A stretch of 64,000 nucleotides of DNA from Tridacna crocea (Eukaryota; Mollusca; Bivalvia; Cardiida; Cardiidae): NCBI GenBank assembly GCA_943736015.1, contig OX031060.1:4608001-4672000 (forward strand), read 5' to 3'. Each line of letters starts with the position of its first letter. The first letter of the stretch is position 1. The translations under genes and the position numbers were made by a program. Below the pieces are notes generated by a model that saw only the letters and a list, made by a program, of their open reading frames with translations, made no database searches and was not told where the DNA came from. Below, piece by piece: positions 1 through 64,000 of this stretch.

Positions 1-375
1 AGCAAAAATATATATACTTTATATGTCAAAATTAACGTTCGACATTCCACCTTAACCGCAAGCTCAAGAGGGAAAATACTTACACACGTTTCGATCAATA
101 TCCGTTGAGCAAGCTCGACAATCCAGCTCAACCACCAGCTCAACGGCAAAGAAAACATATACCTGTCAAAATAAAAATTCTGTTGAGCCAGCTCGACATT
201 CCTTAAGATACTTATACCTATGTTTCGATCAATGTCCGTTGAGCCAGCTCGACATTCCAGCTCAACCACCAGCTCAACAGCAAAAATATATATGTCAAAA
301 TCAAAGTCCGTTGAGCCAGCTCGACATTCCAGCTCAACTGCTAGCTCAACAGTAAAACTATTTATACATATGTTT
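1..375. repeat. Family X minisatellite, left part (GTTGAGCC array)
   Basis: Imperfect tandem units of about 74-78 bp, each with GTTGAGCCAGCTCGACATTC, CAGCTCAAC blocks, an A-rich stretch and either a CAAAATCAAAGTCC or a TTTCGATCAATGTCC spacer. The array continues at 3808 after the LINE, so both parts were one array before the insertion. A second locus lies at 46821-47638. Confidence 0.85.
365..375. repeat. LINE target-site duplication, left copy
   Basis: TACATATGTTT directly abuts the LINE 3' end and is repeated at 3808-3818. The sequence belongs to the host minisatellite (compare 47507-47518), which confirms the boundary. Confidence 0.8.
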
Positions 376-389
376 AAGTTTAAACATAT

Positions 390-395
390 TTTATT
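390..395 (-). other. LINE polyadenylation signal
   Basis: AATAAA on the minus strand, just inside the 3' end of the LINE and about 215 bases after the RT stop codon. Confidence 0.6.
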
Positions 396-611
396 GTATA
401 TATAAACATACAAATGGATTGGGACGAAAGCTGATAAGAGCTTATAGAGTCCCTTTCCAAAGCAACAACATCCACATGACAGAAATAAAGAAAATGAGAA
501 AAAGAAAAAAAACAAACATATACATACAAAAATTGGTGAGCAAGCTGGAGAAAGAGAGACAAAAAGAGAGAAAGAGAGACAGAGAGAGGTAGAGGTGGAC
601 CTTTTTGAAAA

Positions 612-2486
612 TCATTCGTTAAAACGCTTACTTTCCCTTATATACGACTGAACTTTCAAAAAGATTTCTTCATTTTCCTGAAAAGTAAGAAAATCATTTC
701 CAAAGAGGAGTGTTTGAAGGTCTATAGTAATTTCATAGTACGATATGGAGCGAATGAACTTATTTCTTATAGTTTCATAAAGTGGACATTCAAAGAAATA
801 GTGTGCATTTGTCTCTATAGCACCACATACACAGTTAGGAGAGTCAACTACATTTCTTAAGTACAGATGGTGCTTTAGGGAACTGCAATTATTTCGTAAC
901 CTAGTATGCAAAATTTGAAGGCGTCTTTGTCCTATAAAAAACAATTTATTTGGATATGGCCTATTGTTGTCCAGATACCTTTTGAAACAAGGCAAGGAAT
1001 TCAAATTCCTAATATCTTGAGGAATTGAGTTCCATTCTTCCACAACGGATGGAAGAAAGGATTTTTTATAGAGATTTGTCCTACAAGCAATGGTTCGAAT
1101 ATTATTAGAATTGCGCAAGTTGTAATTGTTAAGGTTGCTATTCAGATCAGGGACAAGATTACTCAGGTAGGAAGGAACAAGGCTTTTAGTCATTTTAAAG
1201 AACAATACAAGTTTGTGTTTACGCCTGCGGTCGCCAAGTGACTCCCAACCACATTCATTTTTTAGTTCATCCAAGGAAACCAGTTTGCTACAACCTGTTA
1301 CTATTCTGGCAGCTTCATTTTGGATTTTGTCTAGATCATTTTTCAGGTATTGAGGGATATTGTCCCAAACGACGTCTCCGTATTCTATTATAGGTCTAAT
1401 GAACGTAAAATATATAACTTGCAAAGATTTCCTATCAAGACATATCTTAAGACGACGCATTATATTTATCCTTTTCCATGCTTTCTCAATAGAATTTTTA
1501 ATATGAAGATCCCATGATCCGTCGTTTGAGAAGTGAAAACCTAAATGTTTATGTGACTGGACATTTTCAATATTTATATTTGACATACAGAGATCGGGGT
1601 GAGAATTTTGAGCATTTTTACGTGTGATGATAAGTGATTCAGATTTTGAAGGATTAAATTTAACCAGCCAGGTTTCTGCCCATTTATTAATTTTTTCTAT
1701 ATCTCTCTGAAGAATTCGTCCCGCATCGTTTGGGTTACGGATAATTAATGATAGACTAGTGTCGTCTGCAAATAGGTTGATACCCGATTCTATGTTTTCG
1801 ACAATATCGTTAATAAATACCAGAAAAAGAAGCGGGCCGAGTATCGATCCTTGTGGGACACCAGCATTTATGTATTGGGCATTAGACTGGCCACCACGCA
1901 GGATAACTTTTTGACGCCTGTTAGAGAGGTAATTAGAAAGCCAATCAAGTAGTTTACCATTTATTCCTGCGCGTCTTAGTTTGAATATCAGACCCTTATG
2001 CCATACTTTATCGAAAGCCTTACTTATATCAAAAAATATAAATCTAATTTCAAGGCCTTCGTCTAAAGCATTGCATATTTTATTATAAAGGAATGTTACT
2101 TGGTTAACTGTAGAGTCGCCAGGCAAAAACCCTGATTGATACGGTGTAAAAAAACTATTTTCATTTAAATAATTAAAAATATGTTTATAAAGTATCCTTT
2201 CAAAAACCTTTTCCATGGTATTAAGAAGAGAGATCGGTCTATAGTTGGACGGCAGGGAAGGATCACCATTCTTAAAAACTGGACAGATATTAGACATCTT
2301 CCATGAAAGGGGTAGTTTACAAGTCTCCAAGCTGAAGTTAAAGAATTGACATAAGGGATTAGCCAACTGGTTCGCTGACTCGCGTAAAATGATGTTACTG
2401 ATACCGTCAGGTCCTGGAGCTTTTCCAACATTTAGATTTATAAGCACGTTCCTGACTTCCAAAGAATCGATGAATACTGAAGTCAA
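612..2486 (-). CDS. LINE reverse transcriptase (3' half of ORF2)
   Basis: An open frame of about 624 residues with the order expected for a Jockey/CR1-type RT. Near residues 20-27 is GKAPGPDGI, then NYRPISLL (81-88), then FFDISKAFDKVWH with the first catalytic Asp, then AGVPQGSILGPLLF, then the catalytic FADDTS box near residue 240. The C-terminal part carries WNSIPQDIR and a Cys/His segment (CVCG, then H, then FFEC) typical of the RT-associated zinc-binding end in these LINEs. The true protein does not start here: the frame opens at the inversion point with TTG, and the endonuclease that should precede it is on the other strand from 2486. No internal stop or frameshift is seen. Confidence 0.9.
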   Translation of the reverse strand: MTSVFIDSLEVRNVLINLNVGKAPGPDGISNIILRESANQLANPLCQFFNFSLETCKLPLSWKMSNICPVFKNGDPSLPSNYRPISLLNTMEKVFERILYKHIFNYLNENSFFTPYQSGFLPGDSTVNQVTFLYNKICNALDEGLEIRFIFFDISKAFDKVWHKGLIFKLRRAGINGKLLDWLSNYLSNRRQKVILRGGQSNAQYINAGVPQGSILGPLLFLVFINDIVENIESGINLFADDTSLSLIIRNPNDAGRILQRDIEKINKWAETWLVKFNPSKSESLIITRKNAQNSHPDLCMSNINIENVQSHKHLGFHFSNDGSWDLHIKNSIEKAWKRINIMRRLKICLDRKSLQVIYFTFIRPIIEYGDVVWDNIPQYLKNDLDKIQNEAARIVTGCSKLVSLDELKNECGWESLGDRRRKHKLVLFFKMTKSLVPSYLSNLVPDLNSNLNNYNLRNSNNIRTIACRTNLYKKSFLPSVVEEWNSIPQDIRNLNSLPCFKRYLDNNRPYPNKLFFIGQRRLQILHTRLRNNCSSLKHHLYLRNVVDSPNCVCGAIETNAHYFFECPLYETIRNKFIRSISYYEITIDLQTLLFGNDFLTFQENEEIFLKVQSYIRESKRFNE

Positions 2487-3805
2487 TGTCTACATACTCC
2501 AACGACATATATAATTTTCTTAACCTCCCAAACCATTTATCAGTTGTTCACTATAATGTTCAAAGTATCAGGCATAAAATTGATCTATTATTCGCTGAAT
2601 TTTCTCAATTTGATATTATTTCCTTTACTGAGACGTGGTTAGAGGAAACGTTTCCTTCCAGCGAATTACTTTTTAAATCTTTTTACCCACCAGAAAGGAA
2701 AGATCGAATTTCGAATCCATATGGAGGTGTTCTTGTCTATGTCAAAGATTCACTATCTTATGTCCGAAGAAATGATCTAGAAATGAAAGAAGTTGAATGT
2801 ATTTGGATCCAAATAAAATTGTGTAATAATAAAAATATCTTACATGGAACATTTTATCGACCACCAAATTCCAACTTGCACTACACTTCCCTACTAGAAG
2901 ATTCAATTAGTCTCGCTATCGACTCAAATATTACTGATGTAGTTATTACTGGTGACTTTAACTTAAACTATCTTAATGCTGCATCATATAGAAAGATTAA
3001 CGTACTCTGTAATCAGTATAACATGTCTCAGCTTATTGAGGAACCAACACATTTTACAGAATGTTCACATTCTTTGATTGATCTTATGTTAGTCACAAAC
3101 AAAGAATCCATAATAATTTCTGGTGTTGGCATACCTGTTCTAGAAAATAGTATCCGCTATCATTGTCCCATATTCAGTGTTTTAAATTTTCTAAAACCAA
3201 AACATAACTCGTATAGACGCATTATTTGGAAATATGATCTTGGGGACTATAATGCATTAAGAAATTATTTCAACAATATCAATTGGGATGAACTTAAATC
3301 GAATGACATTAACATTTATGCTCAAAATATAACTGATGTTATTAAAAGGGGAAGAGACAATACTATTCCACATAAAACAGTTAATGTAAAAGCTCATGAA
3401 CCTCCCTGGATTACTAGTTTGATAAAACGTAAAATCAGACAACGCAAGCGGTTATATAAAAAAGCAAGAAAGTCAAATAATCCAAGTAAATGGCTTAAAT
3501 TTAAAAAGGTCAGAAACGAAGTAATTGACTTAATACGCAAAAGTAAACATGATTATATTGATCGTTTGTCAAATAAATTATGTAATGGTTCATTATCATC
3601 ACGCGATTGGTGGAAAGTGCTTAAAAGTTTTATCAAACCTTCTTCTTCTGAATGCTTACCACCACTCTATGATACTGACAACGATACAATGGTCACTGAT
3701 GTTAATGCCAAAGCAAGTTTACTCAATTCATTCTTTGTTACTCAAACTAGACTAAATGAAAACGATCATGCCTTACCAACTGAACTCTTAGGAAATGATC
3801 AGTAT
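2486..3805 (+). CDS. LINE apurinic endonuclease domain (5' half of ORF2, inverted)
   Basis: An open frame of about 440 element-derived residues. Features of the exonuclease-endonuclease-phosphatase fold are visible in order: HYNVQSIRHK (21-30) with the Asn, DIISFTETWL (43-52) with the catalytic Glu, GTFYRPPN, VITGDFNLNYL (Asp-Phe-Asn), SLIDLMLV and YHCPIFSVL with the late catalytic His. A basic linker follows and ends at LPTELLGNDQYS, which in an unrearranged element would run into the start of the RT piece (LTSVFIDSLEV). The frame stays open for 20 more codons into the flanking minisatellite; those residues are not part of the LINE. It shares its 5' edge at 2486 with the opposite-strand RT frame, as expected at a twin-priming junction. 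Confidence 0.88.
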
Positions 3806-3807
3806 TC

Positions 3808-4070
3808 TACATATGTTTCAATCAATGTCCGTAGAGCCAGCTCGACATTCCAGCTCAAGAGCTAGCTCAACGGCAAAAATACATATACATGTATATGTCA
3901 AAATCAAAGTCCGTTCAGACAGCTCGACACTCCAGCCCAATACATAAATTATATATGTATTTTTGCTGTTGAGCTGGTGGTTGATCTGGAGTGTCGAGCT
4001 GGCTCAACAAGGCTGGTGTTGAGCTGAATGTCGTTTACTGAGCGTTGAGCCAACTTCACGGACGCCTTTG
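3808..4070. repeat. Family X minisatellite, right part
   Basis: Starts with the LINE target duplication and continues the GTTGAGCC units. From about 3945 the units run in the opposite orientation, ending in a segment (GGCTGGTGTTGAGCTGAAT, then GAGCGTTGAGCCAACTT) that is the reverse complement of the left end of the 46.8-kb array. Confidence 0.75.
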
Positions 4071-4312
4071 AAAAAACATTTTTTTTTTAGTTTTTAATAT
4101 CGAATTGAAAATTTCATTTTAATTGTTTAGCAGGATATTTAAGGTTATCAATCCTGTAAGAGAAATTCTCCAAGAGGCGTATTTGACCCAGCGATCCCCC
4201 TGACTGAAGGACTGTAACCTGCCGACTGTGCTACCAGATTCGGCTTTGTAGACCTTTTAGACAAGAAAATGGTGTTTGGTTTATTTCGCAGTGGTTTGAA
4301 GATATTAGAATC

Positions 4313-4523
4313 AAACCCCTTACCGAACAATCCCCTATTTACTACCCTGTTGACAAAGGTCTTTTGCATCACATTGTGGCAAAGGGTGGAAATGCTGTTG
4401 ATAAGCATTGACTCCTTGTACTAAATTGTGCTTTTTTACCCTCATTCCATTGTCAGTCTCTAAATGATATGATATGGACAAATCTTAATTAAGTAATTTT
4501 GTCGTTTGGTTAAGGTTTAATCT
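4313..4523. repeat. TTAA element family A, degraded copy
   Basis: Left end resembles CCCTTTACCACACAATCCC, part of the ACATTGTGG core is present, and the right end reads TTTTGTCGTTTGG then TTAA. The middle is diverged. Confidence 0.45.
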
Positions 4524-4599
4524 CTTTTTTGTATGGAAAAGCTTAAATCTGTTTCTCCAGCAATAAAGATCAATATCAGACAACATAGAACAGAGTAGT

Positions 4600-4676
4600 C
4601 GTCGGTGTGCTTCCAAAACCTTGTAACTACAGCTTGTAACAAACTGTAGTTACGAGGTTTTGGAAACACACCGACG
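4600..4676. repeat. Hairpin repeat (family N, copy 1)
   Basis: Arms of about 35 bp beginning CGTCGGTG and ending CACCGACG, around a short centre with CTACAGCTTGTAAC. Related hairpins lie at 23043-23116 and 34299-34373. Confidence 0.6.
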
Positions 4677-4738
4677 AAGTATTTTTTCTTCTGTTTTTGT
4701 GTCTATGGATGTTGTTAACAATATTTTTTTACGTCGTT

Positions 4739-4925
4739 AGCCTTTTACCAAACGACAAAATTTTAGACTGGTCCACAGAAAAAGCAGACAGACGACAAAA
4801 TAAATTAGACTCAAAAATTGAAATTTGTTTCCAGCAGGGTAGAAATAATTATGGAAAAAAAGAAAATGTTGATTACCAGTATTTTCTCCTTTTCGCACAA
4901 TGTTTTCAAACGGTTTCTATTTCTG
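4739..4925. mobile_element. TTAA element family A, diverged copy
   Basis: Begins CCTTTTACCAAACGAC and includes GCAGACGACAAAAT and the palindromic core with TTTTCTCC. Ends are eroded. Confidence 0.6.
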
Positions 4926-5170
4926 AGTCGTACACAAGTTAGGGTTATGTGTATGTGAAATGGTGAAAACTTCTGGAGAACACAAGAAAAGGCCTGCACA
5001 TTTTATACTGTTCAGACAATGTTTTCAATATCTTTTTTCCTCAAAGAGGTAAAAACATGTAATTGTTTTCGTAAAAAAAGGTTAATGAACGTATAAATTG
5101 CGTCTAGCTGTCAAACGATTATCTGGAATTAACGACGAATTATTAATCATAACATGTGAAGCAAAATAAT

Positions 5171-5440
5171 TTAAGGCAGTAGACCGGTAACAATTCTAGA
5201 GCAGATTTTTTGATAGCTGGTAAATATGGATATCATACAGATATAAAATTTTTGCACACTTTTAACTGGCCAGAAATTCCTTTGATACCTATCTTGAAAT
5301 TATTTGTTGGTACTTTTGTTAGCTTCCAGAAAAGGGATGTAATTGTTATTTCCCTTTGTAATGAGAATATAATGGTTTTCAATTTATAAATGATAATTAT
5401 AACAAGGGAAAAAAAGAAAAAAAAATGGGTCTGATAAAAT
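5171..5440 (-). mobile_element. TTAA element family C, truncated copy
   Basis: Starts at TTAAGGCAGTAGAC and contains the family's TTTAACTGGCCAGAAATTCC, CTTCCAGAAAAGGGA and TTCTCATTACAAAG-like blocks in reverse orientation. The distal end is missing compared with 20171-20512. Confidence 0.65.
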
Positions 5441-6319
5441 GATTACTTGGCTTTTATCCTTGATTTTCTTACACTTAACAGAATTGTTCTTGATATGATA
5501 TCTCTGATAAATGTAGTTAAATTGTTTTACAAATCGATAAATACACATTTCTTTAATAATTTAGAGCAGAGTGTGCTTAAAAATCACAGGTAGTCCCAAC
5601 AAATAATCATAAATCCAATTATATTTATGGAATCATTCCCAAAGAAATCAAGGATAAAAACAAAGGAATACTACTACTGAAGGCTCAATCTGTTATTTTG
5701 AGTAACCTTGAGTCTTTATCTACAAGGGATATGATTTTGACCAACAGGAATGCCCCCCTCCCTCTTCCCCCTATTATCTGCAGAATATTTTCTGCAAGCC
5801 AAATACTTTTTAATCATTTATCGCCTTGCATTCATGTCCTGCTTTTACGTCTTTCTATTTAAATGTCTTTGGCGGAAAAACTGCAAAAAAAAAAATCGTG
5901 TTTTTGTTAATTGGTTCTGTTGATCAGCCTTAGTGTATGAAAAAGTATGTTTTCACTGCAATTACTTACGGAACATTAAAGCAAATAACAAACTGTTTAG
6001 CCGATGAGCTGAATTTGACTTTGTAATTATTTCTCAATGATAGCAGTAGGCCTTTTAATGACTTTTTTCCCAGTTTCAAATTATACGTACTAATGATATA
6101 GTCTGCCAATATTCTGAAATTCTAGAAGAGGTTAAAAGGTGAAAATAATGAATCAAACAACCATTAGCATCCCCCTACGGAAAAGAATGTCTGTGCACAT
6201 TCAAAGTTGAAAAAACCTTATAAAAAGAACCGCTTTTAACTATAGAATTTGAATTGCGACTGAAAGCAAATATAACAAGATAATTATGGGAACAGGTGCA
6301 AGCATGATACAGTTAGATT
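5441..6319. other. No gene seen
   Basis: AT-rich unique-looking DNA downstream of the transporter gene. No convincing exon, hairpin or tandem repeat was noticed. Confidence 0.4.
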
Positions 6320-6525
6320 AGAATTTTACCATACGACAAAATGTTATACAAGTCCAAATTGAAAGCATTTGTAGACGACAAAATGAACGTCACTCAAAAA
6401 ATGAAACTTGACCTTAGAAGAGCAGAAAACATTGTGGGAAAAGGAGGAAATGCTGGTTTCCTCCTTTTCCCACAATGTTTTCAGAAGGCCTCTTTCTCTT
6501 GGTCGTAAGAACAAAGGATTGTTTC
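6320..6525. mobile_element. TTAA element family A, diverged copy
   Basis: TTTTACCATACGACAAAAT at the left, GCATTTGTAGACGACAAAAT, then a perfect core palindrome of ACATTGTGGGAAAAGGAG and its complement. It lies about 110 bases beyond the transporter stop codon, so probably within the 3' UTR or just past it. Confidence 0.65.
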
Positions 6526-6637
6526 GAAATACAAAAGGAGTGCAACAGCTGCTCTTGATATTTCAGTGGGAAACGGAAATAAAAAAGCCGGATAACAATG
6601 CGAACAAGCTGAATTTTGGAAATCCCTGGAAATAAAT

Positions 6638-6771
6638 TCATTGCATACAGTTTTGCTTTATCTTGGTCCATGTTAGAAGACATACTAAACATAAGATGCT
6701 GGATACAAGCATGACGCCAGACGTTGTCAAGGTAACCGTGTCGTACGATGATGTTTCGTCGACCATAGCTC
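6638..6771 (-). CDS. Transporter exon 4 (last coding exon)
   Basis: Acceptor ACTTTACAG|GAGC. Encodes AMVDETSSYDTVTLTTSGVM and a hydrophobic helix LVSSILCLVCLLTW, then a short basic tail and TGA. The helix supplies the twelfth membrane segment. Confidence 0.8.
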
Positions 6772-6820
6772 CTGTAAAGTAAGAGGATTAATTCTAATTC
6801 AAATTAACCACACACGAACG

Positions 6821-6870
<50 letters not shown>

Positions 6871-9800
6871 GACAGGCATCAATAGAGAAAAGGCAGGGCA
6901 GTGATTATAGTTTTTATAGTTTGACCGATATTATTTGGTAATAAAATCATAATCATTTTAGGTATATTTAGAACTGACCTAAAAGGAAGGTGAGAATCTG
7001 ACACCAGCGGATTTGGGTTCAAGCTTCTAATGTTTTGTCCAATATACCTCCTGGCTTCCCCATGTAAAGCACTGGTACAAGCTAGGCTGCGTTTGAGCCT
7101 CTCACCAGTTAGCAAAATGAAAAAAAAAAACGGTTTGGAAGGCGTCGTGCAGGCTGAGAATCGTACAATGAATCTTCAATACACCGCAGCTTTAAATATG
7201 ACGAGTTATCCCTCTACCATACTATCAGAAGTTTTGATTATTTTGAGGTAGAAAGCTTCTCTAAAAGTCGTGGGAAATGAAGAAGTTGTTGGTAACCGGT
7301 ATTTAAAACCTTTTCTCACACTGTCAAATCCAGTAACTTGAGTCACACTTACTTTTCCAGTTTTAAACTGATCCTATTTTCAACAATCTTCCCTAGCCAA
7401 GGTGACAATCACTACGTGGATCTTCCACGTAGTGATCGTCACCTTAGCTAGCGAAGATGATTTACAACTACGACAGGGTTAAACTTTTGGATTACGGTCA
7501 GGGTCAACAAACAGAACAACGAAAACGTAAGTAAAATAGCTTACCAAAAACAATTCCACTGGCAATAGCAGACACCCCTGACATTGTCAGAAAGAAGCCA
7601 AAGCCATATGGGTAAGTTTCTTTACCAAGTATTTCGTACATGATGAGCGAAGTTGAAGAATTAACCCCTCCAGCAGAAAGTCCAACAAAGCAGGAACCAA
7701 AAACAGTCATCTCAAACGTTGAAAACGCATGCAGTAGCAAATACCCGATGAGTCCAGATGCAGAGCTAACTGTCGGTACAAAGAACACCGATAAAGTAGC
7801 GAACCTTTGTACCAATATTGGACAAAGTCGAGCAATGGCGTTCATGATCCCAAATGACATGAAGGCAATGTTGCTCTGAGACGTAGATAGCTGCTTTTCC
7901 AAAAACATATCCCGCCATAGCCCGGTGAAGCCTCCGATACATAAGGACACCAAGGTTGTCACCGTTGTATATATAATAACGATGAAGGATGAAAAGCAAA
8001 CCATTCCTCGACTTTTAGTCTCTTTCGGAACTGTGGTTTCTTCCTGGTTCTCGGGGTTCGCTGTATCTTTTAGGCTCAAGCAAAGTCCTTTTCTTCTATC
8101 CTCAGCGCTCTCTAGTATCAGACTCAGCGTCACAATTGTCAAACTATGTAAATTTATTCCACCCAGAAGCAGAAAAGTTCCAGATAAGGAGTACTTTTGG
8201 TAGAGGTGGTCTAGGAAATATGGGTAAGTTACGGTGGCAATACCTGGAGCAAAATTTAGAACTCCAAGACCAAGTGGAATATTCTTTTCCTCTACCAGCT
8301 TTGTCACGGTTATATTCACAGAGACAACCAACAAGGAGTTTCCGAAACCTGTGAAACAGAAGCCAAAATTTCTCTTGAAATTTGAGGTTAAATTTATAAA
8401 TTTTCTTGTGCACGAAACCTTTTTTAATTTTACATTTCCTATTTCTTGACAGTCCATGGAAGTATAACCTACAAAAATCATTTTTCAATCAGTCTGTTCA
8501 GACATTAACAATGTGTTGCAAGTATGTCGAAATTCCTTAGATTTCTTTCAGAAAAGGTTTAACCCATTACCACACAATCCCTATTTTTGACTCCCTGAGA
8601 AAGAAGCCTTTAGAAAACATTGTGGGAAAAGGAGAAAATGCTGGTAACCAGCATTTTCTCCTTTTCCCATACAGTTCTCTAGGCTACACAAAACAAATTT
8701 CAAGTTTTCGATCACTTTTATTTTGTCGTCTACAAATGCTGTCGATTTGGACAAATCTAAAGTTTTGTCGTTGGTAATGAGTTAAGTTAACAGAGAAACC
8801 TCTACGGGAAAGACAAAGCAAGAACAGAACACGGGATGTCGATCTTTTTCGGGGAAAATTTAGACATAGACATAGACATATTTTATTTGACATAAGCTTG
8901 TACAGCTTCTAGTCTATATATAAATGATAACAATATATATACTGACAAAAATGATAATGAACTAATTTACAAATGAATTTGTAACATGTTACTTGTAAGT
9001 TGCCATTAGGAAGAGAATTAGATAAGTGACACTGGTAAAAGATAATTCATTAAACAATTATTAACTAATATTAACAAGTCTGGTATAACTATTTACCACA
9101 GAGAAAAAATGTAGGCTTGTCCAAATTGAAAGTATTTGCAGATTACGATTCAATTATGACTTTAATAACTGAATCTGACAGGATGAAAATGTATAATACT
9201 GCGAAAAAAAGAGAAAAATAAAAAGAATGGCTCTTTACAGTTAACTTTAATAATATAAAAGAAAACCTCAGAATTAGCTATTTACAGTAAACTTTAATTT
9301 GAAAAAATATATAAAAGCTATTTACAGTGAACTGTAAATAGTCAGCTGTGTGGAGGTTTGATATTTATAGTTAAAATGGATCTAATATTGTAAAGACTGC
9401 CATGAGTTACAATCTTAATATTTTTGAATATCTTATTTACTAAGTAAGGCATCAAAATACTATTTTTCTTGTTTTACTTTCAACACATAATTATATGCAA
9501 CTTTGTGAAAGATTTGAGCAAACAGATCTAATTTCTTAGGAAGTATAGATACAGTTCAAGGCAGCAAAGCCCTTATGTCTATATTTATGCGGCATTAAAT
9601 CTTTAGTTTTTGGCTTGAAAATTGTTGGTTTTTACGATAATTTTTGCTTTTTGAAAGAATTCGGCAAGTGAGCTGAGCCCCCCTCCCCCTTTTTGGCCAT
9701 AATACCTTTACAAGCTTTAACAGAATTAAGATTCATGCATGTTGATAATTTTGATCTCTCTACCTTAATTCGTACGTTGGTGGTTGTAGCGGTGGTGTTG

Positions 9801-12800
9801 TACTTTTGGATGATAAAATAGGTATAAACAGTATTTTAATTGCTGGTTATATTTTATATTTGGTTAGGATTTGGGTTTACCACTTATATAAGAAGTTATT
9901 ATGTAAACTTGTCTTTGGACCTTCTCGTGAACGGCCAATTTTCTTTGAATTCAAACTTGCGACCCCTATATGTAAGACAAGGACTGATCTTTATATATCA
10001 TGTATGGTATATTTATCTAGGCCTATTGTACAATTTTTAGCTGTCAATAGCCAAAATAAGTAAAATTGAAGCTATTTACGACCAACAGTTTTTTACTGTT
10101 AAAAGCTTATTCTACATTTTTACATCCCCCGCAAAATGAATGTTTTTGGAGGTATACTGGAATCGGGACTGTCTGTCCGTGTATCTGTCTGTGAACAGAA
10201 TACTAGTAATTTTGTGTCGCAAACTTCTCCTTCAGTTTTCCTTTAATTGTATTGAAACTTTGCACATATATTGATCATATACTGATGATGTGCATAATGC
10301 AATTTTTAAGTGTCAACTCTTCCTGGTTGAGGAATTATTCCCCCCTTAAACTTGACACTTTTTCTGTCAATGCGCTGGCGGGGGTATTAAGTCTTATTCA
10401 GTGACAGCTGTAGTTTTTGCTATTGACAGTTAACGGTTAGGTATTCTAAAGGTGTTTGGGGGAGGGGGGGGGGGGGGGGGCGCTATTTACAGTTAACTGT
10501 AATCAACCACTAGGATTTTCTTTATCTTTGAGATAAGCATTCGCCTTAGCCAAATCGAAAATAGCCAGTTCTACAATGAGATTATTTGCTATGACGTTTC
10601 AGTAGCTATTATCGGTACTACTGTCGGTACAGTAGTACCAGAAAAGGCCTTTACATTGGGCGAAGATAAACGAAATTCAATCTTGAATGTAATTAGACGA
10701 AAATAATAAGATTATTTTTGTAACATCAAAAGTAGACTGGATACCAGTCCCTTTTCGCGTGTTGCAGACCGTATTATCTTACCATGTTTATTCGACTGGG
10801 ACACGGGTAAACATGAAAATAAGACAGGCAATGAGGTAATGATATTGCAACTCTCCCTTCTCCCCCTGAATAGGTAAAAAACCAATATTTTGGTATCTTA
10901 AAGTTATTTGGAATGGTGGCAACGTGCCCATGTCGAACAGTTTAGATCCAAGACCAGACTGCAACATCGGTGCATTCTGATCTTCATCTACATCGTCCAC
11001 AAATATAATTTTGTTGCTCCCGCAATTAGTTTCTTTTTAACTCTTTACCACACGAGAAAATTTTAGACTGGTCCAAATTGAAAGCATTTGCAGACGACAA
11101 AATAAAGGTGACTGAAAAGTTGAAATTTGTTCTGGGAAGAGTAGAAAAGACTGTGGGGAAAGGAGAAAATGCTGGTGACCAGCATTTTCTCCTTTTCCCA
11201 CAGTGTTTTCAAAGGCTTCTTTCTCAGGGGCGTCAAAAGTAGGAATTGTGTAGTAATGGGTTAAACCGTATGATCATTCCAGTAAGGTTGACTATGATTC
11301 CTACCTTGATACATCTTCGCAAGCCAAGGCCGACGATTCACTACGCTACTCTACCCTTGGCGGATCCAGCTTGATTTTTACGTTCACCCGATACGCTTTT
11401 TCATTGGATGCAGCCAGCTCTAGCTGCAACGAATGAAATCACTCGTAGCATTTCATCTTTGATAAAAATAGAAAAAGGCCTCTACCTTTCGAATAGAAGG
11501 TAAAACATGGAAACCCACGTGGATGTCTGCTTATCGCTTAATGTGTATTCGTAAGCGGTTTATAAAACGATATTTCATTGACTTTTAGAAATATGATGTA
11601 AAGGGGGTAAAAACCAGCATCCAATAGAGGGCGCATCGCAGGAATCTGGAAATTGGGCTAAATCAGCCAAAGTAAGATTCACGTAGTGATCGTAAACTTG
11701 GCTCGCGATGATGACCTTGATAAAGAGATGAAAACCGAGACGGACTACAAGGTGGATCAGATTGATTGACGGATTTATACTTACCACATAGTACACCAAC
11801 TGTCATATAAAGTTGAAACAAATTCTTTGCGAAAAATGCGGCTATGAATCCAGAGGATGCGAGTACGCAGCCAGTCAGTGACAACCTTTTTACTCCAAAC
11901 CTCTTTATCAGGTAACTAGAGATTACCCCTGAATTAATGAATAAAGAAAAACAAATACAATAGCGAAAACAACAATATCTATATTAATACTTGCAGTTCT
12001 AATTATACTAAAAATAAAAGCTAAATCGAAATAGAAAGATCTTTAACCCTACATTTACACCATGTTTCCGGCCGCCACGACCGCCCCGTTTGTCCGAAAC
12101 GAAGTGTGTCGTGAGATTTTGGTTATTTTTTATCTCCATTTACCAACTTTAGTTTAGTCTCTTTACGGTATCTCACGATGCCCGTGACAGGTCGTGAAAG
12201 GAGGTTCCGAAGATGCCCAAAGATTTTCAAAGAATACCTGGGTTCTACTACGGATATGAGTACGTTCCATCCCGGCCCATCACGTTCTGACCAACCTTTT
12301 CAAGCTTCTAGCTTTCCTTTCAGTATCTGACACTGTCAAGGTTTTCATATACATAATGACAGGCAAAGATAAATGTGGAAAAACTTTGCTTGGTGCATTC
12401 ATATAATCTTTGTCTCAGAAAGACAGAATGTGCAGTCGTGATGGAATTCCATATTGAAGTAAGCAATTGGAAAAAGAAGAAGGGCGAGAAAACCGCGATC
12501 TTAAAGTGGCTGAGCCAAAAGATAAAGGAAAAAAGAAAGAAGCAACACCTAAGCCAGTGCTAAACGTTTTTGACCATAGATATCAACACTTTGCAAAAAC
12601 TATCTAAGGATACCTTCAGAGCTCCTTTTACAGATGCTGGGACGGGTAACATCAGTCATTGTAACCTTATCGTAAGTTATTCTTGACTCTTACACATCTG
12701 ACTGTAAGCGTCAATTAGTCATTACTTTACTGTGAAGAAAGGATCCGCCGTAAAGTAGGAAAACTTTGCAATGCATCGTAGAGTCATATTATCATAAAAT

Positions 12801-14070
12801 GATAATTGTTCCTGTATCACTGATAAATGTAGAACCTGACCGAGGAGTTTAAGATATATCATGCCCTCGTTTTCAGACGCATTTCATGTACAGTTTTTTA
12901 ACAGACTTAAGTCCATTATTTTCCTGTATTGAGTGTGAAACCTTGTGTCAACTTAGAGTTTGAGAATGTGTTATATATTGATAACCTCAAGTAAGAAATT
13001 CAATTTAAGTTGAAAATGGGATCTGTCAGAAAACTTGAGTTAAAAAAGAAAGTCGAGTTTCAGTGATACCGGGCTACAGTTGTAAACTGGTGACATCGAA
13101 GCTGATTCCGTGAAGATAGACATTCTTGTCTTTGTGGCTCGAAAAGCGCCAGCTTTTACTTCTTGGACTCATTTTTCCTGTCACAGCTTTTATAATTATG
13201 CTCCGAGACTGCACAACGCGTCAAAACAATCTACACTGCCCACAATAGCCCTATAAGTTCGTGAATAGGAGCTTAAGCGTGAAATTGGCGCTGACTTTTA
13301 AACATTGTAAAAATCTGAAGCTGCCATTATGACGTAACTCCCCTTGTTTCAATGTAGTACAGCCATTACGAGTTTTCTTGTCTCACAAACCTGTATATCA
13401 TGTACACTGGCTATAATCAAAGTAAAAGCAGTTTCCCTTTTGGGATCCCCGTATACATGACTACACTATCAACACATCATCCAAAATGGCGGCGTCAATC
13501 AAGATTATGAATCAAGCTGCACGTTTTAGGACGTACATGTATTTCCAAGGTTTTAGTGACGTCAGTTCCCAGTGACGTCAGTTTTCATTGAATGAATTTA
13601 GGGACTCTGAAGGGAAATCCTATTTCGTAGTCGTACTCATTTTTTTTTCAAACAAGCAAAAAAAAAAAACCAGGTAAAATTGGCTTAACAAACGTTGGAA
13701 TGGTAAAACTTTGCAATATTATATATCTGTTGCAGAGGACTTGGAAACTTGTTCACAGCTGTGGTGAATCATGTTTCCTTTGGCTCGGGGCTACATGATT
13801 CACCACAGCCGTGAAGAGTTTCCAAGTCCCCTGCCACCTAACCGTACAACTAATAAAAGACTTACCGAGGCCAAAAGATAATCCTCTAAATAAAGAGATG
13901 ACGAGAACTGTCTTCGACCGATCCTCATTATACTTATCCAGTAGAGGTAAAAACAAAAATCCAATAGATGAGAATGATCCAAATTGTAGTAAGGACGTGG
14001 CCAGAACAAACGATAGCTCGAAACATCGATTTCGATGACAAAATTGTGAGAGTTTTGTCAAATACGACAT
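6638..14070 (-). CDS. Major-facilitator transporter, monocarboxylate-transporter-like (SLC16 type); four coding exons
   Basis: Joining 14070-13866, 11928-11785, 8348-7545 and 6771-6638 gives 1287 bases with no internal stop: 428 residues plus TGA. All introns have GT...AG ends and all junctions are phase 1, which supports the model. The protein is an integral membrane carrier of the MFS fold with about 12 helices: N-terminal six from about residue 17, a short Lys/Glu-rich central loop after LILESAEDRRKG, then C-terminal six ending near WTKIKQNCMQ. Family-like features are SIGFLFLPLLDKYNEDRSKT after helix 1, IKRFGVKRLSLTGCVLASSG between helices 2 and 3, and YPYFLDHLYQKYSLSGTFLLLGGINLH. The helix-1 acidic DGG[WF]GW-type signature of classical MCTs is not seen, so substrate cannot be named. 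The length is close to the usual 420-500 residues. The start codon at 14070 has G at -3 but an acceptor-like TTATTAG lies 38 bases upstream, so a further 5' exon is possible. A family A element sits twice in intron 2 and a family G hairpin fills the donor end of intron 1. Confidence 0.82.
6825..6865. repeat. (GA)n microsatellite
   Basis: About 20 uninterrupted GA units in intron 3 of the transporter, 55 bases upstream of its last exon on the coding strand. Confidence 0.95.
7385..7459. repeat. Hairpin repeat in transporter intron 3
   Basis: Near-perfect inverted arms around TCTTCC; the arms contain CACTACGTGGA/TCCACGTAGTG and CTAGCCAAGGTGA. Diverged relatives are at 11318-11360 and 11660-11720 in intron 2. 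Confidence 0.65.
7545..8348 (-). CDS. Transporter exon 3 (largest)
   Basis: Acceptor TTTCACAG|GTTTCGG and donor GTTTTTG|GTAAGC. Its 804 bases encode FGNSLLVVSVNITVTKL through SGVSAIASGIVFG, holding helices 4-11 and the central loop. No stop or frameshift. Open sequence continues in frame beyond both splice sites, but the extra residues do not look like MFS protein. Confidence 0.88.
8559..8785. mobile_element. TTAA element family A, full copy in transporter intron 2
   Basis: TTAA-bounded 227 bp. Left end CCCATTACCACACAATCCC, right end TTGGTAATGAG, central palindrome about GGTAACC with GGAAAAGGAGAAAATGCT arms. It lies in the intron, 210 bases upstream of exon 3 on the coding strand. Confidence 0.85.
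8786..11036. other. Transporter intron 2, first part: repeats only
   Basis: Holds a short ACATAG tandem (8866-8885), an AT-rich tract, an older-looking repeat at about 10115-10400 (ATCCCCCGCAAAATGAATG and GTCTGTCCGTGTATCTGTC), a G run at 10454-10481 and a diverged family D hairpin at 10925-10985. No exon was recognised. Confidence 0.4.
11037..11264. mobile_element. TTAA element family A, full copy in transporter intron 2
   Basis: TTAA-bounded 228 bp, opposite orientation to the copy at 8559. Left end CTCTTTACCACACGA, right end GTGTAGTAATGGG, central palindrome with CTGGTGACCAG. Confidence 0.85.
11785..11928 (-). CDS. Transporter exon 2
   Basis: Acceptor AATTCAG|GGG and donor ATGTG|GTAAGT. 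Its 144 bases encode VISSYLIKRFGVKRLSLTGC and onward to MTVGVLCG, covering the helix 2-3 loop, helix 3 and the start of helix 4. Both ends are phase 1 and match the neighbouring exons. Confidence 0.85.
11929..13386. other. Transporter intron 1, repeat-poor part
   Basis: Mostly unique-looking sequence. A short open frame at 12375-12563 is Lys-rich and has no recognisable features; I do not call it a gene. Confidence 0.35.
13387..13856 (+). mobile_element. Family G element (about 470 bp) at the donor of transporter intron 1
   Basis: Contains the shared blocks GTATACATGACTACACTATC, CAAAATGGCGGC, CCAGTGACGTCAGTTTTCA and GGAATGGTAAAACTTTGC, then a terminal hairpin with arms GGACTTGGAAACTTGTTCAC and its complement. 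Other copies are at 18.3, 34.6, 39.3, 45.8 and 53.5 kb. Confidence 0.75.
13866..14070 (-). CDS. Transporter exon 1 (first coding exon seen)
   Basis: Encodes MSYLTKLSQF to SFGLG: the cytosolic N-terminus, helix 1 and part of helix 2. The donor is CTCG|GTAAG. Upstream in frame there is a TAG 39 bases before the ATG, unless splicing joins at the acceptor-like TTATTAG. The donor lies only about 10 bases from the edge of a hairpin repeat (13387-13856). Confidence 0.75.
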
Positions 14071-14151
14071 TTCGTCTAATTCTACGCAATCTTGCTCCCA
14101 AATCTAATAACGGCACAAAAGTAAGTATTATACAAAATTAGAAGCATTAGT

Positions 14152-14430
14152 TTAAAGGTGGGTATTTAGAATTTTCACATCACAACAAATTTGAAAATAT
14201 ATATGTCAATCAAATTTATATGAAAAAACAATACAAATCATCAGTAATTAAGAATCATAAAATAACGAGAAAAAAATTTGGTGGTATTCCCTTAAAAGGC
14301 TACGTAGCCTCTGAAGTTATTTTTAGATTTCCTGCTAAAATCAAAAAAGCATTGTGGGAATGTTAAGTGAATCGCACGTAACTAATGACTATTAAATTCC
14401 TTAGCATAACAAACATGTAATTCAGTCATT
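14152..14430 (+). mobile_element. TTAA element family B, truncated copy
   Basis: Begins TTAAAGGTGGGTATTTAGAA and includes TCCCTTAAAAGGCTACGTAG. Homology to 38573-39120 fades near 14430, so the right end is lost. It lies 80 bases upstream of the transporter ATG. Its intact CCCTTAAAAGG is an empty-site reference for the insertion at 59641. Confidence 0.7.
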
Positions 14431-14599
14431 CTCAAAAAATGGGTACAATTACACTTGAAAAAATGTCCAAATTCTTAGTTTCTCAAATGGTTATCATATT
14501 TACTGGATAGTAAAAGTCAACTATCTAATAAATTATCTGCAAAGTTTGACACACTCAACATCAACCATCTCCGAGAAATGTGCCGGCAAAGTAATCAAG

Positions 14600-16665
14600 C
14601 GTCAGGCTCTATTACGGATGTTAGAAACACTACCTTAACACATGTTGGGTAATATCCTCTACTTTTATGACAAATACATGTTGTTTAAGTTTGAAATTTT
14701 GACAGATAATTTCATAAACCTTACAGAGAATAGCAAATATTTGGCCAAGTTTTGCGACAATATCAAAAACATATGATCATACAAATTGATATTTTGAGAA
14801 AACATTTATTTTAATAAAACATTGTCCAATGTTTGTAATTTAAGTACTTTAAATGAGTGATGGAGCACGTTTTTTATATAAAAGTGGAACCAATAAACTG
14901 CATAAACATTTTAATGACATACGCTATCACATCACTTATGTATATACCAGTATTCCTCGTATGAATCAAGTCAGTGCTTTTGTTACGGAGGTTAGAAAAA
15001 CGTGTTCATTTAAATGAAACAAACAAATCTAACATTATTGCTGCACCCACAACATGATACCATCAGCAAGCAGTCATTATTTCTTTCAAAACACTAAGTT
15101 ATTTAGAGTATTCTCAGAAACTAAACTGTTTAACCTGGTTCCGGACAATATTTACACCAGAAAATGGGTTAAGTATCAAGGTGTTTTAAATAGTATCTGC
15201 TCTTTTTGTTTAACAAATAATGGAACCCACACAATAAAAATATATAAACATCTTGAGAACCATACGGTATGACATCACTGATATACACACCAGCATTGCC
15301 GGTAGAAACCTAATTAATACTTTTGTTATGGATATTAACAAAAATAGAAAAATAGCCAAATAAGAAATATAAAACTTTCCTTTGTATCATTATGCAACTT
15401 AGTATACAGCTTTGACTCTTATAAGACCCTAAGTTATTTTGTGCCTTATCGGGATCCAAGCTGTTTGACTTTTAAACTGTTGTACTAGAAAACCTAACTG
15501 GTTAGCTACGATGCTGATGATAGAATGTATTCTTCATCACTTTCTGCCTTTTGGTTAACTGGATCGCTCTCTTTCTTCTTTGTTCTTTTTCTTAAAAAAA
15601 AAAAAGTCTTTATTTTTCCTTTCAGTATGTAGATCAATTTCTTATACCTTTCAACGTTTATGACTGTCATTTTGCAACAGAAATCATGTGTTCGGATGTG
15701 GGACTTTGAAGTATTATTACTGACAGCATGAAGTTATCAAATTTACCAAGTTTGATCGAGCGTATTTTTTTTTAAATCTCCACTGACTTCTAATGTCCGT
15801 AACGGCACAATTCAACACTATCAAACATTATTTACGTTAAAAAATGTTTTTCTAATGTGAACATTTATCTAAATCATAACTCGATTGAACAATATTCAAT
15901 CCATTTATGCCAGACAGACTTAGAAGAATCACAAATTGAGAAACAATATCTACTTCATCTAACCTCCGTAACGGTTTAGTACCGTTTACATATATTTTTA
16001 TCATCGATTTTTGCACTTTTCACATTTCACACAGTATGTGACGTCTTAACAGACCGTAAACATGATTTAAGAAATTCGAAACGGATCTAAATTGATTTCA
16101 TAGAATAAAATGCATATGTGGCTACGAGTCTAACTTCCGTAACAAAAAGGGGAAGGATTTGATTGTTCAGAAATATTCAATGTTGACATTGGTATTAAGG
16201 CAGCGAATTTATTTTAAAAGTTACATTCCTGGTGCTTATGATACATATCTACTATAATCATTCAGTTGAGACATAACCGTTTAATAGTATGTTAATGATT
16301 ACAAGAAAACTCATTTGGCACCTTCTTTCAACCTCCGGCATGGGTTCCAGACACAACACTTGTGGCCGATTGTTTTTATTTCGAACATATACATCGGTGG
16401 CGGTGTCAAAATAGGTTATACCCTCAGGATAACATCTTATGTGTAGTCACTTTTGTCAGAAAAAGTATTTCGTTACGGATGTTAGTCGTTACGGATGTTA
16501 GAAATATTTCATTAAAACTGACATTTAGCGGAGGAGATGCAGGAGAGACTCACGTGAACTTTTTCAATTATCTATCCTTGATTGTGTCCAATCTAAAACG
16601 GTGTCTATTTCACAAGGACCAATCAATTTATGGTTGAAAAAGCCGTAACGGATGTTAGAAAAGAA
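14600..16665. repeat. Cluster of GTTACGGANGTTAGAA motifs, diverged tandem/inverted repeat
   Basis: Plus-strand motif copies near 14611, 14982, 15325 (weak), 16472, 16488 and 16644. Minus-strand copies near 15788, 15958 and 16129. Longer flanks also repeat: 14876-15005 resembles 15207-15350, with CATACG, ATCACATCACT and TATACACACCAG-like blocks at a spacing of about 343 bases, and the minus copies are about 170 bases apart. No coding frame is credible here. Could be the remains of a large palindromic transposon or a satellite; the family is unknown to me. Confidence 0.5.
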
Positions 16666-17131
16666 TTTTACCCAAATAGATTTTTTGTATTTTATATGTA
16701 ACAGTCAGCTCAACTTTAAAGAAATGTTAAAAATTATCAAAGGATTGTGAGCTGTATCCATTCTACACCTAAAAAAGGTATTTGATCACCAATAAAATGA
16801 CTGTGTCAGTGTTTGGCCGAATATTGCTAGACAAGCATCGTGTATAAAGAAGATGAAATAATATTTCAGAGTAGCTTACTGACGATACGCTGATCGAAAA
16901 TTTCACACGAATTTAAAAGTTTTAAACAAATGGAGGCGAGCCACGGAATTTTTTCTTCTACTTTTGTTATCTGACAGACGCCAAACAATTTATGACTTCA
17001 CATTTCATTCAGAGTGATTTTCTGCTTTAACTCCAGATCTTATAATTCACCACATTGTTGAACAATTACCTTCTATTTCGGTCTCTATAGTATATGTAGG
17101 TGGGTTATTTCTCACTGCACAACCAAACGCA
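16666..17131. other. No gene seen
   Basis: Unique-looking AT-rich sequence between the motif cluster and a family E element. Confidence 0.35.
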
Positions 17132-17400
17132 ATATGGAGTGCAACACGCGAAAAGGGTCATTCGGACATTTGCGTAAAGTGTCGTCTCTGACCAGCGTGT
17201 GCAGTCCGCACAGGCTAATCCTAAACGACACTTTCCGATTTTATGTGATTTTCTGTTTTACGAAAGTCTACTGTAGCACAAAATCTAATGTAGTCGTAAA
17301 GTGCCGTCTCGGATTAGCCTGCGCGGACTGCGCAGGCTAATCCTAGACGACACTTTACGCAAATGTCCGAATGCACCTTTTCGCGTGTTGCACTCCATAT
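17132..17400. mobile_element. Family E palindromic element, full copy
   Basis: 269 bp with long inverted ends (ATATGGAGTGCAACACGCG and its complement, then GGACATTTGCGTAAAGTGTC). Inside are two further palindromes around GATTAGCCTGCGCGGACTGC. Same length as 56905-57173. Confidence 0.85.
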
Positions 17401-17696
17401 ATAGATGTCAAATAGGGACAAGCCGATCCTGAAAATTTTGGGCCCCCCCCAGTCCAAAATTGCTTCCTCCGGGCCTGAACATGAATTCATAAAGTCCATT
17501 TTGTCTGACGACCTCTTAAATCATGAGGTAGAATGGCCATTGGACATGCAGAAATTGACTCATAGCAAAATGTTTTGGCCAAGGTCACCCTGCATGGACT
17601 GCGCAGTTTGACTTGGATGTTATTCAGATGCATTGAGCATTTTTTGACGGTACATCATAACAGGTTACTTATGCTTCGGCATGACTGACTTGTTAT

Positions 17697-17925
17697 CTAA
17701 CCCTTTACCATACAATCCCAACTTTTTGACGACCATTTTTAGAGAAAAACGGGACTTTCGAAAACACTGTAGTAAGAAGGAGAAAATGCTGGTTAACAGC
17801 ATTTTCTCCTTTTACTACAATGTTTTCCTTCCTCTATCAAAAATGAAACCTATCATTTGAGCCATTCTAAATTTGTCGTCTGCAAATACTTTCAATTTGA
17901 ACCCTTGTAAAACTTGTTGTTTGCT
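17697..17925. mobile_element. TTAA element family A, diverged copy
   Basis: CTAACCCTTTACCATACAATCCC at the left in two parts, a core palindrome around CTGGTTAACAG, and TTTGTCGTCTGCAAATAC at the right. A second short family end (ACCAAACGACAGAATTTCAG) follows at 17938. Confidence 0.7.
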
Positions 17926-18039
17926 GGGATGCTTTTGACCAAACGACAGAATTTCAGGGAATTTTACAAGGAAAATAAACATCAAATACGGCTAACGTTA
18001 ATGAATTGAATTCATTTGATAGAAACTAATCAGTGCCAC

Positions 18040-18325
18040 CAACCATTCTTGAGAACGTTCTTTGTCTTATTCTCCAGAAGTTTTGTTACTTACAAATTTA
18101 GAAAACCTTGAAGAAAAAGACAAAAAACATTCTCAAGAATGGTTTGTGAATAAGGTCCAGGGGCTCTTTTAACTATCTCTTGGGGCCCCTGCGCGGCTGC
18201 AGGCTCAGTCGTATAGGGTAGGACTCTTAATCTGGAGGTCCCAGATTTAAAACTCACTGTCAAAAGCACCAAGTTGTTCATGGGGGTGTCCATCGGCAAG
18301 ACCTTACGGAGACCCAGGCTTCAGC
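18040..18325. repeat. Inverted repeat plus SINE remnant
   Basis: ACCATTCTTGAGAACGTTCT at 18044 is mirrored by ACATTCTCAAGAATGG at 18127. Then follows a degraded tail of the SINE family seen whole at 59027 (TTGTTCATGGGGGTGTCC and GGCAAGACCTTACGGAG). Confidence 0.5.
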
Positions 18326-18342
18326 CCTTGAAATAAAGGATA

Positions 18343-18708
18343 TTATTAGTTGTACGGTCAGGTAGCAGGGGACTTAGAAAGTTGTTGACAGCTGGGGTGA
18401 ATCTTGTCGCCACCTCAATTTGAGTACACTGACGGAGTAGAGTTTCCCTTCTGAGTGCCCAAATTCAGTGAAAACTGACGTCATTGGCAACTGACGTCAC
18501 TGAAACATTGGTTTTTCGTGGTAAAACGTGCAGCTTGATGTTCATCTTGATCGAAGCCGCCATAGTAGATGTTGTGTTGATAGTGTTGTCATGTATACGG
18601 GGCTCCCAAAAGGGAAACTGCTTTTACGTTGGTTTAGCCAATGTGCATGATATATATGTTCGGGGCATATTATCCAATCAAATGAAGAGAAATTACTTTG
18701 CAGTACAA
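18343..18708 (-). mobile_element. Family G element, shortened copy
   Basis: Reverse orientation: TTATTAGTTGTACGGTCAGG first, then ACTGACGTCATTGGCAACTG, then GTCATGTATACGGGGCTCCC. The terminal hairpin keeps only one arm. Confidence 0.7.
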
Positions 18709-18879
18709 TGAATGTAAATAAGCAAGCTGTCGTTATAATATGACCTATAGAGCACTGTTGAGAGTGGATTAAAACACCGTTCAATAAATCTAGCTATCTT
18801 TTGTTGTTTTACGAAACCATTTTTTTTTTCTTTATTTAAATGGGAAAAAATAAACACCAAAAAACCATTTCCAAATATG

Positions 18880-19330
18880 TCTTTAATAATTAAATGTCAC
18901 TGCAATGCTAGTAATTAGCATTTTCTCCTTTTTCCATGACGATTTCAAAAGCATTGCTTGTAAGGATAGTGAAGCATCGAGATTGTTTGGTACTGAATAA
19001 ATTGAAAGAAAAGATGGTAGATGTTGAGACGAAACTAGCACGGCCTTGCACAGGAAAATGATACCCTTTACTCCTTATTCTGTGAAGCTTTACTCCTTAA
19101 TCTGCTTACTGATCTTTTGCAGGCAGTGTAGATCAAGATCAGAATGCACAGAACGTGAATCCATGATTATGTGATGACGTGCTTGGTATGCATGACAGAG
19201 ATCATGAGCTCCCTTTTGCCAGAAAATGGCTAAAATCCTACATAACCATCATTTTCGTTTTTCAACACTGTTTTTAAAAAGCCTTCACTATCAGAGCCTT
19301 CAAAACTTGGGACCTTTTGGTAAAGAGTTA
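18880..19330. repeat. Fragments of families A and D
   Basis: Half-palindrome TAGCATTTTCTCCTTTTTCC near 18915, half of the family D hairpin (AGTGTAGATCAAGATCAGAA) near 19124, and a family A-like end GGTAAAGAGTTAA at 19319. Confidence 0.45.
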
Positions 19331-19485
19331 AGTGTAAAACATACGTATGTGACCCATCACGCGAAAAGAGACAATCTGTAAACTGTATTACCAAAAATTA
19401 GATGAAAACATGTAACTGATAGTGCAGTTCAATTTACGTTGATAGTTCAAAAATGAGTGTATAGTATGGTAGAATGACCACTTTA

Positions 19486-19925
19486 CATACGGAAAATATC
19501 ATAGAAGCAAAAAGTGTCGACTCTGGTCAGCCTGCACAATCCGCGCAGTCGGATCAAGGTCGACATTTTTTGCAGTTCCCAGAAGGTCCATTATTGAGTG
19601 ACGTATCGCATTATAGACTGGACGTAGTTCAAAAGGATGAAAATGCAACCCTGCGAAACTCAAAAAGATGAGTCAGACACGGTTAAACAGGGGCTTAACG
19701 CATTTTCAAAAAGTTTCGACGCAGGTCAGCCTGCGCGAGTCGCGCAGGCTGACCTGCGTCGAAACTTTTTGTTTTGGGTAAATTATTTTTCAGCATGATC
19801 GAGGACCAGTGTACCTCATGATTCAAATAGTCGTAAGACAAAGTACATTTTAAGGATCCGTAAAATGTGTGTGATGTTTTGCTTGGTATCATGCTTTGTC
19901 TGTCTGCCAAATCATGGCTTAATAT
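19486..19925. repeat. Family F hairpins, two in series
   Basis: First hairpin GTGTCGACTCTGGTCAGCC (19499 on), diverged. Second is near-perfect: AAAGTTTCGACGCAGGTCAG around CGCGAGTCGCG, followed by the family tail with CATGATTCAAATAGTCGT and AAATCATGGCTTA. Confidence 0.6.
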
Positions 19926-19944
19926 ATTTATCTTCTATAGTCCT

Positions 19945-20170
19945 TATCCCTTTCCTAAACGACAAATTTTAGATTCTTCCAAACTCAAAGAGTTTGCAGA
20001 CGACAATTTCAGATTTGATAAAAATGGCAGAAAGTTCTCCAAATGGGTAAAAAACACGGTGCGAAAAGGAGAAATTGCTCGTTACAAGCAATTTCTCCTT
20101 TTCCCACAGTGTTTTCAAAAGACTTGAAGTGCAGACACGTAAAAATAAGGGCTTGTGTGGGAATGGGTTA
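19945..20170. mobile_element. TTAA element family A, subtype with GCTCGTTACAAGC centre
   Basis: Ends as in family A (CCCTTTCCTAAACGACAAAT, then GTGTGGGAATGGGTTA), but the middle hairpin reads GAAATTGCTCGTTACAAGC. It directly abuts a family C element at 20171. Confidence 0.7.
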
Positions 20171-20512
20171 TTAAGGTAGTGCATTCGTAATAGACTGTCA
20201 TATTATCCTACAAAATTTGCTATGATAAATATTATTTAACCGAGCCACTTTTTCCTTTTTGTAATTCTTATAATTATCATTTATAAATCTTAAAAAACTA
20301 CTATATTCTCATAACAAAGGGAGATAATAATTAGCTTCCTTTTCTGGAAAGTAACAAAAGTATCAACAAATAATTTCAAGATAGACATGACAGGTGTTTC
20401 TGGTCGGTTAAAAATGTGCAAAAGTATTATATTTGTATAAATTCGTATTTTTCAAGTTTCAAGAAATTTTATGTTACGCTGTACTAGAAGTATTACTGGT
20501 TCACTACCTTAA
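20171..20512 (+). mobile_element. TTAA element family C, full copy
   Basis: 342 bp from TTAAGGTAGTGCATTCG to GGTTCACTACCTTAA, giving TIRs of about 11 bp including TTAA. Internal blocks CCGAGCCACTTTTTCC, TCTGGAAAGTAACAAAAGT and TTTCTGGTCGG are shared with copies at 5.2, 48.4 and 61.9 kb. It shares its right-hand TTAA with the next element. Confidence 0.8.
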
Positions 20513-20737
20513 CCCTTTACTCCATATATACTCATTTCTACACATTGCTTGTAGGAGCCTTTTAAAAACATTGTGGCAAAAGGTGAAATTGCTCGTGACG
20601 AGCAATTTCACCTTTTGTCACAATGTTTTCTATGCTGTCAAAAGGTGTCATTTACACATAAGAAACGGATTCATCCTTGCTGTTATTTAGGGTCAATAAG
20701 AGATGCCATAGAAATGCCTTATGGGGTAAAGGGTTAA
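20509..20737. mobile_element. TTAA element family A, subtype with GCTCGTGACGAGC centre
   Basis: TTAACCCTTTACTCC at the left and GGGGTAAAGGGTTAA at the right. The middle is a perfect palindrome AAATTGCTCGTGACGAGCAA flanked by CATTGTGGCAAAAGG. Confidence 0.8.
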
Positions 20738-21508
20738 ACTATCGGATGATAGATCTACAAATTCAAAATCAGACTGCACGTGCTGTGACATTGCTCATTA
20801 TGTCATTGTATTATAAGATGTTTGCAGCATTGTGAATAAATTTGTGTGTAAGAGGGAAATGGGTTAAAACAAAAAAGCTAAACAATGAATGTATTAGACT
20901 TCTTTTTACTTCAATAAAGCAGTGGCAAACATTCCATGATAACAACTTTCCTTGACAATTTATGTCAACATTTAGATGCACCAAACTTACAGCATCTTCA
21001 AAATATTAGTGGAAACTCAAAAGCTGAAATTTCATTTTTTTGAGTGAAGAAATCATTTTGTGAAAAGAAGAAAATGTAGATTACAAGTATTTTCAGCTTT
21101 TTCACAATGTATTCATGTGTTTTCTTTCTCAATGTTGTTAACAGTCGGGACAGTTCGACGACGGGTGAAAGAACAGTCAGTGTGACAGGAGTTCTTTTAG
21201 TTCACACGAGCATGAGAAATACTGGTTCACTTACCCATTTTCCAAAACATACCTCTTCTTGTTGAATTTTAGTATATTTCGGCAGTGAATTGGCGTGACA
21301 CAACAAAGTTAAAAAAAACATAGACAATACAGTCAAAGTTACTTTCGAGACAGGATGTGTTTTTGAAACGATGGAAAACATTGTAGGAAAAGAAGAAAAA
21401 GTGATATCTGGCTTTTCTCCTTTTACGTAAATGTTTTAAAACTCATTCTTCAGATTCGTAAGAACTGGGGATTGTTCACTAAAGGGTAAATTTTGCAAGA
21501 TAGTAAGT
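20738..21508. repeat. Degraded family A copies, no gene
   Basis: Core-like remains at 21040-21115 (TTTTGTGAAAAGAAGAAAAT) and 21365-21490 (AAACATTGTAGGAAAAGAAG and GGGGATTGTTCACTAAAGGG). The rest is AT-rich with no recognisable exon. Confidence 0.45.
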
Positions 21509-22060
21509 AAATAAGTACATGTAAGCACATGTAATTAATTAATTAGGCGAGTAAGTAAGTAAGTAAGTAAGTAAGTACATGTAATTAATTAATTAGGCGA
21601 GTAAGTAAGTAAGTAAGTACTTGTAAGCATGAAACTAAATAAGTTAATTAGTGAGTATTTAAGTATGTGAGAACCTGTAAGTAACTGCGTGTAAGTAGAT
21701 GTAAGGAAGTAAGTAAGTAATATGAAGTATTTTAGTACATGTAAGTATATTTCAGTACATGTAAGTAAGTAAGCAAGCAAGAAGGTAAGTACGTAAGTAA
21801 ATAAGTACAAATTTGTACATGTAAGTATGTGAGTGAGTAAGTAAGAAAATAAGAAAGTGACAAGTAAGAAAATGTAAGTACATGTAAATATAAGTAAGTT
21901 AGTAAGTTAGTAGAAAATATATTTAAGTAATTAAGTCCAAGTCAGTAAGTTAGTAAGTAAGTAATAGGTAAGTACATGTAAGTTCATGTAAATGCAAGTA
22001 AATAAGGAAGTACAAGAAGGTCAATTAGTAATTAAGTAGGTCAGTAAGTTTGTAAATCAG
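21509..22060. repeat. Degenerate (GTAA)n tetranucleotide tract
   Basis: About 550 bp of AAGTAAGTAAGTAAGT with interspersed ACATGTAAGT units. A frame on the minus strand (LLTYLLTCTEIYL) is a by-product. Confidence 0.9.
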
Positions 22061-22106
22061 TAAAATCGTTTTATCTCCAGACATTCAAAATACAGTTAAT
22101 TTACAT

Positions 22107-22297
22107 TTAACTCTTTATCATACGGCAAAACCTCAGAATAGTCCAAACTGAAAGCATTTACAGATGACACTAAATGTGACTTAGAAATTTGATAAGGGAC
22201 AGGGAGAAAACATTGAGGATTTTTTCCTTAATGTTTTCAAATCCATATTCAAATACCTTCCTTTTTAGGGCTGGGATTGTGTAGGATAGAATTAAAG
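22107..22297. mobile_element. TTAA element family A, copy with shortened core
   Basis: TTTAACTCTTTATCATACGG to GATTGTGTAGGATAGAATTAA. The central hairpin is reduced to AACATTGAGG/CCTTAATGTT. Confidence 0.65.
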
Positions 22298-22329
22298 CGC
22301 TCGTTGGAATATCAAGTAATTTCTTAGTC

Positions 22330-22640
22330 AGACTTTCCTGTTAGACCTGAACAAGAGAGGTGGCCGAGATCAGACTGCACCTATATGCGAGCTTATCTAG
22401 GTCTACTCCCTCCGCACAGCTTGGCAATCAGATACTAAAGAGATCCGGCAATCGTCGGGTCAACCGTTGTTCAATTCCCTTGGCATTCGGTATACCTCGA
22501 ATGATGGGAGCCATCATATCCCTCTGCTGTAACTGGTGGATTAATATGCGCCAGTCGATGCATTCATCGCCTGGAAATACGCTGGTTTACCGTTCTGAAA
22601 ATTGTCAGGCTCCTCTAACAAAAGAAAACTTGAGTTTCAA
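22330..22640 (+). repeat. Possible tRNA-headed SINE
   Basis: AGGTGGCCGAGATCAG resembles an A box of Leu/Ser-type tRNAs and TTGTTCAATTCCC resembles a B box, but they are about 115 bases apart. An open frame (22360-22701) shows no protein family features. Only one copy is in this window, so this is weak. Confidence 0.25.
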
Positions 22641-22699
22641 TTTTCAATCAAAATTTCTAATTATATTTCAGTTGACAAACAGCTCGTACATTAATTTTT

Positions 22700-23300
22700 G
22701 AAAGTGGTTTATCACCTTCATCGAGGTTGTTTATGTCGTTGCTATGTCACGCTATATATAGAATCACGTGATTCTCAATTCAAAAGGAAAATCTCCCATG
22801 ATACGGATGAGGATAGATGTAGGTGCGGAATTGACCGAGTTGTGGCGAGTGGTCCCTACACGATACACTTCTCTTCGCCGGAACAATGCCGCTTCAGCGT
22901 TATTAAAATCATAACAATCCGCTTATAATGCAAACACTGGTCATAGTTTTCCTAGGGAATCTCTCTGAATACATTTTCAATGACAAACATGCAGGACGTA
23001 AAGTTATTTTCTAAATTCGGTCTATGAATGACTTTGGCGATCCGTCGGTATTTTTCGAAAACCTGTTACTAGCTTGTTACTAGCTGTAGTTACGGGGTTT
23101 TCGAAGTAAACCGACGAATAGTCAGCGTGAGGTTGCTTATTACTGTGGCTTCTATTCGCGTTGATCAATTTAAAGGTCGCCGCCATGTTTAAGATTGTGT
23201 AACTGGCGGTATGTCAAAATGGAAATCCCCATGATATAGGCGAGGTTATACATGGGTACGACATCGGACGAGCAGCAATGACGAGAGATATTAAAGAGCA
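22700..23300. repeat. Diverged interspersed repeat downstream of the GPCR, with a hairpin
   Basis: GGATAGATGTAGGTGCGG and GACCGAGTTGTGGCGAGTG (22810-22855) recur diverged at 63440-63480. A hairpin of family N lies at 23043-23116 (CCGTCGGT... and ...ACCGACG arms). Confidence 0.45.
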
Positions 23301-23312
23301 GTGTCAGAAAAG

Positions 23313-24369
23313 CTACCGATAACGTTTCAGAGTCATTTTCAACTCATTCGCAAACTTTTTAAACTCATCCCGAAACACCGACCCGGTCCAAAAGTACAGG
23401 ATGAAATTGAAGGCAAAATTACACTGTACCACAACAAAGAGAACCATGTCAATGAGCGAGGTAGTGGGAAAAATGTCCGCTGAAACAGTAATTACTTCTT
23501 GGACAGTTTTGGAAACAAACAGCGGACTAGCTGAGATGAAGAAAAACACACAGACAGTTTTTGCTATCTTCGTGGCTGTATTCTGGGTTAGATTTTCTCT
23601 GTTCGGATCCGAGCTTACTCGAGCTCTACTTTGCTTCACAGCCCTGATAATTAAGATATTTCCTACGCAAACTATGCAGAAAGGTGTAAAGTAGTCAAAG
23701 AAGATCATGGTGAGAACCAACACAGGTCGATAGTCGTCACTATGTTTAAATGAAATAATCATACAATCAAGACGATCTCTGGTTGCCTGACATAGAGTGG
23801 TGTTGCCCCCGTCTGCGTGAATGACTTCTTTGTTCCCGCCGAAAATGAGAAAAGCGTGGAACATGATGATAATGGCAATGACGATAAGCAACACAGTAAT
23901 GTAGTTCCTTCGTGTCACATAATTTCTATGTACATGTGGGTATCGCACATAGAAGGTCCTCTCTAGAGTAAGAATGGCCAAGATATAATACGCGAAAGTA
24001 CCCTGACAGATTACGGCAAGACAGTCATACTTGCAATACTTATACATATTTTCGCTGTCCAGTTTCTGAATCACGTGAACACTTAGTACATTTAACAACA
24101 GCTGCAGTGTATCTGATACTGACAGGACCATTAGACCGATCAGAAACGGATGATTCCGAAACTTCTTTCTGGAGAGTACAACAACGTTCAAAGAGTTTCC
24201 GAGTATCCCGATACATAACATGACTACTGGTACAATCTGCTTCATTTCCATGGCAATCTTACAACGGAGATCTTCTTCAGGAACGCAATACAGATAAAAC
24301 GATAACGTGTATTCAGAATCGTCCATGGTTGGCTCCACGCTGTTAGGTGCGTCGGTTTCCGGTTCCGTC
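23313..24369 (-). CDS. GPCR exon 2 (main exon, to stop)
   Basis: Acceptor TTTTTTAAG|GACGG. Carries everything from Thr6 to the C-terminal LKRYR and TAG, so the seven-helix domain is in a single exon. An internal ATG at 24326 in a strong context (CCAACCATGG) could serve as a start if the upstream exon were not used. Confidence 0.9.
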
Positions 24370-25882
24370 CTTAAAAAATAAACCAAAATTTGTAAAATTG
24401 AACACAGCGCCTTAATATGGGCTGCAACATGCGAAAATGGACTTTCTGATATTAGCGTATAGTTTCATCTCGGATCAGCCTGCGCAGTCTGTGAAAAGTG
24501 TCGTCTCGGAGCGGACTGCGCAAAAAATGTATTTTCTTAAAAAGTAAGGTTGGTGACCTATTTCTTTTAAGCCTGATTCTTTAGTACCTTAATATTATCT
24601 ACAGAAATAAAAGCTGTAAAGGATACCCTTTGTTCTATATGTTTTCCCCAAAATTAAGGTGTTTTAGCCATAATTTAAATTTTGTTATTTAAAGGATTGA
24701 TACTTAGTACAATCTAAATTTTTTTTTCATAATATTTGATGTTTCACCCAAACAGTGGCAAACAATATGCTTATAATGGTTGTCATTTAAAAAAATATAC
24801 ATAGACTTAGTTTCCACAGGTAGTACATGTATATCATCCTGAACTGCCGCAAAACAAATTTCAAATTTTCAGTTACTTTTATTTTGTCATCTGCAAATGC
24901 TTTCAGTTTGGGCCAGTCTAAAATATTGTTGTTTGGTAATGGGTTAAAGACGATCGCTACAGCTGCACTATTTTTTTAAAACAATAAGAATTTAATGAAA
25001 CATTGTGTGGTGATAGTTTATTATTAGATCTACAAAAATAGGAGATAAAAAGGGGTTCCTTTTTGGGGAAATTCTATGAATATTTCTTTTAGTGCAATGT
25101 TTATTTCATCAGCTTGTGGTTCATGTGGGGAGATATTTGCCGAAAAAGGGAAAGGTATGCGAAAATAGGCACGAGTTATTTTTGCGGATCTTTCCCTTTT
25201 GAGGCAAATATTTCCCCATATTAACCACCAGCTGATGAAATAAACTATATATTATATTTCCCCTGATTAGTTTGTCAACGAGTGCCATTTTTAAAACTAG
25301 TTTTAGCAAAGTAGAACAAAAAACGTAGTTCCAGATTTTAAGCAGGAGGAAAATACTCAATGCGACGGGGAAATAATTCCCCCCAGCTTAAATTACGACA
25401 TTTCTTTATCATATCATTAGTAAAAATAGACACATGAAATATTATATATTATCTTATTTCGGTTATGATAAGATGAAAAGTATGAAATATAAGTTATCAA
25501 AAAAGTAACAAACTTGATGGAATCCATTTTATCATAAAAATGTTGCACGTATGAGTTATGAAAACAAAATGTTTTATGGGAGGTAGGCCGTTAATTACAA
25601 ATGAAATGCGTGTATTAATTTTGTATAGTATTTTATAATGTATCTAGCATTTTAAATGTTAATTGCCATGTCCAGTAAACATAAAAATCACATACCAAAC
25701 GTAAAAATTTTCTGCAACTTCATCATTTAAAATGATCGTGTTTTCTTTCTTCTTATTTTTTTTCTTAACATCTTCACATTTATCAGTTAAAGAATTAAAA
25801 AATCACTTATTAGCTTTGAATAAATGTCCTACACCGACTAAAACAAAAATTAACAATTAAAATCTTACCTGTTCATTTTCAT
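23313..25882 (-). CDS. Class A G-protein-coupled receptor, peptide-receptor-like; two coding exons
   Basis: Exons 25882-25869 and 24369-23313 join in phase to 1071 bases: 356 residues plus TAG. A plasma-membrane receptor with seven hydrophobic segments: about 50-70 (GNSLNVVVL), 81-101 (LMVLSVSDTLQLLL, the conserved helix-2 Asp), 117-143 ending ERT in place of DRY, 160-182, 219-248, 273-293 and 309-333. Cys118 at the top of helix 3 and Cys199 in loop 2 can form the usual disulfide. Helix 7 has NFILY instead of NPxxY, and helix 6 has SASP rather than CWxP. Joining the exons creates an N-terminal Asn-Arg-Thr glycosylation site; Asn194-Thr-Thr is another in loop 2. Helix 7 ending ILYFWTGSVFRDEFKKF recalls FMRFamide-receptor-like proteins of molluscs, but no ligand can be assigned. 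The intron (1499 bases) holds family A and E fragments. Confidence 0.85.
24416..24535. repeat. Family E fragment in GPCR intron
   Basis: ATGGGCTGCAACATGCG, then TTTCATCTCGGATCAGCCTG and AAGTGTCGTCTCGGAGCGG; about half of the element. Confidence 0.6.
24845..24948. repeat. Family A right half in GPCR intron
   Basis: GCAAAACAAATTTCAAATTT, TTTTATTTTGTCATCTGCAA and the terminal GTTTGGTAATGGGTTAA. The left half and palindrome are missing. Confidence 0.7.
25100..25244. repeat. Long hairpin in GPCR intron
   Basis: Arms TTTATTTCATCAGCTTGTGG and CCAGCTGATGAAATAAA enclose a second layer (GGGGAGATATTTGCC / GGCAAATATTTCCCC) and GGGAAAGG. Single copy in this window. Confidence 0.65.
25260..25868. other. 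GPCR intron, rest
   Basis: AT-rich; no exon or repeat recognised. Confidence 0.35.
25869..25882 (-). CDS. GPCR exon 1, coding tip
   Basis: ATGAAAATGAACAG followed by GTAAGAT donor. It reads M-K-M-N-(R) and matches the phase of the acceptor at 24369. A short upstream frame (ATGACTTCTGTCAC...) precedes it in the presumed 5' UTR. The 5' edge of this exon was not determined. Confidence 0.65.
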
Positions 25883-26225
25883 TAAATCTAAACCTTGATA
25901 GTGACAGAAGTCATTTAAACTTTATTCTTTATTGCTGGACATGAACTTCTTTGTGATCCTCGTCATTAAAGATTAGAATCGAATCGCTCCATCTTCAGAC
26001 ACGTATTGGCAATCTACGCGTAACCTAGCAACCATTTTACTTTTTTTTACAGACGGACAAATTCGCCACATGATATTCAGTCGGCACAATAGCAACATTC
26101 AATGTTGACCAACATTTTGCGCGTGTTACTGCTAAATTATTTCAATACGAAAGTCTCTGTTACGCACTGGACTCGTTCGCTGCCAAGGTCGTGTTGGATA
26201 GCTTTTCTGGACAGCAAAGATCAGG

Positions 26226-26410
26226 GCCTGTATTCACAAACCACTCTTGAGAATATTCTTAGTCTTAATCTCGAAGATTTTCACAACTTGTAAGTAACAT
26301 AACTTCTGATTGGCTAAACCGAATGCTTTAGCCAATCAGAAGATATGTTAATTTCAAATATAGCAAATTTTGGAGAATAAGACAAGGAATGTTCTTAAAG
26401 TCTTAGTAGA
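26226..26410. repeat. Palindromic element, related to 18040
   Basis: CACAAACCACTCTTGAGAAT and CTTCTGATTGGCTAAAC / GCTTTAGCCAATCAGAAG form nested inverted repeats; the ends match the CTCAAGAATGGTTTGTGAAT seen at 18133. Confidence 0.55.
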
Positions 26411-27192
26411 GTCCAATTGAATAAACAATATGTTTATAAAATAAAAGTAAAATTTATTTTTACCGTGTAAAAATATGGCGTTTATTATGATTTTTGCCAC
26501 TATGGCGTTATTTAAAAGTGCAGTGCAGTTCGCATAAGTTCCAGTAAATGGCAGCAAAAAGAATTTTGAAACTAGAACAGATCCTACCATGCTGCATTAT
26601 ATGTTTGTATATAGACTAAATATCGATGACCACCAGCGATTAGCCGATTTTTCCTCGTGAATCTCCGCAGTGACGTATTGGTGATGTAAACACAACGTAA
26701 TCCTTCAAAACAAATCCTACATTGTCCACTTTCTAGGCTTGAAAAACGTAAGTTTATCGATACTGTAAACAAAAACAACTACACAGGCTGGTCATCGCTT
26801 ATTCATTTATAAATTCATCAATACAAGAAGAGTTTACCTCATCTAAATAACAAAACAGGTTCGGAATGAACAATCTTACTTTCCGATGACATGATGTTGG
26901 AACTATAAATAATAGTTCTGTCTGCTACGTCATTGCACTTATGAGATGCAATGTTATCACGTCACGTTATCGAAGACCTGATTCGAATATACGCGAACGG
27001 CAACGGAGGATGTCTCGATCAATGGCGTCCCTGAAATCGACGGGCTTCTCAATGCATTATCCCACGCGTATATCGTGGCAACCAATACAGTAATTTCACG
27101 TTCAGGTTTTCTTCGACCTTATATATACTACTCAAACTTTGATAGGGATCACTTTCATATTTCTGTATGGGTTTATAAGTTACAACAGTTTT
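26411..27192. other. No gene seen
   Basis: Unique-looking sequence upstream of the receptor gene; no recognised motif. Confidence 0.35.
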
Positions 27193-27383
27193 GCATAAAC
27201 TCTTTATCATACTGTAAAACTCTAGATTTGTCCAAGCTGAAAGCATTTGCTGACCAAAAACTAAATGCAACGTGCACCATGCTGTCTGTAATGTATCCAG
27301 CATTTTCTCCTTTTCAAACAATGTGTTCCAAAGGCTTCTTTCTCAGTGTCTTTAACAGTCGGCATTGTGAAGTAAAGGCTTAA
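27193..27383. mobile_element. TTAA element family A, diverged copy
   Basis: AACTCTTTATCATACTGTAAAA to GCATTGTGAAGTAAAGGCTTAA, with only the right arm of the core palindrome (CCAGCATTTTCTCCTTTT) well kept. Confidence 0.65.
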
Positions 27384-27849
27384 AGATACATTTCCACCGG
27401 TCATTTTATTGCTCATTGTGGCGATGTAACTTATTGTAAAATCATGCATGATACATGACACATCTATATTTAGAGTGAATCTTTTAGGGTGATCCCTAGC
27501 AAATTTTGATTCGTATATGTGTGTTGTGAAGGGTAATCCATTAAATTTTCGAGTTTTAAACATAGAAAAATACCAGTTCTTTGGCTTTACTGGGGCTTTA
27601 AGAACGGTTGGTGAATACAGGGCCAAGATGCACAAAACGTAATATCTGATCGAGGAACTACACCATCCGCTATCCTGTGTTTATATTTCAGCAAAGTCAG
27701 CATCAATCTCAACTCAAAGCCAGCTTAATCTCCCTTTAAATTGATGCCTTTTATGATATTGCCTTCAATAGATAGTTAGCCTCTCATGCTAAATTAATTC
27801 CGAGAATTTGGCTATAGTTATGTGTGGCCTTATTTGTTTATAATAATGT

Positions 27850-27976
27850 ACACTAGCTTTCGGCGGTACAACCGCCTTCTTCTAGTGTGATCCTGTGATA
27901 CAATGTAGGCATTGAATCACAGGATCACACTTGAAGAAGGCGGTTGTACCGTCCGAAGCTCGTGTACATTATTGTA
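27850..27976. repeat. Long inverted repeat (about 55-bp arms)
   Basis: GTACACTAGCTTTCGGCGG and ATCACAGGATCACAC arms flank a short loop TACAATGTAGGCATTGA. Arms differ at few positions. Likely a foldback element; only one copy here. Confidence 0.65.
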
Positions 27977-28127
27977 ATTAAAAGTTACATTTCTCAAGAA
28001 GAGGAAATATCATGGCCGTATTTAAATAAACAAGATGACGTCATTTCTGTAATTATTAAACAGACGGGGTAATGCTGCGGAATGCAAAACCATTGTCCTG
28101 TTGTTTAAAACGCAAAAACCATTATGT

Positions 28128-28480
28128 AAACATCGCGCCATCGCACTATCGCGTTATCGTCATCATACTATCGCGTTATTGTCATCGTAACAGCGCGGTT
28201 ATCGTCATCGCACCAGCGCGTTATATCGTCATCGTGCTAGCGCGTTATCGCCATCGTGCTAGCGCGTTATCGTCATTGTGCTAGCGCTTTATCGTCATCT
28301 TGCTAGCGCGTTATCGTCATGGTACTATCGCGTTATTATCATAGTACTATCGCATTATCGGCATCGTGCTAGCGCCTTATCGTCATCGTAATAGCGCTTT
28401 ATCGTCATCATACTATCGCGTTATCGGCATCGTATAATCGCGTTATCGTCATCGTGCTAGCGCGTTATAGTCATCGTTTT
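28128..28480. repeat. 22-bp minisatellite (GCTAGCGCGTTATCGTCATC)
   Basis: About 16 units alternating TATCGTCATCGT with GCTAGCGCGT or ACTATCGCGT. The same unit in reverse orientation occupies 28690-28815, so the two blocks flank a 200-bp spacer as an inverted pair. Related blocks flank 58139-58585. Confidence 0.85.
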
Positions 28481-28689
28481 GTCGTCTTTGGGTGTGCATG
28501 CGCATGCTCACACATGTAAGATCCTCAAGGCATACCATAAGACTACATCTTCACATTAAAAGAAAACAAGCAGTGAATACATAATAGAGTTTATGTTTAT
28601 GTTTATGTCTACTTTCGTTATCCGACATTGAATCCATCTTGTAAAATGGAGGAGAATTTTCTCCATGAGCATGCGCACCGGAAGGCGAA

Positions 28690-28815
28690 TGTGCTATAAC
28701 GTTAACGCGATAATAAGATGACGATAACGCTATAGTACGATGATGATAATGAGATGGCACGATGATGATAATACGATAGTACGATGATGATAACGCGATG
28801 ATACGATGGTGATAC
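28690..28815. repeat. 22-bp minisatellite, inverted block
   Basis: GATGATGATAACGCGATGAT-type units, reverse complement of the 28128 array, followed by TTGCGTTTAAAATCAACAAA, a tail also present near 58640. Confidence 0.75.
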
Positions 28816-28933
28816 TTGCGTTTAAAATCAACAAATTCATACGTTTTGGCCTTGAGGGTATTCCGTACTATTCCAAAAAACAAGCAACAATGTAAACTGT
28901 TAATGAAGGGTTTTTCGTGATAGATTTATATCT

Positions 28934-29165
28934 AAAATTATGTTGTTTTGTAAACATGTAATCATTAATTACCTTCTTCATTACATTTGTTGATATGACT
29001 CTCTCCCATTCAAATTATGTTGTTTTGTAAATATGTAATAGTTAATTACCTTTCTCAGTACGTTTGTTGCATTTACTCTCTCCCATTCAAACTATGTTGT
29101 TTTGTTTTGTGAACATGCAATCATTAATTACCTTCTTCATTTAGTTTGATGCTATCAAATTCTCA
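28934..29165. repeat. Tandem repeat of about 80 bp, three units
   Basis: TTATGTTGTTTTGTAAACAT, then TTAATTACCTTCTTCAT, then CTCTCTCCCATTCAAA recur near 28937, 29017 and 29093 with small changes. Confidence 0.8.
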
Positions 29166-29399
29166 AAATGGGTTATCTATTTCAATACACATGTACATCG
29201 TTAGATTTGGGGGTTGTTTTCCGTAAATAATATCATGGTTCCTGTTTGTTTATTTAAAGGTTTCTTCTATTCTCCGTGCCGCTTTTAACTCTGTCATCAC
29301 GACAAATCTTCCAGCAAACAACTTCGACAGGAGATCCTCATTTCTATTAAAAGGCATTTCAAATGAATTAATTTATATATAAACCAAGCTGTGTAAAAA

Positions 29400-29665
29400 G
29401 GGGCCAAGCTAGTAAAGCATTTTCAAAAAAAAGTTTCGACTCGTGGCAGCTTGCGCAGTGCGCGCAGGCTGACATGAGTCGAAACTTTTTTATCATTTGT
29501 CAACTTTCTGCATATCCTAGGACCGTTCTACCACATAACTAGGTCTGCTGATGGGCAAAATTAGTGTTATGTGTCCATTATTATCTGATGACGTGATTGG
29601 TTTATTACATCATTGAGATTCATTAAGCCCCCTTTTGACAGAGCATGGCTCCATTATCTTGACTG
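29400..29665. mobile_element. Family F hairpin element
   Basis: AAAAAGTTTCGACTCGTGGC and its complement around GCGCAGTGCGCGC, followed by the shared tail with ACCGTTCTACCACAT and CCCCCTTTTGACAGAGCATG. Confidence 0.65.
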
Positions 29666-29857
29666 CCTCGAGAAAACAATACCATTTTAGCAATCTTTTG
29701 TGCAATCGATTGCACAGTGTCATTGCCCTTTTCAACTCTTTTACAGCTAATTAATAAATGTTTTGCTTTCTCCTTTCGGATGTCTTAAAGTATGGTGCTA
29801 CTCCTAATGTATGTAATTTTGGCACAGTTTAACACCATGTGGGGGAGGCTGTAAGTG

Positions 29858-29915
29858 CATCTTCAGACTGCCTGTCTTGTGCAGTCTGATCTTGATCTGT
29901 GTTGTCCGCAAGGTT
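29858..29915. repeat. Family D hairpin, diverged
   Basis: CTTCAGACTGCCTGTCTTGT then GCAGTCTGATCTTGATCTG and GTTGTCCGC. Confidence 0.55.
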
Positions 29916-30020
29916 TTGAAGTTTTGAGAGTCGCCAAAAGCGTTGAAAGGATTTATCTTCCAAGTGCGCATTTCATTTACAAATTGAAAAAAAAAATGTA
30001 TGACAAATCGTCATTGTATC

Positions 30021-30249
30021 TTAACCCTTTACCTCACTATCCCGACTTTCGACAACCCTGAGAAAGAATTCTTTCGAAAACATTGTGGGAAAAGGAGAAA
30101 ATGCTGGTAACCAGCATTTTCTCCTTTTCCCACAATGTTTTCTTTCCTTCCCAAAACATTTTTCAATCTATCAGTAACATTTATTTTGTAGTCTGCAACT
30201 ACTTTCAAATTGGATTAGTCGTAAACTTCGTCGTCTGGTAAAGAGTTAA
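30021..30249. mobile_element. TTAA element family A, full copy
   Basis: TTAACCCTTTACCTCACTA at the left, GTCGTCTGGTAAAGAGTTAA at the right, perfect core palindrome centred on GGTAACC. Confidence 0.88.
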
Positions 30250-30261
30250 ATGAAGCCAGCA

Positions 30262-30516
30262 AGGTTCAGTCAGGGTAAAGTGCAGGAAACATAACTCTGA
30301 GGCCTCGGTTTCGAGCCACACTGAATAAACTTTGGTTTTGTCGCAGGACTGCCCTTTGGCAAGAAACTTCACAGCCTTAGCCTAGTACTAGTGGAAACTT
30401 CACAGCCTTAGCCTAGTACTGGTGGAATCCATGAAATACATGTGTAGTTGAACTGTCGCCGTGATATGAGTGAAAAGATGTTGAAAACGGCGTAAATTAC
30501 CATTCAATGTACTTTT
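30262..30516 (+). mobile_element. SINE-like repeat with internal duplication
   Basis: CTCGGTTTCGAGCC resembles a B box and the body matches the SINE at 59027 (TTGGCAAGAAACTTCACAGC, TGAAAACGGCGTAAATTACC). A block of about 34 bp, CTTCACAGCCTTAGCCTAGT and onward, occurs twice in series. Confidence 0.55.
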
Positions 30517-30533
30517 ATCAAATCAAAGACATT

Positions 30534-31063
30534 CTTACGAACGAAGTCCGTAACAAAGAAACAAATGAATGAATGCATGGCAGAAATAAGGATCGGAGCG
30601 GGATTCGAACTCCGAACTCCCGGACGCAAAGCCAATACCCTAACCACTGAGCCAAAGAGATATCTCCCTGACGCAGTAGCCAGGTATTGTATTTAAATCG
30701 GGAGTATATGCCATGCAGGAAGGAGTGGTCTCCCGTAACACACCCCCTCTTAAAGTCATCATTTATTGATGACTCAAAGCCTTATTAGGCAGGAAGTCCG
30801 ATTTTGGACAACAAATGGGATTTATGGCTCAATGGCCAATCCCGGACGAGCCCCCATCTTACGAACGAAGTCCGTAACAAAGAAACAAATGAATGAATGC
30901 ATGGCAGAAATAAGGATCGGAGCGGGATTCGAACTCCGAACTCCCGGACGCAAAGCCAATACCCTAACCACTGAGCCAAAGAGATATCTCCCTGACGCAG
31001 TAGCCAGGTATTGTATTTAAATCGGGAGTATATGCCATGCAGGAAGGAGTGGTCTCCCGTAAC
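30534..31063 (-). mobile_element. tRNA-headed SINE (family H), direct dimer
   Basis: Two identical-looking 206-bp units (30534-30739 and 30858-31063) separated by a 118-bp spacer. On the minus strand each unit has an A box TTTGGCTCAGTGG and a B box GAGTTCGAATCCC, the promoter of RNA polymerase III as in tRNAs. The spacer contains GTCATCATTTATTGATGACT and is repeated at 44177-44294. No poly(A) is seen. High identity between units and loci suggests recent spread. Confidence 0.8.
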
Positions 31064-31104
31064 AACATCCAAAAAATTGTAGATTTTAATTTTCGTTTCA
31101 AAGC

Positions 31105-31335
31105 GTTTACCTCATTACCAAACGACAATATTTTAGGTTTGTCCAAATCGAAAGCATTTGCAGACGACAAAATAACAGTGACTGAAAATTCGAAATTTGC
31201 TTTATGAAGGGTAGAAAACATTGTGAGAAAAGGAGAAAATGCTGGTTACCAAGATTTTCTCCTTTTCATACAATGTTTTCTAAAGGCTTCTCCCTCAGGT
31301 TTGTCAAAAGTAGGGATTGTGTTGTAATAGATTAC
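31105..31335. mobile_element. TTAA element family A, near-full copy
   Basis: TTTACCTCATTACCAAACGA to GGGATTGTGTTGTAATAG. The TTAA ends are eroded; the core is CTGGTTACCAAG with one arm changed. Confidence 0.75.
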
Positions 31336-31379
31336 ATGTACCTCAATGCCCTGTAACAATCTGGATATTAGCACATGCT

Positions 31380-31607
31380 TTAACCCTTTACAACACAATC
31401 CCTACTTTGACGCCCCTGAGAAAGAATCCTTTTGAAAAAACTGTGGGAAAAGGAGAAAATGCTGGTAACCAGCATTTTCTCCTTTTCCCACAGTGTTTTC
31501 TACCCTTCCCAGAACAAATTTCAATTTTTTAGTCTCCTTTATTTTGTCGTCTGCAAATGCTTTCAAGTTGGACCAGTCTAAAATTTTCTCGTTTGGTAAA
31601 GAGTTAA
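31380..31607. mobile_element. TTAA element family A, full copy
   Basis: TTAACCCTTTACAACACAAT to TTTGGTAAAGAGTTAA, 228 bp, perfect palindrome GCTGGTAACCAGC in the core. It shares its right TTAA with the next element. Confidence 0.9.
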
Positions 31608-31797
31608 CCCTTTACAACACAATCCCAACACGATCCTGACTCTGAAAAAGAGGGCTTTTTGAACTTCTTTTTTCTCGCAAAGTTTTCTGACCTATCGAAG
31701 ACAAAAATCATCGTTTTTTTGGTACATTTAACTCATCTTCTGCAAGTGATTTGAACACGGACCAGTTTATCATTTTATCGTTTGATAAAGGATTGAA
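31604..31797. mobile_element. TTAA element family A, diverged, abutting the previous copy
   Basis: Starts at the same TTAA: CCCTTTACAACACAATCCC. Ends TTATCGTTTGATAAAGGATTGA. The core palindrome is lost. A further short family A end follows at 31947-32015. Confidence 0.7.
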
Positions 31798-32603
31798 CGA
31801 ACGAACGAAAGTCGTACAAAAATATTTAGACTTGTCCGAGTTGAAAGCATGATAATGTTTCAATATATTTATATATAACATAATCAGTTTCCCTCCAGCC
31901 AAGGGAATTAAGCTCTTTGTAAATGAATTGACGTGTAAACTCCCCTGAACTCTTCACCACACGACAAAAAATATAGACTTGTCAAAATTCAAAGCGTTCG
32001 CAAAGGACAATTTAACTGTGCGTTTAATGATGGTTATTTGTCTATATTTGACAACCGGTGGCATCGAATGTACTTTGATTATCACGGACATGTTTGTTCT
32101 GCGGGCCCATTCGGACATAATGTGGACAGACTGAAACCGTTCCTCGGTTTGTTGTGTTATGTTGAGCAACTATCATGACCGGCTTTTTTGGTAACATGTA
32201 TCGTTGTTTGTTTGTTTTTTCGTTCTTTCGTTCGTTAGTTCGTTCGTTTGTTTGTTTGTTTGTCTACATCCGTTTGCTTTTTTTTTACACTGCAATAAAA
32301 ACAACCTTAGTTATATCGCTGAGGGCAATGTACTTATCCATGCATTCCTGTTATTTCATCTATGATAGTTTGCATAACGTAATTACCCATCCACTTACTG
32401 CTTTCCAAGATAAATATTGTCAAAAAGAAAAATAAAAAAAGCAATTTTCAGCGGTTGGAGAAGAATAAGTCACGTGTAATGACTATCTTCAATCTTTAGG
32501 AAGACTTTGTGAGCAGGGGACTGAGCAAGACATCCCCGGGTTTCCAATGAGGTATGGTACCCGTCGGGCTCGAATAACCATGTTTATCTTCCAACAATAG
32601 CCC

Positions 32604-32867
32604 GCCCGCACGGGTGGCTCAGTGGTGAGCGTGTCGGACTCATGACCTGGTGGTTGTGAGTTCGATACCCGGTTGAGGCAAACTTTCTTTCCGGCGTACT
32701 TTCGCTTCTCACCTCTGCTGAAACATGTGAGAAAAGTAGTCTGTGGCTTTGGAAAGAAAGTTGTGTTAGAACTGGTGTAAGAAACCCAGGAAACAAACGT
32801 GCGTCACCGACCGCCATGATAAGACCTTAGCTGTTAAAGTGGAGTTAAAACCCCAATACAATACAAT
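32604..32867 (+). mobile_element. tRNA-headed SINE with target duplication
   Basis: A box GTGGCTCAGTGGTGAGCG and B box TGTGAGTTCGATACCC near the left. The right end is an ATACA-type tail. Flanks CCAACAATAGCCC (32591-32603) and CCAACAAAAGCCC (32868-32880) are a 13-bp duplication with one mismatch. Single copy in this window. Confidence 0.8.
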
Positions 32868-33160
32868 CCAACAAAAGCCCTTCGTTTAGAAGGATCTACT
32901 GAAAAAGTGTTTTGGAAATATTTCGTGAAAGGCAAAGAAAATTGAAATATTCCCCTTTAATATTTGGATATGTTTTCCCTTTACCACAGCTGGGTAGCCG
33001 AAGGTCAGTTTGTGCAAGGCTAAAAATTGTATCAAGTGAAAAATGACACTATTGGACACTTTTGATGCTGTTTTCATGAAATTGATATTTTCTATCGGGA
33101 AAAATGCAGCAGAAATATTGTTATTTCTATGGCCATTTGGCAAGAATATGTAACAAAGGA

Positions 33161-33229
33161 GCGGACAATGTAGATCCAAGATCAGACTGCACGTTCTGTG
33201 CAGTCTGATCTTGATCTAAATTGTCCGCT
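33161..33229. repeat. Family D hairpin core
   Basis: GCGGACAATGTAGATCCAAG and AGTCTGATCTTGATC arms around GCACGTTCTGTGC. Only the core is present here, without TTAA ends. Confidence 0.7.
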
Positions 33230-33676
33230 GAAGTAACATCAGCCGATCTGAACTCTAAGAGTTACAGAAAATGTTCATGATCATTATGTTGTCTCTCGCA
33301 AAATGATAAATCAACACCTGATCAGACATCTGTCTTGCCTGATTTAGAATCGCTTGACCATTTTACCTTCTAATGTTCTGAATGCCCCTTAGATGGATAG
33401 ACTTTTGGAAACTTTGTGCAAAAGGGAGAAGATGGTAAAACCCCACAAAATGACCATGTTTGCTATGCTTTTCTTAACAAATAAACCCTATCGTTTTACC
33501 ATACTTTCGGACAACTCTAAAAGTTTAACGTATAGTTTATTGTAAAACTTGCAATTTTGCCGGTTGTGTGGATCGAATTCAAACCGTTTGTTCTTTGTAA
33601 TCTGATCTTTGATTTACACAACCTAATAAGTTGAAGTTTATCCGCGAAAGTTAATTTGAAATCGCAATGCTTAAGA

Positions 33677-33893
33677 AGGGGTCGTGGATGGCCCAATGTA
33701 ATTTAAGGACATGTGACCTGGAGGTCATGGGTTCATGACTCACTGGAAGCAGTGGGTTTTCTTGCGTGAGTGTCCTTGTGCAAGACAACACAGAGCCCTA
33801 ACCAAGTACCGATGAAACCCAAGATATATATATATATATATATATAAATTTGTGAGCTGTAGCAACAATATAATTGAACAATGTTAAAGGCAG
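33677..33893 (+). mobile_element. SINE, copy of the family at 59027, with (TA)n
   Basis: GACCTGGAGGTCATGGGTTC at the tRNA-like part, GTGAGTGTCCTTGTGCAAG in the body and a (TA)n run at 33824-33845. It ends near AACAATGTTAAAGGCAGCG. Confidence 0.6.
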
Positions 33894-34074
33894 CGCTCAA
33901 CATCATACATTCATTCAAGCTCGAAATATTGAGAATTGTTCGGTATAAAGGGGGTGATGCAGGGAAAGTTCGCCATTTTTTGTCCATTAGTTCTCGGAAA
34001 ATGAATTATAGGGCGTAGGCGAGGCTCAGTCGCAAATAATAATACATTTGTTGTTCTTAACCCTTTCCCAAACC

Positions 34075-34150
34075 CGCAGTCCGCGCAGGCTGACCCGAGT
34101 CGATACTTTTTGCAGGTGGATTAAGACCCCTTTTCACAGAGTATGGCTCT
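34075..34150. repeat. Family F fragment
   Basis: AGTCCGCGCAGGCTGACCCG, AGTCGATACTTTTTGCAG and CCCCTTTTCACAGAGTATGG. Confidence 0.5.
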
Positions 34151-34298
34151 ATTTTTAGCTTCAGTTTAAGTTGATTATCCATTCAGAGAAAGCAACGTCT
34201 AATGGAAAATTTCGAAATGTTATGATATTATCTAGAATGGTTCTCTACTGTGTAAGTGTACAAAGTTTCAGTTGGTCATGATTTATGCCATATCGTCG

Positions 34299-34373
34299 GT
34301 TTACTTCAAAAAGCTCGTACCTACAGCTTGTTTCAAGCTGTAGTTAAGAGGGTTTTGAAGTAAACCGACGATA
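34299..34373. repeat. Hairpin repeat (family N, copy 3)
   Basis: TCGTCGGTTTACTTCAAAA and TTTTGAAGTAAACCGACGA arms around CTACAGCTTGTTTCAAGC. The best-kept of the three copies. Confidence 0.65.
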
Positions 34374-34609
34374 CGATATTCTTTGAAGAAAACAGAAAAA
34401 AAATGAAACGTTCTTCGATGAAAACGAAGATATTGTTAGAATTTGGAACTGTATCAACGAGATCATTCTAAATAGGTTTTCACATTATAGCACCTTATCA
34501 TCAAAGGGAAATAATTGTGCTGGCCATAAATATTCAAACCTCTTCATCTTTAATCTGGTGGAAATATTTCCAATAAAATTTCTGGGAACACTAATGCATA
34601 TGCGATTAT

Positions 34610-35112
34610 TATGCAAAGAAATTTCTCGTGATCTGATTGGATAACATGTCCAGAACATATAGATCATGTACCCTGGCAAAACCAACGTAAAAGAAGTTTC
34701 CCTATCGGGAGCCTCGTATACATGACTACACTATCAACATAACATTCAAAATGGCTGCATCGATCACGATTAACATAAAAAAATGCACGTTACCAAGGTT
34801 TCAGAACTTTACGTTAGTTCCCAGTGACGTCAGTTTTCACTAAATTGGAGACATTCAGAAGAGAAATTCTACTTCGTTAGCGTACTCAATTTTTTAAACG
34901 GAAAAACAGGTAAAATTCGCTTAATAAACGGTGGAATGGTAAAACTTTGCAGTATTATAAAAGTTCGTTGTACTGTCAGGTGGCAGGGGACTTGGAAACT
35001 TGTTCACGGCTGTGGTGAATCATGTCGCCACCTCCCTTCGGCTCGGGGCATCGTGATTGACCACAGCCGTGAACAAGTTTCCAAGTCCCCTGCTACCTGG
35101 CTGTATAACTAA
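34610..35112 (+). mobile_element. Family G element, full-looking copy
   Basis: GCAAAGAAATTTCTCGTGAT at the left, GTATACATGACTACACTATC and CCAGTGACGTCAGTTTTCA inside, and a terminal hairpin with CAGGGGACTTGGAAACTTG arms at 34978-35105. It ends 165 bases downstream of the Ras-like stop codon. Confidence 0.8.
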
Positions 35113-35179
35113 TAATATACAGCCAGAACTGTTAGATGTGTTCACATTTCAAGCTTTTTTACTAGCAACTGTTAGTTTG

Positions 35180-35185
35180 TTTATT
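35180..35185 (-). other. Candidate polyadenylation signal of the Ras-like gene
   Basis: AATAAA on the minus strand, 93 bases past the stop codon. Confidence 0.4.
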
Positions 35186-35277
35186 TACTTTTATGCTTGT
35201 TTCTAATTTAGCAGTATGTTTGAAAACAGAGATTTCACAATCTCTAAGGTACAATAATCCTGAAATCATACACATAT

Positions 35278-35724
35278 TTACAAAGTCGATGTGCGGGCTC
35301 TCCAAGTACGTTCGGCCAAGTTCTTCAGCGACTGCTGTATCTGTAACTTGGCCGCCACAGCTGGGTTCGACATGAATCTTGTCAGCTTCTCACGTTTCTT
35401 CATAATCTGTCTCACTTGCCGACATAGTGTTAGGAACACTTCACTTACACTATAATGTGACTCACTGGCGGAAGTCTCAAAAAAGTACAAACTGTATTCT
35501 GCACAAAGTCGTGACACATCCGTGTCAGACACCTGTTTCCGGTCTATCAAATCTGATTTATTCGCTACTAGTCCTACAGGTGCTTGGTTGTCATCTCGCA
35601 CTTTCTGTATATATTCAATAATGCGTCTAGCTGCATCAAAACTGTCCTTTTTATTTATTGCATAAACCACAATGAAGCAGTCTGCCCATACTATTTGGTC
35701 CTGGCTTAATTCGGAATATCTTTT
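35278..35724 (-). CDS. Ras-like GTPase, last exon
   Basis: Acceptor CCATTACAG|AAAAG, phase 0, 447 bases to TGA/stop at 35278. Encodes KRYSELSQDQ to ARTSTL: switch II end, helix 3, NKSD, ETSAS and the basic C-terminal tail (KKREKLTRF). Confidence 0.88.
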   Translation of the reverse strand, partial: KRYSELSQDQIVWADCFIVVYAINKKDSFDAARRIIEYIQKVRDDNQAPVGLVANKSDLIDRKQVSDTDVSRLCAEYSLYFFETSASESHYSVSEVFLTLCRQVRQIMKKREKLTRFMSNPAVAAKLQIQQSLKNLAERTWRARTSTL

Positions 35725-37461
35725 CTGTAATGGGATTGTAAGAAATGGTTACATAACAATACAAACAATCTATATGTACAAAAAAATCTTTCCTGGCTCA
35801 ATGGTTATGGTGTTGGAACTATAATCATGAAACGCCGGTTCAAATCCTGCTAACAGCGCTGGTTATGTGAAGGTCCATCAGGAAAGACTGCAGAGCCTCA
35901 GTCGGGTCAAAATCTAGGAAGGACGTTTATCTAAATATGATTAGCTGTTTATGTGATACGATTGCTATGTTTTTGAAAGCATTGTCCTTCTCAGATACTT
36001 ATGCATAAATATGTAGTTCTGAATCTTTGGGTCTTGGAGTTCGTGAATTTTAGTAAAAACTTAGTTTTAGTTAAAGAAAACTAAAAACTGCCAACTGAAA
36101 CAAACAAAACCGCTGCGAGTAAATTTTCAAAGTTACTCCAAAATTATGCTGTCCAATTTATTGATGTTGTAAACATGTTACCTGACCCAGTGAATCTATG
36201 ATGTGCAAGGTCACGTGTTTACTGTCTACTGACATGGAATGACTGTATAACATTTCTGAAAAAGAAAATTATTCAAAGATGTTGTGGTTGTGGTCGTAGT
36301 GTTGGTGGTGGCGGTGGTTGTGGTGATGATGGTGGTGTTGTTGTTTACCCCCCATCAAATATCATTTCAGCCATTAATAGAGACACATAATTCTAAGTTT
36401 GAATTATGTTATGAGAGGGGTAACCTCTAGAACTATATTATCATGGAACAAGTACTGATTCACAATCATCAAGGTCTACTAACATTTTTTTTGTATTCTA
36501 GCTCTTCAATTGAAAGCAGAAACAGTTGTTCATGCTCACTAGTAAGACAGAACTGTTGATATTTTATGGTTACGACCAGTGAAGATACCGATTTTCGTAT
36601 TCTAACTAGTGTATTGAAGACCAATACAGTTGTTCCCATGCACTTATAACCTAGATAAATGCGTGTGCCTCACAATCAGGTGGAAATATGACGTAATTTA
36701 CCCTACATTTTTTGCACTTGACATCATATTGTGATGCGTTTCTATGCAGAGTGGGTACGTCACGGGGAATAAGAGAAAATAACTGTACTTGACTTTGACT
36801 AACATCCCCCCAAAAGGATTAAAAACATGAAATTAACACAATATGTGTGTTTTTTTTTGTCGGTGAAAGATCGAAATTTATTTCACAGAGTGAACATCAT
36901 CGATAATATTTTCACGAGTGGCCACTTGTGAAAATATTACGGATGATGTTCACTGGATGAAATAAATTTCGATCTTTCACCATAAAAACAAATATCTCCT
37001 ATTTGTTGACAACTCGCTTTGCACGAAAACATATGAGCCATGCTCTGGGAAAAGGCGTTTACTCTATCTTCATGATGCATTTTAGGTTCCAGTAACGATC
37101 ATTCGATCATTGCTTTGGCGTTAGTTATGTTGGACAGCAGCCTGTGGCTTCGGAAAAATGTTGAACGGAGCAGTGGTACCAGAAATTCCAGAAAGGAGTA
37201 AGATGTGCAGTAGTACTAAAGTAATGCTAAAAACGGCGTTTAGACCATACAATCAATCAATCAATCAATCAATTCATTCATTCATTCATTCATTCATTCA
37301 TTCCGTCATTCCGTTATTCATTCATTCATTCATTCATTCATTCATTCATTCATTCATTTCATTATTAAATCACAAATTAATCCTACCCATTTTTTGTTAC
37401 TTACCAACCTCCGAATTATAGTCACCAATAAAACGTTTGGTCAGAAATCGCACTGTAAGGG
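35278..37461 (-). CDS. Ras-like small GTPase, RERG/RASL type (partial; first exon not found)
   Basis: Exons 37461-37405, 36255-36182 and 35724-35278 join in phase. They encode LTVRFLTKRFIGDYNSEV (switch I region), EMLYSHSMSVDSKHVTLHII, DSLGQ (switch II), QIVWADCFIVVYAINKKDSF, NKSD (guanine specificity) and ETSASE. The pattern LTKRFIxxY, YxHxxxxD and (R/V)WADxFxxVY is that of the RERG/RASL11 group. The C-terminus (ERTWRARTSTL) has no CAAX box, as in that group, so no prenyl anchor. The G3 motif is DSLGQ rather than DTAGQ: the Gln is kept, the Thr and Ala are not, so GTP hydrolysis may differ. The P-loop exon (GxxxxGK[ST]) must lie upstream, at higher coordinates or outside the window; its last base should be G in phase 1. 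Confidence 0.85.
35789..35955 (+). mobile_element. tRNA-like SINE fragment in Ras-like intron
   Basis: CTGGCTCAATGGTTATGG (A box) and GCCGGTTCAAATCC (B box) at tRNA-like spacing, then AGACTGCAGAGCCTCAGTC, which resembles the body of the 59027 SINE. Confidence 0.5.
36182..36255 (-). CDS. Ras-like GTPase, middle exon
   Basis: Acceptor TCTTTTTCAG|AAATG and donor GGTCAG|GTAAC. Its 74 bases encode MLYSHSMSVDSKHVTLHIID, then SLGQ. Two leading bases complete a Glu with the previous exon. Confidence 0.85.
36278..36345. repeat. GTG-rich simple repeat
   Basis: Imperfect GTGGTT/GGTGGTG tract within the Ras-like intron. Confidence 0.8.
36570..36995 (+). mobile_element. Family K element
   Basis: CCAGTGAAGATACCGATTTTC at the left in part, AATATGACGTAATTTACC, GGGTACGTCACGGGGAAT, and a terminal hairpin with GGTGAAAGATCGAAATTTAT arms around the inner GTGAAAATATTACGGATGAT. 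Other copies at 58139 and 61218. Confidence 0.75.
37251..37360. repeat. (CAAT)n then (ATTC)n microsatellite
   Basis: CAATCAATCAATCAATCAAT followed by about 18 ATTC units with one interruption; lies 45 bases from the Ras-like switch I exon. Confidence 0.95.
37405..37461 (-). CDS. Ras-like GTPase, switch I exon
   Basis: Acceptor TACATTTCAG|CCC and donor GGTTG|GTAAGT. Its 57 bases encode LTVRFLTKRFIGDYNSEV, matching the stretch just after the P-loop in RERG-like proteins. Too short to stand out as an open frame. Confidence 0.8.
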
Positions 37462-37607
37462 CTGAAATGTAAGAAGAGAGAATGTTTACTTTCTATGTAT
37501 ATATTCTTATCAGTACATTACCTTGCTGAGATTTCACAATTAAAACCAACACTGGTGATGATAAAGGGTATCTGCACTGGTGACGAAATATTTTTAGAAT
37601 GTTTGCC

Positions 37608-37849
37608 GGTGTAATGCAGAGAAATGACCCTCCCCTACAAAATGACCCATGGGTCATTTCACTACGTAGAGAAATGACCCGGGTCATTATTCTTTGTAAA
37701 GAAATGACCCCAGAGGGTCATTTTTTCTACTTAGGATAGTGACCCTGGTCATTCCTCTACGTAGTGTAATGACGTTTGGGGTCATTTCTCTACGTAGAAT
37801 GATGACCCTAGTCATTTTGTAGAGGAGAGTCATTTCTCTGCTTTACACC
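37608..37849. mobile_element. Palindromic element rich in GGGTCATTTC motifs (family Q)
   Basis: 242 bp with inverted ends of about 39 bp (GGTGTAATGCAGAGAAATGA at the left, the near complement at the right). Between them AATGACCC or GGGTCATT occurs about ten times, in alternating orientation, linked by CTACGTAGAGAAATGAC-like spacers. Lies 150 bases from a Ras-like exon, on the intron side. No matching copy elsewhere in the window. Confidence 0.7.
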
Positions 37850-37949
37850 TGAACTGCATTTTTCTTTATAGTTCAAATTGTATCAGTTTTTATACTTACT
37901 TGGATAAAAAAGGGTGAGGGTGCATACTCAAAGGAGACCAATCCGAAAG

Positions 37950-38119
37950 GCCAGGTTCCGTTTTTCTGCGACTTTCTGTTTTGCAAAAGTTAATTGTTAG
38001 ACAAAATCTAATGTAACCTTAAAGTGGCGTCTCAGATTAGCCTGAGCGGACGGACCAGACTGATCCAACACGACACTTTACGCAAAGGTCCGAATACCTC
38101 TTTTCACGTGTTGCAGGCC
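37950..38119. repeat. Family E, right half
   Basis: TTTCTGTTTTGCAAAAGTTA, AAGTGGCGTCTCAGATTAGC, ACGACACTTTACGCAAAGG and CACGTGTTGCAGGCCATAT. Confidence 0.7.
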
Positions 38120-38151
38120 ATATACAGTAGGCTATTTGGCGCCCAAAAATC

Positions 38152-38377
38152 GTTAAACCTTATACCGCACAATCACGAGTTTTCACGATCTGAGAAAGAC
38201 AGATTTTGATAAAAAAATGTGGGAAAAGGAGAAAATGTTGCCGAGCAACATTTTCTCCTTTTCCCACATTTTTAATAACCTCTTAAATACAAACCGAATG
38301 CATTTAGCCACACTAAATTTGTGGTCAGCAAATATCTTCAATATGGACAAATCTAGTTTATTCGTGTGAAAGGGTGA
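38152..38377. mobile_element. TTAA element family A, subtype with GTTGCCGAGCAAC centre
   Basis: AAACCTTATACCGCACAATC to GTGTGAAAGGGTGAAAC. The core palindrome is perfect but has a different centre: AAATGTTGCCGAGCAACATT. Confidence 0.75.
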
Positions 38378-38572
38378 AACATATTACAAGAGAAGGCGCC
38401 GTGCATCTAACGCACAATCAAAAAGACTACTTATCATAATCAAAGCAAAGAGTATCAACGGGAAATTCAGACTTCACAGATTTTTATATCCATCATACAA
38501 CTGACTTCGTCTGGAGGCAGGTGATTCGGTATGCATGTTTAACTCCTTGTCGTTTTATCAGCTCAGTATTTT

Positions 38573-39120
38573 TTAAAGGTGGGTATTTAGAATTTTTACA
38601 TGTCACCAAATTAAAAAGTATATATATCACTGAAATTCATATGAAAAAATAATACAAATCGTCAATAATTAAGATTCAAGAAATTACAAAAAAAAATTTG
38701 TTTTATGGTTTTCCCTTAAAAACCTACGTAGCCTCTTAAGGTATTTTTAGATTTCGCGCCAAAAATCAATAAAGCATTTTGGGAATGCCAACTGACTGGC
38801 ACGTGATCATAACGCTTAAATTCCATTACATAACAAATATGTAATAGTTATTTTCCATAATGTCTTCTTTGGACCCTATGTTTGAAATTTAATCTGTGTA
38901 TTCCTGTATGTAAATGAGCGAATTGATCATCTAAAAATAGAACGTGTCTCCCGTCGGTGTCGACCAGGGCTGTAGTAAATCTCTAATTTATCATGTTGTC
39001 GGACGGTGTTTGACTACTGGCGTTTTATGAATGAAAATTAAAAGGCTTTGGGAGTATAAGGATGATTTTTTTTGCACTTTTGTACAATTTTTGTTCCAAA
39101 ATCTGAAGGGCCACCTTTAA
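38573..39120 (+). mobile_element. TTAA element family B, full copy
   Basis: 548 bp from TTAAAGGTGGGTATTTAG to GGGCCACCTTTAA. Terminal inverted repeats of about 10-12 bp including TTAA. No coding capacity. The internal TTTTCCCTTAAAAACC shows the TTAA that is occupied at 59641 in another copy. Confidence 0.85.
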
Positions 39121-39297
39121 GACTTTCGTAGCATATACCGAGTCTGGATTAACGGCTCTAAAATGCTTTGCCAAAGGACATTTCCACGAAAAGCCCGTTG
39201 ACCTGAGTGAGGATCAAACCTAAAACCTCCACATACCAATCAAGCACCAACTGGACCAAGCAGGACACTGATAGATGAATGACCGTCATTATTATCA

Positions 39298-39772
39298 TAC
39301 TGCAGAGAAATTTCTCGTGATCAGGTTGGATAATATGCCCAAAACATATTTATCATACATGTACATTTGCAAAACCGACGTTAAAGCAGTTTTCCTTTCG
39401 GGAGCCCCGTATACATGGCTATACTATCAACACGACATCAAAAATGGCTGCATCGATCAAGATTAACATCAAGATTATGGGCCAAGCTGCACGTTTTAGC
39501 AAGTGTTATACCAAGGTTTCGGTGACGTCAGATCCAAATGACGCCAGTTTTCATTTAATTGGGGCACTCAGAAGGGAAATTCTTCAACGTCAGCTTACTC
39601 AATTTTTTAAACTAAAAAACAGATAAAACTCGCTTAACAAACCTTGGAATGGTATAACTTTGCAATATGATAAATTCGTTGTACGGTCAGGTGGCAGGGG
39701 ACTTGGAAACTTGTTCACGGCTGTGGTGAATCATGTCGCCACAGCCACCTGACAATACAACTAATAATGTCC
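39298..39772 (+). mobile_element. Family G element
   Basis: TACTGCAGAGAAATTTCTCG at the left, CCCCGTATACATGGCTATAC, GGAATGGTATAACTTTGC and GTTGTACGGTCAGGTGGCAG at the right. The terminal hairpin is shortened. Confidence 0.75.
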
Positions 39773-40960
39773 TGCGTTGGCCACTGCTTTAGTCAAAATA
39801 TAACTTGTATTAGGTTGATTTCTTATGCATGTTAGCACTTATCGCCCATTGTCTGTGAATGTCATATTCTTTGAAGATTTGACCTGTCTGCTATGACGTA
39901 TCACCTATCCCCACGAATACCTTGGAAGGGAAAAGTAGGGCTTATACCAAATTTATTAGCCTATTACCAAAGCATGTAGGTACTGTTTTGTTAAATGGCC
40001 GATGCAAAGGTTTCATGCTTGCCCCCACCTTTACCTTTTATTTTGGTCATTTTGTACTAACTTTGGTCATTACGTACCCACTTTGATCAGTTCATACCCA
40101 GTTTTTAATATGAGTTCGGTAATTTAGAAACTTGTTTTAATACTATTTTCTTGTCTTGGTTGCCGAATGACAACTGATTTTGTACATAGCTCGACAACTG
40201 ATTTTGGACACAGCTACATTTGGAACTATTTCGCCGAAGAATGGCTATGACTGTGTCTTATCGGTTCTTTCTTGTTCAAGTTTTAAGTTGCATCCTACAG
40301 ATTGCCTAGGGCTTCTCAGTTCATTTCTCACCGAGTTCTGCATTTATAAATTTAGTTTGGTGAATTTGAAATACTGTAATATGCCTTATTTCGGAAACAA
40401 CTCCTTTGCGGCGCCATTGATGTTACGTTTTCTTGGTTAAGTTATTTAGTAGGTTAAGGACTAAATGACTCCATTCGGCATGAGAAAGGTTGATCCATAA
40501 ATACTACACAAGGAAGGAAACACCGGAGGGCATATTATTGTCCTTCTTTCCGGTACCCATTACTTCCGGCACGCGAACTTTTACGTCTTTAAGCAGATCA
40601 CATATTAGCCATGGAGACAAAAGGAAAATAAACAAATGCTCGTAAAGAGCAATGTCTCCTTTTGCCCGAATGTTTTCACTTTTTATATTGAAATATCTTA
40701 TTGATCCTATCCCAAAGTGATTGCCCTAATTTTACAATATTGTGTTTAAGATCGTATATGGTAAATAATTATATTTCAGAAGGTAAATGAGTATAATTGA
40801 AGGAATTCGTGAAAGTCCTTCAAAAAGTCGGGCAGACCATTTAAGGGGCAGCGTTACATCCAGCTACCATTCTTACTTCCCAAATGAAATTTTCATGTCA
40901 TTTTCTCCCACTAGATGGCATTCTACAAAAACTAATTTATCTTATTTAGGCATTCTGGCT
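39773..40960. other. No gene seen; weak family A-type core
   Basis: Mostly unique-looking. At 40615-40680 a weak inverted repeat (GGAGACAAAAGGAAAAT / CAATGTCTCCTTTTGCC) resembles the GCTCGT-centred family A subtype. CCCACTAGATGGCATTCTAC at 40908 recurs near 62788. Confidence 0.4.
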
Positions 40961-40964
40961 ACGA

Positions 40965-41190
40965 ACTTACTACTAAACGGCAGAGTTTTAGATACGTCCA
41001 AATTTTAAGCATTTGCAGTTGATAAAATAAATGGTGCTGAAATTAATGAAATGTTCCATAACAAGTTAGAAAACATTGTGGGAAAAGGAGAAAATGCTGG
41101 ATACCAGCATTTTCCCCTTTCCTACAATGTTTTCAATAGATTTCTCTTGCAAAATAGCCAAAACACGGGATTGTATTGTAAAAAATCTTG
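40965..41190. mobile_element. TTAA element family A, diverged copy
   Basis: CTACTAAACGGCAGAGTTTT at the left, near-perfect core around CTGGATACCAG, GGGATTGTATTGTAAAAAAT at the right. Confidence 0.7.
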
Positions 41191-41218
41191 AAAAGAAAAA
41201 ATAACCTTTCTGGTCGGC

Positions 41219-41823
41219 GTAGATTAATTTCTTACTATACACAGAATCGAACGAGCCTCCCCGATTTTCGATCTAGACGCCCTATCCGGTTCACAGGGGC
41301 TCGACGACCAAATCGTGCGTTGTACTTCTAAAAGATCGCTCTTGACATAACTACCGATTGGAAGTGTTAAACAAAGTTATAAAGTATTGGACCAGACCGA
41401 TTTTTACCATATGGTAAGTCCGTTTATAGCATTTTACTGATGGTGTGCTTGTTACGAGGTCGTGTCCGACTTAACATTTTTAGCAACAATTTTACGATTG
41501 TCTATACGATCTTTCCTAGGGATTTGCTCTAAAGGAAGTGAACCCGTGTTGAAAGTTGAGAATATTCACTTAGCTTCTGCTAGGGATTTACATTTCGAAG
41601 ATATGTTAAAAATTTTGTGAGAAATCAGGGTTTGAACGAGGTCGGTATGCAAATTGACCTCTGTGAAGTCCTATCCCTTGTGTATATTTATATTCAGAGA
41701 TTCTGATTTTTTTCAGAAATGTCAATAATCCAGTATATTTATGCATATTAAAGTTTGTTTCGAGCCCCTGTGATCCGGTTTACAATAAAGAACGAGTCGA
41801 AATCGAGTGAGGCAATAATCTAC
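41219..41823. mobile_element. Element with long inverted ends (about 75 bp)
   Basis: GTAGATTAATTTC... to TATCCGGTTCACAGGGGCTC at the left is matched, in reverse, by CGAGCCCCTGTGATCCGG to GGCAATAATCTAC at the right. About 605 bp, single copy here, no coding frame. Confidence 0.55.
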
Positions 41824-41970
41824 TTTAGATCGTTTGTGAAACATAAAAATATAAGGAAACAGTCATGTTGACAGATTATGCTATATATATATGTTTTCAG
41901 TAGGTCTTTTCACAACAAGGGACTTAACGGTGTTGTTACGTTATAGAAGCGGTGGTAGGGTTGCGTTTCT

Positions 41971-42198
41971 TTAACCCTTTCCCAAACGACAAGCTTTTGG
42001 ACTAGACAAATTGAAAGCATTTGCAGACGACAATTAAACTCTTGCTGAAAAGATGATTTCTGACTATGATAGGGTAGAACACATTGTGGGAAAAGGAGAA
42101 AATGCTGGTTACCAGCATTTTCTCCTTTTCCCACCATGTTTTCAAAAGGCTACTATTCCAGACTCGTAAAAACCAGGGATTGTTTGGGAAAGGGTTGA
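41971..42198. mobile_element. TTAA element family A, full copy
   Basis: TTAACCCTTTCCCAAACGAC to TTTGGGAAAGGGTTGA (one changed base in the right TTAA). Core palindrome GCTGGTTACCAGC. Confidence 0.85.
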
Positions 42199-42224
42199 GG
42201 ATATTTTTCTATGAACTGTAGATG

Positions 42225-42424
42225 TTAATCCTTTACCATACAATCCCTGGCTTTTACAACCACGAGGAAGCAGCCTTCTGAAAAAATCGTGAGAAACGGA
42301 AAAGATGCTGGTAACCAGCATTTTCTCCATTTTTCAAATTTTTTTCTGCTCTTCTAAAGTCAAGTTTCAATATTTGAGTCACATTTATTTTGTAGTCTGC
42401 TTGCTGCTTTCAATTTGGACAAGT

Positions 42425-42430
<6 letters not shown>
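42225..42430. mobile_element. TTAA element family A, right end replaced by (CT)n
   Basis: TTAATCCTTTACCATACAAT to GGACAAGTCTTAAATC, then directly a CT microsatellite. The core palindrome is diverged. Confidence 0.75.
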
Positions 42431-42475
<45 letters not shown>

Positions 42476-42690
42476 CGAGATCCCTCTCCCTCGACAGCCC
42501 TCTCTTTTTCTACCCCCCTACACACACAGACATACACCCCCATAAACAACGGGACAAAGGACTAGATAGTCAATGCATGTACGAACAATTTTGCATGAGG
42601 GACAGACAGACAGGCAGGCAGACAGGCGGACGGAGGGACGGAGTGACGGACACACAGACACAAACACAGACAGACACGCATACACACAAA
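42431..42690. repeat. (CT)n and (GACA)/(GGCA) simple repeats
   Basis: About 21 CT units at 42431-42472, CA-rich sequence, then GACAGACAGACAGGCAGGCA-like repeats at 42600-42690. Confidence 0.9.
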
Positions 42691-43126
42691 CTCCGAATTT
42701 ATTCAACAAATTCTATAATCTATGCCATGCCATGCCGGTAGTAGGTTGTAGGTATTCAATTCTCAGTCACCTTTTTATACAAATCAAAGTACGATAGAAC
42801 AAAAACCGGAACATATGAGGTTTTTAGAGACTTTCAAAGGCGTCTACTGTAGCTATTTCTCAATGGAATTGCATTCACGCGTTTAATGCTGTAAATCTGA
42901 GCATTTTGCAAAATTAGTATCTTTCTTAACTTTAGTTACCAGACTACAAAGGGGTTTCACAACTATCACGTATAATTATTTTTCTTTTCTTCATTATCAT
43001 CATCACTAGTAGTAGTAGTAGTAGTAGTAGTGTTTAAACGTCTTATCACATGTATAAGCCGTGTTCTGACAAAAGGGAGCTAAATGCAATTTCGTTATAC
43101 ATTGTACCAAACAGGCCGTCCCATAC
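42691..43126. other. No gene seen
   Basis: Includes an (AGT)n run at 43009-43031; otherwise unique-looking. Confidence 0.4.
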
Positions 43127-43359
43127 TTAACTCTTTACCAAACGACAATATTTTATATAGACTGGTCCAAATTGAAAGCACGTGCAGACGACAAAATACA
43201 CGTAACTCAAAAATTTAAATTTGTGTCCAACAGGGTAGAAAACATTGTGGGAAAAGGAGAAAATGCTGGTAACCAGCATTTTCTCCTTTTCCCACAATGT
43301 TTTCAAAAGGTTTCTATCTCAGGATCGTAAAAACCAGGGATTGTTTGGTAAAGGGTTAA
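43127..43359. mobile_element. TTAA element family A, full copy
   Basis: TTAACTCTTTACCAAACGAC to TTTGGTAAAGGGTTAA; perfect core palindrome of about 60 bp with arms AACATTGTGGGAAAAGGAG. Confidence 0.9.
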
Positions 43360-43454
43360 GGATCTATAAAATCCAATTAATCCAACAACCGACTGGAACT
43401 ATGTGGTAGACTGGTTCACTAACATGCAGGTAATTGACTGATAACAAAACTTTT

Positions 43455-43650
43455 CGGTTCAGGTCAGCCTGTGTGGAATGAGCACACTGATCTGGGTTCG
43501 ATAATTTTTTTTTTAAGCTTTAATTGCCACGTCTATCGGTAAGTGAGGGTCTTCTGGGTTCGATACTTTTTTCAGATGTATTTTAGTCCCCCATTTCACA
43601 GAGTGTAACTTGTATGTATATTTGCTAAGAGAAGCAATAAATGTGTATTC
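43455..43650. repeat. Family F-like fragment
   Basis: AACTTTTCGGTTCAGGTCAG, CACTGATCTGGGTTCGATA and the tail CCCCCATTTCACAGAGTG. Confidence 0.45.
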
Positions 43651-43790
43651 TTATTGGCTTCGAAATGTGTTGATTTAAGATAGATATAAGGAACTTCAAA
43701 GTATCTACAGATCTTTGTATTCCTTTTTTTTTTTCAATAAATTCTTCGCCATTTTCCCACAGCTCTCTCTGAAAACATCATTGTTAAGTG

Positions 43791-44498
43791 TTATGGGAGA
43801 CCACTCCTTCCTGCATGGCATACTCCCGATTTAAATACAATACCTGGCTACTGCGTCAGGGAGATATCTCTTTGGCTCAGTGGTTAGGGTATTGGCTTTG
43901 CGTCCGGGAGTTCGGAGTTCGAATCCCGCTCGGTACGTTATTTCTGCCATGCATTTATTCATTTGTTTCTTTGTTGCGGACTTTGTTCGTAACAAAGAAA
44001 CAAATGAATAAATGCATGGCAGAAATAAGGATCGGAGCGGGATTCGAACTCCGAACTCCCGGACGCAAAGCCAATACCCTAACCACTGAGCCAAAGAGAT
44101 ATCTCCCTGACGCAGTAGCCAGGTATTGTATTTAAATCGGGAGTATGCCATGCAGGAAGGAGTGGTCTCCCATAACACACCCCCTCTTAAAGTCATCATT
44201 TATTGATGACTCAAAGCCTTATTAGGCAGGAAGTCCGATTTTGGACAACAAATGGGATTAATGGCTCAATGGCCAATCCCGGACGAGCCCCCATCTTACG
44301 AACGAAGTCCGTAACAAAGAAACAAATGAATAAATGCATGGCAGAAATAAGGATCGGAGCGGGATTCGAACTCCGAACTCCCGGACGCAAAGCCAATACC
44401 CTAACCACTGAGCCAAAGAGATATCTCCCTGACGCAGTAGCCAGGTATTGTATTTAAATCGGGAGTATGCCATGCAGGAAGGAGTGGTCTCCCATAAC
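43791..44498. mobile_element. tRNA-headed SINE (family H), inverted plus direct trimer
   Basis: One unit on the plus strand (43791-43991) faces a minus-strand unit (43988-44176). The 118-bp spacer and a third unit on the minus strand (44295-44498) follow. The last two units plus spacer match 30534-31063 almost base for base apart from a missing TA in each unit and an A for G near the end (CCATAAC against CCGTAAC). Each unit keeps both polymerase III boxes. The plus-strand unit has a changed base run after its B box (CTCGGTACG). Confidence 0.8.
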
Positions 44499-44529
44499 AT
44501 AAGTATCAGCAAATAAAATGAAAAATGGT

Positions 44530-45003
44530 TTAACCCTAAGAATGTTAATCGTGCCTCATTGACCTCTTGCAGATGGTGTAGATCAAGATCAGACTGCACA
44601 GATGTGCCGTCTGATCTTGGATCTACATTGTCCGATTCGGTGGCATCCCCCATGACTTCGTAACAGCAATATATTGGTTTAAACGTCAGGTTGTTATAAC
44701 CGCTAATCAAGGATTTTTGCGGCCAGTATAGATCAAGATCAGACTACACAGAACGTGCAGTCTGATCTTGGATCTACATTGTCTGATTCGGTGGCATTCC
44801 CCCCCCCCCATGACTTTGTAACAGCAACATTTGGGTTTGACCCTGAGGTTTCTAAGCGCGACTCATGTATCTTTTGCAGACAGTGTAGATCAAGATCAGA
44901 CTGCATAGTTGTTGCTGTCTGATCTAGATCTACACTGTCCGGGTCGGTGGTATTAATACCCCCCCCCCAAAAAAAAATGACTATAACAACATTTGGATTT
45001 TTG
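44530..45003. repeat. Family D, three tandem copies
   Basis: Units of about 155 bp each have the hairpin TGTAGATCAAGATCAGACTG... , GTCCGATTCGGTGGCAT and an ATGACTT...TAACAGCAACATTTGG part. The three copies differ, one in the hairpin loop. C runs of 9-10 follow two units. Confidence 0.75.
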
Positions 45004-45011
45004 TTTTCGGT

Positions 45012-45240
45012 TTAACTCATTACCAAACAACAATATTTCAGGCTAGTCCAAATCGAAAACATTTTCAGACGACAAAATATAAGTGACTGAAAATTTGAAA
45101 TTTATTCTGCGAAGGGTAGAAAACCTTGTGGGAAAGGGAGAAAGTGCTGGTTACCAGCATTTTTTCCTTTTCCCTCAATGTTTTCCGAAGGCTTCTTTCT
45201 CAGGGTCGTCAAAAGTAGGAATTGTGTGGTAATGGGTAAA
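45012..45240. mobile_element. TTAA element family A, near-full copy
   Basis: TTAACTCATTACCAAACAAC to GTGTGGTAATGGGTAAA; core GCTGGTTACCAGC with a few arm mismatches. Confidence 0.8.
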
Positions 45241-45279
45241 AGATTTCATTTATCTTATTCAGCATGTTAAAAGCTAATA

Positions 45280-45365
45280 CAAGAGTACCAGTAAAAATAT
45301 CGTGGCCAAAGGAGAAATTGCTCGTCACGCGCAATTTCTCTTTTTACCAGCATGTTTTTGAAGCC
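45280..45365. repeat. Family A core, GCTCGTCACGCGC subtype
   Basis: AAAGGAGAAATTGCTCGTCA and GCGCAATTTCTCTTTTTACC. Ends of the element are not clear. Confidence 0.5.
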
Positions 45366-45838
45366 GTCTGCAGCAAGAACCAAACAAAGAAAGTCCTTTG
45401 CAGTGGTAAATGGGGTGAATTTGATGAGTCTTTTTATGGGTTTTGGGAGTGTTTGTTTTGCAACAGTAACAGCTGACTGTTCCAAGGAAAACAAATAACA
45501 CCTGAAAGCAAAAGACTAGTTACCTTCTCTACTTAACATTGATTTTACGTTGTTTAACGCTGTTTTCAATATTATATTTCAGTTATATTGCAGTGCTCAG
45601 TGCACCTACCCATGCTTTCCTGGGCTTTCTTTTCCGAGTACCCCGCACAATATTCTTTCGAAGTCATTGGCTGCTTTCCCACATTACCATCATAGAAATA
45701 ATGATCAGTAGGGAGAGAGGAAAGAATCCTGTCGCAATGACTATCATCAATCCTAGGAAAGATATTGGCAGAGCCGTGGTTCGAACCAGCGAACTCTCCC
45801 CCCCCTCCCCCCCTCCCCCCCCCCTCCCCAGTTTAACA

Positions 45839-46265
45839 TTATTAGTTGTACGGTCAGGTGGCAGGGGACATGGAAACTTGTTCACGGCTGTGGTGAATCA
45901 TGTCGCTCCTGCCACCTGATCGTACAACAAATTTATTATACTGCAAAGTTTTGCCATTTCAAAGCGCGTCAAGCGAAATTTTCCTGTTTTATAACTTCAC
46001 GAATCGAGTATGCTAACGAAATAGAAATTCCTTTCTGACTGCCCCTTTTCAATGAAAACTGACGTCACTGGAATCTGACGTTACTAAAACGTGCAGTTTA
46101 GTGCATAAATGTGCAGTCTGGTGATCGACGTTTTGGATGTTGTGTTGCATGTGTAGTAATGTGTACGGTGCGTTCAAAAGGGAAACTGGCTTTACGTGGT
46201 TTTTGCCAGGACACACGATATAAAGGTTAACCAATCAGATCACAAGAAATTTCTTTGCAGTTTAA
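45839..46265 (-). mobile_element. Family G element, reverse orientation
   Basis: TATTAGTTGTACGGTCAGGT first, then TGCCACCTGATCGTACAACA, ACTGACGTCACTGGAATCTG, and AAATTTCTTTGCAGTTTAAT at the far end. A C-run (45796-45829) precedes it. Confidence 0.75.
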
Positions 46266-46302
46266 TAGAATATTTTGTACTTCTGTAGACATGCTAGAAA
46301 CA

Positions 46303-46432
46303 GAAAATCGCACACGATCGGAAAGTGTCGTCTCAGATCAGCCTGTGAGGACTGCAAAAGCTGATCCAGGACGATGCTTTACGCAAATATCTGAATACCC
46401 CTTTTCACGTGATGCAGACCATATAATTTTTG
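46303..46432. repeat. Family E fragment
   Basis: AAAGTGTCGTCTCAGATCAG, GACTGCAAAAGCTGATCC and TTTTCACGTGATGCAGACC. Confidence 0.6.
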
Positions 46433-46820
46433 TCTGTAAAAGCTTCAAGTCAGGACTTGTTTGACATACCGTCATCTGATAACGAGTTAACAAGGACGTT
46501 TCCAAAGCCGTCAGCTGGAAATTTATTTCTGTCAGAATTTTTGCTATTTTACAGAAAGGTAAATCAAATGGAATATTGTTTAAAAAAAATACGCCCTTAA
46601 AATAATCTTCAACTATGTAAGCAAGCTATCTTCCGGTTCATATGCCAGTTTTGATATCAGAGAAATCATAACAGTCCTTTCATGAAAGAAGCAAATTTAA
46701 AGGCGTTTTTGTTTACCCGTTGAAAATAGGTCTGGAATCTTTCAAGGTCGGTAGATTTCCAAGGCCGTTCTTTGGACACACGTTTAGTAAAAATCGCATG
46801 GACACGTGGAGTATCTGTCA

Positions 46821-47638
46821 AGTTGGCTCAGCGCTCAGTAATCGATATTCAGCTCAACACCAGCCTTGTTGAGCAAGCTCGACATTCCAGCTCAACAGCC
46901 AGCTCAACAGCAAAAATACATATACATGTCAAAATCAAAGTGCGTTGAGCCAACTCGACAATCCAGCTAAACCGTCAGCTCAACAGAAAAATACTTATAC
47001 ATATGTTTCGATCAATGGCCGTTGATCCAGCTCGACATTCCAGCTCAACGGCCAGCTCAACAGCAAAAATACATATATGTGTCAAAATCAAAGTCCGTTG
47101 AGCCAACTCGACATTCCAGCTCAACGGCCAGTTCAACAGCAAAAATACTAGATCCATGTCCGTGGAGCCAGCTCGACATTCCAGCTCAACGGCCAGTTCA
47201 ACGGTAACAATAGATATGTATGTTAAAATCAAAGTCTGTTGAGCCAACTCGACATTCCTGCTCAGCGGCTAGCTCAACGCAAAAATACCAGATCCATGTC
47301 CGTGGAGCCAGCTCGACATTCCAGCTCGACCACCAGCTCAACAGTAACAATACATATGTATGTCAAAATCAAAGGCCGTTGAGCCAGCTCGACATTCCAG
47401 CTCAACGGCCAGCTCAACAGTAAAATACATATATATGTCAAAATCAACGTCCGTTGAGCCAACTCGACATTACAGCTCAACCACCGGCTCAACAATAAAG
47501 ATATTTATACATATGTTTCGATCAATGTCTGTTGAGCCAGTTCGACATTCCAGCTCAACGGCGAGCTCAACAGCAAAAAAAACATATATATATATGTCAA
47601 AATCAAAGACCGTTGAGCCAAGTCGGCATTTCATTCCA
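46821..47638. repeat. Family X minisatellite, second locus
   Basis: Eleven GTTGAGCC-type units begin near 46862, 46933, 47009, 47086, 47160, 47227, 47302, 47369, 47443, 47519 and 47602; spacing 67-83 bp. Two spacer types alternate irregularly: CAAAATCAAAGTCC and ATGTTTCGATCAATG or CCATGTCC. The left end (GTTGGCTCAGCGCTCAGTAA, then ATTCAGCTCAACACCAGCC) is the reverse complement of the right end at 4070. Confidence 0.85.
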
Positions 47639-47699
47639 AATGCAATAAAAATCAAGATGATTTTTATTAATGAGCTGGCGCTTTAGATTAAGAATAGAC

Positions 47700-48125
47700 C
47701 TATCCGTTCTGTGCTGTCTGATCTTGATCTACATCCACTGATCTACTGCACGATCTATGCAGTCTTATCTTAACCTACACCGTCTATAGAACCAGACAGT
47801 GTACTGCAGGTTATGGGTTTATAACAATGTGGAAACAAGCGATCGCTCCATCACGTTCCAACAATATTTTTTATGCACCTGGAACGCGTCATTTCCCTTT
47901 CACTGAAATTATTTACATCAGCTTGTCCTTAGGCTGCTAATCAGGACAGAAGGACCTTTTGCGGACAGTGTAGATCAAGATCAGACTGCACGGAACGTGC
48001 AGTCTGATCTTGCATCTACACTGACTGACACGAAAATGTTTTTCTCTCAAAAAATTTCATTGAAAAAGCAAAATTTGGTGGGTTTTTTTTTACGATTCAG
48101 CTTTTCTCGTTGAGCAGGATAGGGG
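47700..48125. repeat. Family D, two copies
   Basis: A diverged hairpin at 47705-47790 and a better one at 47958-48025 (GCGGACAGTGTAGATCAAG and AACGTGCAGTCTGATC). Flank GCTGCTAATCAGG matches the family's outer part. Confidence 0.6.
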
Positions 48126-48396
48126 CAGTATAAACATTAACGGGTTAACTAATGCTCTTTCAAGTAGTTCCTGAATTCAGAAATAGGGCCTGGAAGCTAT
48201 TGGTTTGGTAATCTGTTTGATCTTTGGTAATTTTTCAGAACTCGTAAGTAATAAAAAGTAGACCTATCTTTGATTTGAAATGATATCTTGTCCTTGTGAA
48301 AAGGGGCCTATGTGAGCCTGCGCAGTCCTTTTTCATTTCTTGTTGGTGTGTTTTCTGCATGTCAGAGGAACATTTTACCTCATAGTTCTGCCCGTT

Positions 48397-48766
48397 TCAA
48401 GGTAGTGGACCAGTAATTGAAAACAGCTTTTTCCACTATAATATTATCTTACAAAATGAACTATGATTAGAAACGAGCATAATTGTACTACTTTAACCGA
48501 GCCACCTTTCCTTTTTTTCTTTCTTAGAATTATCATTTATAAATTTAAAACCGCTATATATTCTCATTGCAAAGGGAGATAGTAATTACCTCCCTTTTCT
48601 GGAAACTAACACACGAATAAGTAAATAATTCCAAGATAAACACCAAAGGAATTTCTGGTCTGTTAAAAATGTTCAAAAATATTATATCTGTATAAATCCA
48701 TATTTATCAACTGTAAAGAAATTTAATTCCATGCTGCATTAGAAGTGTTAGCAATCTACCAACTTA
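48397..48766 (+). mobile_element. TTAA element family C, copy with eroded ends
   Basis: TCAAGGTAGTGGACCAGTAA at the left and ATCTACCAACTTAAG at the right; internal CCGAGCCACCTTTCC and TTTCTGGTCTG blocks. Confidence 0.75.
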
Positions 48767-49323
48767 AGATTCATATTTGTTTGTATTTGGGTTTAGTGCC
48801 GTTATAACATCTTGGGTCATATCACGTTCAGTGCACCTAAGCATTTTTTCCTGGCTGTCTCACACCAGTGCTGACAGAACTTTCTTTCAAAGTCACTTCT
48901 CATATGCATCAGAGGTGAGAGGCGAAAAATTGCCAGAAACATTTCCTCGGCCAGGTATCGAAGAGAATATCTTTTTTAAAATGAAAGCGTAAATTTACCC
49001 GCAAATAAGAAACGGGTCCCTTAGAATAAACACGTCTACATTTTTGACCAATCACAAAATTCTATTTATTTATTCGTAATCATTACCGAAATGTAGGTCA
49101 AAAGCCAGCACGTTCAACTACACCGAAAAACCTTTGTGGAGTTCTTGAATACAAGAACTTTTCCACATTCTAAAAGCAATTGTAATTATAAAACTATATG
49201 TATTGTAGACATAATGGGTTCAATCAATTTTGGCAGTTGGCTAAGTTAAGACCGGAAATTCTGACGCCGCAATAAAAACTAATTGATTAATGAACTGCAC
49301 TTTATGACAAGATAACCTTATGT

Positions 49324-49510
49324 AAACTCTTTACCAACTGAACTAAATTGAAGAAATATGCGGACGACAAAATACATGTTGTTTAATTGGCGATAACAGT
49401 TTTCGGTAGGGCATAAAACAATGTAAGAAAAGGAGAAAATGCTGGTTACCAGCATTTTCTCCTTTTATCACAATGTTTTTCAAAAGCCACTTTCCGCAGG
49501 GTCGTTACTT
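49324..49510. mobile_element. TTAA element family A, diverged copy
   Basis: AAACTCTTTACCAACTGAAC at the left, perfect core GAAAATGCTGGTTACCAGCA, GCAGGGTCGTTA at the right where it stops. Confidence 0.65.
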
Positions 49511-49654
49511 CTCTGAGTCGTTTCGTAAATATTTCACTAACAGAATAACCATCCGCACCCTCCTAAATAAATGAAATGAACTTTCAAACCGATTTTAAAC
49601 CCCAAAATTTTGCTATTTGAAGGAAGATTTGGAGTACAGATATCTCCTCATCGG

Positions 49655-49690
49655 ATAGTGTAGATCCAAGATCAGACTGCACGTTCTGTG
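49655..49690. repeat. Family D half hairpin
   Basis: AGTGTAGATCCAAGATCAGA and CTGCACGTTCTGTG, cut off before the second arm. Confidence 0.55.
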
Positions 49691-49722
49691 ATTAGATTCT
49701 GAGATTACCCTGAGATAATACT

Positions 49723-49991
49723 ATATGGCGTGCAACACACGAAAAGGGGCATTCGGACATTTGCGTAAAGTGTCGTCTCGGATCAGCCAGTGCAGTCCAA
49801 GCAGGCTAATTCGAGACGGCACTTTCTGTTTTTGTATTATTTTCTGTTTTGCGCAAGTGTACTGTAGGACGAAATCTAAAGAAGTCATAAAGTGCCGTCT
49901 CGGATTAGCCTGCGCGGACTGCGCAGCCTGATCCGAGACGACACTTTACGCAAATGTCCCAATGCCCCTTTTCGCGTGTTGCACGCCATAT
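49723..49991. mobile_element. Family E palindromic element, full copy
   Basis: 269 bp, ATATGGCGTGCAACACACG to CGTGTTGCACGCCATAT; inner GATTAGCCTGCGCGGACTGC. Same architecture as 17132 and 56905. Confidence 0.85.
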
Positions 49992-50079
49992 ATAAATGCA
50001 ATGACCTTCTTCAATCAGTTAGAAAAAAATAACATAGCGACTCCCATTTTCTCTTCGTTCAAAATATCGCACAAAAAGC

Positions 50080-50149
50080 GAACAGTGTAGAGCCAAGATC
50101 AGACTGCGCAGAATGTGCAGTCTGATCTTGGCACTACACTGTCCGCAAG
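50080..50149. repeat. Family D hairpin core
   Basis: AACAGTGTAGAGCCAAGATC and the complementary CTTGGCACTACACTGTCCGC: a compensatory change in the arms (GAGCCAAG / CTTGGCAC) keeps most pairing. Confidence 0.7.
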
Positions 50150-50604
50150 AGGTACACCGAATCATGTATAACAGCCTAAAGCGCAACAAGAAATATCTCA
50201 AAAAAATAGACAAAGTAAATTTGATTTGAAATGGGCAGTGGCGCCTTAAAATAAATATGTCTATATTTTTAACCAATAACAAGTCTCTATTTATTCATTT
50301 GTTATCAGTGCAAAAAAAGTAGATCTAGGTCAAAAGCCGGCATATTTAGCTACGCCGAAAAAAACCTGCTGCGGTCTGCCTTTTTGAAAACTGAGATTAC
50401 ATCGTAGACATAAACAAGTAATAAAATTAATGCCTTCATTGTATGTTTGACGTAAGGAAATGGTGTTTGCACGTGATAAGCCAACAGGGCTAATTGTACA
50501 GGAAAAAACAACCCTAAACGTTACTACTAAAAAGAGTTGAAAAGGTAACTATTTTCTCACACACCATCATCATAACAAAACCTTGTGGGAATGGGAGAAA
50601 AACC

Positions 50605-50780
50605 AGGTTTGTTTGTTTGTCTGATTGATTGATTGTTAGATTGATTGATTGATTGTTTGATTGATTGATCGAACAACTGACCGACCAATTGACCTAACCA
50701 CCGACACACCGACCGACTCACTGATTGACTGATTAATAGATTGCTTAATTGATTGATTGATTGATTAATTGATTGTAAGG
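50605..50780. repeat. (GATT)n degenerate microsatellite
   Basis: GATTGATTGATTGTTTGATT with GACCGACC-type variants in the middle. Confidence 0.9.
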
Positions 50781-51037
50781 TGATCAAAGGCGTTTTGACG
50801 CTATTTCAGTTATACCCCGGACGTAAGTGCACCTATCCACGCTTTCCAGCAGTTTCTTTTACCAGTACCTCGCACAATATCCTTCCCTGACTGCTTTACC
50901 ACATAACCATCAAGGAGACAATAATCAGCAGTGAGAACTGAATTATTCCTGTAGCAATTACTATCATCAGTTCTAGGAAAGAAATTAGCCGATCTGCAGA
51001 TCGAACAGCGATACCCTGCACTCAAGTCTGGTATTGA

Positions 51038-52350
51038 TAATTAGGAACCGTATTGATATGGGCCATATTGGTAAGGGGCCATATTGATATGGGCCATACT
51101 GATTTGGGGTGATATTGATATGGGCCGAATTGATATGGGCCATATTGGTATGGGGCGTATTGATATGGGGCCATATTGATAAGGGACCGTTTTGATATGG
51201 GGCCGTATTGAAAAGGAGCCGTATTGATATAGGCCTTTTGATATGGGGCCATTTTGATATGAGACCATATTGATATGGGGCCGTATTGATATGGGGCTGT
51301 ATATATATAGACCATATTGATAAGGGTCGTATTGATATGGGGGCCGTATTAATATGGGCCATATCGATATGGGGCCGTATTGATAAGGGCCATATTGATA
51401 TGGGGCCGTATTGAAATGGGGCCGTATTGATATGGGCCATTTTGATATGGGGCTGTATTGATAAGGGGCCGTATTGATAAGGGGTCGTATTGATTTGGGC
51501 AGCACTGATATTGGGCGTATTGATATGGGGGCCATATTGATATGAACCATAAGGGACCGTATTGATATGGGCTGTATTGATATGGACCTTATTGATATGG
51601 GCCATATTGATAAGGGGCCGTATTGATATTTGCTGTATTAGATAAGGGGCTCTATTGATATGGACCGTATTGATATGGGCAGTATTGACAAGGGGCCATA
51701 TTGGTATGGGCCCTATTGAAAAGGAGCCGTATTGATATGGACCTTATTGATATGGGCCATAGTGATATGAGCCGTGTGGACATGGACCGTATTGATAAGG
51801 GACCATATTGATATGGATTTTATTGATATTGGCCGCATTGATATGGGACGTATTAATTAGAGTCCACATTGATATAAGCTGTATTGATAGGAGGCCGTAT
51901 TGATATGGGCCACATTGATATTGGCTGTATAGATATGAGCCGTATTGATAGGAGGCCCTATTAATATGGGCCGTGTTGATAAGAGGCGATATTGATATGG
52001 GCGGTATTGATATGGGCCGTATTGATAAGGGGCAGTATTGATATGGGGCCGTATTGATATGAGCCGTATTGATAGGAGGCCGTATCGATATGGGCCATAT
52101 TGATATGGGCCCTTTTGATAAGGGGCCGTATTGATATGGGTTCTTTTGATATTGGCCGTATTGATATGAGCCGTTTTGCTAAGGGGTCGTATTAATATGG
52201 GCCGTCTTGGTATGGGCCGTTTTGATAAGGGACCGTATTGATAAGGGGCGGTATTGATATTGGCCGTATTGATATGGGCCGTATTGATAAGGGGCGGCAT
52301 TGATATGGGCCGTATTGATAAGGGGCTGTATTGATATGGGCCATATAAAT
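51038..52350. repeat. Minisatellite of 15-18 bp units (ATTGATATGGGGCCGT)
   Basis: About 1.3 kb of units built from (G)GGCCGTATTGATAT with variants GATAAG, CCATATT and GGGCTG. The minus strand is open in several frames, coding for INTAPYQYGPISIWP-like repeats, because the unit has no stop in that orientation; unit length is not a multiple of three throughout, so frames shift along the array. No start context or splice site argues for a gene. Confidence 0.9.
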
Positions 52351-52529
52351 ACATGCAAAATGCGGCTTGTTTGTCAGGTAACCGTAATTTCTACTTTTCC
52401 TACAACCTTTTCTATCCCTTCAATACTATTCCCACTATATGAACAACATTTACTTTGTTTCATGCATATACTTTCAACTGCAAAGAGCCTCAGTCTAAAA
52501 TGTAACTTCTTGTCAAGAGTTCACTCTTA

Positions 52530-52640
52530 AGCTGCTAAGCGCGACTCAAAGACTTTTTGCGGACAATGCAGATTCAAATCAGACTGCACAGAACGCGCAG
52601 TCTGATCTTGATTCCACAATGACCGATAACGAGATAGTTT
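52530..52640. repeat. Family D hairpin
   Basis: AAGCTGCTAAGCGCGACTC, TTTGCGGACAATGCAGATTC and CGCGCAGTCTGATCTTGATT. Confidence 0.65.
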
Positions 52641-52702
52641 TCCTCCTAGTATAAAATTGAAATACCAGCACGTTGGTTTTAATTATCGGTTAAAAGGTAT
52701 CA

Positions 52703-52941
52703 TCTAACCCTTTACCACACAATCTCGACTTTTAACGACCCCGGGAAAGACACCTAATGAAAACATTGTAGGAAAAGGAGAAAATGCTGGTTACCAGCAT
52801 TTTCTCCTTTTCCCACAATGTTTTCTGTCTCCACAGGATAAGTTTCAATTTTTTAGCCCCTTTAATATTGTCGCCTGCAATTGCTTTTAATTTGAAGAAG
52901 TCTATTTTCTTTTTTTTTTTTTCGTTTGGTAAAGAGTTTAC
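52703..52941. mobile_element. TTAA element family A, near-full copy
   Basis: TCTAACCCTTTACCACACAA to TCGTTTGGTAAAGAGTTTA. A T run of 13 is inserted before the right end. Core GCTGGTTACCAGC perfect. Confidence 0.8.
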
Positions 52942-53492
52942 CTATTCAACAGGATAAGACAAAGTACAAAATCTTGACAAAAGGTAATTCTGCTGATAAT
53001 ATTCTTAAATCAACAAGATAGCAAATTTTACAAGACAAAAGTTTAGCAAAATTTTAAGATATTCTGGGATATTTAAGTGCATGTCAGCCTTAAAACAACA
53101 ATTAAATTAAGATAAAAAGATACGCAACGGTTCCTTTGGACAATAAACTGTAATAAGATAAAGTAAAGGCTGCAATTTTTACCATCAGAAATTTTTCAGC
53201 TTCTGCGGTGATTTAAAACAGCTCAAAACCAGATTTTGATTTATCAAATTCGTAAAAGAAATGGGATATTGTATTTACTTTTAAAAGTGTCTTAGATCTT
53301 GACAAAAAAACGTACGACCTAAAAGTGTTGTTGTTGTGAAATTTTGGTTCCTGTTCATGACGCGTTGTTTGCATATGTCATATTCTTCGAAGATTCGACC
53401 TATCTTATATGACGCATCATCCTCCCTGATATTCGGGAGACTCTATAGTATTACGCGTTATAATAAAAAATAATGTTATACTGCAAAGGAAA
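52942..53492. other. No gene seen
   Basis: AT-rich, unique-looking; no repeat of this window recognised. Confidence 0.35.
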
Positions 53493-54176
53493 TTTCTCGT
53501 GATCTGATTGGTTAACATGCCAGGAACATGTATTATATCATGTACCCTGGCAAAAACAACATTAAACCATTTTCCTTTTTGAGTGCCCCGTAAACATCAC
53601 TACTTGCAACACAACATCCAAAATAGCGGCGTCGATCGATCACTAGACTGCACGTTTAAATGCAGCAAACTGCACGTTGTAGAGATGTCAGTTTTTATTG
53701 ATTATTTTTTTTTATTTTCGTTTATTTATCGTCGCTACCGGTTGCCCATCTGAGCGACGCCCCCAGAAGACGGTTAGTTGTTACGGGGGATAGTGCAAGG
53801 ATACAGTACGAAACTACTGAGAATTCCGCCTGGTTCTTTAGCGTGCTCGGTGTGTAGCACCGTCACACGGGACCTCGGTTTAACGTCTCATCCGAAAGAC
53901 TATTAGTAATTTTTAGTTGGCCAGCCGGGGATTCGAACCCACAACCTGTAGAACATTGTGTTCACAAGTCCTACGCTCTACCTACTGAGCTATATCGGCT
54001 GGTAGAGATGTCAGTATCCAGTGACGTCAGTTTTCATTGAATCGGGGCACTCAGAAGGGAATTTCTACTTCGTCAGCATACTCGATCGTGAGGTAGAAAA
54101 GTTCGGCCCGACATGATTCCCCACAGCCGTGAACAAGTTTCCAAGTCCCCTGCCACCTGACCGTACAACTAATAAT
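53493..54176 (+). mobile_element. Family G element interrupted by a SINE
   Basis: GGAAATTTCTCGTGATCTGA at the left and CCTGACCGTACAACTAATAA at the right. The interruption (53693-54001) lies between TGCACGTTGTAGAGATGTCA and TATCCAGTGACGTCAG. Confidence 0.8.
53693..54001 (-). mobile_element. tRNA-derived SINE with 14-bp target duplication
   Basis: On the minus strand it starts GCCGATATAGCTCAGTAGG (A box), with B box GTGGGTTCGAATCCCC. The tRNA-like head is of near-normal length. A body with GACGTTAAACCGAGGTCCC, a type of block I associate with conserved-core SINEs of invertebrates, follows, and it ends in an A-rich tail. GTAGAGATGTCAGT occurs on both sides (53679-53692 and 54002-54015). Confidence 0.88.
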
Positions 54177-54248
54177 GCTCTTGTCGACAATTTCCGATCT
54201 TTGAGCAAAGCTTTGCTTAATAAACTTGGTTAAATTTAAAAAACTGGG

Positions 54249-54250
54249 TT

Positions 54251-54281
<31 letters not shown>
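54249..54281. repeat. (TTG)n microsatellite
   Basis: Ten to eleven TTG units. Confidence 0.95.
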
Positions 54282-54397
54282 CAAATAATGTCATAAAAAC
54301 ATATTTTTGCGTTTATGAAACTACTTTCTCAAATCTAAGTACTCTGATCAAAAGTGTATGTAGCTCACATGATGTCATGCTTTTTGTTAAAGATAAA

Positions 54398-54501
54398 GAA
54401 AACATTTTGGTAACCAGCATTTTCTCCTTTTCCCACAAAGTTTTCAAAGGCAACATTCTACAGGTTACTTAAAACTTAGAACTGTGTGGTAAATGTTTAA
54501 G
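54398..54501. repeat. Family A, right half
   Basis: GAAAACATTTTGGTAACCAG, CATTTTCTCCTTTTCCCAC, then GAACTGTGTGGTAAATG. Confidence 0.65.
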
Positions 54502-54594
54502 CCTATTTCAGAGTTAGGATGTCCTGGGAATCCAACCAGTAACCTCTGGATTCAAGCCGTGTACATTACCGATGGACCTACAAGCTCGGCAGGG

Positions 54595-54820
54595 TTAACC
54601 CTTTCCCAAACAATCCCTGGTTTTAACGGGTTTGGAATAGTAGCCTTTTGAAAACATTGTGGGAAAAGGAGAAAATGCTGGTAACCAGCATTTTCTCTTT
54701 TTCCCACAATGTTTTCTACCCTATCATAGACAGAAATAATCTTTTCAGCAAGAATTGAATTGTCTGCAAATGCTTTCAATTTGGTCTAGTCCAAAAGTTT
54801 GTCGTTTGGGAAAGGGTTAA
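54595..54820. mobile_element. TTAA element family A, full copy
   Basis: TTAACCCTTTCCCAAACAAT to GTTTGGGAAAGGGTTAA; core GCTGGTAACCAGC; TIRs here are the longest and best matched in the family (CCCTTTCCCAAAC on both sides). Confidence 0.9.
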
Positions 54821-55059
54821 GAGTTAGGCATTACCTATTGAAGTACTTTATTCTTTGTTCTCAGGCGTTTGATTGTTTTTATATAAATCTCAAAAAATCC
54901 GCTCAAAACAATTTGCCTTATGAACTTTAAGCTGTAATACTTAACCTACTCAGTAAGTAAACCGTAAATATCCATCTAGAAAAAAATGAAGCCTAAATTA
55001 TTGCGTTTCTAAAAATCTTTTGGGTCTGTTACGTAAAAAAACAACAACATACATCACAT

Positions 55060-55140
55060 GTACATCGGATAAGATAGATCACAGATCTGACTGCGTGTTC
55101 TGTGCAGTCTGATCTTTGATCTACACATTCTGAAAAAAAA
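55060..55140. repeat. Family D hairpin
   Basis: TAGATCACAGATCTGACTGC and GCAGTCTGATCTTTGATCTA around GTGTTCTGT. Confidence 0.65.
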
Positions 55141-55258
55141 TGTATTGAATCCGGCTACATTGCCAAAAAGTTAACTAGGGTTTGTATATTTATTTCCCTT
55201 CAGGATACCAATGAACTCAATATGTATGAAATAACATACATATGTTTGATTCGCCGTT

Positions 55259-55472
55259 TTTACCCTTTAGATGCAAAGCGCGACTCACTGACCTTTTGCG
55301 GACAGTGTAGATCAAGATCAGACTGCACAGGACGTGCAGTCTGATCTTGGATCTACACTTTCCGAAAAGGAGATATCTTTCCTCCAAAGTATCTTTGCAA
55401 AAAAGGAAAATTTGTTTTTTTTACTCTCTGTTTGAAAGTTTCATTTCTTTTATTTAGTAGGATAAGGGTTAA
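55259..55472. mobile_element. Family D element with outer ends
   Basis: TTTACCCTTTAGATGCAAAG at the left, hairpin GCGGACAGTGTAGATCAAG, and GTAGGATAAGGGTTAA at the right. About 214 bp. Confidence 0.75.
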
Positions 55473-55490
55473 CTCTGGACGTTCATCTGT

Positions 55491-55702
55491 TTAACCCTTT
55501 GGCGGCTGAGCGCTACTAGCTGGCCTTTTTGCGAACAGTGTAGATCAAGATCAGACTGCACAGAACGTGCAGTCTGATCTTGGATCTACATTGTCCGATA
55601 AGGAGATGTTATTCCCCAAAACATAACCTTGAAACAGCAATATTTGGGTTACTGATATGGAATTGAAAATTTAATTCTAGTAACTTAGCTGGATAAGGGT
55701 TG
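55491..55702. mobile_element. Family D element, full copy with TTAA end
   Basis: TTAACCCTTTGGCGGCTGAG to AGCTGGATAAGGGTTGA. Hairpin arms AGTGTAGATCAAGATCAGAC and complement around AGAACGT. Together with 55259 it defines the whole element. Confidence 0.82.
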
Positions 55703-55885
55703 AAAAGCATTTAACCAATTACTTCAGGCAAACGAGACATTCATGCAGTACTGGAACCACTTTTAAAAACACTGTGGTAGAAGGAAAAAATGTTCGTAAA
55801 AGTCAATGTCCCCTATTGCCACAATGTTCTCAAATGAGATACACCACAAAAAAAAGAGAGAAAAATATCCTTGTTAGATTAATGA

Positions 55886-56099
55886 AACCATTACCACACA
55901 ATCCCTACTTTTCACGACCCTGAGAAAGAAACCTTTAGGAAACATTGTGGGAAAAGAAGAAAATGCTGGTAACCAGCATTTTCTCCTTTTCCCACAATGT
56001 TTTCTACCCTTCACAAAACAAATTTCAAATTTTCAGTCACTTTTATTTTTTCGTCTGCAAATGTTTTCGATTAAATTTTGTCGTTTGGTAATGAGTTAA
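55886..56099. mobile_element. TTAA element family A, near-full copy
   Basis: AAACCATTACCACACAATCC to GTTTGGTAATGAGTTAA; core GCTGGTAACCAGC. Confidence 0.82.
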
Positions 56100-56394
56100 A
56101 GAGTAATAGATCTAGGCCTACATTAAATCTTTGCGATGCATTTTGTTGCGATTACATATTCTGTATTTCCGGTCGTATGAAGCAGTGATAGCTCAAAAAG
56201 CTACTTCTTTTTTGCGCAATCATGGTTTCACATTTTACATCTACATGTACTCATGTTTAAGTGCTTATTTCACAAAGTCTTTTTCATTAGTTTACAAGGA
56301 CGTTCAAGTTTACAGCCGCAAAATTGAGTTGAGAGAGCTTGTGGTCCAAGCTACGGAGCCCGGTAGGTGTCATGCTCTACACATTTCTTATTTC

Positions 56395-56680
56395 GAAATA
56401 ACGAAATCCTAGATCAATCAAACGAAATCGATCAAACGAAACGAAATTCCGAGAAAACGAAATACAAAATCGTTAAAACAAAATGCTATTTTGCGAAAAC
56501 GAAATGCGACTTTGAGAAAACGAAACGCTATTTCGAGAAAACGAATAGTATGTTCGGAACACTTGGTTGTCATAGTGTACAGACTGTGTGGTCACTTATC
56601 TCACATCTCATGACAACCAAGTGTTCTGAACATAGGGCCTACCCATTTCGTTTTCTCCAAATAGCATGCCGTTTTCACGA
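56395..56680. repeat. AAACGAAA-rich tandem followed by a long inverted repeat
   Basis: Units such as TTTCGAGAAAACGAAA recur about seven times to 56550. Then GTTCGGAACACTTGGTTGTC is matched in reverse by GACAACCAAGTGTTCTGAAC near 56611, with a 38-base loop, and TTTCGTTTTCTCCAAATAGC closes the structure, complementary to the tandem part. Confidence 0.65.
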
Positions 56681-56904
56681 TTAGTATCGAAATTAGTTTC
56701 GAAATATTTTGCTATTGGTCAATTTTCTGTATCTACTTCAAGATTCAATTGTTCGTTCGGCAAAAGTGATTATATGAACCCACAATTCTAACATGGCACG
56801 TGAATTTAGCTCTATAAACGCAATGCAACGAAAGCGTTGTAAAATCTACGTTATTCTATGTAGGGTGACGTCATTCTGTATGCCGTATAGAGTGACGTCG
56901 TTCA

Positions 56905-57173
56905 ATATGGAGTGCAACACGCGAAAAGGTGCATTCGGACATTTGCGTAAAGTGTCGTCCCGGATTAGCCTGCGCAGTCCGCGCAGGCTAATCCGAGACG
57001 GCACTTTACGACTACATTAGATTTTGTGCTACAGTAAACTTGCGTAAAACAGAAAATCACATAAAATCGGAAAGTGTCGTTTCGGATTAGCCTGTGCGGA
57101 CGGCACAAGCTGATCCGAGACGACACTTTACGCAAATGTCCGAATGCACCTTTTCGCGTGTTGCACTCCATAT
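56905..57173. mobile_element. Family E palindromic element, full copy
   Basis: 269 bp; ATATGGAGTGCAACACGCG ends in perfect inversion over more than 40 bases. The inner palindromes GGATTAGCCTGCGCAGTCC and complement are also near-perfect. Confidence 0.9.
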
Positions 57174-57304
57174 GATGTAAGTAAGTTATTCGATGGTATA
57201 TAGTCTGCATCCGTGTTTTTAGTCAAACTATGAACTTGTTTTCCTTTTATTAAGACTTGGCCATGTTAGATCCGAAATAATCTTCTTTCTATGCTGCTTT
57301 ATCG

Positions 57305-57585
57305 TTCAATAAACCGCGTTGTGAGTTATGAGGCGAAATGAATAAACCACTCGGGCTGTCACCCTCGTGGATTATTTATTGTGCATCATAACTTACAACC
57401 GTGGTTTATTGACCGATGAACCACGATAGGAACAAGATTATTTCTTGAATAAACCACGTTGTGAGTTATGAGGCGCAATTGATAAACCACTTGGGCTTTT
57501 GCTCTAGCGGGTTATTTATTGTGCTTCATAACTCACAACTGTGGTTTATTGAACGATAAACCACGATAGAAAGAAGATTTTTTTG
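57305..57585. repeat. Tandem pair of hairpin units (about 146 bp)
   Basis: AATAAACCGCGTTGTGAGTT, CACTCGGGCTG and CACAACTGTGGTTTATTGAA type blocks. Each unit folds on itself (AACCAC/GTGGTT arms), and the two units differ at several positions. Confidence 0.75.
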
Positions 57586-58030
57586 TTAACTATATGATGG
57601 CTTGCTTTGTAGGCCTATAATGAATCACAGAAATACATGAAACCCCCTTTTGCCAGAACATGGCTCAATTATAAATTTTCGTCTTTCATTTTAAATGTGT
57701 TGGTTTACATGTATAGCCATTTATCTGTGAAAAGCGCATTAAAATTGATAAAGAAAACGTATCTAAGCCCAATAGATAGTTGGATATCCTTTGATATCCT
57801 TTTTATCTTTACAGGAAAATTATCGGGTTATGTTATCACTCTAAATTTCCTTGTACTTTCGATAAAATTTTAACTCCAAAAACTAATAAATCATGTTCTG
57901 TGGAAAGGGGTCTTAATGCATCTGCAAAAAGTGTCGATCCAAGTCAGCCTGCGCAATCCGCGCAGGCTGACTTGGATCGAAACTTTTTGCTGTCTATAAA
58001 TTTTCTGCATGACCAGTCTACTTCGTACGG
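57586..58030. repeat. Family F element region
   Basis: CCCCCTTTTGCCAGAACATG at 57642 and TGTGGAAAGGGGTCTTAATG at 57899 are family F outer parts. The hairpin GTGTCGATCCAAGTCAGCC and complement around CGCAATCCGCG follows. Confidence 0.6.
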
Positions 58031-58044
58031 AATACCATTAGGGC

Positions 58045-58690
58045 CATCGCCTATAAAATGTTGATTTTAAGCGCGATCCTCGATAGTATGATGGCGATAA
58101 CGCGATAGTACGATAATGATAATGCAATGATGATAACGCGATTTATTTCATGCTTTCCGGTAGGATATCGAGAAATAGAAGTGAAAATATTTTTCGATCT
58201 TACACTGGTACCACCAGTGAAAATACCGATTTTCACGTTCTTGTTGCCTAGGTAAATTGCGCGTGCCTAACAACCAGATGGGAAATATGACGTCATATAC
58301 CTTACATTTCTCGCGCTTGACGTAACGTTGCTATGCGGGAGGGGTACGCCACGGGGAAAAATGGAAAAGAACTGCACTGAATTTTGATAAAGCTCCTCCC
58401 AGAAAGGGTAAAAAGCATGAAATAAAAGGATTTTTTTTTTCGGTAAAAGATCGAAATTTATTTCATCTCGTGAACACCATCGGTAATATTTTCACTCGTG
58501 GCTGCGCCACTCGTGAAAATATTACCGATGGTGTCCACTCGATGAAATAAATTTCGATCTTTCACCGAAAAAAACAAATATCCTCTATATCATACCGCAT
58601 TGTCATCATAGTACTATCGTGTTATCGTCATCGTGCTATCGAGCATCGCGTTTAAATTCAACAAATTCACACGCGATGGTCCTAATGGTC
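58045..58690. repeat. 22-bp minisatellite element split by a family K insertion
   Basis: GATAACGCGATAGTACGATA units to 58142, family K, then CATCATAGTACTATCGTG and GTTATCGTCATCGTGCTAT to 58640, with CGTTTAAATTCAACAAATTC at the end. The blocks on each side have opposite orientation, as at 28128-28815. Confidence 0.65.
58139..58585 (+). mobile_element. Family K element, full-looking copy
   Basis: ATTTCATGCTTTCCGGTAGG at the left, AATATGACGTCATATACC, GGTACGCCACGGGGAAAA, and a near-perfect terminal hairpin (GATCGAAATTTATTTCATC and complement) of more than 120 bases. Confidence 0.8.
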
Positions 58691-58742
58691 CTAAGCTCGT
58701 GATACAGTCGGTTGCTGCACCAAAATTATATTTATGGATCCA

Positions 58743-58973
58743 TTAACTCATTTACCAAACGACAGAATTTCAGGCTTGTCCAAATCGAAAGTATTTTGCA
58801 GACGACAAAATAAAAGTGACCGAAAATTTGAAATTTGTTTAGTGAAAGGTAAAAAACATTGTTGGAAAAGGAGAAAATGCTGTTTACAAGCATTTTCTCC
58901 TTTTCTCACAATGTTTTCCAAAGGCTTCTTTCTCAGGGGCGTCAAAAGTAGGGATTGTGTGGTAATGGGTTAA
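58743..58973. mobile_element. TTAA element family A, full copy
   Basis: TTAACTCATTTACCAAACGA to GTGTGGTAATGGGTTAA, TTAA on both sides; core AATGCTGTTTACAAGCATT with a slightly changed centre. Confidence 0.88.
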
Positions 58974-59026
58974 GATGTGATGACTTGCTTAGTATAATGC
59001 AACTCGGAGATGCATGAATTCTAAGT

Positions 59027-59245
59027 TTGGGGTCCTTCGTGGCTCAGCGGCAAAGCGTATCGGACTCGTGACCTATAGGCCCCGGGTTCGAGCCTTCCTG
59101 GGTCCAGTAGATTGTTCATGGGAATGTCCTTGGGTAAGACACCTCAGAGCCCTAGCCTAGTACTGCTAAAACCCAGAAAATACACAGATATGTGAGCGGT
59201 CGTCGTGATATACTATAATAATGTTAAAAGCGGCGTAAAACACCA
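59027..59245 (+). mobile_element. tRNA-headed SINE, best copy of its family
   Basis: A box GTGGCTCAGCGGCAAAGCG and B box CCCGGGTTCGAGCC, then GTTCATGGGAATGTCCTTGG and GAGCCCTAGCCTAGTACTG. It ends in AATGTTAAAAGCGGCGTAAA. Diverged relatives: 33677, 30262, 18165 and perhaps 35789. It abuts the TTAA end of a family B element. Confidence 0.78.
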
Positions 59246-60011
59246 TTAAAGGTGGCCCTTCAGATCTTTGGACGAAAATTTTACAAAAATACAAAAAACT
59301 CATTCTTATAATCCCAAAGCCTTCTAATTTTCATGCATAAAACCCCAGTAGTCGAAAACCATCCGACAACAAGAGAGATTAGAGATTTACAATAGCCCAG
59401 GTCGGCAATGAAGGGAAACACTGTCTGTTTTTATATTAGCATCTCGTTCATTTACATACCGGAAATATACAGACGAAGCTCCAAACATAGCGTCCAAAGT
59501 TCTAGACATTATGGAAAATAATTATCTTTTTGTTATGTTATGGAATTTAAGAGTCATTAATCACGTGCCAGTCACTCATTCCCACAACGCTTTTTTGATT
59601 TTTGGAAATCTAAAAATAGCATTAGAGGCTACGTAGCCTTTTAACCCATTACCACACAATCACTACTTTTAACGACCCTGAGAAAGAAGCCTTTAGAAAA
59701 CATTGTAGGAAAAGGAGAAAATGCTGGTAACCAGCATTTTCTCCTTTTACCACGATGTTTCCTACCCTTCACAAAACAAATTCCAAATTTTCAGTAACTT
59801 TTATTTCATCGTCTGCAAATGCTTTCGATTTGGACAAGCCTAAAATATTGTCTTTTGGTAATGAGTTAAGGGAATACCACCAAAAAAAATTATTTTGTAA
59901 TTTTATGATCCTTAATTATTGATGATTTGCATTGTTTTTCATATACATTTCAGTGATATATAATTTTTTTTAATTTGCTGTGATGTGAAACATCTAAATA
60001 CCTACCTTTAA
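59246..60011 (-). mobile_element. TTAA element family B, full copy carrying a family A insertion
   Basis: TTAAAGGTGGCCCTTCAGAT at the left and TACCTACCTTTAA at the right. Without the insert it is about 540 bp, as at 38573, in the opposite orientation. Confidence 0.85.
59641..59869. mobile_element. TTAA element family A inside family B
   Basis: Inserted between GGCTACGTAGCCTT and GGGAATACC with TTAA at each side. Uninterrupted family B copies at 14290-14305 and 38708-38722 have a single TTAA at the same point, so the TTAA is a true target duplication. Confidence 0.92.
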
Positions 60012-60414
60012 ATCTATCATTCAATGAACTCCTGTTTGTCAAATCTTGGCTCATTTCTCCTTTTTCTCACACGTTTGTCGTGTGTTTAATTTATTGTACA
60101 GTTGTTTGGTTAGTCAGAAATAGCCAGTGGAGGTAGAGGTTAAAATGTACTCCGTAGCCTAAGACAATTTTCATTCTGTATACAGCTTTTTTACTCATCT
60201 TATTTTTGTTATCTTAAGATAGTCCAAAACAGATATGCGAATCCGACAGGTGCAGCGGTTCCCTTTTTTCCGATTAAGTATGTTTTTTCGCATTTTTTAT
60301 GTTCATTTGCGTTAAAACACATGCTGTTTTTGTTTATTTATACTGCTAAAACAAATAAATATTGGGACTGCAGCATGCATCGAAGAAGTTTATGTTTATT
60401 TTTAAGCCGTCCTG
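60012..60414. other. No gene seen
   Basis: T-rich, unique-looking. Confidence 0.35.
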
Positions 60415-60830
60415 TGTGAAAACGAGGCTTAATTAATGCATCTGCAAAAAGTATCGACCCATGAGTCGAAACTTTTTGCAATTTGTAAATTCCATGTATG
60501 TTAAAGAACCATTCTACCTCCATATCGAGCCAATTGTCAGACTAAATGAATTTAAAGGAAACATACTAATGTGATGTCTTGTTTTTTATCGCGAATTAAG
60601 GAGATGCACTAAGCCCCCTTTTTGCCATACTATAGCTCAGATTTATTCTAACTTAAACTCATGCATGGTTAATCACCATTCTACCTCTATATCAAGCTAA
60701 TTGTCAGGCTAAATGAATTTAAATTATCCATACTTATGTGATGTCTTGTTTTTTTATCACGAATTACGGAGATGCACTAAGCCCCCTTTTTGTCACACTA
60801 TAGCTCAGATTTATTCTAATTTATTCTATT
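60415..60830. repeat. Family F remnant and a tandem duplication of about 168 bp
   Basis: GTATCGACCCATGAGTCGAA is a shortened family F hairpin. Then CATTCTACCTCCATATCGAG to AGCTCAGATTTATTCTAA (about 60509-60660) is repeated with few changes at about 60680-60822. Confidence 0.7.
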
Positions 60831-60924
60831 TTATACTTTATTTTATCGACGCAAAATGATATGAGCGGAGCTCTTGAAAAAATAGGTTTACGTATTTCCG
60901 TCATGCAATATACCATTTCAGTCT

Positions 60925-61090
60925 TCAGTCAATCAATCAGTCAACCAACCAATCAATCAATCAATTAATCAATCAGTCAACCAACCAATTAATCAATCAG
61001 TCAACCAATCAATCAATCAACCAACCATTCAATTAATCAATCAGTCAACCAACCAATCAATCAATCAACCAACCAATCAATCAATCAAGT
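60925..61090. repeat. (CAAT)n degenerate repeat with CAGTCAACCAACC
   Basis: ATCAATCAATCAGTCAACCA units; a higher-order repeat of about 35-45 bp is visible. Confidence 0.9.
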
Positions 61091-61217
61091 TTATTTGACG
61101 AACTATTTATTTGTCGAACAAGCGACTACTTTAAAATTTCCACTGTCTGAATACGTCACGGTCCAACAAAAGAGGGCTTACAGGATGAATTTGTCCTTGG
61201 AAGGAAAGACAACATAA

Positions 61218-61610
61218 TTATTTCATGCTTTGCGGTAGAATATCGAAAAAAAAAGCAGTGAAAATGTTTTTCGATCTTACACTGGTCCAACCAGTGAAAG
61301 TACCGATTTTCATGTTTTTGTTGCCTAGGTTAATTGCCCGTGCCTCACAATCAGATGGAAATATGACGTCATTTACATTACATTTCTCCCGCTTGACGTA
61401 ATATTGTAATGCTTTGCTATGCCTGAGGGGTACGCCATGGGGAATAATGGAAAAAGAACGGTACTGTATTTTGATAAAGTTCCTCTCAGAAAGGGTTCAA
61501 AGCATGAAATAAGTAGAATATTTGGTTTTGTTTCGGTGAAAGATCGAAATTTATTTCATCTCGTGAACACCATCGGTCTCTCACCGAAAAAAAAAACTAT
61601 CCTCTCTGTA
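61218..61610 (+). mobile_element. Family K element, hairpin shortened
   Basis: ATTTCATGCTTTGCGGTAGA at the left. The terminal hairpin has lost most of its second arm: after GTGAACACCATCGGT the sequence jumps to CTCTCACCG. Confidence 0.75.
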
Positions 61611-61780
61611 AAAAAAGAAACAGATAAGAGAAATAGAAGATGCTTTTCTGCATGACCTCCTTTTCCGTTTCTGGTGATATTGTTGCTGCAAAGCAAGAGA
61701 AACTGGTTGAGAACTTCTGGTAATTAATCGGCAATCATAAAGGAGATGTATATGCACCAAGACTAGTCCATGTAGATACA

Positions 61781-62418
61781 ATATGGCCTTCAACACGCGA
61801 AAAGGGGCATTCAGACATTTGCGTAAAGTGTCGTCTCGGATCAGCCTCTGCTGTCATCGCAGGCTAATCCTAAACTGCACTTTCTGATTTAACGTAATGG
61901 ACCCGTAATAAAAAAACAGCTATTTCCACTATAATATCATCCTACAAAATTTGCGGAGACTAAAAATTAGTTTTATTGTAGTACTTTCAACGAGCCACTT
62001 TGTCTTTTTTGTCCTTCCTAGAATTATAATTTATAAATCTAAAACCACTATATTCTCATTACAAAGCGGTATGATAATTACCTCCCTTTTCTGGAAACTA
62101 GCAAAAGTATCACCTTTTCTGGAAACTAACAAAAGTATCAGCAGATACTTTAAAGGCAGACATCACAGGAACTTCTGGTCGGTTAAAAATGCGCAAAAGT
62201 ATTATATCTGTATCAGCAGTATGTATCAACTGTCAGGAAATTTACGGGTCCACTACATAATGTAATTTTCTGTTTTGCGCAAGTCTGCTGTAGCACAAAT
62301 TCAAATTTAGTCGTAAAAAAATCGTCTCGGATTAGCCTGCCCAGACTGCGCAGGCTGATCCGAGACGGCATTTTACGCAAATGTCCGAATGTCCCTTTTG
62401 GCGTGTTATAGGCAATAT
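61781..62418. mobile_element. Family E element interrupted by family C
   Basis: ATATGGCCTTCAACACGCGA to GCACTTTCTGATTTAACG at the left. It resumes at 62261 with GTAATTTTCTGTTTTGCGCA and ends GGCGTGTTATAGGCAATAT. Without the insert it is close to 270 bp. Confidence 0.8.
61895..62260 (+). mobile_element. Family C element inside family E
   Basis: TGGACCCGTAATAAAAA to TTTACGGGTCCACTAC, inverted ends of about 12 bp. The block CACCTTTTCTGGAAACTAAC is duplicated (about 62090 and 62113). The flanks TAAT/ATAATG do not show a clean TTAA here. Confidence 0.75.
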
Positions 62419-63743
62419 TATATAATACAACGCATCAATGTTCATCTGTCGCAACTTAGAAAATCTACATCTAGTAAACCACAAAATCAAACGCAAAATT
62501 GTTACCATGTTATACTAGGGGAATGAAATAAAATAAAACTTGAAAATGATGTAGTTTTAACGATACAAAGAGAGCTGAGAAGCTTTTATGTGAAAGGAAG
62601 AATACACATGATTATCTTTGCATGATTATTTAATTTAATTTTCATGTTATATTTCAAAAACCTCTATTTCATTGTCACAATGACAGCGCTACCTCATTAC
62701 CATTCGGTAAAACTCGGTTTATTCGTTGATAAAGTGCTTCGGCTGTATCACGTAGCTTGATATGCACCTACACAATCATTATTTCCCGCTAGATGGCAAT
62801 CTATAAATACTCATCTATCTAATTTGGGCATCCTTGGTACAGAACCAAACCTCTTTCCTACGCAACAACAGTTACTTTGAATTTCGAACTAAAATAAACC
62901 TTTACTCAATAAAATGCTACCTCGTGCAATTCACTTAGCTATGATCAGCAGTTTAGAGAAATCTGGAGCTAAAGCAGGTCTCATTTCTCCTCAAACGTAT
63001 TGCTAAAGACTTTTTTCTACATTGCTACTTTATAGAGCGTAATATTACAGTCAGTCCGCTTTCGGGGCTAGTGATGCGTCATATAAGACAGTCGAATCTT
63101 CTAAGAATATGAAATGCACAGACAACGGTAGCTTGATATGCACCCACACTATATTATTTCGCCGGAAGTAAACCGTTTCACCGTTTTTAAAATCGTAACA
63201 CTCCACTTAGAAAGCAAATACTACGCACAATTTTCCGTTTGAATCTTTCTTAATACTACAACATTTCCGATGACAAACAGTTGATACCTCTATTACCTAA
63301 CTCGGTCTATAAATCAAGTTCGTATATTCAAGCCATAGGTTGCTATTATTGCCATTGTTGATCGATGTATATGGCACCGCCATATTGAAAAAGATCATGT
63401 GACTGAAAGTATTTCAAAACGGAAACTTACGGACGACGAGAATAGATGTTGGTACGGAATCGACCGAGTTGTAAAGAGTGCCCCATTACATACCAATAAA
63501 ACAAAACAAACTCTATTACCAAAGAGCTCTCTCTAATTGAATGAACATGCATCCTCGGTAAGTTGAACGTACGGCCATTTGCCGCTAGGATCATAAATTT
63601 ATTCCCAGAAACATTCAAAACCACTGGCAATAAACTGCAATACCAGACATGTTTTTGACCGCCAGATCATAAATATTCGATAGGGAGTTGTAGATAAGAT
63701 TATATCCTTTCAACAACACAGGGGTAAATGGAGGCTTTGGCGG
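62419..63743. other. No gene seen; diverged interspersed repeats
   Basis: CCCGCTAGATGGCAATCTAT (62787) and ATATGCACCTACACAATC recur within the stretch and at 40.9 kb; the 63440-63480 block resembles 22810-22855. Open frames are short and without features. Confidence 0.4.
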
Positions 63744-63805
63744 TCGGTATAGGCCAACATCAGGCTGCACAGAACGTGCCGTCTGATCTTGACCCACCCC
63801 GTCCG
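63744..63805. repeat. Family D hairpin, diverged
   Basis: GGCCAACATCAGGCTGCACA, GAACGTGCCGTCTGATCTTG and CCGTCCGC. Confidence 0.6.
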
Positions 63806-63899
63806 CTTCTTTGGAAAAGTATTTACAATAATAAAGAATCTGTCAGAGTTTCATTAGCCTGTACTTCCAGGCTTCCGAAGGAAGCGGGTTTGATTTACA

Positions 63900-64000
63900 T
63901 TAACTCTTTACCAAACGACAAAATTTTAGAATGGTCCAAATTGAAAGCATTTGCAGACGACAAAATGAATGTGTCTGAAGAATTTATTTTTTTTTTTTAA
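63900..64000. mobile_element. TTAA element family A, cut by the window end
   Basis: TTAACTCTTTACCAAACGAC, then GCAGACGACAAAATGAATG; the T run at the edge may belong to the element or be an insertion. Confidence 0.75.

Follow-up and report, generated by a model that had tools for sequence, protein, structure and literature searches.

Ostertag and Kazazian are said to have described twin priming in 2001, in connection with 5'-inverted insertions of human LINE-1 (L1). While 5' inversion by twin priming is well known for human L1, it is rarely documented in other LINE families. LINEs of the CR1/L2 clade carry a non-poly-A 3' repeat tail and combine an APE-type endonuclease (EN) with a reverse transcriptase (RT). 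For human L1, two studies give inverted fractions of 18.4% (165/897) in the germline and 21.9% (328/1495) in somatic insertions (PMC12016303), and of 30.9% (639/2068) in a further set (PMC2912911). In these insertions the two cDNAs are separated, or overlap, by a short stretch, within 20 bp in 132 of 287 cases (PMC12016303; see also PMC2912911). According to figures cited in a third study, the lengths of target-site duplications (TSDs) peak at 13–15 bp for L1, at 3–5 bp for L2 and CR1, and at 10–12 bp for RTE (PMC4245944). The cell-culture experiments described there yielded 5' inversions for L1 in human cells, a single one for Nimb-2_DR and none for ZfL2-1 in either cell type; its authors propose that a short second-cut overhang cannot prime the second cDNA (PMC4245944).

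Searches of a literature that mostly excluded subscription journals found no paper on twin priming in a mollusc and, for twin priming with invertebrate or non-LTR LINEs, no title on an invertebrate LINE; in PMC5389967 and PMC2718515, twin priming appears only in the reference lists. The locus described here lies in a window of 64 kb, i.e., the whole stretch of DNA that was analysed (positions 4608001–4672000 of contig C5), in an assembly of 1.05 Gb and 31 contigs. Coordinates are positions in this window unless a contig is named, and the LINE insertion at 376–3807 is referred to as the focal copy.

Layout of the focal insertion and its target site

The focal copy is confirmed as a single LINE insertion within a host tandem-repeat array. 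Its EN and RT parts are bracketed by one TSD, and the locus is organized as follows:

1–364, no strand: host tandem-repeat array, left flank (Tandem Repeats Finder, run on L009: units of ~72 and ~134 bp)
365–375, no strand: TSD copy beside the LINE 3' tail, TACATATGTTT (flank comparison)
376–611, minus strand: LINE 3' UTR and tail (3'-end alignment of 30 loci)
612–2483, minus strand: direct part, the RT half of ORF2, open up to the junction (ORF, Pfam, comparison with collinear copies)
2482–2483, no strand: inner (inversion) junction, 2 bp common to both pieces (base comparison with collinear copies; once in the genome)
2482–3807, plus strand: inverted part, the EN half of ORF2, 5'-truncated at 2482; outer end 3807 read as the internal priming point
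3808–3818, no strand: TSD copy beside the inverted part, TACATATGTTT (flank comparison)
3819–4060, no strand: host repeat array, right flank, with an approximate right limit (alignment of the joined flanks)

The EN and RT frames stand head-to-head and meet at 2482–2486: an open reading frame of 625 aa on the minus strand (612–2489) contains an RVT_1 domain (Pfam, E 8.4e-34), and one of 463 aa on the plus strand (2474–3865) contains an Exo_endo_phos domain (Pfam, E 6.1e-8). A preliminary description of this DNA had reported such a head-to-head pair with uninterrupted frames, and both frames were recovered together with their domains. The span that it gave, 376–3807, is precisely the one bracketed by the 11-bp sequence TACATATGTTT at 365–375 and 3808–3818, and it is these two TSD copies that set the limits of the insertion.

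On the element strand, the TSD reads AAACATATGTA; its end coincides precisely with the outer joint (shuffle P 0.002), and its first four letters (AAAC) could also belong to the tail. When the two flanks are joined with a single TSD copy, they align to the paralogous repeat unit at 122–333 without a gap at the join. The target array itself (1–364 and 3819–4060) is built from ~72- and ~134-bp units in both orientations, with a GTTGAGC... motif, and the right flank of the focal copy includes an inverted array unit.

Inner junction and the LINE family

In the collinear loci L002–L008, the EN part (window 2482–3808) directly abuts the RT part (2486 and below) on one strand, as aligned by BLAST. The sequence of this joint, CAGTATTCTTTAACTTCAGTATTC, is present in 14 of 15 loci checked by pattern; the fifteenth, L006, does not match the pattern, yet is collinear by BLAST. 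In L004, one reading frame stays open across the joint for at least 727 aa, so that the focal copy is a single ORF2 split into two halves of opposite orientation. Divergence is low: the nearest copies (L002–L008) are 98.0–99.9% identical to the focal copy in the EN part and 99.0–99.8% in the RT part.

Compared base by base with 14 collinear copies, the focal junction contains a microhomology of 2 bp (GT, 2482–2483), and 3–6 nt of collinear sequence are missing, according to the assignment of the common bases. A microhomology of 5 bp, suggested by the overlap of the BLAST alignments, was ruled out by this single-base comparison. Base 2484, the first beyond the common GT, is unlike that of all 14 copies checked; it may be part of the inverted piece. 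With up to two mismatches allowed, the head-to-head junction occurs at one site in the 1.05-Gb assembly, and its reversed pattern, used as a control, at none.

The alignment to collinear copies, which had been proposed in the preliminary description as a check, thus returned a near-lossless join with 2 bp of microhomology inside an insertion surrounded by an 11-bp TSD. Many copies with the same head-to-head order, named there among the observations that would speak against its reading, did not turn up, since the junction is confined to one site. The statement that almost no sequence was lost holds at the EN/RT joint (3–6 nt) and fails at the 5' side, where ~5.6 kb are missing. The longest copies start ~5.6 kb upstream of 2482, and the full length amounts to ~9.0 kb (630 + 4975 + 1327 + 2110). 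Because other copies continue upstream, the edge at 2482 represents a 5' truncation and not the 5' end of the element; the focal copy is both 5'-truncated and inverted.

In an alignment of 30 loci, the 3' end of the family reads ATATGTTTAAACT; behind it come AAACT-like units, whose number varies, in place of the poly-A tail of the L1 clade. As in APE-type LINEs, an APE-like EN and an RT are encoded in one ORF2 (Pfam domains; single frame across the joint in L004). An upstream frame in long copies encodes a coiled-coil-like ORF1, for which no Pfam family scores above the cut-off. In comparison with PDB sequences, the RT matches L1 ORF2 and R2 alike (best 59 and 54 bits), which does not discriminate between clades, and the EN part has no sequence match up to E 0.01; the Pfam and PDB searches gave no clade placement of the LINE. 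Among 59 non-inverted copies with both flanks, 37 have a clear TSD of at least 7 bp, with a median of 10 bp, and the other 22 have no clear TSD of this length. The suggestion of a Jockey/CR1-type element in the preliminary description is not supported by these data, and TSDs of ~10–12 bp speak against CR1/L2, for which PMC4245944 gives a peak at 3–5 bp, in what is a partial test, as the cut-off of 7 bp leaves short TSDs out and 22 of the 59 copies show no clear one.

Several observations were made on individual copies. Internal deletions of ~90 bp to 2.8 kb are found at varied places in L003, L015, L070, L074, L098 and L100; an origin from spliced transcripts was considered and rejected, and the gaps were kept as deletions because the element edges lack GT...AG. 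In the collinear copy L039, upstream of the EN (4614–5000), ORF2 starts with hydrophobic stretches, followed directly before the EN domain by GDVHPNPGP, which we take to be similar to a 2A ribosome-skipping motif. A host repeat of ~220 bp, present in many copies of ~70–90% identity in the window (e.g., 11037–11264, 31380–31607, 58737–58973), sits several times between ORF1 and ORF2 of L039 (1302–1522, 2069–2284, 3467–3696) and of other long copies, too. On contig C5, at ~3327170–3330750 (edges of L051 and L049), a LINE copy is split by an insert of ~3.6 kb with TTAA flanks and inverted ends AGGGCAAATC, of which two edges were read and which presumably resembles a piggyBac-type element. At L052 (C1:9991598–9993286), the stretch common to both flanks measures 29–35 bp versus the usual ~10–12 bp, apparently due to a target that is itself a short tandem repeat.

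Six inversions and their origin

The 3'-tail pattern (at most one mismatch) occurs at 103 places in the assembly, 100 of which were taken into a census. The 5' edge was obtained for all 100 copies, the middle stretch of long copies being taken from coordinate tables and not read. L086 and L096, with at most 30 nt of element, were left unclassified. Among the 98 classifiable copies, five are inverted (95% interval 1.7–11.5%), namely the focal copy, L029, L048/L050, L049/L012 and L141/L089. As the focal copy was chosen for being inverted, the fraction without it, 4/97, is also given. The scans for inverted pieces had a minimum length of 13 to 20 nt, so that shorter pieces would be missed. A search with the EN revealed a sixth inversion outside the census, at C1:31.78 Mb (L148/L119/L146); its interpretation as two truncated head-to-head copies was abandoned, as the other side shows one insertion with a ~2-kb inverted part and a 10-bp TSD.

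Other candidates were discarded. The reverse-strand matches of 68–92% at the 5' edges of L014, L030, L065 and L099 concern repeats within the 5' region of the LINE, which are the common ~220-bp host repeat found many times in the window at similar identity; in L133, a 24-nt match ends ~12 nt before the edge, in a part of the LINE that has matches at unrelated loci as well. Reverse matches of 13–25 nt with E above 0.001 were treated as chance. The six inversions have the following dimensions:

Focal copy: TSD 11 bp; inverted part ~1326 nt; gap ~3–6 nt; microhomology 2 nt at the inversion joint and 1 nt at internal priming
L029: TSD 14 bp; inverted part 41 nt; gap/overlap 0–5 nt; microhomology 2 nt at the inversion joint and 4 nt at internal priming
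L048/L050: TSD up to 12 bp (part may be tail); inverted part 32 nt; gap/overlap 0–1 nt; microhomology 1 nt at the inversion joint and 2 nt at internal priming
L049/L012: TSD 11 bp; inverted part 69 nt; overlap ~75–80 nt; microhomology 2 nt at the inversion joint and 4 nt at internal priming
L141/L089: TSD 15 bp with one mismatch; inverted part 14–17 nt; gap/overlap 8–13 nt; joins within an A-run (by eye); 3 nt at internal priming
C1:31.78 Mb: TSD 10 bp; inverted part 1986 nt; gap/overlap ~19–26 nt; 2 nt common at the joint (by eye); 0 nt at internal priming

The focal copy shows one insertion with a TSD, the head-to-head geometry and a near-lossless breakpoint, and the geometry recurs at other breakpoints of the family. 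TSDs of 10–15 bp are present in all six inversions, one of them imperfect: in L141, one of the 15 TSD positions is mismatched, and the longest stretch free of mismatches, 7 bp, does not reach significance by itself (P 0.14). The TSD meets the outer joint (offset 0 or a near-exact match) in five of the six events and ends 2 nt before it in the older C1 insertion. In the census, four of the five inverted pieces are only 14–70 nt long.

The geometry of the focal copy is the one expected from twin priming. The direct part contains the element 3' end and abuts one TSD copy. The inverted part corresponds to the RNA stretch just upstream; its 5'-most edge meets the direct part at the inner junction, while its 3'-most edge lies against the other TSD copy. 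The two cDNAs nearly abut: the gap is 3–6 nt in the focal copy, and five of the six events, each with a different breakpoint, join within ~25 nt of collinearity; L049, with its pieces overlapping by ~75–80 nt, is not a simple case. Finally, at the internal priming point, the microhomology that the target 3' end shares with the RNA adds up to 14 nt over the six events (P 4.5e-5 versus random element positions), although the single nucleotide of the focal copy is by itself no more than chance; a single mismatch beside the joint accounts for the score of 0 in C1.

Very probably, the focal copy arose by twin priming during target-primed reverse transcription of a ~9-kb LINE. This was also the reading of the preliminary description, and it is strengthened by the TSD, the near-collinear join, the unique junction and five more insertions with the same geometry. 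The first nick would prime first-strand cDNA synthesis from the 3' end of the RNA, and this first cDNA would stop within ORF2, close to where the RT part starts. A cut in the second strand would follow at a distance of ~11 nt; the 3' end of that strand would anneal in the same RNA just upstream of the stop and prime a second cDNA, which would copy the EN region and stop at 2482, short of the RNA 5' end. The two cDNA ends would then be joined via the 2 bp of microhomology. The order and timing of the cuts, as well as the descent of both cDNAs from a single RNA molecule, are what we infer here; two sibling RNAs would not be distinguishable from one, because the copies are 98–99.9% alike in the compared stretches. 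With ORF2 split, and ORF1 and the 5' region absent, the focal insertion would have been inactive on arrival.

An ordinary collinear insertion that was inverted later, by recombination or a double-strand break, is very improbable. Short microhomology at the junction would be compatible with end joining, but the outer breakpoint would need to coincide exactly with the TSD edge, as it does, and inversions arising later and independently would neither make the TSD meet the outer joint in every event but C1 (where it ends 2 nt before the joint) nor keep five of the six breakpoints within ~25 nt of collinearity. An artefact of assembly or haplotype joining, which might be suspected for a site inside a tandem-repeat array, deserves equally little credence: a misjoin would not yield an 11-bp TSD at the outer edges together with microhomology at the inner edge, and the same pattern recurs at five further loci, whose breakpoints differ. 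On the sequence pattern, misassembly would thus be excluded, if only indirectly. Least probable are two separate insertions in head-to-head order, as C1:31.78 Mb appeared before its other side was read, since the inverted part lacks both a 3' end and a tail, stops in RNA coordinates within 3–6 nt of the start of the RT part, and shares with it one TSD, with no second TSD seen at its own edge. All three explanations are disfavoured relative to twin priming because each of them needs the coincidence of the TSD with the outer joint several times.

Comparison with known systems

That the family represents a clean and recurrent example of twin priming outside L1, with an AAACT-type tail, is strongly supported. 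A broader reading is conceivable, if somewhat doubtful: twin priming might be general to LINEs of any clade whose second-cut 3' overhang is long enough for annealing to the RNA (~10–15 nt), and outside L1 it might mostly produce mini-inversions only some tens of nucleotides long, which repeat-masking surveys overlook, so that the rate in non-mammals would be systematically underestimated. If this is true, the present family (TSD ~10–12 bp, 5/98 copies inverted, four with pieces of 14–70 nt) would be the intermediate case predicted by the overhang-length idea of PMC4245944. That most of the inverted pieces are very short suggests that inversion surveys based on repeat annotation overlook many events. 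Moreover, a natural family with countable young copies and six resolved inversions makes the overhang idea testable in the germline, across TSD lengths, and without a construct.

Human L1 5' inversions share with this family their geometry and the microhomology at internal priming and inversion joints, and their TSDs of 10–20 bp are similar to the 10–15 bp found here. The two differ in the tail, which consists of AAACT units in the present family and of poly-A in L1, and in the size of the inverted pieces, mostly 14–70 nt here versus a median of 751 bp in the L1 germline (PMC12016303). The inversion rate is lower here as well, with 5/98 versus the 165/897 and 639/2068 given for L1 (Fisher P 3.5e-4 and 1.1e-9, from detection methods that differ).

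CR1/L2 elements resemble the present family in the non-poly-A repeat tail and in the combination of an APE-type EN with an RT. However, PMC4245944 gives a TSD peak of 3–5 bp for CR1/L2 and no inversions for ZfL2-1, in contrast to a median of 10 bp and the inversions described here. The zebrafish element Nimb-2_DR (I group; DT40 chicken cells) is, like the present family, a non-L1 LINE with a TSD peak near 12 bp, and the same study mentions one 5' inversion among its inserts, 30 of which were analysed for TSDs (PMC4245944). Unlike the natural family described here, Nimb-2_DR was a cell-culture reporter with a single inversion, and the likeness concerns TSD and inversion. As one family rather than a cross-family test, the present LINE lies between L2/CR1 and L1 in both TSD length and inversion rate, as the idea put forward in PMC4245944 would predict.
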